A DNA stretch of 33,319 bases from an uncultured Pirellulaceae bacterium (GTDB lineage: Bacteria; Planctomycetota; Planctomycetia; Pirellulales; Pirellulaceae), in the NCBI GenBank assembly GCA_938082855.1, contig CALKCC010000240.1, positions 1-33,319 of the forward strand, in the 5' to 3' direction. Of the stretch, positions 1 through 33,319 are shown one piece after another (position 1 is the stretch's first letter; every line of letters starts with the position of its first letter). The notes beneath the pieces were generated by a model. That model did no database searches and had not been told where the DNA came from. It saw nothing but the letters and a program-made list of their open reading frames with translations. The translations under genes were made by a program, and so were the position numbers.

Positions 1-501
1 ACGCTGTCGCATTCCACCACTAAATTGATGTGGATAATCTCGGATCCGTTTCTCAGCGCCGGGGATCCCTACTTTCTTTAACAACTCGATCGCGTGCTGA
101 CTGGCTTCTTTCCGGTTCAGTCCCATGTGTAGCATGGTGACTTCAATCAACTGTTCTTCCACGGTCAGGAATGGATTCAGGGCCGTCATCGGATCCTGAA
201 AGATCATGGCGATTTTTTTACCCCGTACTTCCTGCCACTGACGTTGGGTTAAGTCCAGAATGTTACGACCGTCATACAGGACCTTCCCGCCAGCCACTCG
301 GCCTGGAGGCTGTGGAATGAGCCCCATGAGTGTCAGATTTGTCACCGATTTCCCCGAACCGGATTCCCCCACAATCCCCAGCGTCTCACCGGGATACAAG
401 TCAAAACTTACGCCATTGACAGCCTGAACCACACCACTGTCTGTGTGGAATTCGACTTTTAAGTCCTGAACTTGAAGTATGGGGGTTGTTACATCTGACA
501 T
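1..501 (-). CDS. oppD: Oligopeptide/dipeptide ABC transporter ATP-binding protein (OppD/DppD type), partial
   Basis: This is the N-terminal 167 codons of an ABC ATPase that would power peptide import from the cytoplasmic face. It runs off the left edge, so it is absent from the ORF track. I read it by translating the minus strand from the ATG at 499-501. Visible motifs are Walker A GESGSGKS (residues 45-52), a Q-loop in FQDPMTALNPF, and the ABC signature FSGGMRQR at the truncated end (160-167). The FQDPM and GGMRQR wording is typical of the OppD/DppD subfamily. The Walker B, the H-loop and the C-terminal oligopeptide-binding extension lie outside the window. It follows oppC by 39 bp on the same strand, so it is most likely the fourth gene of an oppABCD operon; an oppF partner may lie further left. 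The substrate could be di- or oligopeptides and cannot be settled here. Confidence 0.93.
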   Translation of the reverse strand, partial: MSDVTTPILQVQDLKVEFHTDSGVVQAVNGVSFDLYPGETLGIVGESGSGKSVTNLTLMGLIPQPPGRVAGGKVLYDGRNILDLTQRQWQEVRGKKIAMIFQDPMTALNPFLTVEEQLIEVTMLHMGLNRKEASQHAIELLKKVGIPGAEKRIRDYPHQFSGGMRQR

Positions 502-540
502 AGAGTTACTCGGAAGGGCTGATAATTCCTGCTTTTGGAG

Positions 541-1734
541 TTACTTGTTTTTTAGTTTGGGGTCGAGCGCATCACGGACACCGTCACCAAGGAAATTCAA
601 GGCAAACAGAGTAACCGCCAGTGCCAATCCTGAGAAGGCAATCATCCACCAATAGGATTTGATGATGGTGATGACCTGCACGCCTTCGTTCACCAGTAAT
701 CCCCATGAGATATCAGGAGCCTGGACTCCCATTCCCAGAAAGGACAAAAAGGCTTCGAAGCGAATGACAGCGGGAATAGTGAGAGTCAGGTAGACAATCA
801 CGATCCCCATGACATTGGGAACCAAATGGCGAAATACAATTTGCATGCGAGTCGCACCGATCGTCTTGGCGGCCTCAATAAACTGCTCGTTCTTTAACGA
901 GATAACCTGCCCTCGCACGACCCGTGCCATCGTGAGCCAGTAAATCGCCCCGATCAACAAAAAGAACACATGGATCTGGCCGACTCCATATTCGTTCAGG
1001 ACTCCTCGCACATCCGGCCCAGACAAGAACGACATGATAAAAATCACAATAAAGATAAATGGAATGGAATAAAACACATCCACCAATCGCATCATGAGGT
1101 TATCCACCCAGCCGCCAAGATAGCCGGAGATCGCTCCGTAACTCACACCGATCAATAACGAAACAAACGTCGCGATAAATCCACAGGCCAGTGAAACGCG
1201 TGAGCCCCAAAAGACTCGCGACAACACATCGCGACCCAGTTTATCCGTACCAAACAGTGAAGGGATACAGAAGTCACCAAAAATCATCAGGCGAAGGGAA
1301 ATCATTCCATTGGAGATGAATCCGGGATCATTCCAATAAAGCTGAATGGGGTGTTTTTGAACTCGGGCATCCACTTCGGCCATTAGAGCTTCTCGCTCTG
1401 TACTTCCTTCCGCGTGAGTCTGCGCCTCGGATTGTAATCGTTCTGTTTCCTGATCGTATTCTTTGATTCCCAGTGAATACGATTCCATCTGTGGCGGTAG
1501 TAATTCCCTGTTTTTCACATCCTGATAAATCGGTGATTGCAGAGGCAGCAATGGAGTGAAGACAGCCAGGAGCACGATGGCAATCAGGGACCACAACGAA
1601 AACATGGCTGCCTTATTGCGTTTCAATCGCTTCCAGGCATCAGCCCACAACGAAACTCCCTGCACCTCATGGGCTTCCTGGAGAATCGCTGAGAGTCTTT
1701 CGAGCTCTGTCTGTTTGTGATCAGAAATGGACAT
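541..1734 (-). CDS. oppC: Peptide ABC transporter permease (OppC/DppC type) with a large insertion
   Basis: Inner-membrane permease of the binding-protein-dependent transport family, pairing with OppB to form the peptide channel. The first membrane segment lies around residues 42-65. The usual FGTDKLGRDVLSR stretch follows, then about five further hydrophobic segments and the EAA loop (EAAKTIGATRMQIVFRHLVPN), which docks on the ATPase. The protein has 397 residues, whereas typical OppC proteins have about 300. The excess is a hydrophilic, Glu/Gln-rich stretch of roughly 95 residues between TM1 and the GTDKLGRD motif, which should face the periplasm. An N-terminal cytoplasmic tail of about 40 residues precedes TM1. 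The gene sits 65 bp after oppB and 39 bp before oppD. Family assignment is firm; the role of the insertion is unknown. Confidence 0.93.
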   Translation of the reverse strand: MSISDHKQTELERLSAILQEAHEVQGVSLWADAWKRLKRNKAAMFSLWSLIAIVLLAVFTPLLPLQSPIYQDVKNRELLPPQMESYSLGIKEYDQETERLQSEAQTHAEGSTEREALMAEVDARVQKHPIQLYWNDPGFISNGMISLRLMIFGDFCIPSLFGTDKLGRDVLSRVFWGSRVSLACGFIATFVSLLIGVSYGAISGYLGGWVDNLMMRLVDVFYSIPFIFIVIFIMSFLSGPDVRGVLNEYGVGQIHVFFLLIGAIYWLTMARVVRGQVISLKNEQFIEAAKTIGATRMQIVFRHLVPNVMGIVIVYLTLTIPAVIRFEAFLSFLGMGVQAPDISWGLLVNEGVQVITIIKSYWWMIAFSGLALAVTLFALNFLGDGVRDALDPKLKNK

Positions 1735-1799
1735 TACCAGTTATTGTGAAATGAAGTGCGATAAAAACTACAAAGAAGAATTGTTTCCGTTGTGGTGGG

Positions 1800-2723
1800 T
1801 TATTCGAGCTTCACTCGGGGATCGATAATCGAGTAGGCGAGGTCTACCAAAGTGTTCATGACGAAAAGCAATACGGTGTAGGTGAGTAACGCGCCCATGG
1901 CCAGGGTGTAATCGCGCTGAATGGCCGCTTCAATAAAGTGGCTCCCCATTCCAGGGATTACGAAGATCCGTTCCAGCACCAACGAGCCGGTCAGTATTCC
2001 TGCAATGGCTGGACCAAGATACGAAACGACAGGCAGTAAAGCTCCTCGCAACCCATGCTTTAGAACGACGGTACGTGGGCTTAAACCTTTGGCATAGGCT
2101 GTGCGAATGTAATCGTTGCTCAAGACCTCCAACATTCCGGTTCGCGTCAATCGAGCGATATAGCCGGCAAACGGAGCCCCTAAACAAAAGGCCGGTAAGA
2201 TAATTTGACTGAGGTCTCCCCAACCAGCAGCTGGAAACATTTGTAGATTGAACACAAAAATCACAATCAGCATGGCGGCCAGCACGAAGTTGGGGATCGC
2301 AATTCCGAGTGTGGCCATCAACATAAACGAATAGTCATACGCGCTATTACGCCGAACTGCCGAGATGACGCCAGAAGTCATTCCGATCGTAATCGCAAAC
2401 ACCATTCCCAGAATCCCTAATGCGACGGAAACCGGAAAGCCTTGAGCAAGTACTTCGTTCACGGTGTAATCCTGCAGTTTGAAACTGGGACCAAAATCCA
2501 ATTGCACGGTGTTCCAGAGGTGTGAGAAGTATTGTTCTGAAATCGGAGCATCCAGGTTGTAACGCGCTTCTAATCGAGCACGCACAGCTTCGGAGAGAAC
2601 GCGTTCACCATTGAGCGGACCACCTGGAATCTGACGCATCAGAAAGAACGAGATCGTGAAGACGATCCACACGGTGATAATCATCCAGCCGAAGCGTTTC
2701 AATAGAAAAGTCAAGACTTGCAT
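1800..2723 (-). CDS. oppB: Peptide ABC transporter permease (OppB/DppB type)
   Basis: Inner-membrane permease partner of OppC. At 307 residues it has the usual family length. It begins with a membrane segment (GWMIITVWIVFTISFFLM), followed by the characteristic periplasmic stretch with RQIPGGP and DFGPSF, and then five more hydrophobic helices. The EAA-type cytoplasmic loop is visible as DYIRTAYAKGLSPRTVVLKHG, and the C-terminus ends with DLAYSIIDPRVKLE, both typical of OppB/DppB. The ATG at 2721-2723 lies only 2 bp beyond the oppA stop codon, so translation of the two genes is probably coupled. No insertion is seen here, unlike OppC and OppA. Confidence 0.95.
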   Translation of the reverse strand: MQVLTFLLKRFGWMIITVWIVFTISFFLMRQIPGGPLNGERVLSEAVRARLEARYNLDAPISEQYFSHLWNTVQLDFGPSFKLQDYTVNEVLAQGFPVSVALGILGMVFAITIGMTSGVISAVRRNSAYDYSFMLMATLGIAIPNFVLAAMLIVIFVFNLQMFPAAGWGDLSQIILPAFCLGAPFAGYIARLTRTGMLEVLSNDYIRTAYAKGLSPRTVVLKHGLRGALLPVVSYLGPAIAGILTGSLVLERIFVIPGMGSHFIEAAIQRDYTLAMGALLTYTVLLFVMNTLVDLAYSIIDPRVKLE

Positions 2724-2725
2724 GT

Positions 2726-4687
2726 TTACTCACTGCCCTCCGGTTCGATCGAAAGTAAGTGTAGCGGGTGCACGTCCTGCAAATTGGCGGTGAAGCCCTT
2801 AATCCGAGTGTTAACCATGTTGGTGGAAACATAAAAGTAAATCGGAATGATCGGTTGCTCGTCCATCAGCTTCTGTTCAATCTGCCGAAAGATCTCCATC
2901 CGCTCTGTCGGGTCCGACTCATACTTGGCCTTTTCGATTCCCTCATCAAAAAACGAATTGGACCATTTGGTTTGATTATTGGGTCCGTCGGTCACCCACA
3001 TATCCAGGAAGGTATTGGGGTCAGCATAGTCACCAATCCAGCCGGATCGCGAAACCATATAGTCACCAATACGAAGCGTGTCGAGATACGTACCCCACTC
3101 CAGATTTCTCAGGGATACGTTGATTCCAAGGTTCTTCTTCCAGTCCTGTTGAATGACCTCGGCAATGTCACGATGGCTATCAAGCGTGTTGTAGAGAATC
3201 TCAATCGTCGGAAGTCCTTTGCCGTTGGGGAAACCAGCTTCCGCTAGTAACCGCTGAGCTTCCTGAGGATTGTACTCACCGCAGTAGCCGCTTTGGTGTC
3301 CGTTCATTCCGGGAGGTACGAGACTACGGGCCGGCACCTGACCTCCCTTAACGATGTTATCCACAATGGACTGTTTATCGATGGCCATATTGAGTGCCTG
3401 TCGGACCAGTGGGTTGTCCAACGGAGGCTTGGACGTATTGATGCGGTAGAAGTAGACGGCCAGGAAAGGCGTCGAAACCCATTCGTCACGCTCCTTGAGA
3501 ATCGGGATGAGCGTATTCGGTGGTTTAGTATCCCAATCGAGTTGACCATTTAGGAACATATTGAGACTTGTCGTTTCAGATTGAATCGCCAGAACGTCAA
3601 TCGAATTCAAACTCACATTTTCTGCGTTCCAATATCGGTCGTTTTTGACCAGTCGCAACCGGTCACGGATTCTCCGTTCACGCAGCACAAACGGACCGTT
3701 ACTCACAATGAACTCGGGCTTGGTAAATTCACGGTCTCCGTGCTTTTCCAAACTCCCACGATGGACTGGGTGGAGCGGATAGAACGCTGCCAATTCGGTA
3801 AAATACGGCGTCGGGCTGTTTAAGGAAACTTCAAACTGATGTGTCGAAAGAGCTTTGATGCCAACGTAGTCAAAATCAAACAGGACATGCTCAACCGATT
3901 GCAGTTTCGTCAGATCAGTTTCACCCTGATACGATTGAACTAATGATTGAATCTCATCGTCGTCACTGTCGACTGTCGTATAGACGTGAACTTCGGAATG
4001 CTGATCCGACGACTGAAACTCGACTACATAGATCGCAGGACCACCGCCTCCGCTTCCTCCATGACCGTGCCCGTCATCCTCTGAATGATCGTCTTCCGCC
4101 GCTGCCTGAATGATCTCCAGAAGTTGTCCACGGCGGATCGTACCGCGAGGAAACATCTGGCCTTGGACTGGCCGATCTTTCAATTCCACTTCGACAGGGT
4201 CACCTTCCTCGAGTTCTACCAAAGCGAACTTCTTGGCGTTATTGACATAGAACAATTGGTAGTTGTATTCCGATGCCGTTTCCGGATGGAGAAAACGCAT
4301 CCAGGACCAGGCGAAGTCTTCAGCCGTTACAGGATCGCCATTCGTCCAAGTGGCATTTTCTCGAATGTGAAAATTGTAGACCGAGCCATCTTCACTGACA
4401 GAATACGAATCCGACATCGCTACCGGTTTGGGTTTTGTAGGTGTGCGACCCAAGTCATCCGGCTCACCGTCAGGAACACTTCGCAACAGACCTTCATAGA
4501 GTGCGTTAATCACCCGACCTTCCGGGACACCGGTTGCTTTGGCCGGGTCAATGGTTTTCACCTCAGTCCCATTATTGAAGACAAAATCGGCCGGTGGCAG
4601 CGTCCCTAGATTAATCGCCCAGACGACTGAAATCACCGCCAACAGCATTAATAGTGCCGGGAAATATTTTCGCAGTACAGGAACCAA
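2726..4687 (-). CDS. oppA: Peptide ABC transporter substrate-binding protein (OppA/SBP_bac_5) with a His/Gly-rich insertion
   Basis: Extracytoplasmic solute-binding protein of the SBP_bac_5 family, expected to capture peptides and deliver them to OppBC. The N-terminus has a hydrophobic segment (residues 8-26) with no Cys after it, so it is a signal peptide or membrane anchor rather than a lipobox. Family hallmarks include TIDPAKATGVPEGRVINALYEGL, WTNGDPVTAEDFAWSW and SGWIGDYADPNTFLDMW. At 653 residues it is about 100 longer than usual. The extra length lies near residues 160-270 and contains an acidic, His/Gly-rich run (198-216: EDDHSEDDGHGHGGSGGGG). The start is TTG, supported by a strong Shine-Dalgarno GGAGGA 6-7 nt upstream; no in-frame ATG lies nearby. 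It is the first gene of the minus-strand opp operon. The insertion could bind divalent metal, but that is inference. Confidence 0.93.
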   Translation of the reverse strand: MVPVLRKYFPALLMLLAVISVVWAINLGTLPPADFVFNNGTEVKTIDPAKATGVPEGRVINALYEGLLRSVPDGEPDDLGRTPTKPKPVAMSDSYSVSEDGSVYNFHIRENATWTNGDPVTAEDFAWSWMRFLHPETASEYNYQLFYVNNAKKFALVELEEGDPVEVELKDRPVQGQMFPRGTIRRGQLLEIIQAAAEDDHSEDDGHGHGGSGGGGPAIYVVEFQSSDQHSEVHVYTTVDSDDDEIQSLVQSYQGETDLTKLQSVEHVLFDFDYVGIKALSTHQFEVSLNSPTPYFTELAAFYPLHPVHRGSLEKHGDREFTKPEFIVSNGPFVLRERRIRDRLRLVKNDRYWNAENVSLNSIDVLAIQSETTSLNMFLNGQLDWDTKPPNTLIPILKERDEWVSTPFLAVYFYRINTSKPPLDNPLVRQALNMAIDKQSIVDNIVKGGQVPARSLVPPGMNGHQSGYCGEYNPQEAQRLLAEAGFPNGKGLPTIEILYNTLDSHRDIAEVIQQDWKKNLGINVSLRNLEWGTYLDTLRIGDYMVSRSGWIGDYADPNTFLDMWVTDGPNNQTKWSNSFFDEGIEKAKYESDPTERMEIFRQIEQKLMDEQPIIPIYFYVSTNMVNTRIKGFTANLQDVHPLHLLSIEPEGSE

Positions 4688-5041
4688 GGTAGCTCCTCCG
4701 AAGTGTTATTCATCACGAATCAGTGCGAACTCGCACAAACAACCATTTTGCCCGATATTAAACAGGTAAAACAACCACGATGCCTTCAAGTTACCGACAA
4801 GAACGCTAAAAAAGTGCGAATCCCTACGCAGCGACACTAATTTGGCCGATGAACTCAAGAAGATTGCATCATTAGGATATCTACATGATTTGAATTTAAG
4901 TGGAACTCTGATGAATCTGTCGGGAATTGTTTGAATTTGGGTAGTTAGTTAGTTAAAACAGAACTTAGGAATGTAGTTCGATTGGGGGAGGCGTTCTCTC
5001 GATTTTTTTCAGCCTCTGGGTACTAAAAGGCAAAGACGAAA
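4688..5041. other. Divergent intergenic region between oppA and arsR-type regulator
   Basis: This gene-free stretch of about 354 bp must hold the promoters of both oppA (minus) and the ArsR-type gene (plus). I see a 14-bp inverted repeat GTGCGA-AC-TCGCAC at 4723-4736, about 36 bp upstream of the oppA start. A further half-site GTGCGAA lies at 4814-4820. A short tandem run (gtagttagttagtt) lies around 4940-4955. The inverted repeat is a plausible operator for the adjacent HTH regulator, but there is no direct evidence. No convincing sigma-70 promoter stands out. Confidence 0.4.
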
Positions 5042-5551
5042 ATGAATTATCACGACAAAGATCGGCAGCCACAACAGACTACACCTACGAGTGCGGGAAT
5101 TCCTCAATCGCAACAACACGAATTTCACCAGCCGAGTGTTACTCCAACACGAGACCTCGCCAGTGATTTGATTGAAGTGTTCAAGTTGCTTTCAGACGAA
5201 ACACGTCTACGAGTACTTCTGTTACTTCTCGAGACCGGTGAATTAAACGTCCGTTCTCTTTGCGAACGTTTGAATCAGAGTCAACCTGCAGTGAGCCATC
5301 ACTTGTCACTGCTTCGCGTGGCCGGATTTATCGAAAGACGACGAGAAGGTAAGAGCAATTACTACCATGTGGTTCAGGATAAATTGGAGAACGTGTTGTG
5401 TCTCTTATTCCGAACCGTACCAGGTCGTGCCTCCTACCTACAGTTCCAGGACTTTCAGGTTGAATATCACCCACGTGTAGCCGGCATTGTCGATCGCAGC
5501 GCCACACAGCCTAACACTGCATCAGGCGTTAATGCCTCAGGTAGCCTCTAA
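5042..5551 (+). CDS. ArsR-family winged-helix transcriptional regulator
   Basis: DNA-binding repressor of the ArsR/SmtB type, 169 residues. The winged-helix domain spans about residues 42-112: LLSDETRLRVLLLLLETGELNVRSLCERLNQSQPAVSHHLSLLR gives the first helices and the recognition helix, and GFIERRREGKSNYYHV gives the wing. A Gln/Pro/Thr-rich, probably disordered tail of about 38 residues precedes it, and an extension of about 55 residues follows. The classical ELCVCDL metal-binding motif is not present; a single Cys (in RSLCERL) occupies the matching helix, so metal sensing is doubtful and the ligand is unknown. It is transcribed divergently from the opp operon, which makes opp a candidate target. 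It converges with the RNA methyltransferase gene 32 bp downstream. Confidence 0.88.
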   Translation: MNYHDKDRQPQQTTPTSAGIPQSQQHEFHQPSVTPTRDLASDLIEVFKLLSDETRLRVLLLLLETGELNVRSLCERLNQSQPAVSHHLSLLRVAGFIERRREGKSNYYHVVQDKLENVLCLLFRTVPGRASYLQFQDFQVEYHPRVAGIVDRSATQPNTASGVNASGSL

Positions 5552-5583
5552 GGCACTCGTCTCGAATATCTCGAGTATCCAGA

Positions 5584-6084
5584 TCACCCCGTTGGAAACT
5601 GACGACAGTACTCATAGAGTGCCATCGTTGTTGCCGTTGCTGCGTTGTATGAATAAGGCATTCCCCATACAGGGATTTCAACCGTGGCATCCAGTAGTTT
5701 GAGAATGTCATCAGTGATGCCTCGTCGCTCGTGCCCCACGACAAGTACACACCGTCGTGGAAAAGCGTACTCGTGAATATTGACCGAGTTGGACGTTTGC
5801 TCCAAACCTACCAGCGGATAACCTTCCGACTTCAGTTTCTTTAACACTGGGGGAAGCGAACGACGAATCTGAAAATCTAAGTGTTGCTCACCTTCGCGTG
5901 AAATCTTAGGGTCAATCTTTACGTTCCCACAAGCAATGAACGACTGAACTCCACAACAGGCGGCTGCACGAATCATTCTCGCCACATTGACGTTACTACG
6001 CATTTCCGGGCAAGCCAAAATCAGTTCACGCGGACGAGTCAATTCCGTTGGAGGTTTATGCCGTAAGTGAACAAAGTCATTCAT
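5584..6084 (-). CDS. SpoU/TrmH-family (SPOUT) RNA methyltransferase
   Basis: Predicted S-adenosylmethionine-dependent RNA 2'-O-ribose methyltransferase of the SPOUT superfamily. Its three family motifs are recognisable: NVNVARMIRAAACCG (motif 1), VLVVGHERRGI (motif 2, with His where many members have Asn), and IPVWGMPYSYNAATATTMALYE (motif 3, related to IPM..G..SLNVSVA). The ORF track extends to a TTG at 6132. I prefer the ATG at 6082-6084 (166 residues) because AGGA lies about 10 nt upstream and the family fold starts shortly after it. No N-terminal substrate-recognition domain is present, so it is a minimal catalytic domain. The target could be tRNA or rRNA. The neighbouring tRNA-Gln gene lies upstream on the same strand, with a terminator between them. 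Confidence 0.85.
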   Translation of the reverse strand: MNDFVHLRHKPPTELTRPRELILACPEMRSNVNVARMIRAAACCGVQSFIACGNVKIDPKISREGEQHLDFQIRRSLPPVLKKLKSEGYPLVGLEQTSNSVNIHEYAFPRRCVLVVGHERRGITDDILKLLDATVEIPVWGMPYSYNAATATTMALYEYCRQFPTG

Positions 6085-6200
6085 CGTATTGAGTCCTATT
6101 CTGTCACGCTCTGGAATGCTTGTTCGCGGCAATGGCTGAGTCTGGAAATCCGGGTATGGATGTCCGAGTCTGGATGAGTAGTCCGGGTTGGACTGACATA

Positions 6201-6236
6201 AAAAAAGCCACCGAAACGTTTCATTGCTTCGGTGGC
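6201..6236 (-). terminator. Intrinsic terminator of tRNA-Gln
   Basis: On the minus strand a perfect 9-bp stem GCCACCGAA/TTCGGTGGC with a 12-nt loop is followed by TTTTTT. It begins 5 nt beyond the 3' end of the tRNA-Gln gene. It should end the tRNA transcript and separate it from the methyltransferase gene downstream. Confidence 0.88.
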
Positions 6237-6240
6237 CAAG

Positions 6241-6311
6241 CTACCCCACTAGGATTTGAACCTAGACTAAGTGGACCAAAACCACTTGTGCTACCATTAC
6301 ACTATGGGGTA
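6241..6311 (-). tRNA. trnQ: tRNA-Gln (anticodon TTG)
   Basis: A full cloverleaf reads on the minus strand. The acceptor stem is TACCCCA/TGGGGTA with discriminator G. The D-arm contains AATGGTAGCAC. The anticodon stem AGTGG/CCACT encloses the loop TTTTGGT, giving anticodon TTG (reads CAA, Gln). The T-arm is CTAGG-TTCAAAT-CCTAG. The 3' CCA is not encoded; the next bases are CTTGG. It is a single tRNA gene with a strong terminator just downstream, so it is probably its own transcription unit. Confidence 0.95.
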
Positions 6312-6428
6312 ATTGGGAGTCATTGCTTCAACGGTGAACAGTTGAATGCAAATATATATACCGAAAAAATGCTTTTAGGAAAAGCTGACACACGCCAGCA
6401 TTCCACAATTCAATTCAGTTTTTTTGTG

Positions 6429-7100
6429 TTATGAATTGGAATCCCGATTCACAACGGTGAAGGCAAGCTGCTCCAATTCCATCGCCAAATCCACGCCGAT
6501 CACTCGCACCTGGGAAGGAACACTGATCGTGACGGGAGCAAAATTCAATATTCCTTCGACACCAACTTCTACGACTTGGTCCACAACAGACTGAGCCGCA
6601 TGCGACGGCACTGAAATCGCGACCAGCCGAATGCTTTGATCTTTCACCACCTTTGCCAGGTCGTTCACATGAAAGACATCCACTCCTTCGACCTTACCGC
6701 CGATCAGTTGAGTATCCACATCAAAGGCTGCTACGATCCGAAATCCTTGTTCATGAAATCCCTTGTATCTCAACAAGGCTCGACCAAGATTCCCAATCCC
6801 GATCAAGGCAACATTCCAAATGCTGTCTGTTCCCATGATGTGCTTGATGGCTGCCACAAGTTCCTGACAGCGGTAACCAACTCCGGGATGGCCAAACTGG
6901 CCAAAATAAGCCAGGTCTTTTCGAACCTGAGCATCCGTCACTCCCAGTAGTCGCCCCAATTCAGTGCTATTGGTGGTCTCATTGCCATCACGAATCAGGT
7001 GCTGCACTTCCCGCAAATACAAACTCAGACGCCCGACGACCGCTTTCGGCACGACGAGTTCTCCCTGATCGTTGTAAAGTCTGGACTTGTGCTCGGACAT
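6429..7100 (-). CDS. rex: Redox-sensing transcriptional repressor Rex
   Basis: Rex senses the NADH/NAD+ ratio and represses fermentation and respiration genes when NADH is low. The 223-residue length is typical. The N-terminal winged helix (about residues 15-85) shows VVGRLSLYLREVQHL, NSTELGRLLGVTDAQVRKDLAYFGQFGHPGVGY, closely matching the Rex DNA-binding domain. The Rossmann domain follows with GIGNLG (101-106) and AAFDVD, the acidic end of beta-2 that holds the ribose. The C-terminus resembles the swapped helix of Rex dimers. I did not find a classical TTGTGA-N6-TCACAA Rex operator immediately upstream. An 8-bp inverted repeat CGGTAAAA...TTTTACCG (7110-7152) lies directly before the start and could be a regulatory site. 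Confidence 0.95.
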   Translation of the reverse strand: MSEHKSRLYNDQGELVVPKAVVGRLSLYLREVQHLIRDGNETTNSTELGRLLGVTDAQVRKDLAYFGQFGHPGVGYRCQELVAAIKHIMGTDSIWNVALIGIGNLGRALLRYKGFHEQGFRIVAAFDVDTQLIGGKVEGVDVFHVNDLAKVVKDQSIRLVAISVPSHAAQSVVDQVVEVGVEGILNFAPVTISVPSQVRVIGVDLAMELEQLAFTVVNRDSNS

Positions 7101-7596
7101 CCGCTAGCTCGGTAAAAAGTCACCCTCGTTAACTGCTCACTTAGTTTTACCGGAGAATTGGCGGGAAGGGCAAATATGAGTCTGGAATTGCAGTGGTTTA
7201 ACCTGAAGCAAGGTAATGACGGACCTCTTAATCGTCATACTTTACCTAACCTGAAATACGGTCGTTAAAACCGAGGATATTACAGGCCCGAGACTAAAAC
7301 CCCTTATTTTACCTATCTCGCCTGCCCGAATTTAGATACGGGTAGTCGTAAATAGATGAAATCTACGCTCAAGGTAATTTATTCGGGATTCCGATAATTT
7401 TTTTACGGCCACCTGTGCACCAGCGGGAAGAATTGATTGGGGCATTCAGGATGTAGCCACCAAACCGTACCTGAAACAACTCATCGGTTTGGTTTACTTG
7501 ATGGATCAAGTTTGTAGTCTGCCAGTTTTGGTTCGACAACTAACCATTTCACCTATTAGTCCATTGAGTGAACTTAAATCACCGAAGGAGTACCCC
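7101..7596. other. Divergent intergenic region between rex and the YTV-repeat gene, rich in inverted repeats
   Basis: About 496 bp without a convincing gene. The annotated ORF can be extended to 7489, but the first 36 codons look non-coding. Perfect inverted repeats seen are CGGTAAAA/TTTTACCG (7110-7117 and 7145-7152), CCAAACCG/CGGTTTGG (7460-7467 and 7485-7492), and CTTGAT-GG-ATCAAG (7497-7510). An imperfect one, AGGTAATGACG/CGTCAT...TACCT, spans 7211-7247. Short TTTACC and CCTGAA words recur. A long 5' UTR for the YTV gene or a set of operators would both fit. No RNA family was recognised. Confidence 0.45.
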
Positions 7597-9147
7597 ATGT
7601 TAAAATCACGTTGGAGCGTAACCAGTCTGGCAGTTGCTATCTGCCTATTCATGCTGGATTCAGCTTCGGCTGGATATCTCGGCCTGGCCAACTACCGTAA
7701 TTGCGGGATTGCGGAACCTGAATCTATTTGTGAGTCTCAGGTCCAAACTCATACGATCATGCGTACCAGACGTCGTGTCGTATTCGATCAACAACAGTAC
7801 ACCTGTTATAAGACCGTTTACGATACCGTGGTTGATACCAAAGACATTGAGTGTGTTAAGTACGTTAATGAAACGAAAGTTCGAAACGTAAATTACGAAG
7901 TCGCTCGACGTGTTTATGAAACAAAGTATCGAGACGTAAATTACACAACGACGCGTCCGGTCTGGGAAACCAAGCAACGAGTGATTAACTACACTCAGCG
8001 ACGTCCTGTATGGGTCACTAAAACTAAAGAAATTCCCTACAGTGTGATTAAGCCGGTCGTGGAAACAAAGCAGCGGGTGGTCAACTATACCGTGACGAAA
8101 CCCGTCTACGAAACCAAGACGCGAACTCACACTTGGAATGTCACGCGTCCGGTATGGGAAACGAAGCAACGTACGATTAATTACACCGTGCCCAAAACTG
8201 TTTGGGAAACAAAACAAAAGGTAATTAATTACACCGTTCGAAAACCCATCTATGAAACAAAAACAAGAACAGTCTCTCAGGTGATCCGCAAACCAGTTCA
8301 CTACACCAAGACGGTTCAAATCAAATCGGGACATTGGGAAACTGAAATCGTAGAATGCCCGGGGCCAATCCGCCGTCGCGTGGTTCGAACGCCCGGCTGC
8401 TGGACGTGGGATCCAACCTGCTGTCGCCGTATTTGGGTTCCTGGTAGCTGTGAAGTGGTTGAATACCAGTGTCCGCCTCGTCAGATTTGCAAGCGAGTCT
8501 GGGTTCCAGAGATCTGCACGAAGGAAATCCCTTGTGTGAAATACGTCAGGGAAACCGTCCAAAAGCAGGTGCCTTACACCAGCTGCCGCTGGGTTAATGA
8601 ACCGAAGCAAAAGGTATGTACGTATCGCGTTTGTAAAGTGGTTCCAGAAGCTAAACAACGTGTTGTGAACTATCGCACTTGCCGAATGGTTACCGAAACA
8701 AAATCACGTCAGGTCCCCTACACGGTTTGTAAGTTTGTAAAAGAAAACAAACAACGCACCATTAACTACCGAACCTGTCGCCTGGTTCGCGAACAAAAGG
8801 TACGGACCTGTAACTACAAAGCTTTACAAATCGTGGCTGAAACAAAACAGCGAGTTGTTAACTATCGACAATGCCGACTGGTTCAAGAAACCAAAACCAA
8901 GCAAGTTCCTTATCAGGAATGCAAGATTGTCAAAGAAACAAAAACTCGTCAGGAATGCTATACCGTTCGCAAGCCTGTGAAATACACCAAAACCATTCAG
9001 GTTTGTAAGCGTGTACCGAAACAAGTGCCCTACACGGTTACCCGATGTGTGCCACGAGTTGTTTGTGAACAATATCCAGTGACTGTCTGTACGCCAAATC
9101 CATGCGGACTATTACGACGCAGCCTGTTAAGCAACTGTTGTTTCTAA
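7597..9147 (+). CDS. Secreted YTV-repeat protein, 16-residue tandem repeats
   Basis: I chose the ATG at 7597 because GAAGGAG lies 6 nt upstream and it gives a clean signal peptide (MLKSRWSVTSLAVAICLFMLDSASA). The ORF-track start at 7489 has neither. The mature protein (516 codons with the signal) is almost wholly a tandem array matching the planctomycete YTV motif. Repeats such as RPVWETKQRVINYTQR, KPVVETKQRVVNYTVT and KPVYETKTRTHTWNVT follow one another with an exact period of 16 residues. A Cys-rich, non-repetitive linker follows (CPGPIRRRVV...GCWTWDPTCCRR...CPPRQICKR). A second array of the same period mostly begins each unit with Cys (CKVVPEAKQRVVNYRT, CRMVTETKSRQVPYTV). The protein is very basic. 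Its molecular function is unknown; a surface or cell-wall structural role is inference from export and repetitiveness. Confidence 0.9.
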   Translation: MLKSRWSVTSLAVAICLFMLDSASAGYLGLANYRNCGIAEPESICESQVQTHTIMRTRRRVVFDQQQYTCYKTVYDTVVDTKDIECVKYVNETKVRNVNYEVARRVYETKYRDVNYTTTRPVWETKQRVINYTQRRPVWVTKTKEIPYSVIKPVVETKQRVVNYTVTKPVYETKTRTHTWNVTRPVWETKQRTINYTVPKTVWETKQKVINYTVRKPIYETKTRTVSQVIRKPVHYTKTVQIKSGHWETEIVECPGPIRRRVVRTPGCWTWDPTCCRRIWVPGSCEVVEYQCPPRQICKRVWVPEICTKEIPCVKYVRETVQKQVPYTSCRWVNEPKQKVCTYRVCKVVPEAKQRVVNYRTCRMVTETKSRQVPYTVCKFVKENKQRTINYRTCRLVREQKVRTCNYKALQIVAETKQRVVNYRQCRLVQETKTKQVPYQECKIVKETKTRQECYTVRKPVKYTKTIQVCKRVPKQVPYTVTRCVPRVVCEQYPVTVCTPNPCGLLRRSLLSNCCF

Positions 9148-9190
9148 ACGGGTCTGAGTCCTGACAAACTTCTGGACATGACAAAGTACA

Positions 9191-9228
9191 AAACCGAGTG
9201 GGCCTTCCGGGGAACACTCGGTTTTTCT
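9191..9228 (+). terminator. Intrinsic terminator after the YTV-repeat gene
   Basis: AAACCGAGTG (9191-9200) pairs perfectly with CACTCGGTTT (9215-9224) around a 14-nt loop, followed by further Ts (TTTTTC). It sits 44 bp beyond the YTV stop codon. The convergent CPBP gene ends at 9308, and the reverse orientation has only a short T run, so it mainly serves the plus strand. Confidence 0.85.
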
Positions 9229-9307
9229 TGCGCCCCCTCGAACGTGCCCTGGGGATCGGGGATCTGTCGCTGCTGTTGTTAGCAACCAAACCTTGGCACG
9301 GTCACAC

Positions 9308-10141
9308 TCATACGTCACTCTGATTGCCCGTCGCGTCGAAGGCATCGCTTAAACCTTGCTCTGCTTCCTGACCAATCAATTGACCAGACAGTTCACGGGT
9401 ACGTCGGTCTAACTGAGTTAAATAAACCAGCGCAATGAAGTCGTATAGAGCATGACTCGTTGCCGCAGGAAGCAGCGAACCTGTCCACTCGGCCAGATAG
9501 CCAAAGTAAATCCCTATCAGAAAGGTTGCCACAAAGTACGTGAGCGAGACGGCATGACAAAGTCCAAACAATAGGGACGTGATCAGGATAGGAATCCAAA
9601 TTCCAGCTTCAGTCCCAACGAGTGACTTCATCCATTGTTGAACAAACCCCCGAAAGAGCCACTCCTCACCGATCCCTGCCCCAATTGAAATGAGCAACAA
9701 TCCCCAGATCGGGATGCCACGAAGCCAGGGCATCAATTTGGTGAGGACCAATTGGCGAAGGTTCTGAAGCGGCTTGAAATGAGGCTCACATAGTTCAGCA
9801 GCGACAAACAGAGCCAATACAGGAATTGTCGCTATACAACCAAAGACAATGGCGGATAACCAGGAATCCTCGCCAATCAATTGCCCGGAGAGACTCGTAG
9901 CATTGGGTAAGTCACACCAGTAAATCAGTAGCAACGCTACAGGAACCAACGCGAATTCCACTACCACGAATTTCAACAGGACGCTCTGCCAAGTCCCCGG
10001 CAAACTGCTGAGATCGTCTGACTTGTCACTTTCTGGCGATTCTAGCGTCAGATCCAGAGGCTGATCGGCACCGCTTTGAGCGTTAAATTCGTCACTGTTT
10101 TCAGCGGCAAATTGGTCTGAATCGCTGGAACTTGCATCCAC
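9308..10141 (-). CDS. CPBP-family intramembrane glutamic endopeptidase
   Basis: Multi-pass membrane protease of the CPBP (Abi/CAAX-processing-like) family. Catalytic motifs are visible: EEWLFRG (Glu159, Glu160, Arg164), FGLCHAV (His196) and SHALYDF (His230, Asp234). They lie within a C-terminal block of several hydrophobic helices (about 145-250). The first 50 residues are acidic and Ser/Asp-rich, probably disordered and cytoplasmic, followed by two or more further membrane segments. I start at GTG (10139-10141), with AGGAGG 8 nt upstream. The ORF track starts one codon earlier at TTG, where the spacing would be only 5 nt. Bacterial CPBP members serve in peptide maturation, immunity or unknown roles; no substrate gene is adjacent. 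It converges with the YTV gene. Confidence 0.88.
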   Translation of the reverse strand: MDASSSDSDQFAAENSDEFNAQSGADQPLDLTLESPESDKSDDLSSLPGTWQSVLLKFVVVEFALVPVALLLIYWCDLPNATSLSGQLIGEDSWLSAIVFGCIATIPVLALFVAAELCEPHFKPLQNLRQLVLTKLMPWLRGIPIWGLLLISIGAGIGEEWLFRGFVQQWMKSLVGTEAGIWIPILITSLLFGLCHAVSLTYFVATFLIGIYFGYLAEWTGSLLPAATSHALYDFIALVYLTQLDRRTRELSGQLIGQEAEQGLSDAFDATGNQSDV

Positions 10142-10587
10142 CAATGAGTCCTCCTATTAATTGGTACTATTTTGGCAAAATAAACGGCCAATGCCGCTTA
10201 TCAGTGGTACTTTTTGCATGGAATCACCACAGTTTATGTGTTTTACGTCAATAACCCCTACTGTAGGGGGTTTTGTTAATTGACACCTTTAGAACTTCGC
10301 TGGTAGATTTACCTACTTATGTTTTGGCCGGAATATTTGACCTAGTTGCCCTTTATTCTCTAGTTAAACGGTCTTGCTCAACGCTCCAGTTTAACTATTT
10401 TGAAGCAAAGGTGGTTTTTCAGGGAAATGAGCGGTTAAGCCATCAATATAACGAACATTCCAGCTATTTACAGTGAGCTGCTTGGCGGAGGTAATCCCCC
10501 AAAAACGCTGACTTATTGCATAACAACAAGCACATTTAGACGAGCCTTGTCTACGGTTCAAAACCCCCAATAGGACAGATTTACAAC
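10142..10587. other. Intergenic region upstream of ppdK
   Basis: About 446 bp between the divergent CPBP and ppdK genes. A short hairpin AACCCCTA-ctg-TAGGGGGTT lies at 10253-10271 and is followed by Ts, resembling a small terminator or attenuator on the plus strand. TTGACA (10280-10285) and TAGATT (10304-10309), 18 bp apart, make a weak candidate promoter that would give a ppdK leader of about 270 nt. The 67-codon ORF from 10273 lacks family resemblance and is not called. Confidence 0.35.
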
Positions 10588-13230
10588 ATGGCAAAAAAAG
10601 CAAAAATGACGTACTACTTCGGTAAAACCAAAACCGAAGGCCGAGGAGTTGGCAAAGATATTCTAGGTGGAAAAGGCCTGAACCTTGCTGAAATGACTGG
10701 AATTGGTCTTCCAGTCCCTCCTGGATTCACAATTACCACCACGGTATGTGACCAGTACTACAAGCTTGGTGAACAGCTTCCTGCCAATCTGATGGACGAT
10801 GTCTCCAAAAACATTCGTACCTTGGAACGAGAATTGAAAAAGGGATTTGGTGATTCCAAGAATCCACTTCTCGTCTCGGTTCGTTCCGGAGCTGCTGTTT
10901 CCATGCCAGGTATGATGAATACGATTCTCAACCTGGGTCTGACCGACGTCTCTGTTGAAGGCTTGGCATCAGCGACAGATAATCGTCGATTTGCTTATGA
11001 CGCTTACCGCCGTTTGATCAACATGTTTGGCGACGTTGTGAAGGGCGTGGACCATCACCACTTCGAAGCAGCTTTTGACAAGATCAAGAAGAAGTACAAG
11101 GTTTCAGAAGACACCGATGTACCTGAAGAAGGACTCGTCGAACTCGTAACTGCCTACAAGGCCGTCTACAAGAAACACACTCGTACACCATTCCCACAGG
11201 ACCCGATCGAACAACTTCGACTAGCTGTCGAAGCTGTCTTTGGAAGTTGGAATACGACACGTGCGGTACGATACCGTGAAGTGGAAGGCATCCGAGGGCT
11301 ACTCGGAACGGCTGTCAACGTTCAGGCGATGGCATACGGAAACATGGGTGAAGATTCCGGTACCGGAGTAGCATTCACTCGAAACCCATCCACTGGAAAG
11401 AACGAGTTCTACGGTGAATTCCTGATCAATGCTCAGGGTGAAGACGTCGTGGCTGGTATTCGTACTCCACAACCTGTTGTCGAAATGCGGAAGTGGAATA
11501 ACGCTGTCTACAAACAGCTACTCGGAATTAAAGACATCCTGGAAAATCACTATCGTGACATGCAGGACATTGAATTCACGATTGAAAAGGGCAACCTCTT
11601 CATGCTGCAAACACGTACTGGTAAACGAACCGGTGCTGCCGCAGTCAAAATCGCCTGTGACATGGTGCGTGAAAAACTGATTGATGAAAAAGAAGCCCTG
11701 CTTCGCATTCCTGCCAATGCTCTGACTCAACTGTTGCTGCCAAGCTTCACTCCGGAAGGAAAAGCAAACGCGGACGTACTAACTCAGGGACTTCCAGCCT
11801 CGCCGGGAGCTTCTGTAGGTTACCCAGCCTTCACTGCTGACGAAGCGGTTGAACGAACTGCCAATGGCGAAAAGGTCATCTTGGTACGTAAAGAAACCAG
11901 TCCAGAAGACGTGGATGGTATGCACAGTGCGGCTGGTATTCTAACCAGCACCGGTGGGATGACTAGTCACGCCGCCGTGGTTGCTCGTGGCTGGGGACGT
12001 TGTTGTGTCGCCGGAGCCGGTGATGTGAACATCAACGAAAAGAGCCGCAGCTTCACCGTTAACGGTCGCAAGTTTACTCACAAGAGCCTCATCAGTATTG
12101 ATGGTTCAACGGGTGAAGTCATGTCCGGAGAAGTAGAAACTTCTACACCTACACTTTCGGGTAACTTCGCCAAGGTAATGCGATGGGCTGACAAATATCG
12201 TCGTCTCGATGTTCGTACCAATGCTGACTCACCAGCCGATGCGAAACGAGCTCGTGACTTTGGTGCTCAAGGTATCGGGCTATGCCGAACAGAACACATG
12301 TTCTTTGAAGGTGACCGTATTACTTCCATGCGTGAAATGATTCTTTCGGAAAACGAGAAAGATCGTCGTAAAGCATTGAAGAAACTGCTTCCGATTCAGC
12401 GTAAAGACTTCGAAGGTATCTTTACTGCGATGAAAGGTCTGCCGGTTACGATTCGCCTACTGGATCCTCCACTGCACGAATTCGTACCTCACGACGACAA
12501 AAGCCAGAAAGAATTGGCGAAAACGATGGGGATCTCACCATCCGCCGTTCGTGAACGTGTTGAGCAATTACACGAAGCCAACCCAATGTTGGGACACCGT
12601 GGTTGTCGACTAAGCATCACCTATCCTGAAATTCTGGAAATGCAGGTGACCGCCATCGTCGAAGCTGTGATTCGATGTAAGAAGAAACGAGTCAATGCAA
12701 TTGCTGAAATCATGATTCCATTGATTGGTACAGCCGCTGAACTAAAATTGCTCCGAGGCAAAGTTCAGGATACGATCGACGCCGTAAAAGCTCGCCGTAA
12801 ATACAATGGCAAGCTGAACATTCTGATCGGAACCATGATCGAGATTCCTCGTGCTGCTCTCACCGCTGACGAAGTAGCCGAGCATGCTGAGTTCTTCAGC
12901 TTCGGTACGAACGACCTGACCCAAATGACATTTGGTTATAGTCGTGACGACATCAACAGCTTCCTGCCTGACTACCTGTCTCAGGAAATCCTGCCTGTTG
13001 ACCCGTTCCAGTCTCTGGATACTACCGGTGTTGGACAATTAGTCGAATGTGGTGTGACCAAAGGTCGCTCAGTCCAAAAAGGACTCAAAGTCGGCATCTG
13101 TGGTGAACACGGTGGAGACCCTGATTCCATCCGCTTCTGCAACGAAGTCGGACTCGACTACGTCAGTTGCTCACCTTTCCGAGTGCCAATCGCTCGACTG
13201 GCTGCAGCACAGGCTGAACTTAGCAAATAG
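10588..13230 (+). CDS. ppdK: Pyruvate, phosphate dikinase
   Basis: Interconverts pyruvate, ATP and phosphate with phosphoenolpyruvate, AMP and diphosphate, linking glycolysis and gluconeogenesis. At 880 residues it has the normal length. Domains in order are an N-terminal ATP-grasp (VGKDILGGKGLNLAEMTGIGLPVPPGFTITT, SVRSGAAVSMPGMMNTILNLG), the swivelling phosphohistidine domain with GGMTSHAAVVARGWGRCCV (catalytic His461), and a C-terminal TIM barrel for pyruvate/PEP. The barrel shows GLCRTEHMFF, FGTNDLTQMTFGYSRDD and GICGEHGGDP (catalytic Cys838). All expected catalytic residues are present. AGGACA lies about 13 nt before the ATG. The gene is monocistronic, bounded by a strong terminator. Confidence 0.97.
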   Translation: MAKKAKMTYYFGKTKTEGRGVGKDILGGKGLNLAEMTGIGLPVPPGFTITTTVCDQYYKLGEQLPANLMDDVSKNIRTLERELKKGFGDSKNPLLVSVRSGAAVSMPGMMNTILNLGLTDVSVEGLASATDNRRFAYDAYRRLINMFGDVVKGVDHHHFEAAFDKIKKKYKVSEDTDVPEEGLVELVTAYKAVYKKHTRTPFPQDPIEQLRLAVEAVFGSWNTTRAVRYREVEGIRGLLGTAVNVQAMAYGNMGEDSGTGVAFTRNPSTGKNEFYGEFLINAQGEDVVAGIRTPQPVVEMRKWNNAVYKQLLGIKDILENHYRDMQDIEFTIEKGNLFMLQTRTGKRTGAAAVKIACDMVREKLIDEKEALLRIPANALTQLLLPSFTPEGKANADVLTQGLPASPGASVGYPAFTADEAVERTANGEKVILVRKETSPEDVDGMHSAAGILTSTGGMTSHAAVVARGWGRCCVAGAGDVNINEKSRSFTVNGRKFTHKSLISIDGSTGEVMSGEVETSTPTLSGNFAKVMRWADKYRRLDVRTNADSPADAKRARDFGAQGIGLCRTEHMFFEGDRITSMREMILSENEKDRRKALKKLLPIQRKDFEGIFTAMKGLPVTIRLLDPPLHEFVPHDDKSQKELAKTMGISPSAVRERVEQLHEANPMLGHRGCRLSITYPEILEMQVTAIVEAVIRCKKKRVNAIAEIMIPLIGTAAELKLLRGKVQDTIDAVKARRKYNGKLNILIGTMIEIPRAALTADEVAEHAEFFSFGTNDLTQMTFGYSRDDINSFLPDYLSQEILPVDPFQSLDTTGVGQLVECGVTKGRSVQKGLKVGICGEHGGDPDSIRFCNEVGLDYVSCSPFRVPIARLAAAQAELSK

Positions 13231-13269
13231 TGTGTCTTAAGCAGATCACTGCTAGAGGCAATCGAAATC

Positions 13270-13306
13270 ACCCTCTTCAAGTCTTTTGATTTGAAGAGGG
13301 TTTTTT
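13270..13306 (+). terminator. Intrinsic terminator of ppdK
   Basis: CCCTCTTCAA (13271-13280) pairs perfectly with TTGAAGAGGG (13291-13300) around a 10-nt loop, followed by TTTTTT. It lies about 40 bp beyond the ppdK stop codon. Confidence 0.92.
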
Positions 13307-13415
13307 AGTTGCCTGAGTCTATGGCCAATACCCGAACTATCATAAAGCGAGTAAACTACCTGATAGGACGGGAGTTACAACTAGCTTAAAACCATTTATG
13401 TAGAGACTAAAAGTC

Positions 13416-13766
13416 GTGACTGACATCAATGCAAAATACAATCAGGCAGATGCTCTGAAAGATGAAGGCAAACTGGACGAAGCCATTGCCCTGTTGAATG
13501 AAATCCTGGAAGAGGATGCGAATCACAGCATTTCTCACTTTGCATTAGCTGTTCTTTACGGGCGTGTCGGTCAACATGACAAAGCCGTCGAACACGGTGA
13601 AACCGCGGTGGAATTAGATCCAACTGATCCTTTCAGTTACACCGCGATGAGTGTCACGTACCAGCGAGCCTATGCAGGCACTGGAGATGAAAGTTTCATC
13701 CAAAAGGCTGAATTCGCGATGGAAAAAAGCCGTCAGGTTGGCGAACAGCAACGCATGGGTGGCTAA
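13416..13766 (+). CDS. Small TPR-repeat protein
   Basis: A 116-residue protein made of tetratricopeptide-like helical hairpins: YNQADALKDEGKLDEAIALLNEILEEDANHSISHFALAVLYGRVGQHDKAVEHGETAVELDPTDPFSYTAMSVTYQRAY. The second unit (HFALAVLYGRVGQHDKAVEHGETAVELDP) fits the TPR consensus well. It has no signal peptide, so it is probably cytoplasmic and mediates a protein-protein contact. The start is GTG; no ATG is available near the beginning of the TPR. The KaiC-like ATPase gene follows on the same strand 35 bp later, so the two are probably co-transcribed, which suggests but does not prove partnership. Confidence 0.82.
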   Translation: MTDINAKYNQADALKDEGKLDEAIALLNEILEEDANHSISHFALAVLYGRVGQHDKAVEHGETAVELDPTDPFSYTAMSVTYQRAYAGTGDESFIQKAEFAMEKSRQVGEQQRMGG

Positions 13767-13801
13767 ACCTCAACACCTTCCTCTCCACACGCTAAACAAC
13801 G

Positions 13802-14686
13802 ATGGCATCTGACCGACAAACTACCGGCGTTCCCGGACTCGACGATCTATTGGGAGGCGGACTCATACCCGGGACGCTCTCGGTCATCATTGGTGCGACT
13901 GGAATTGGAAAAACTCAAATGGGCGTTCACTATGCCCATGCCGGAATCGAACACGAAGGTCACGGCGGTGTCTTTTTTGATATGTGTTCGCGTGGTGATT
14001 CGCAGAACCATGCTAATTACGCCAAACGCATGAAAGACTGGGAGTTGGAATTCGCCCAAATCGAGCCTCATATAGATTTCGATGCGTTTCTGGCAGGCGA
14101 AATGAAGCTTGGCGATTACATGCACATTTTTGACTACTCGGGAAAACGAGTCACTAAACGTGATTTAGATTGGGACGAGTGGCATGATTGGCAGTCTCAG
14201 CTAAACCACAAATTGACGTGTGCCATCGCCTTCCTATTTGGCAATTGTCTGCGAGGCACGAAGCGAGTCGTGGTGGACGGAGTCGAACCCGTGGGACGCC
14301 CCAACGATTCCATTCAAATCAATCTCTTCGAATACATATACCATCAAATCCTGCGTAAAGACCCAGAATGGGTCGCTCGTGATTTGCTCCGCGTTAAGTA
14401 CCGTGAAAATGCCGAGAAAGTGGCAAACTTGAAGTACGACAGTCAATCACTCGGCTGCATGATGCTTTACACATCTCACGAAACCATGCTCGATGACATG
14501 ATCGCTCGCCCATTGGATGAAGGGGATACACTCTCCAACGCCAACACACTCATCTACATGGGGAAAATACGAGATGGCATGAAAGTCCGCCGAGCTCTTT
14601 ACATTGCCAAACACCGCGGTAGTGCCTGCAGTGAAGATATCATCCCGTATCACATCGATGACTCCGGGCTTGTTCTTGACGCTTAA
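13802..14686 (+). CDS. Single-domain KaiC/RAD55-like RecA-fold ATPase
   Basis: A 294-residue RecA-superfamily ATPase. The start TTGVPGLDDLLGGGLIPGTLSVIIGATGIGKT contains the KaiC/RAD55 lead-in and Walker A (GATGIGKT, residues 31-38). Walker B is probably RVVVDG (155-160). The C-terminus (RRALYIAKHRGSACSEDIIPYHIDDSGLVLD) resembles the end of a KaiC domain. The Glu pair that follows beta-2 in KaiC is absent: the equivalent stretch reads VFFDMCSRGD. A long insertion (about 75-130), rich in acidic and aromatic residues, separates the motifs. There is one ATPase domain rather than two, so this is not a clock KaiC and no KaiA or KaiB is nearby. The role is unknown; regulation or recombination-like remodelling are both possible. 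It lies 35 bp after the TPR gene. Confidence 0.83.
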   Translation: MASDRQTTGVPGLDDLLGGGLIPGTLSVIIGATGIGKTQMGVHYAHAGIEHEGHGGVFFDMCSRGDSQNHANYAKRMKDWELEFAQIEPHIDFDAFLAGEMKLGDYMHIFDYSGKRVTKRDLDWDEWHDWQSQLNHKLTCAIAFLFGNCLRGTKRVVVDGVEPVGRPNDSIQINLFEYIYHQILRKDPEWVARDLLRVKYRENAEKVANLKYDSQSLGCMMLYTSHETMLDDMIARPLDEGDTLSNANTLIYMGKIRDGMKVRRALYIAKHRGSACSEDIIPYHIDDSGLVLDA

Positions 14687-14690
14687 TAAC

Positions 14691-14720
14691 CGTCCAAGAC
14701 TGTCCAAGACCCTCCAAGAC
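14691..14720. repeat. Three tandem copies of a 10-bp unit (ngtccaagac)
   Basis: CGTCCAAGAC, TGTCCAAGAC and CCTCCAAGAC follow one another without spacers, in the 39-bp gap between the convergent KaiC-like and cysteine desulfurase genes. The unit core TCCAAGAC is invariant. It may be a slippage product or a binding array. Confidence 0.85.
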
Positions 14721-14725
14721 TTCTG

Positions 14726-15889
14726 CTATTGAGACTGCACCATCGCCTGCCAGGAGGCAATCAAGTCCGCCGCTCCCTGCTCTATTTCTTCCTGAGTTGT
14801 CATTCGTCCAACACTTAGACGGACGGTTCCTCGAGCTACATCCGGCGATAACCCAATCGCTTGAAGCGTATCTGACATCTGCGTTTCACCACTATGACAC
14901 GCCGCTCCGGTCGACGCACACACGCTGGGCGTTGCAGCTAATAATTCACTTCCAATGACTTCTGGAAAATTAACACTCAGCGTATTAGGAAGACGCCGCT
15001 GCACATCAACCGATGCATCAGAAAACTGTCCGTTCACAGTAAGTCCGTCGATCCCCTCAGAAAGCAATCGAAACAAGAGATCTCTCTTTTGCCTCAACTC
15101 ATCCGAGTGCTGCTGGGCGTTGTCCGAGAGTAGGCGACAGGCCTCACCGAGCCCCACCCAGTAAGGCGTATTCTCCGTCCCTGCCCGAACGCCTCGTTCA
15201 TGTGAGGCTCCGTGAATGAGCGATTCGAGCGTCAGTCCTTCTCGGATATACAATGCTCCCACGCCTTTCGGAGCATACAGTTTATGTCCAGCTAGAGTTA
15301 GAAAATCAACACCGAGCGCCTGTACATCCACTGGTACCTTCCCCAAACTCTGTGCTGCATCGGTATGACAGTACACGCCTGCCTCTCGACAAAGCCTTGC
15401 GATCTCAGCGATCGGTTGAATAGCGCCAATTTCGTTGTTGGCATGCATGACGCTAACCAGTCTAGTATTGGGGCGGAGGGCTCGTGCGACATTGGCTGGA
15501 TCGATGATCCCATTAGGATCACACCCAACCCGGGTAACTTCCACGCCCAGTGATTCCAGATACGCAGCCGGCTGCTGAATGGCCGGATGCTCAAAACAGG
15601 AAATGACCAAGTGCCCTCCTAGAAATTGCTCACGATTGAGAAACACCCCCTTTAGAACATGGTTGTTGCTCTCGCTTCCGCCAGAGGTAAAAGTGATTTC
15701 ATGATGAGCTGCCCCCAAGAAGGTGGCGACGTGTCCGCGAGCCCGTTCAATCACGTCACCCAGCTCGGTCCCTTTAATATGGCTACTGGAAGGATTCCCA
15801 AACAACTCTCGCAGATAGGGCTGCATAACTTCTGTAACTTCAGGAGCAATCGGCGTGGTGGCATTATTATCCAGATAGGCCAGTGACAT
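14726..15889 (-). CDS. Cysteine desulfurase (NifS/IscS family)
   Basis: PLP-dependent enzyme that takes sulfur from L-cysteine as an enzyme-bound persulfide for Fe-S clusters or thio-modification, giving alanine. The 387-residue length fits NifS/IscS. Motifs seen are YLDNNATTP at the N-terminus, TSGGSESNN, the aminotransferase class V stretch HTDAAQSLGKVPVDV, the PLP lysine in LAGHKLYAPKG (Lys203), and the catalytic Cys loop ASTGAACHSG (Cys331). No IscU, IscA or SUF gene lies nearby, so its sulfur acceptor is not known; the symbol iscS or nifS is therefore left open. It is divergent from the cobalamin riboswitch and btuB-like gene. Confidence 0.93.
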   Translation of the reverse strand: MSLAYLDNNATTPIAPEVTEVMQPYLRELFGNPSSSHIKGTELGDVIERARGHVATFLGAAHHEITFTSGGSESNNHVLKGVFLNREQFLGGHLVISCFEHPAIQQPAAYLESLGVEVTRVGCDPNGIIDPANVARALRPNTRLVSVMHANNEIGAIQPIAEIARLCREAGVYCHTDAAQSLGKVPVDVQALGVDFLTLAGHKLYAPKGVGALYIREGLTLESLIHGASHERGVRAGTENTPYWVGLGEACRLLSDNAQQHSDELRQKRDLLFRLLSEGIDGLTVNGQFSDASVDVQRRLPNTLSVNFPEVIGSELLAATPSVCASTGAACHSGETQMSDTLQAIGLSPDVARGTVRLSVGRMTTQEEIEQGAADLIASWQAMVQSQ

Positions 15890-16104
15890 TTTATTCTTCT
15901 CTGATCATGCGACTCAAAATGGTGTGATGAACTTCTCCATATGCTACCTTCCAGACCAATCGGCAGGTAGCAATGATTCCTCTTACCGCCAGCGAAGATG
16001 TCAATTTAGGAAACTTAGTGAACTTTTACCGGGGCCGGTAGCATGATTAACTGAAATAATCCGAATATTCCGAAGACAAAACTAGCACACTTTATATTGC
16101 GCTT

Positions 16105-16290
16105 TGAGTTTAAGGGAAGTGGAGTGAGAGTCTCCCGCCGTTCCCGCGACTGTAACGAGTGAGTTTGTTCCCCATCGTGCCACTGCATTGGTTAACACTG
16201 TGGGAAGGCCTGGAACATGACATTGAAATCTCTAAGCCAGGAGACCTGGCTCAAAGCCAGACCTTTACTAGCCGCCACGGGATATGGCGG
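16105..16290 (+). promoter_or_regulatory. Cobalamin (adenosylcobalamin) riboswitch with a start-site hairpin
   Basis: The conserved elements of the cobalamin riboswitch appear in order: AAGGGAAGTGGAGTGAGAGTC, then CCCGCGACTGTAACGAG, GCCACTG, GGGAAGGC and the B12 box AAGCCAGGAGACCTGGC (about 16234-16250). Downstream, CCGCCA (16272-16277) pairs with TGGCGG (16285-16290). That hairpin buries the GGCGG sequence before the ATG at 16302 as well as an upstream ATG at 16284. This fits translational control, with cobalamin favouring the closed hairpin. A possible -10 (TATATT, 16093-16098) lies just upstream. The exact 5' boundary is approximate. An inverted repeat TACCGG-GG-CCGGTA (16027-16040) lies further upstream. 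Confidence 0.9.
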
Positions 16291-16301
16291 AATTGATCAC
16301 A

Positions 16302-18218
16302 ATGCTTCAAAAACATCTGTTTGCGATCGCAATCCTCACACTTACCGTTCACTCCGGTATAGCTCAGGATTCAGTTCCTTCTGAAATCCCCGAAACTGTC
16401 GTCATTGGACGACCGGGTTCCTTTCCTCGCAACGCTCTGCAAAACTCGTCCTTGGTGACACCTGCAGCACAGGCTGCCAGCCGTCGAACCACAGGGGCGA
16501 GTGTCGAAGTGATAACAGCCGAGCAACTAAACAAGCAGGGAACAACTACACTGCTCGATGCGCTGAGAAACCGAACGGGTATTAGCACAAGTCAAAATGG
16601 CGGTGCCGGATCATTAACATCGTTATTCCTTCGGGGTAGTAATTCGGCACACACCAAAGTGTTGATCGATGGTATTCCGATGAACGATCCATCCGGCGCT
16701 TCACGCGCTTTTGACTTTGCCAATCTGACAACGGATAACATCGAGCGTATCGAAATTCTCCGAGGGCCTCAAAGTGTCATTTACGGCAGCGATGCCATTG
16801 GTGGTGTGATTAATATCATTACCAAACGGGGGCAGGGAACTGGGGAGCTCAATTTTTCTGCCTACGGTGGAAGCCTTGGAACTCATTACGAAGGCCTGCA
16901 ATATAGCGGAGGCGACGAAAAGTCTTATTATTCGATCGCCGGGTCTTATCTGGAAACTCAAAGCGTTTCTCAGGCCGCGGCAAGGTTTGGTAATACCGAG
17001 TCGGATGGCTTTGACGTGGGTACGGTCTCAGGGCGTTTCGGCTGGAACCTACAAGACGATATCAATTTAGATTATGTGTTTCGTTTAACTTCCGCCGAAG
17101 TGGAAATCGACAATTGGGACTTTGGTGCCCCCAATCCAGTGGACAACCTCAACCGCTCGAACCTCTCACGCAATTTCTCCAACCGCATTCAACTCTCCAA
17201 ACTCGCCCTTGAAGGACGATTGGAGCACAAGGCGGCATTCAGTCTTAGCAACTATGAACGAATCGATACCAATGTCCCGAATGCCTTTTGGGCTTCCGAA
17301 TACAACGGCGAAACTCGTCTCTTCGAATATCAGGCCAATTACGCTGCCAATGACAATAACTTGCTCACAGCCGGAGTCACGTATCAGGACGAAGAAGCCT
17401 CCAGTGATTTACAAGCTCTAGTGCATCAGACTTCGACAGGTGTCTTTCTGGAAGACAGGATCACTCTTCAGGAAAACTGGCATGCGACGGCAGGTGTGCG
17501 TTGGGATGAATTCAGCCGAGCAGGGGAGGCCAACACATATCGTTTTAGCACGATCTATCACCTCCAGGACAAGCCCGCGCATTTCCATGCAGCGTTAGGA
17601 ACAGGGTTCCGAGCTCCCGCCTTGGCGGAAAATCTGTTCGCTTTCGGAAACCCCGATCTTGCGCCTGAAACCAGTAAAGGATGGGAGCTAGGGTATACAA
17701 CCGAGCTACGCGATGGCCAGATATTGTTCGATGCCACCTACTTCCGCAACGATTTTGAAAACCTGATCATCTGGAATCCCAGTTTGTTCGTCCTCGACAA
17801 CGTCGGTTTGGCGCAGTCCACTGGCATCGAACTGACCTTAGCCTGGCAACTCAGTGATCGAACCACTGTCAATGCAAACTACACCCTTACCAACACGGTG
17901 AATCGCGAAACCGGAAGTGAATTGCTTCGGCGTCCCAAGCATCGTTCGATGATCAACTTGGAGCACAGGCTGGAAGATGATAAGACGCTCCTTGGGTTAA
18001 CTCTGGCCTACACGGGGTCCCGCCTGGATAACCCTGGAGGCACGACGACCGAGTTATCGCACTATACACTGTTAAACCTCTATGCCACTCGACAACTAAA
18101 CGAACATTGGTCAGCTGTGTTTCGCGTCAACAATCTGACCGATGAAGACTATGAAGAGTTGTTCGGATACGGAACTCCTGGAGCCACTTTCTACGGTGGA
18201 TTGAGTCTAACTCGATAA
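16302..18218 (+). CDS. btuB: TonB-dependent outer-membrane cobalamin receptor (BtuB-like)
   Basis: Outer-membrane beta-barrel receptor for vitamin B12, energised by TonB. The signal peptide MLQKHLFAIAILTLTVHSGIA begins at the ATG at 16302, which I prefer to the upstream ATG at 16284 because the latter sits inside the riboswitch hairpin and has poor spacing. A TonB-box-like ETVVIG follows. The plug domain shows SVEVITAEQLNKQGTTTLLDALRNRTG, FLRGSNSAHTKVLIDGIPMND and IERIEILRGPQSVIYGSDAIGGVINIIT. The remainder has alternating beta strands and ends FRVNNLTDEDYEELFGYGTPGATFYGGLSLTR. Length (638 residues) fits BtuB. The cobalamin riboswitch just upstream makes B12 or another corrinoid the likely ligand. 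No BtuCDF genes are in the window. Confidence 0.92.
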   Translation: MLQKHLFAIAILTLTVHSGIAQDSVPSEIPETVVIGRPGSFPRNALQNSSLVTPAAQAASRRTTGASVEVITAEQLNKQGTTTLLDALRNRTGISTSQNGGAGSLTSLFLRGSNSAHTKVLIDGIPMNDPSGASRAFDFANLTTDNIERIEILRGPQSVIYGSDAIGGVINIITKRGQGTGELNFSAYGGSLGTHYEGLQYSGGDEKSYYSIAGSYLETQSVSQAAARFGNTESDGFDVGTVSGRFGWNLQDDINLDYVFRLTSAEVEIDNWDFGAPNPVDNLNRSNLSRNFSNRIQLSKLALEGRLEHKAAFSLSNYERIDTNVPNAFWASEYNGETRLFEYQANYAANDNNLLTAGVTYQDEEASSDLQALVHQTSTGVFLEDRITLQENWHATAGVRWDEFSRAGEANTYRFSTIYHLQDKPAHFHAALGTGFRAPALAENLFAFGNPDLAPETSKGWELGYTTELRDGQILFDATYFRNDFENLIIWNPSLFVLDNVGLAQSTGIELTLAWQLSDRTTVNANYTLTNTVNRETGSELLRRPKHRSMINLEHRLEDDKTLLGLTLAYTGSRLDNPGGTTTELSHYTLLNLYATRQLNEHWSAVFRVNNLTDEDYEELFGYGTPGATFYGGLSLTR

Positions 18219-18334
18219 TCGAGGACAGTGGGAATGGGGGCGATGAGTTCACTCTGGATTTAAACTAGAATGAACCGAGCGGGATGTTTACGTCTCCCCG
18301 CCTCACCCAAAATTTTCGACCTAGGATTATCGTC

Positions 18335-18997
18335 ATGTCCAACTGCAAACGCTTTGCCCTTCTGTCTATCACCTTCTGCCTGTCGCTGACCTGGCTGACC
18401 AGTCCAGCGGTCGCGGCAAAACGCGGCGCCAAACCGACAAAATGGCGTGACTTGTTTGATGGCAAAACGCTGGAAGGCTGGGAAAAGACCAACTACGGCG
18501 GGGAAGGGGAAGTTGAAGTCCAGGATGGCTTGCTACTACTCCACTTCGGTTATTCCATGACCGGCATAACCTACACACGTGACGATCTACCAAAAACGAA
18601 TTACGAAATTCGTGCAACCGTTATCAAGATGAGCGGCAATGATTTTTTCTGCGGAGCTACTTTTCCGGTGGCAGATTCTTTCTGCAGTTTTATCGCCGGT
18701 GGATGGGGAGGAGCCGTCACCGGACTTTCTAGCATCGATGGGCAGGATGCATCCGAAAACGAAACAACAGGCTACCAGAATTTTCCGGAAGGCAAGTGGT
18801 ATAAAGTTCGGATCAAGGTGGAGCCTCATCTGATTCAATGCTGGATCAATGGAAAACAGGTCGTTTATCAAAACATTCAGGATCGTAAGATCACCACGCG
18901 TAACGAAGTTAATCTCAACAAACCGCTTGGCTTTGCCACCTGGGAAACCAAAGCAGGTTATAAGTCTATTCAGATTAGAGAATTAAAAACTAAGTAG
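18335..18997 (+). CDS. Secreted DUF1080 (3-keto-disaccharide hydrolase / LamG-like) domain protein
   Basis: A 220-residue exported protein. I choose the ATG at 18335, which gives the signal peptide [28 protein letters not shown] with TAGGAT about 10 nt upstream; the ORF track begins 17 codons earlier. The mature part is a single DUF1080 concanavalin/LamG-like jelly roll: [15 protein letters not shown] at the start, [61 protein letters not shown] and [20 protein letters not shown] at the end. Planctomycetes carry many DUF1080 proteins. Some family members hydrolyse 3-keto-glycosides and others may bind sugar; which applies here is not known. The tadA gene follows after 16 bp on the same strand. 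Confidence 0.85.
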
Positions 18998-19013
18998 TCA
19001 TTGGTTTCCAAGA

Positions 19014-19517
19014 ATGTTTCATAGCTTTGAAGAAGATCCCTTACACGGAGATCTCCAACGGCACGAATTCTTCATGCAGCATGCGTTACAGCAGGCGATG
19101 GTCGCGGATGCTGAAGACGAGGTACCTGTCGGTGCCATCATCGTTCACAACAATCAGATCATCGCAGCCGCTCACAATCAACGTGAACAATTACACGATC
19201 CCACAGCTCATGCAGAGATGATTGCGATTACTCAGGCCGCAGAAGCTCTGGGGGACTGGCGACTGGAAAACTGTACGCTGTATGTCACGCTCGAGCCATG
19301 CTGCATGTGTGCCGGAGCCATAGTGCAGGCCAGAATCCCCGTCGTCGTATACGGTGCCGATGACCCTAAGGGTGGTGCCGCAGAGTCCTTGTATCAGCTG
19401 CTCAATGACCAACGGCTGAACCACCAGTGCTCACTGGTTACAAACATTCTCAAGCCGCCCTGTAGCGAAATCCTTACCGAATTCTTTCGACGTCAAAGAC
19501 GTCTGGGGAAAAAGTAG
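19014..19517 (+). CDS. tadA: tRNA adenosine(34) deaminase TadA
   Basis: Zinc-dependent deaminase that turns A34 of tRNA-Arg(ACG) into inosine, allowing wobble decoding. The 167-residue protein has the cytidine/deoxycytidylate deaminase fold. The zinc and proton-shuttle motif is HAEMIAI (His66, Glu68) and the second zinc motif is PCCMCAGAI (Cys96, Cys99). [10 protein letters not shown] and [22 protein letters not shown] are TadA-typical and separate it from guanine deaminases. It follows the DUF1080 gene by 16 bp and may share its transcript, although the functions look unrelated. Confidence 0.93.
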
Positions 19518-19561
19518 TGAAATTCAGAGTTTCTTGGCGAGAAAAATGAATAATAATTGCG

Positions 19562-19591
19562 TTGTTCTAAGAGTTGTATTGTGTATATAAT
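19562..19591 (+). promoter_or_regulatory. Candidate sigma-70 promoter for the DUF1559 gene
   Basis: A perfect -10 TATAAT (19586-19591) is preceded 18 bp upstream by TTGTTC (19562-19567). It lies about 60 bp before the DUF1559 start, in an A/T-rich gap after tadA. Confidence 0.45.
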
Positions 19592-19650
19592 TAGCCTGTT
19601 AGTGGGGTTTTTAATCACCTACTGGGGCCGATTTCAGAAGGAAAGTTTGT

Positions 19651-20838
19651 ATGTCCAAATCCAACAAAAATAGTGGCTTTACTTTAATTGAATTGCTAGT
19701 TGTAATTGCGATCATCGGGATTTTGGTCGGATTACTCTTACCAGCAATCGGAGCAGCTCGGCGTAGTGCTAGACGAACAGCGTGCTTAAACAATCTGCGA
19801 AGTTTAGGGCAGGCCGCAACGGCATTTGAAACATCAAAGCAACGATTTCCTGGCGGTGCAGAATTAGCCGCACCACTGCCCAAATTCACCCGACCATCTG
19901 GCAAGCATTGGAACAAACCGGTTTCTTGGGCTGTGGCCCTCTTTCCGTATTTTGATCAACAAGGGACGTATGATGCTTGGTCAAACGACAACAACGTCGT
20001 TTATCAACCAGTAAATCCTGTTCAGGTTCAAACAGGAACATCTTACATAGGTGGAGGACCAAATCTAAATCCAGCTCTAATCGCATTAGGTGCAACCCCT
20101 CAAGTAAATTCACTTATTTGTCCCGACGATATTACGGTAGGACAGGATTCAACTTGGCAATCTGGAGGCACATTTTTAGACGCTCCACATACATCTTATG
20201 TTGCTAATGCAGGACAACTTTCATCTTACGGTTCCTCTAACCAGCGAAAAGCCAATGGAATTTTCCTGGATCGGGTTATGTATCCCAACTTTCGTTTCTC
20301 AAGTTCTGATTTAATTGACGGAGCTGGTCAAACAATCTTATTCTCCGAAAACTTACAGGCCGGCTACTGGACTAAAGCTGGAGTTGGAACGGGGACTTTA
20401 TTTGACAACACAACTCCAGACCCAATTCCTCAGAATTCGATGGTTCTTGATGCCTCAGCTGAAGGTTGGGGAGGTGGAAACTTGAGTGTAGTCGGCCCTT
20501 CAGCCTTAAGTGACAACCTAATTTTTTGGGATAATCTTGATACCGTCTACTCTGGAGATATCCCAGACCATGCACATATCAACGGAAAAGGTAAGGCTAT
20601 GCAATGGGCACAAACTAATCCCAATGGATTGTTTCACCCAGTTGCTTCTGCACGCCCTTCAAGTGCACATGGTGATGGTGTAGGAGTAGTTTTTGCAGAT
20701 GGACATACTCAATTTATTAATGAAAATATTGACTACGCCGTTTATGCCCTCTTAATGACGCCTGATTCCAAAAATTCTCATATCACAAGTACATGGAAAA
20801 ATCGAATCCTAAGTGCGGGTGATTATTCCACCCCTTAG
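19651..20838 (+). CDS. DUF1559 protein with type IV prepilin-like N-terminus
   Basis: Planctomycete pseudopilin-like surface or secreted protein, 395 residues. The N-terminus SGFTLIELLVVIAIIGILVGLLLPAI is a class III signal with the prepilin peptidase site between Gly9 and Phe10 and Glu at +5 (Glu14), followed by RRSARRTACLNNLRSLG, typical of the DUF1559 family. The C-terminal part carries the family's H-X9-DG-type motif in HGDGVGVVFADGHTQFI. AGGAAAG lies about 7 nt before the ATG, and a TATAAT promoter precedes it. Planctomycete genomes hold tens of paralogues. The function is unknown, though type II secretion-like assembly is inferred from the N-terminus. The coding sequence looks more A/T-rich than its neighbours. 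A perfect hairpin terminator follows. Confidence 0.92.
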   Translation: MSKSNKNSGFTLIELLVVIAIIGILVGLLLPAIGAARRSARRTACLNNLRSLGQAATAFETSKQRFPGGAELAAPLPKFTRPSGKHWNKPVSWAVALFPYFDQQGTYDAWSNDNNVVYQPVNPVQVQTGTSYIGGGPNLNPALIALGATPQVNSLICPDDITVGQDSTWQSGGTFLDAPHTSYVANAGQLSSYGSSNQRKANGIFLDRVMYPNFRFSSSDLIDGAGQTILFSENLQAGYWTKAGVGTGTLFDNTTPDPIPQNSMVLDASAEGWGGGNLSVVGPSALSDNLIFWDNLDTVYSGDIPDHAHINGKGKAMQWAQTNPNGLFHPVASARPSSAHGDGVGVVFADGHTQFINENIDYAVYALLMTPDSKNSHITSTWKNRILSAGDYSTP

Positions 20839-20850
20839 TAAAACAGCCTA

Positions 20851-20880
20851 ATGGGCGACTTATAAAAGTCGCCCATTTCT
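20851..20880 (+). terminator. Hairpin terminator between DUF1559 and tonB
   Basis: ATGGGCGACTT (20851-20861) pairs perfectly with AAGTCGCCCAT (20866-20876) around the loop ATAA, followed by TTCTTC. It lies 12 bp beyond the DUF1559 stop. The convergent tonB gene ends at 20947, and the stem may also end that transcript, although the reverse side is not T-rich. Confidence 0.75.
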
Positions 20881-20946
20881 TCATCTCATGGCAAAAGGCT
20901 AAATACAAGTTTTATTAATCACATTCTAAACGAATAGAATAGACCT

Positions 20947-21984
20947 TTACTCGCGTTTCAACACGCCAGCTCGGCGTTTTTCAATCTTGAATGTGATTGG
21001 CACGAGGACGCGTTTGGCAGTCGCCACACCGTTGGTTAATCCTGGACTAAATTGCCACTTGGCCACGGCTTCCTGAGCCACCTGATCAAGTTCTGTTGAT
21101 CCTGTCGAAACCAGCACTTTCGTGGATCCCACGTTGCCGGACGACAAGACGACAACTTCCAGCTTCACCGTACCACTCACCCCCTTGCTGATCAGTTCTG
21201 GCGGAAAGACTGGTGGCCGATTCAAAGGATTTTTGCGATCCAACGCCGGTGAAGTGGTGGCACCTTCCATGGAGTCCTTCACTAGATCTGTCGTGGCATT
21301 ACCCTGTTTTGGTGGCGCGTCTGCGATAACCGTCTCGACTTCAAACTCAACTGGAGGACTATTCCGTTCCGGAGATTCCGCAGCCGCCGATGTGGGAATT
21401 TCTCGAGGGTTCGGTTTGTTCTTAATTACTTGGGGATTGGCTAGCTGTATGGGCTCAAGCAACTTCGCAGCTTCTTCTCCAGCCGTCTCCTTGGAAGATG
21501 CATTGGGGGCTAGCTCAAACGGCCTTTCCTGTAGAGTCGGGGGGGCCTCGGTGAAACCTGAGGGGTCCGATGGATTTGATTCATCAGCGGATTCAAGTGG
21601 ATGTAGGTCTGAGGAGTTGTTCGCAATCTTATCGCGTGGCATTGGCGACTCGGCGGCGAGCTCTTCCACTGTTCGTTGTTGCTTTTCAACGGTAGATTCA
21701 AATTCCGAGAGCGAATCATCAACCAAGGAGTCTGAGAATTCCACAGAGTCCTGACGATCGATTGTGTTTTCACTAGCGGTCAAGTTCTTCTGTGGCCGCA
21801 ATTCAGAATCCGGGGGTTGACTACTGGAGATAAGCTGCACGGCAATGGATGATTCACCCTGAAGCATGTCATTGAGTGAAACGGATGACTCGCCACTACC
21901 TAGCCCGCCCAACGCAACGTGTCCGACAGCACTGCCGGTGAGCAGCACCAAGAATAACCAATCTGTGCTTATCAATCTCTGCAC
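20947..21984 (-). CDS. tonB: TonB-family energy transducer
   Basis: Inner-membrane protein that passes proton-motive energy from ExbB-ExbD to outer-membrane receptors. A single N-terminal membrane segment (LFLVLLTGSAVGHVALGG) is followed by a long Ser/Pro/Glu-rich periplasmic spacer (about 30-250) with no clear Pro-Lys repeats. The C-terminal TonB domain has NRPPVFPPELISKGVSGTVKLEVVVLSSGNVGSTKVLVSTGSTELDQVAQEAVAKWQF. This is the usual TonB_C pattern, including the GTVKLEVVV strand and AVAKWQFSPG. At 345 residues it is somewhat long. It is divergent from exbB-exbD 233 bp away, and two TonB-dependent receptors lie within 8 kb, so it probably serves both. Confidence 0.9.
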   Translation of the reverse strand: MQRLISTDWLFLVLLTGSAVGHVALGGLGSGESSVSLNDMLQGESSIAVQLISSSQPPDSELRPQKNLTASENTIDRQDSVEFSDSLVDDSLSEFESTVEKQQRTVEELAAESPMPRDKIANNSSDLHPLESADESNPSDPSGFTEAPPTLQERPFELAPNASSKETAGEEAAKLLEPIQLANPQVIKNKPNPREIPTSAAAESPERNSPPVEFEVETVIADAPPKQGNATTDLVKDSMEGATTSPALDRKNPLNRPPVFPPELISKGVSGTVKLEVVVLSSGNVGSTKVLVSTGSTELDQVAQEAVAKWQFSPGLTNGVATAKRVLVPITFKIEKRRAGVLKRE

Positions 21985-22082
21985 GTGTTATTTAATATCC
22001 CGTCTGAAGTCGAATCAGCAGTTGCTTGCAATAGTCTATCATTTCCTACATTTATCATATCGTCAAACCTTACCTGACTAAT

Positions 22083-22094
22083 CGAATCGATTCG
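22083..22094. promoter_or_regulatory. 12-bp perfect palindrome between tonB and exbB
   Basis: CGAATCGATTCG is a perfect palindrome inside the 233-bp divergent promoter region of tonB and exbB. Its position suits a shared operator. It does not match the Fur-box consensus by eye. Confidence 0.35.
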
Positions 22095-22217
22095 GACATT
22101 CCCACAGGGTATCGCGATTCCCACTCCAGCCAACTAGCACATCACGGGATTTGAGTTACTCTTAAAGAAGTCGGTTCCAAATCCAATCGCAATCCAAAGG
22201 CAACAACCTGATCGTCT

Positions 22218-22868
22218 ATGTTCTGGGGAAAAACACTTAGCGAACTTTTTGAACAGGGCGGCTTCGTCATGTACCCGCTACTGTTGTGTTCGATCGTAGC
22301 CGTCGGAGTCGCTGCTGAACGGATCTTTGTACTATTTGCTAATCGAAGTACATACCATTCGTTTTCCAGTGCTTTGGAAGAGAAACTTACGAGTGGCGGT
22401 GTTTCTGCAACGCAAAAGTGGCTAACCACGATCATTCATCCGTTATCAATCGTTGCGAATTGCAGTTTGAAGCACGCTGAGTTAACGCAGGAAGCCAGAG
22501 AAGAAATTGTCAATCGAGAAGCCTCTGAGCAGATTGCAATGTTGGAAAAACGTATCAATTGGCTCTCGATTATTGGGACGCTGGCGCCAATGATTGGCTT
22601 ACTGGGTACCGTGATCGGGCTGGTCGAAGCTTTTTATCAAATCGAGCAGCAGGGAGGTCAGGTACAGCCTGGAGATCTTGCATCGGGGATCTGGACAGCC
22701 TTACTGACAACCGTATTTGGATTGATCGTTGCCCTTCCCACGCTGGCTATCTACCACTTTTTGGATAACCAGATCGCAGCGACAACGTTACGCATGACCT
22801 GGATTTCGTCCAGAATCAACGAATGGTTGGCTAAAGAAACTCTGGCCAAGAGCGAGGGTTCCTCTTGA
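22218..22868 (+). CDS. exbB: ExbB/TolQ/MotA-family proton channel protein
   Basis: Inner-membrane proton channel subunit that energises TonB. The 216-residue protein has three membrane segments: MYPLLLCSIVAVGVAAERIFVLF near the N-terminus, then LSIIGTLAPMIGLLGTVIGLVEAFYQIE and IWTALLTTVFGLIVALPTLAIYHFL. These last two carry the signature GTLAPMIGLLGTVIGL and TALLTTVFGLIVALP of the family. The start at 22218 gives the usual short amphipathic lead (FWGKTLSELFEQGGFVM). It overlaps exbD by 4 bases, and tonB is divergent upstream. MotA and TolQ are excluded by size and by the ExbD/TonB neighbours. Confidence 0.92.
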   Translation: MFWGKTLSELFEQGGFVMYPLLLCSIVAVGVAAERIFVLFANRSTYHSFSSALEEKLTSGGVSATQKWLTTIIHPLSIVANCSLKHAELTQEAREEIVNREASEQIAMLEKRINWLSIIGTLAPMIGLLGTVIGLVEAFYQIEQQGGQVQPGDLASGIWTALLTTVFGLIVALPTLAIYHFLDNQIAATTLRMTWISSRINEWLAKETLAKSEGSS

Positions 22869-23263
22869 AATCGATTCAACGTCAAAGACGACCTTCCATT
22901 CGCATGGAACTTAGCCCACTGATCGACTGTATCTTTCAGTTGCTGATCTTCTTCATGCTTTCATCAACCTTCCTGACTCCGGCGATCCAGCTGACCTTGC
23001 CTTCGGCCACAGCTGGCACAAGCCAAAACGAGTTAGAGATTATCATCACGCTGAGTGAATCTGGGGATGTCTATCTCAATAAGACGCCGACTTCACTCAT
23101 CGCTCTGGAATCAGAACTTAAACGGCTACTCGCGAAGTCCGAAATGAAGAGTGTCACAATTCGCGGTGACGAAAACATGCCTTACTCGGCTTTCCTGGAC
23201 GCGTTGGATATTACCAAACGCAGCGGAGCCATCCACGTCAATGTAGCCCATCAGGCTCAGTAA
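22865..23263 (+). CDS. exbD: ExbD/TolR-family biopolymer transport protein
   Basis: Partner of ExbB with one N-terminal membrane helix and a periplasmic domain. The family hallmark MELSPLIDCIFQLLIFFMLSSTF contains the essential membrane Asp (Asp21). The periplasmic part includes LPSATAG, VYLNKTPTSLIALESELKRLL and VTIRGDENMPYSAFLDALDITKRSG, all typical. The start is TTG, sharing four bases (TTGA) with the exbB stop, with GAGGG about 7 nt upstream. Translation is probably coupled to exbB. A 6-bp hairpin TGAATC/GATTCA (23281-23297) without a T run lies in the gap before the convergent receptor gene. Confidence 0.92.
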   Translation: MKSIQRQRRPSIRMELSPLIDCIFQLLIFFMLSSTFLTPAIQLTLPSATAGTSQNELEIIITLSESGDVYLNKTPTSLIALESELKRLLAKSEMKSVTIRGDENMPYSAFLDALDITKRSGAIHVNVAHQAQ

Positions 23264-23327
23264 TACTCGCAAGCCAGATTTGAATCAGTCAGATTCAGCC
23301 ACGCTCTAGTGCCCTGCCAAAGCGTAT

Positions 23328-25649
23328 TTAGAATTCAAAGGCGTATTGAATATTAGCTGAGAAACCAGCACCATCCACTCCGCTTCCATGCACGCGGTAG
23401 GCTTTATCAAGAATGTTTTCCAACTCAATTCGCAGCAAGTGATGGTCCTTCAGCTGCGTACCATAACGAAGGCTGATCGTACCATAACCAGGCGTCCCTC
23501 CGTCCGGAATTCGCCCATCCGATACGTCCTGGAAATTAAGTCGATCCTGCGTATCAACTAACCAGGAATAGATATCGACAAATTCGTACTTCTCACTATT
23601 ACGCCAACGCAAACCGACAACGCCTTGTGTCGGTGGAATCCTTGAAAGCGGTTCGTCGAGATCGAGATCCTGACCGTAGATGTAGGAGAAGTTTCCATAA
23701 GCCGTCCAATTGGTAGACAAACGCTTCTCCGCGGCAAATTCAACGCCGTTGATGTGGGCATCGCGATTGCTACGGGAAAAGAGAATACTATCACTACTCG
23801 CACCTGCAGGTGTGCGTAGAATCATATCCTCAATGTCTGTCCAAAACACAGACGCCTGCCAACGCACGGTATCCACTTCTTTCCGAAGTGCCACTTCATA
23901 ACTCAAACTTCTCTCTGGTCTGAGATCAACACTGGGAGTATCTGCGGCTGCTTGTTGGACGTTGTCATTATTGGCAGCTAGGTCGTCCAGATTAGGAGCT
24001 CGGAAGCCTTCGGAAATTGATCCTACCAAAGCCGTCGTTTCATTGAGTTTGTAATGCAGTCCACCTCCTGCCGACCAGTCGTTGAAAGTAGGTGAAATGA
24101 ACACAGGCTGCGATTCCGGATCGGTAGCTGGGTCATTGTCATGATCGACGTCGACCATAGGCGTCCCCTGAGCGTGAGCCCGAGTAAACCTCACTCCTCC
24201 GTTAAAGCTCAGCCGTTTGTTCAGTTCTTTGTCAATTTGAAGAAAGGCTCCGGTCTGACGATATCGTCCATCATCCGGATATTTCGGGGTGGGCGAGGAG
24301 ATAAAATCGTTAGTCAGATTGTCATACCGATTGCGGAAAGAATCCACCACATCTCGATACATATCCGCACCATAGGTTAGATTCCAGCCATTATCGAGTT
24401 CGCGCCCCATCAGCAATTGAATACCGTACGAATAATTATCGGTTTCCATGTCATCCCAGTAGGTGCGGCTAACCCGGGCATCCGTGGATTGTTCACGCTG
24501 TCGGTGCATTGAAAACGTCAGCATGTAGTTATCAAAGAACTTCTCCATGTCCGTTCCCTGAAATCGCAGGTAGGCCATACTTCGTTGTTGAGGATCAAAG
24601 ATGGTTCGACGGCTTGGAAATCTGTCGGTACGAAAAACATCCCGTTGTTCAAAGTGCTGCACTGACAACGTCACCGCCTGATTGTCAGAGAGTAAACGGT
24701 CTACTCTTACATCGCCCGAATACTGAGAGTAAGCCGTGGCGGCTTGACGGCCCAAATCACCACCGCGATCCAGTTCATTGAAGTTCCCGTAACCTGATCC
24801 CGCGAAGACACTGGTGTCTCCCTTTTGGAACTGGTAATTCAGCCGAGTATAAATACCGCCATCTGCACTGGAATAACGAGACGTCCAGGTGCGAACGGGT
24901 TCGTTGAGCAGAGCATCGGTAGGAGTACGTCGCGTAACGACATTCACGACACCACCCAATGCGTCGGAACCCCAAAGGACGGTTTGAGGACCACGGATGA
25001 TCTCAATGTGATCTACCATTCCCGGATCGATCGTATTGAAATACTGGTTGGGCCCAGTACGAAACGTTGCATTATTCATGCGAATCCCATCCACCAGGAT
25101 CAACACCTGCTGACCGGTTAATCCACGGATGAACGGGGAAGCAGCACCACGTTGAGTTCGCTGCATGAGGACACCGGTTTCTCGCTCTAACGCCTGCAGC
25201 ATGTCCGCCGGCGCTCGCTCCAGCAAATCCTGCAGGTCGATCACAGATCGATTGGTGGGAGCATTGAAATTGGAAAAATTACTACGGCGACCGCCATCAA
25301 AGAGCCCTCGCCCCATGGAGTCCAAACGGTCATCATTCCAAATTCCATCTGGCGTCGTCGGAAACGGAATGACACCTTCGACAACGATCGGAGCAATTTC
25401 TGGAGGGTTTTCAATTTCTTCCGGAGTGTCGTCGGCTGGTTCCTGTGCATTCGCTAATGCGACCTTGGCAGATTCCTGAATCGACTCATCATCCACATCG
25501 ATTTCTAGAGACTCGACATTCGGATCGAGTACCGGAGCAGATGGAATTTCCTTCTCAGAGGTATCCTGAGCTTGTAAATTCGTCATCGCCAAGCATAGCA
25601 ACGCCACTCCAATGAGACACCTAGTCACATGTAAGAATACGCCCGACAT
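23328..25649 (-). CDS. TonB-dependent outer-membrane receptor
   Basis: Large outer-membrane receptor of 773 residues. The signal peptide MSGVFLHVTRCLIGVALLCLAMTNLQAQ is followed by an acidic spacer of about 60-80 residues rich in Glu/Asp/Pro. The plug domain has LQDLLERAPADMLQALERETGVLMQ, ASPFIRGLTGQQVLILVDGIRMNNATF, HIEIIRGPQTVLWGSDALGGVVNVVTRR. Barrel strands run to a C-terminus ending in Phe (NIQYAFEF), as outer-membrane proteins require for assembly. The plug resembles haem/haemoglobin-type and siderophore-type receptors, but the ligand cannot be set. It converges with exbD 64 bp away, forming a locus with its own energising system. It has no riboswitch, unlike the BtuB-like receptor. A 9-bp inverted repeat lies just upstream. 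Confidence 0.93.
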   Translation of the reverse strand: MSGVFLHVTRCLIGVALLCLAMTNLQAQDTSEKEIPSAPVLDPNVESLEIDVDDESIQESAKVALANAQEPADDTPEEIENPPEIAPIVVEGVIPFPTTPDGIWNDDRLDSMGRGLFDGGRRSNFSNFNAPTNRSVIDLQDLLERAPADMLQALERETGVLMQRTQRGAASPFIRGLTGQQVLILVDGIRMNNATFRTGPNQYFNTIDPGMVDHIEIIRGPQTVLWGSDALGGVVNVVTRRTPTDALLNEPVRTWTSRYSSADGGIYTRLNYQFQKGDTSVFAGSGYGNFNELDRGGDLGRQAATAYSQYSGDVRVDRLLSDNQAVTLSVQHFEQRDVFRTDRFPSRRTIFDPQQRSMAYLRFQGTDMEKFFDNYMLTFSMHRQREQSTDARVSRTYWDDMETDNYSYGIQLLMGRELDNGWNLTYGADMYRDVVDSFRNRYDNLTNDFISSPTPKYPDDGRYRQTGAFLQIDKELNKRLSFNGGVRFTRAHAQGTPMVDVDHDNDPATDPESQPVFISPTFNDWSAGGGLHYKLNETTALVGSISEGFRAPNLDDLAANNDNVQQAAADTPSVDLRPERSLSYEVALRKEVDTVRWQASVFWTDIEDMILRTPAGASSDSILFSRSNRDAHINGVEFAAEKRLSTNWTAYGNFSYIYGQDLDLDEPLSRIPPTQGVVGLRWRNSEKYEFVDIYSWLVDTQDRLNFQDVSDGRIPDGGTPGYGTISLRYGTQLKDHHLLRIELENILDKAYRVHGSGVDGAGFSANIQYAFEF

Positions 25650-25660
25650 TTTTCATTTTC

Positions 25661-25688
25661 CCCATATTCATAGAATTCGGAATATGGG
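25661..25688. promoter_or_regulatory. Inverted repeat upstream of the TonB-dependent receptor gene
   Basis: CCCATATTC (25661-25669) and GAATATGGG (25680-25688) form a perfect 9-bp inverted repeat with a 10-nt spacer, starting 11 bp before the receptor's start codon. It would lie in the 5' leader. It could act as an operator or as an mRNA hairpin close to the ribosome-binding site. Confidence 0.45.
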
Positions 25689-25875
25689 TAGCAAATCGTC
25701 TGTGAATTGAGCCAACATCAGGAATTGTTGGCTTTTCTATAGAGATGCCATGCTCTTTTTATTAGCACAAAACCGTACAGTTTTACGTCCTGAACAGATG
25801 GGACGCGACAACAGAACGCACGGCGACGAAGCAGCATCGGCGGAGACGGAACAACAGGCTGGAATTAGTCCTCGG

Positions 25876-26655
25876 TTACTTGCGTGCCTGAGATTGGGTA
25901 TTCCAGAATTCATTGACCGACACTTCTTTGCAACCAGCCATGAGCGTGCCAGTACTGCTAATTCGCTTACGATCCGAATTGGTCAATTGCCAGTGAATAC
26001 TGTGTTCACTACGAACCACTTGCTTTCGCAATCCGACTCGGTCAAGAAGCACTGTTCGTTCAATGGACTTGGGCAGTAGTTTTTGTTCGGCCATAACTCG
26101 ATTGAGTTCGAATCGGGAGTAAGGAGGGAGATTCCCAACACGTGTGCTGTTGAGTCTGGCGACCCAGTCAGCGAAGTGGCGATACTTTTGAATCGCCGGT
26201 ACCCATTTGGCATGAATGCCGGTGGCCTGATAAGTCATATGGTCGCTAGCAACCGTTACCGTTTTGGTGGAAGGATTGAACATCTGTTCCAGTTTGGGAG
26301 TCACAAATCGAGTCACCACTTCATCACTGGCTTGGGTCTTTATTTGTTCGAGAAACTTGAGTAGATAGTCTTTCGTAATAGTTGTTTTTAGTTTGCGTTG
26401 AGCATCAATCAATACAAACCTGCCTCGACTGACATCAAAGACTGTTATGTCTCCCAACGACGATTCGTGATTGAGAAAATCATAGACGGTCGTACCACTA
26501 AACAGCGTCAGGCTGGACGAAGCCGGCGTCGAATCATCTTCTACGAAAATTTCCGTCTCTATCCGAAAGTCATTCGCCATGGCAGACGATGCAATAGAAG
26601 CACAGACCATTGAGAGCAGTAAAATTGAACTTCGCCAAATCTGTTTAGATTGCAT
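25876..26655 (-). CDS. Secreted protein of unknown function
   Basis: I do not recognise a family. The 259-residue product starts with a clear signal peptide (MQSKQIWRSSILLLSMVCASIASSAMA, cut before NDF). The mature part opens with beta-like strands (FRIETEIFVEDDSTPASSSLTLFSGTTVYDFL) and VFDVSRGRFVLIDAQRKLKTTITKDYLLKFLEQIK, followed by a more helical, basic region. There is one Cys near the C-terminus and no catalytic motif I can name. The good signal peptide and stable reading frame support a real gene. It is flanked by the receptor gene (same strand, 226 bp downstream) and is divergent from the UDP-glucuronate decarboxylase. A link to either is not supported. Confidence 0.8.
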   Translation of the reverse strand: MQSKQIWRSSILLLSMVCASIASSAMANDFRIETEIFVEDDSTPASSSLTLFSGTTVYDFLNHESSLGDITVFDVSRGRFVLIDAQRKLKTTITKDYLLKFLEQIKTQASDEVVTRFVTPKLEQMFNPSTKTVTVASDHMTYQATGIHAKWVPAIQKYRHFADWVARLNSTRVGNLPPYSRFELNRVMAEQKLLPKSIERTVLLDRVGLRKQVVRSEHSIHWQLTNSDRKRISSTGTLMAGCKEVSVNEFWNTQSQARK

Positions 26656-26879
26656 GAGCCTATCCTGAAAACAGGTTGTTGGGATTACCAGTGGCCAAGA
26701 ATAATCAATTCCTGCCGTTGAAGTCTACGCAGATCGTACTGTTTAACATTCAGACTCTCAGGATTCACAGAGGTTCGGCCGTATTGGGCGGATTCTATCA
26801 AAGCAGAACGACCCGATAAGCAATACTTTACGTAACACGACTGACGTCATGGTTTTCACCGGCAATTAAAGGCAATATT

Positions 26880-27854
26880 GTGAATCAAAAGCAACGGATC
26901 TTAGTTACAGGCGGAGCGGGATTTTTAGGTTCTCAGCTTTGTGAAATCCTTGTTGCACGTGGCGATGATGTAATCTGTCTGGATAACTTCTTCACCAGCC
27001 AAAAAGTCAATGTCACCCATTTGCTCGACAAACCAAACTTTGAACTGATACGGCATGATGTCATCGTGCCTATTTGGCTTGAGGTCGATCAAATCTACAA
27101 CCTGGCCTGCCCGGCGGCCCCTGGTCATTACCAATACAATCCGATCAAGACGATGAAGACTTCGGTGATGGGAGCGATCAATGTATTAGGGCTCGCCAAA
27201 CGTTGTAACGCCCGTGTATTGCAGGCCTCGACTAGCGAAGTCTACGGAGACCCGGAGATTCACCCTCAGACAGAAGATTACCGAGGAAGCGTGAATCCGA
27301 TCGGTCCACGTGCCTGCTATGACGAAGGGAAGCGAGCAGCAGAAACTTTATTCATGGAGTACCATCGCATGAATAAAGTCGATATCCGAATTGTCCGAAT
27401 CTTTAATACCTATGGGCCTCGGATGCACCCGTTTGACGGCCGAGTGGTCTCCAATTTCATTCGACAGGCATTAGACAACCAACCGCTCACCATCTTTGGA
27501 GACGGTTCGCAAACTCGATCCTTCTGTTATCGCGATGATCTTCTGCAGGCCATGATTCTAATGATGGAGAATGAATCGGGTTTTACAGGCCCGGTCAACA
27601 TTGGCAATCCGGCTGAATTCACAATTCGCCAACTCGCCGAGCTCATCATCGAACTCACCGGAAGCTCCAGTGAAATTGTCGAAGGAGAATTGCCAGTCGA
27701 CGATCCGACCAGAAGACAACCGGATATCCGACTCGCGAAGCAACACTTACAGTGGGAACCTGAGATTTCCTTACGCGAGGGTTTGGAGAAGACGATTGCC
27801 TGGTTTAAAACGATCGACCTGGCACACTATCATCCACCCACTCCTAATTACTAG
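26880..27854 (+). CDS. UDP-glucuronate decarboxylase (UDP-xylose synthase), SDR family
   Basis: NAD+-dependent enzyme that converts UDP-glucuronate to UDP-xylose for polysaccharide or glycan synthesis. The extended short-chain dehydrogenase fold shows GGAGFLG (residues 11-17), the acidic residue of [12 protein letters not shown] (Asp35), the catalytic STS (117-119) and Tyr147/Lys151 in ACYDEGKR. The stretches [47 protein letters not shown] and [16 protein letters not shown] are specific to the UXS/decarboxylase subgroup. Length (324) is normal. The start is GTG with AAAGG about 7 nt upstream. No other sugar-nucleotide genes adjoin. Confidence 0.92.
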
Positions 27855-27945
27855 AAGTCGCAGTACGAGGTGTGAGCGGCTTGCGAATCTCTTGCTAGTT
27901 TTTAGAAACCGATAGGCACATTGGGCCAAAACTAAAGGCTCCATG

Positions 27946-27984
27946 AAAAAGAGCCGGAGCTTACAATCAGCCCCGGCTCTTTCA
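27946..27984 (-). terminator. Terminator between the decarboxylase and DUF6807 genes
   Basis: AAAGAGCCGG (27948-27957) pairs perfectly with CCGGCTCTTT (27973-27982). On the minus strand the stem is followed by TTTTT, so it serves the DUF6807 gene that ends at 28009. On the plus strand there are three Ts, so it may work weakly for the decarboxylase as well. Confidence 0.85.
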
Positions 27985-28008
27985 TTGAGATTAAGCGACG
28001 TCGAACGC

Positions 28009-28965
28009 TTATTTTTTGACGGCCTTATAGGTCTTAAACTGAGCGGCAATGTCTGCTGCTTCTGTATTGCCCGGATGGACATAGACTCGATAACGCAGAG
28101 TCATGGATTCTCCTTTGGCCATTTTGTGAGAGCCGTCTACATCATTACTGTTTTTGAAATGATGCAGTCCAAACGGGTTGGCGGTAAATAATCCATAAGT
28201 TCGGACGTGCCAGTAGGTTGGATATCGGAAGCTGGTCGGGTGATTCAGAATAGCAATACCAACCGTCTTACCTTTGACAGGTCCAACATAATCAACCCAA
28301 GGAGATGCTTTACCCCAGGCTTGCAGGTCTTTATCTCCCTGCTCGTTAACGATCGTACCTCCCATCTGAGAAGTTACTTTCATCGATCCTGCAACGCGAA
28401 CTCCGAACGACCCTTCTTTGGTATCCCCAAAGACGACTTCACCTTCACTGGCAGTTACCGTCGTATCGAAATCAATCCAGTAAGAATCTCCGTTCTTCCC
28501 GAACGTGAGGCGACGAGTATCTTCACACACTTTGTTACCTTTGGCATCCACCCAATCGTTCTTCGTTTCGATGACCGCGGTATCGCCCCCTTTGGCTTTC
28601 TTAAAGCCTTTGTGGATGATATTTCCATGGCCTTCGGTTTCTGCCCAGAAGTCCACACCGTTGACGTTTCCGTGGGTAAACCAAAATGAGCGGTGATGAA
28701 TATGGTCATCGCGTTCATGCTCTCCCGCTTCCCGCATCGGGTAGGCACGAGTGATTTCGTTTCCATGGGGGCCGATCAAAGGCCACAAAACAGGTTTCGC
28801 TCCGGACTTGGTTAAGTACCGAGTCAGCAGTTTGCCGTCTTTCAACACTTCCAGGCCACCTTCGATCTCTTTGATTTCAAAAGTGTCTGCATGAGCAAAT
28901 GAGGGTAGGCATAGCGCGACGAAGGCGGCTATCGCAAGAATGGGTTTCATAGGATTTGCTAGCAT
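28009..28965 (-). CDS. Secreted DUF6807 (PmoA-like) family protein
   Basis: Exported planctomycete protein of unknown activity. I start at the ATG at 28963-28965 because AGGAG lies 9 nt upstream; the ORF-track start is nine codons earlier without such a site. The N-terminus (MLANPMKPILAIAAFVALCLPSFAHA) is a signal peptide. The core has KPVLWPLIGPHGNEITRAYPM and the hallmark DDHIHHRSFWFTHGNVNGVDFW, a His-rich motif recurrent in this family. Further parts are DTRRLTFGKNGDSYWIDFDTTVTA, FGDTKEGSFGVRVAGSM and RTYGLFTANPFGLHHF. Such proteins are sometimes annotated methane oxygenase PmoA, but there is no methane-oxidation context here. The clustered His residues suggest metal or sugar binding, as inference. 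Confidence 0.85.
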   Translation of the reverse strand: MLANPMKPILAIAAFVALCLPSFAHADTFEIKEIEGGLEVLKDGKLLTRYLTKSGAKPVLWPLIGPHGNEITRAYPMREAGEHERDDHIHHRSFWFTHGNVNGVDFWAETEGHGNIIHKGFKKAKGGDTAVIETKNDWVDAKGNKVCEDTRRLTFGKNGDSYWIDFDTTVTASEGEVVFGDTKEGSFGVRVAGSMKVTSQMGGTIVNEQGDKDLQAWGKASPWVDYVGPVKGKTVGIAILNHPTSFRYPTYWHVRTYGLFTANPFGLHHFKNSNDVDGSHKMAKGESMTLRYRVYVHPGNTEAADIAAQFKTYKAVKK

Positions 28966-29387
28966 TAGTCTGATTCTCCTGTCGGTCCACATGCTACCGG
29001 CTGTATTTCCTCTACTTCGATCTTGCTCTACTTCGATCTTGGAGGCTAACCGGTTCAGTGTACTAGGGCGTTCTATATATAAAGTCTAATTAGGTTTGCA
29101 AGGTTCTCACTTGAAGGCAACTCAGGCATTTGTAACCGAGCTGTCTCAACAGGCTTATTTTATCAATCTTTTCCTGACCGTCATAATCGATACACGCTAC
29201 TTCTCCGGAATTCATTCCATATAGTTCATGGACTATTTTTTAGAATTTGAAGACGCAACCGGACGGCACTCACCATCTTCCCGATATTACCCATAGTTAA
29301 TAACTTACTTAACTAACCCAAACTAAGATCCCCTCGACTTCTGCTTTCAAGTACGACCGAGCCAATCTTAGAGAATATAGAAGAGCT
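28966..29387. other. Intergenic region upstream of the small-protein/csrA unit
   Basis: About 422 bp between divergent genes. It contains a perfect 16-bp tandem duplication (29010-29041, listed separately) and A/T-rich stretches. No RNA family or convincing gene was seen. The promoter of the small-protein/csrA unit probably lies here. Confidence 0.4.
29010..29041. repeat. Perfect 16-bp tandem duplication
   Basis: CTCTACTTCGATCTTG occurs twice without a spacer (29010-29025 and 29026-29041), in the 5' region of the DUF6807 gene. The copies are identical, suggesting a recent or maintained duplication. Confidence 0.95.
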
Positions 29388-29699
29388 ATGCCGGGAACGA
29401 TTTCTACCCTGTTGCAGTGTGCTGATCTGCAAGACCTTAGAAGCCAAATCCAAAATGCCCTATGCGAATTTAATTTTCTTGAACCCGGAGCTTTTCCATT
29501 TACCGAGCGAGTCTTGACCAAACAGGGTGAAGCTTGCGGAATTCTGTTTTGTCTTCACGGACCTCGAAGCGTCAAGCTAACAGCCATCTGGGAAACGGTT
29601 TCAAATTCAGTCCTGTTTTATGACTCGACCGGACAGCGACAGGGCAAGGCCGAGGTCGATCTCAATCATCAAACCGACTTACTGGCATTGGCCGGTTAG
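29388..29699 (+). CDS. Small protein of unknown function upstream of csrA
   Basis: A 103-residue protein I do not recognise. It reads as a plausible globular domain: an amphipathic start (STLLQCADLQDLRSQIQNALCEFNFL), then alternating hydrophobic strands (ACGILFCLHGPRSVKLTAIWETVSNSVLFYDSTGQRQGKAEV). GAAGAG precedes the ATG by a short gap. No signal peptide or membrane helix is present, and it has three or more Cys residues. The csrA gene begins 53 bp after its stop on the same strand, so the two are probably co-transcribed. A regulator or partner of CsrA is possible but unproven; chance coding is the main alternative. Confidence 0.65.
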   Translation: MPGTISTLLQCADLQDLRSQIQNALCEFNFLEPGAFPFTERVLTKQGEACGILFCLHGPRSVKLTAIWETVSNSVLFYDSTGQRQGKAEVDLNHQTDLLALAG

Positions 29700-29752
29700 T
29701 CATCCACCAACCACCTGGTTCCACCAGCACGTTATTACATGGAGGTAAAACG

Positions 29753-29989
29753 ATGTTAGTACTATCTCGCAAAGAATGTGAGAAGATTCAACTCGGAGAC
29801 AAAATCACTTTAACGGTAGTGAAAGTCTCAGGGGATAAAGTCCGCCTTGGAATTGAAGCGCCAGCGGACATTAAAGTTTTACGAAACGAGCTGGAGTTGT
29901 TTGATGACGGCCCGCAGACGTTAGCTCATCCTGCCAAGCTATTGCTTGATGCCAGTCAGGATAACGATGCATTACCACTCGCATCTTAA
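29753..29989 (+). CDS. csrA: Carbon storage regulator CsrA
   Basis: Small dimeric RNA-binding protein that binds GGA motifs near ribosome-binding sites and alters translation or stability of mRNAs. The 78-residue sequence shows the canonical MLVLSRKECEKIQLGDKITLTVVKVSGDKVRLGIEAPADIKVLRNEL. The first strand (LVLSRK) and the RNA-contacting GIEAP.. and R..EL region are intact. A C-terminal tail of about 25 residues after the core is poorly conserved. A strong Shine-Dalgarno GGAGG precedes the ATG, and ATGGA within it looks like a CsrA site, which would allow autoregulation. In many bacteria CsrA controls flagella; no flagellar gene is in the window. Confidence 0.96.
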   Translation: MLVLSRKECEKIQLGDKITLTVVKVSGDKVRLGIEAPADIKVLRNELELFDDGPQTLAHPAKLLLDASQDNDALPLAS

Positions 29990-30020
29990 ACAGGGGCTAT
30001 CATCAACAGGGGCTATCATC
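29989..30020. repeat. Perfect 16-bp tandem duplication at the csrA stop codon
   Basis: AACAGGGGCTATCATC occurs twice without a spacer (29989-30004 and 30005-30020). The first copy starts at the last base of the csrA stop codon, so the duplication does not change the protein. Confidence 0.95.
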
Positions 30021-30476
30021 CAAAGAAAACTAATCATTAAAGCAGACTCGGACGATTTCCCATTTGAGGTTGTATACCTTTACAAACGGGCATAAACCTC
30101 CACAGCTTTCGACACTCGCGGCGGGCCACAACAATCCCCCCAAAAGTATGATTGCTTTTCATAATTAAACTAATAAGCTTAACTATACGACCTTCGGTGC
30201 AAAGCTCTCGTAGTACGAGCAAAGTGGTCACTAGATCGCTTCCCGCCTTGAAGTACTTTGCACCCGAAACCCACCTTAAAATATTCCATCTCAGCAACGA
30301 ATTCACCGGCAAACAAATGCCGTAGTTGTTAAGATAAATATATAAATTGATTTTTACGCATCGCTGGTTCTGCGCAAGAAGTGCAGAGTTCACCAGTGAT
30401 GCATATTTGACAATTCGAATTGAATGAACCAGACGTGGTTCACATGTCGTTTTAATTTGTGGAGAAACTTGAAATT
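29990..30476. other. Structured intergenic region between csrA and the DUF1501 gene
   Basis: About 487 bp without a convincing gene; the minus ORF at 30037-30393 shows no family resemblance. It contains GGTGCAAAG (30196-30204) pairing with CTTTGCACC (30256-30264), extended by TTC/GAA past a bulged C, with an inner hairpin CTCGT-AGT-ACGAG (30207-30219). Downstream lies a long hairpin GCATCGCTGG/CCAGTGATGC (30358-30402) with an inner stem TCTGC/GCAGA, and then the perfect palindrome CAATTCGAATTG (30411-30422). These could be an unlisted small RNA, a csrA 3' element or a leader for the DUF1501 gene. No terminator with a T run was seen on the plus strand. Confidence 0.45.
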
Positions 30477-31784
30477 ATGAAGTGCAAAGGCAACAACTTA
30501 GGTCGTCGTTCCTTCATGCAAGTAGGATTCCTAGGTGGTCTAGGCTTATCTCTTTCGGATTACTTCCGAATGAAAGAAGCTCAGGCTGATCAGAAATTCT
30601 ACGAAAGCGTGGAAGGCCCGGCTAAGAGTGTCATCTTTATTTACTTACCTGGTGGATGTGCCCATCAAGAAACATGGGATCCGAAGCCATTCGCTCCTAT
30701 TGAGTATCGTGGTCCAATGAGCAGTATCGAGACAGTCGTCCCAGGTACTCGCCTTAATGAAACCATGGTCAAGACTTCGAAAGTTGCGGACAAGATCGCA
30801 ATTTGCCGAAGTATGACTCACGGTGAGGCAGCTCACGAACGTGGAACTCACAACATGTTCACAGGTTACCGACCAAGCCCGGCTCTGCAGTACCCATCGA
30901 TGGGTTCTGTGGTTGCTCACGAATTTGGCCCTCGTCACAACCTGCCTCCATACGTCTGCATTCCAAACCAGCCGAATGTTTTCGCTGGAACGGGATACTT
31001 GAGCAGCTCGTATGCTGGATTCAGTCTCGGCTCCGATCCTGCCAGTGGTAGCTTCCAGGTTCGTGACCTGAAACTTCCAGGTGGAGTGGATGACAATCGT
31101 TTCGGTAAGCGTCGTAAGATGCTGACAGCTGTAAACGATTACTTTGCAAACAAAGAAAAAGCAGATTCACTGGATGCTGTCGACACGTTCTATGATCGTG
31201 CCTATAGCCTCATCAGCAGTGAAAAAGCTCGAGATGCGTTTGACATTAACAAAGAAGACGCTGCACTACGCGACAAATACGGTCGCAACACAGCAGGTGC
31301 TCGTATGTTGTTGGCTCGCCGCTTAGTCGAAGCCGGAACTCGCTTTGTCACACTCACCTACGGTGGTTGGGACATGCACAGCAACATCGAAGGCAGCATT
31401 AAGGGTCAGGTACCAGCTTTAGATCAGGGCTTCGCAGCATTGATCGAAGACCTCGATCAACGAGGACTTCTGGACACGACCTTGGTCTGCATCGCTTCTG
31501 AATTTGGACGAACTCCAAAGATCAACGCCAATGCCGGGCGTGACCACTGGCCGAAAGTGTTCAGTGTCGTCATGGCAGGTGGTGGTACCAAGCCTGGTAT
31601 CGTCTACGGTAAGTCCAATGCCACAGCCAGCGAACCGGAAGAGGATGCTCTGACGGTCGAAGACTGGGCAACTACCATCTACAGTCGAATTGGTATCGTC
31701 GCAGACAAAGAGCTTATGGCTCCTGGCGACCGTCCAATTGAGATCGTCGATGGCGGTAAAGTTCGCCAGGAATTGATTGTTTAG
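30477..31784 (+). CDS. Tat-exported DUF1501 family protein
   Basis: Secreted planctomycete protein of the DUF1501 family. I start at the ATG at 30477, with GGAGA 11 nt upstream; the ORF track begins at a GTG six codons earlier. The N-terminus carries a twin-arginine signal (LGRRSFMQVGFLGGLGLSLSDYF). The body shows IFIYLPGGCAHQETWDPKPFAPIEYRGP, SMTHGEAAHERGTHNMFTGYRPS, TLTYGGWDMHSN, CIASEFGRTPKIN and GRDHWPKVFSVVMAGGG. These motifs, with conserved His and Asp residues, resemble an alkaline-phosphatase/sulfatase-like core. The catalytic activity is not established. The PPC-domain gene follows 104 bp downstream after a strong hairpin; such neighbours are common in planctomycetes. Confidence 0.93.
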   Translation: MKCKGNNLGRRSFMQVGFLGGLGLSLSDYFRMKEAQADQKFYESVEGPAKSVIFIYLPGGCAHQETWDPKPFAPIEYRGPMSSIETVVPGTRLNETMVKTSKVADKIAICRSMTHGEAAHERGTHNMFTGYRPSPALQYPSMGSVVAHEFGPRHNLPPYVCIPNQPNVFAGTGYLSSSYAGFSLGSDPASGSFQVRDLKLPGGVDDNRFGKRRKMLTAVNDYFANKEKADSLDAVDTFYDRAYSLISSEKARDAFDINKEDAALRDKYGRNTAGARMLLARRLVEAGTRFVTLTYGGWDMHSNIEGSIKGQVPALDQGFAALIEDLDQRGLLDTTLVCIASEFGRTPKINANAGRDHWPKVFSVVMAGGGTKPGIVYGKSNATASEPEEDALTVEDWATTIYSRIGIVADKELMAPGDRPIEIVDGGKVRQELIV

Positions 31785-31823
31785 TCCCCACACCTAAACA
31801 TTCAAATCCCCACTATTAACGAC

Positions 31824-31871
31824 ATGCGTTGCGGGTGGCGTACGACGCGCCACCCGCACTTTATAACGCAT
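31824..31871 (+). terminator. Strong hairpin between the DUF1501 and PPC genes
   Basis: The core stem TGCGGGTGGCG (31830-31840) pairs perfectly with CGCCACCCGCA (31848-31858). An outer stem ATGCGTT (31824-31830) / AACGCAT (31865-31871) can extend it across a short bulge. CTTTAT follows the core but there is no long T run. It may be a weak terminator or an mRNA-stabilising stem that adjusts the ratio of the two gene products. Confidence 0.6.
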
Positions 31872-31888
31872 GGGAGCAACAGGTAATT

Positions 31889-33319
31889 ATGAGACGTTTA
31901 TCCCCACGAACTGTCACGTTTGCATTGCTGTCAGCGATGCTTCTGGTTTTTACATCCGTTAGTCATGCATCCTCTCCGACATTGAGCATTATTACTCCAC
32001 GTAATGTTCAGCGAGGCGTGGAAAACACCATTACCTTTAATGGCGCGCGTCTGGCCGATGCCGAAGAGATTCTCTTCTACTCACCCGGCTTTGAAGTCGT
32101 TGAATTGACTCCGGAAGCCGGGAAAGCCACAGCGAAAGTTAATATCGCTGCTGACTGCCGTCTCGGGGAACATGTGGCTCATGTCCGTTGCAAAAGTGGT
32201 TTGACCGAGTTTCGAACCTTTTGGGTTGGACCATTTCCTGCAGCTGCAGAAGTGGAACCTAACAGTTCGTTTGAAGCTCCTCAAAAAATCGAATTAAATA
32301 CGACCGTTCACGGTGTCGTTACCAATGAAGACGTAGATTACTACGCCGTCGAACTCAAAGCTGGGCAGCGGATTTCAGCAGAAATCGAAGCGATGCGACT
32401 TGGGACAACTCTGTTTGATCCATACATCGCCATCATCGACGCCAAGCGTTTTGAATTGTCTGCCGACGACGATACTCCTCTGACCAAACAAGATGCCGTA
32501 GCCTCTGCCGTTGCCAAAGAAGATGGCACGTACTACGTCATGGTTCGTGAGAGCAGTTATGCCGGTAATGGAAACTGCCGTTACAACCTTCACGTCGGCA
32601 CCTTCCCTCGTCCACTGGCTGTCTATCCGGCCGGTGGGAAACTCGGAGATACAGTCGACGTTCGTTTTGTAGGCGACCCAACCGGAGCTATTGCTCAATC
32701 TGTTCAACTTCCTACTGAACCAAACGATCAATTTTCATTAGTCCCTCAGGACGCCAATGGGGTCGCTCCATCGGGCAACCCGTTCATGTTATTCGAACAT
32801 GGCAACTCATTAGAAACAGAACCCAATGAATCAATCGCAGAAGCCTGTGCGGCTGAACTGCCCAATGCCTTTAACGGGATTGTACAAGCAGAAGGTGATA
32901 TCGATTGCTTCCGTTTTACAGCTAAGAAAGGTCAGGTTTTCGATATCGAGTGCTTCGCTCGTCGAATTCGCTCGCCGCTAGATCCTGTCATGAACCTCTA
33001 TGACGGAAATGGTCGCTCATTGGTAGGCAACGACGATTCACGTGGTCCGGATAGTTATTTCCGCTATACGTTCCCAGCTGATGGCGAGTATGTCCTGCGA
33101 GTCACCGACCACTTGAAACGAGGTGGCGATACTTTTGTCTACCGCGTCGAATTCCGTCCAGTCAAAGCTCAACTTTCTCTTGGAATTCCACGTGTCGCTC
33201 GCTATTCCCAATCACGACAACAGATTTACGTTCCTCGTGGCGGAAAATACGCGACTCTGATTTCAGCTTCTCGATCTAACTTTGGTGGCGACATTACCAT
33301 TGAAGGTAATCAGCTACCT
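31889..33319 (+). CDS. Secreted PPC-domain protein, partial
   Basis: The 5' 477 codons of an exported protein that runs off the right edge, so it is not in the ORF track; I translated it directly. The ATG at 31889 has AGG 5 nt upstream. The signal peptide is MRRLSPRTVTFALLSAMLLVFTSVSHA. A first Ig-like stretch (LSIITPRNVQRGVENTITFNGARL) is followed by two bacterial pre-peptidase C-terminal (PPC) domains. The first is NEDVDYYAVELKAGQRISAEIEAMRLG...FDPYIAI, with DGTYYVMVRESSY. The second is GDIDCFRFTAKKGQVFDIECFARRIRSPLDPVMNLYD, with DGEYVLRVTDH. Any catalytic domain lies beyond the window. It sits 104 bp after DUF1501, and the pair is probably an operon. Confidence 0.9.
   Translation, partial: MRRLSPRTVTFALLSAMLLVFTSVSHASSPTLSIITPRNVQRGVENTITFNGARLADAEEILFYSPGFEVVELTPEAGKATAKVNIAADCRLGEHVAHVRCKSGLTEFRTFWVGPFPAAAEVEPNSSFEAPQKIELNTTVHGVVTNEDVDYYAVELKAGQRISAEIEAMRLGTTLFDPYIAIIDAKRFELSADDDTPLTKQDAVASAVAKEDGTYYVMVRESSYAGNGNCRYNLHVGTFPRPLAVYPAGGKLGDTVDVRFVGDPTGAIAQSVQLPTEPNDQFSLVPQDANGVAPSGNPFMLFEHGNSLETEPNESIAEACAAELPNAFNGIVQAEGDIDCFRFTAKKGQVFDIECFARRIRSPLDPVMNLYDGNGRSLVGNDDSRGPDSYFRYTFPADGEYVLRVTDHLKRGGDTFVYRVEFRPVKAQLSLGIPRVARYSQSRQQIYVPRGGKYATLISASRSNFGGDITIEGNQLP

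Follow-up and report, generated by a model that had tools for sequence, protein, structure and literature searches.

The window analysed here is a 33,319-nucleotide stretch of an uncultured Pirellulaceae bacterium, part of a 4.16-Mb draft genome, and contains a gene whose coding sequence runs from an ATG at 7597 to a stop at 9147, with an AAGGAG ribosome site upstream. The encoded 516-aa protein matches the YTV family (PF07639) with 228.9 bits against a curated cut-off of 21. The parts of this gene and its neighbours are as follows, with sums x + y referring to positions of facing residues in the window protein:

6429..7100, - strand: Rex-type redox-sensing repressor, divergent upstream neighbour (Pfam Put_DNA-bind_N and CoA_binding)
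7597..9147, + strand: gene for a YTV-family wall protein, 516 aa (open reading frame; PF07639, E = 3.8e-69, 12 stretches)
7597..7671, + strand: apparent signal peptide, residues 1-25, cleavage between ASA and GYLG (inspection by eye)
7672..7803, + strand: N-terminal strand of the predicted hairpin, residues 26-69 (covariation at x + y = 547-551 in segments 40-71, weaker and noisier than elsewhere)
7804..7851, + strand: cap 1 unit, residues 70-85 (anchor PSSM)
7852..8283, + strand: array 1 (arm 1), nine units, residues 86-229 (period test; length equal to array 2)
8284..8331, + strand: terminal unit 1 (IRKPVHYTKTVQIKSG), residues 230-245
8332..8484, + strand: linker, predicted distal end of a hairpin, residues 246-296 (ungapped alignment, covariation, mirror pairs)
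8410..8424, + strand: predicted hairpin tip D272-P-T-C-C276, centre between residues 274 and 275 (centre of x + y = 549; AlphaFold fragment strands)
8485..8532, + strand: cap 2 unit, residues 297-312 (anchor PSSM)
8533..8964, + strand: array 2 (arm 2), nine units, residues 313-456 (period test, anchors)
8965..9012, + strand: terminal unit 2 (VRKPVKYTKTIQVCKR), residues 457-472
9013..9144, + strand: C-terminal tail, residues 473-516, predicted to pair with residues 26-69 (covariation)
9207..9221, + strand: terminator-like stem-loop followed by a T run (consensus match; such matches are no more numerous than in shuffles)
9308-10144, - strand: CPBP/Rce1-like protease gene, downstream
10588-13230, + strand: pyruvate phosphate dikinase-like gene, downstream

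A preliminary description of this DNA had named a secreted, beta-rich repeat protein of the YTV family from a planctomycete, an assignment borne out by the PF07639 match, by the named close relatives (a Rhodopirellula sp. and Pirellulaceae and Planctomycetaceae metagenome bins, 90-99% identical) and by the published location of these proteins in the wall. YTV proteins are major, Cys-rich, SDS-resistant wall proteins limited to the planctomycete group (PMC8567305, PMC5287468), one of them is essential in Planctopirus limnophila (PMC10632474), and the family has been reported from Rhodopirellula baltica, Gemmata and Tuwongella. Consistent with this distribution, YTV matches were present in all 60 sampled genomes of the host's family and in 39 of 292 genomes sampled across the phylum, 37 of the 39 coming from the host's family, order or class. 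Two genomes of the phylum that lie outside the class, in a different family, gave one weak YTV match each (G071, G116). A search of viral contigs for further relatives returned none. The window's genus carries one gene of this kind, and the gene itself is an ordinary member of a known family. After removal of the signal peptide the mature chain (7672-9144) is strongly basic, with 96 Lys and Arg against 39 Asp and Glu, suggesting that it binds acidic envelope polymers. A sequence search of the PDB gave a single, meaningless match (E = 0.63) and no relative of solved structure, and we found no description of the YTV fold in the accessible literature; in the part of a 2021 repeat-modelling paper available to us, a YTV model is given a score of 0.59 and is without a structural match (PMC8078820). 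A Fibrinogen_BP match of 33 bits, below its cut-off of 50, was dismissed as repeat similarity.

The repeats themselves are very regular in their spacing. Lag 16 dominates the autocorrelation, with a mean BLOSUM score of 1.38 for the mature chain, 2.37 for array 1 and 2.16 for array 2, compared with maxima of -0.37, 0.16 and 0.20, respectively, among 500 shuffles with all lags considered, and a weaker period of 8 is also seen. Each array comprises nine 16-mers between a cap unit and a terminal unit, and this cap-array-terminal module occurs twice, on either side of a conserved linker, at a constant lag of 227 residues that separates the two terminal units just as it separates the two array starts. 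The exact 16-residue repeats in two blocks that had been claimed for this protein are thus confirmed in their period and in both blocks, although neighbouring units are only 43-47% identical and the exactness is confined to spacing. The unit consensus, V-x-K-P-V-x-E-T-K-x-R-x-V-x-Y-T, alternates strictly, and Gly (0.0-0.2%) and Asp are near zero. A 332-aa antisense open reading frame (7660-8658, - strand) also spans the repeat gene and most likely results from the codon composition of the repeats. One way to build such a chain would be to fold each array separately into a beta-solenoid, or into a row of short hairpins, with 16-residue coils and a disulfide ladder along one face, as the preliminary description proposed; the exact period, the 8-residue sub-period and the constant place of Cys within array 2 units are in keeping with it, but units with next to no Gly and Asp are not.

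To compare the arrays across the family, we retrieved approximately 160 further YTV loci. Profiles for cap 1, the linker and the tail marked out each array on its own, so that the arrays were anchored separately and their equality played no part in anchor placement. The linker aligned without gaps in 151 of 154 proteins. Array 1 had the same length as array 2, exact to the residue, in 134 of 153 relatives, and these equal arrays took twelve lengths (96, 112, 128, 138, 142, 144, 158, 160, 172, 176, 224 and 256 residues), some of which are not multiples of 16. The 19 unequal cases fall into three groups: eight loci are truncated at contig ends, frame-slipped or poorly anchored (L076, L116, L122, L138, L140, L176, L182, L216); eight have arrays differing by at least 16 residues (L079, L084, L089, L094, L133, L134, L143, L198), all in fragmented assemblies of 60 to 820 contigs, for which repeat collapse in drafts is a plausible but unproven explanation; and three from one genus (L166, L179 and L212, genus g46) have arrays of 144 and 146 residues, array 2 containing two units of 17 residues, in what looks like a tolerated mismatch. 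A divergent YTV-like protein with irregular 12-, 14- and 16-residue units was also observed (L131, G038:C273:31500-37000).

Equal lengths of this kind are not required by the solenoid model, and could also arise if the arrays shared ancestry or the protein had duplicated, with no pairing involved. The two halves do resemble a duplicated cap-array-terminal module, given the lag of 227 at both ends. On a tree built without the arrays, however, there were 28 length changes in array 1, 30 in array 2 and 32 when both were scored jointly, meaning that roughly 26 changes coincide and that most affected both arrays together; each array moreover retains its own consensus, and short units are arranged in mirror order, which would not be expected from copying a half. 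We therefore give almost no credence to shared ancestry or duplication as the reason for equal lengths.

This mirror order is seen for units of 14 residues, whose order in array 2 reverses that in array 1. One protein (L097), for example, runs 16x3,14,16,14,16x5 in array 1 and 16x5,14,16,14,16x3 in array 2, and exact mirrors, with the g23 clade among them, were also found in L072, L160, L183, L207, L213, L219, L096 and L214. In L075 the order is palindromic and does not discriminate between mirrored and same order, and in no protein of the YTV set were short units in a non-palindromic same order. A further case comes from another family, in which L116 has seven short units among the 19 of each array; its two arrays, 292 and 292 residues once a 1-nt frame slip near the end is allowed for (read by hand), are exact mirrors and not identical orders. 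Mirrored short units imply antiparallel pairing of the arrays.

Covariation between the arms points to the same arrangement. We computed APC-corrected mutual information between the two arrays in 88 proteins of the 144/144 type and found peaks on three antidiagonals two apart, at x + y = 547, 549 and 551 in window numbering, with whole-chain z of 12.2, 12.0 and 13.7 and far lower values at odd-parity sums; all 16-residue segments between residue 40 and the tip contribute. Three antidiagonals of the same parity are the pattern predicted for one antiparallel beta-ladder. The signal reappeared in each of two non-overlapping clades (9.3/7.7/9.0 in the first; 5.7 at 547 and 4.1 at 551 in the second) and in 45 proteins whose arrays have other lengths, for which the alignment started at the tip, took in the linker and ran outward (13.7/7.2/5.6). 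Overall, the covariation statistic was 27.0, compared with 6.7 under free shuffling and 14.9 (sd 0.8) when array 2 was shuffled within clusters, so part of the covariation follows phylogeny, and alignment depth was small (Neff 19-49). Within the arrays there was no local-hairpin (turn) signal, the maximum being 2.3 as opposed to 9.3 between arrays. With no turn covariation inside the arrays, and with the arrays pairing antiparallel along the whole chain, a solenoid of stacked 16-residue coils becomes very improbable, and this part of the earlier proposal is set aside.

Covariation alone cannot separate pairs within a molecule from pairs between molecules, and array 1 of one chain could conceivably pair with array 2 of the next. 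The same register, however, continues across the linker, which is constant in length, and reaches a tight turn. The linker is itself mirrored about T274/C275, with P266-G267 opposite P282-G283 and W269 opposite W280. Structure prediction with AlphaFold was unusable for the full chain and six close orthologs (mean pLDDT 32), giving two weak long strands within array 2, while for residues 199-350 (pLDDT 36) it placed strands at 61-74/79-93 and 48-56/97-105 in fragment numbering, pairs that sum to 153, equivalent to the predicted register of x + y = 549, the inner pair sitting exactly on either side of the predicted tip. With the register carried through the linker, and with this fragment, at low pLDDT, setting the tip strands in register within one chain, we regard pairing between molecules as quite unlikely. 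The linker, which had been described as a Cys-rich non-repeat segment splitting the two blocks, does hold six Cys in residues 246-296, but it is no mere spacer and would close the end of a hairpin.

Taken together, equal arrays, mirrored short units and the covariation register lead us to infer strongly, from sequence comparison, that the mature YTV chain forms one giant antiparallel beta-hairpin with its tip at W-D-P-T-C-C (residues 271-276). Facing unit positions in this register are complementary (Lys/Arg-Tyr, Val-Glu/Lys, Thr-Thr), and because the 16-residue unit is self-complementary when antiparallel, any change of length in one arm must be matched, unit for unit, in the other. A flat two-stranded ribbon does not demand a strict period of 16, a point against the hairpin in its simplest form and one that is met by a sub-model, not exclusive with the hairpin, in which the same hairpin is wound into a double-stranded beta-helix, each arm supplying one 16-residue turn to every coil. 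Such a tube, in which Cys would stack along its length, explains both the strict period and the matching 14-residue units in the two arms, and covariation echoes are present at +-16 (531, 535, 563). These echoes occur on both sides and without the triple pattern, though, as repeat similarity alone would give, and neither strand face is hydrophobic enough for a tube interior, making the wound form unlikely. The two forms differ in size: the tube would be a rod of about 10-15 nm, not a ribbon of several tens of nm, and for the extended ribbon an upper bound of about 0.33 nm per residue gives about 75 nm for the roughly 235 residues of each arm.

The cysteines of the window protein are unevenly placed. 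Of the nine array 2 units, seven carry Cys at the second position of the unit and one at the first, while the single Cys of array 1 is the first residue of its first unit, so that Cys per unit is 1.2 in arm 2 and 0.1 in arm 1. Both values are lower than in most relatives, which have 50-80 Cys per protein compared with 31 here, and most of the Cys-rich relatives have about two per unit in both arrays. The second array is therefore Cys-marked, as had been noted, but the asymmetry is not a rule of the family. In 83 of 132 proteins arm 1 has few Cys, and on the tree Cys there was lost or gained at least seven times, the window's genus being a separate case; arm 2 always keeps its Cys, mostly at unit positions 2, 8 and 13, and array 2 Cys2 is conserved at 85%. 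Conservation of the Cys pattern among homologues, whose absence the preliminary description had said would refute its proposal, is thus found in array 2 and breaks down in array 1. While otherwise like the known YTV wall proteins in its Pfam match far above cut-off, its secretion, its Cys and the Planctomycetia-like families in which it is found, the window protein differs from them in having lost nearly all arm 1 Cys.

That array 1 often lacks any Cys also speaks against the solenoid's disulfide ladder. The insect antifreeze protein TmAFP, a beta-solenoid whose coils are 12 residues long and each contain turns and Cys, shares with YTV its short tandem repeat and regularly spaced Cys but differs from it in that YTV has no turn signal and can dispense with the Cys of arm 1. 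A ladder across the hairpin fares little better: in the predicted register, arm 2 Cys2 lies opposite arm 1 Tyr/Trp6, arm 1 Cys2 lies opposite arm 2 Pro6, and the Cys of one arm generally face Pro, Tyr, Thr or Arg positions of the other. Cys-Cys co-occurrence across the ladder is negative, which may partly reflect two large clades, and on this association intramolecular pairing across the arms was ruled unlikely, contrary to the ladder first suggested. Since the Cys of arm 1 are not opposite those of arm 2 and have been lost repeatedly, any YTV disulfides are probably formed between molecules and not within them. The protein may still form the surface fibre suggested alongside that ladder.

Among nine genomes of the window's genus (G000, G002, G516-G522), one of them 99% complete, there was no match to MurG (TIGR01133) or to the penicillin-binding transpeptidase family PF00905, which fits a protein-based wall; VKOR, a candidate partner oxidase, is absent from the genus. 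A divergent Rex gene lies upstream of YTV in 67 of 153 loci, spanning many Pirellulaceae genera. It occurs in about half of the genera for which 1.2 kb or more of upstream sequence is available, many other loci having too little flank to judge. As none of 66 Rex-YTV gaps contains a canonical Rex operator (TTGTG...CACAA), redox control of YTV is only a lead. Upstream of the YTV start lies a 16-nt palindrome, ACTTGATNNATCAAGT (approximately 7494-7509), and the same pattern occurs in eight loci, all of this genus. The CPBP/Rce1-like and pyruvate phosphate dikinase-like genes adjoin YTV in several other genera too.

We propose that, once the signal peptide is removed, the whole chain would fold as one very long antiparallel beta-hairpin, in which arm 1 would run from the N-terminal strand through cap 1 and array 1 to terminal unit 1, the linker would form the tip with its turn at D272-P-T-C-C, and arm 2 would run from cap 2 through array 2 and terminal unit 2 into the tail, each residue x lying opposite the residue y for which x + y = 549. 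Many such basic hairpins may lie side by side, cross-linked between molecules by Cys, mainly those of arm 2, into what would be a load-bearing protein fabric in a lineage without the peptidoglycan genes tested, and the adjacent Rex repressor may couple YTV expression to redox state. We hold with high confidence to this explanation of a secreted wall protein that folds as one long hairpin, the association of hairpins into a Cys-cross-linked fabric and the tie to Rex being its more tentative parts.

The single-layer sheet of OspA and the G5-E rods of SasG and Aap are built of local strands with frequent turns. YTV resembles them in its long beta-strands, exposed faces rich in Lys, Glu and Thr and lack of a compact core, but differs from them in that each arm is predicted to be an uninterrupted strand of more than 140 residues. 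Chlamydial OmcA and OmcB form a disulfide-bonded protein layer that serves as the wall in a relative with little peptidoglycan, a likeness that would extend to YTV if it too forms a disulfide-bonded wall layer, although OmcA and OmcB are not repeat hairpins. The hairpin architecture appears to be undescribed in the searchable literature, the family itself being known, and if the arms are uninterrupted over about 200-400 residues, YTV is possibly the longest hairpin known. That YTV represents a new structural class, with arms of this length that lengthen and shorten together in evolution by mirrored units and form disulfide-linked, Rex-regulated wall fibres that replace peptidoglycan, is a more tentative view, with the balance tipped slightly against it.

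In conclusion, pairing would keep the two protein arrays matched, much as it does the sides of an RNA stem, in a manner visible in their repeat counts. The register model of x + y = 549 makes specific predictions for arm pairing, tip sequence, molecular length and cross-linkable cysteines, and the giant hairpin would thereby offer a concrete, testable architecture for the little-understood protein wall of planctomycetes.
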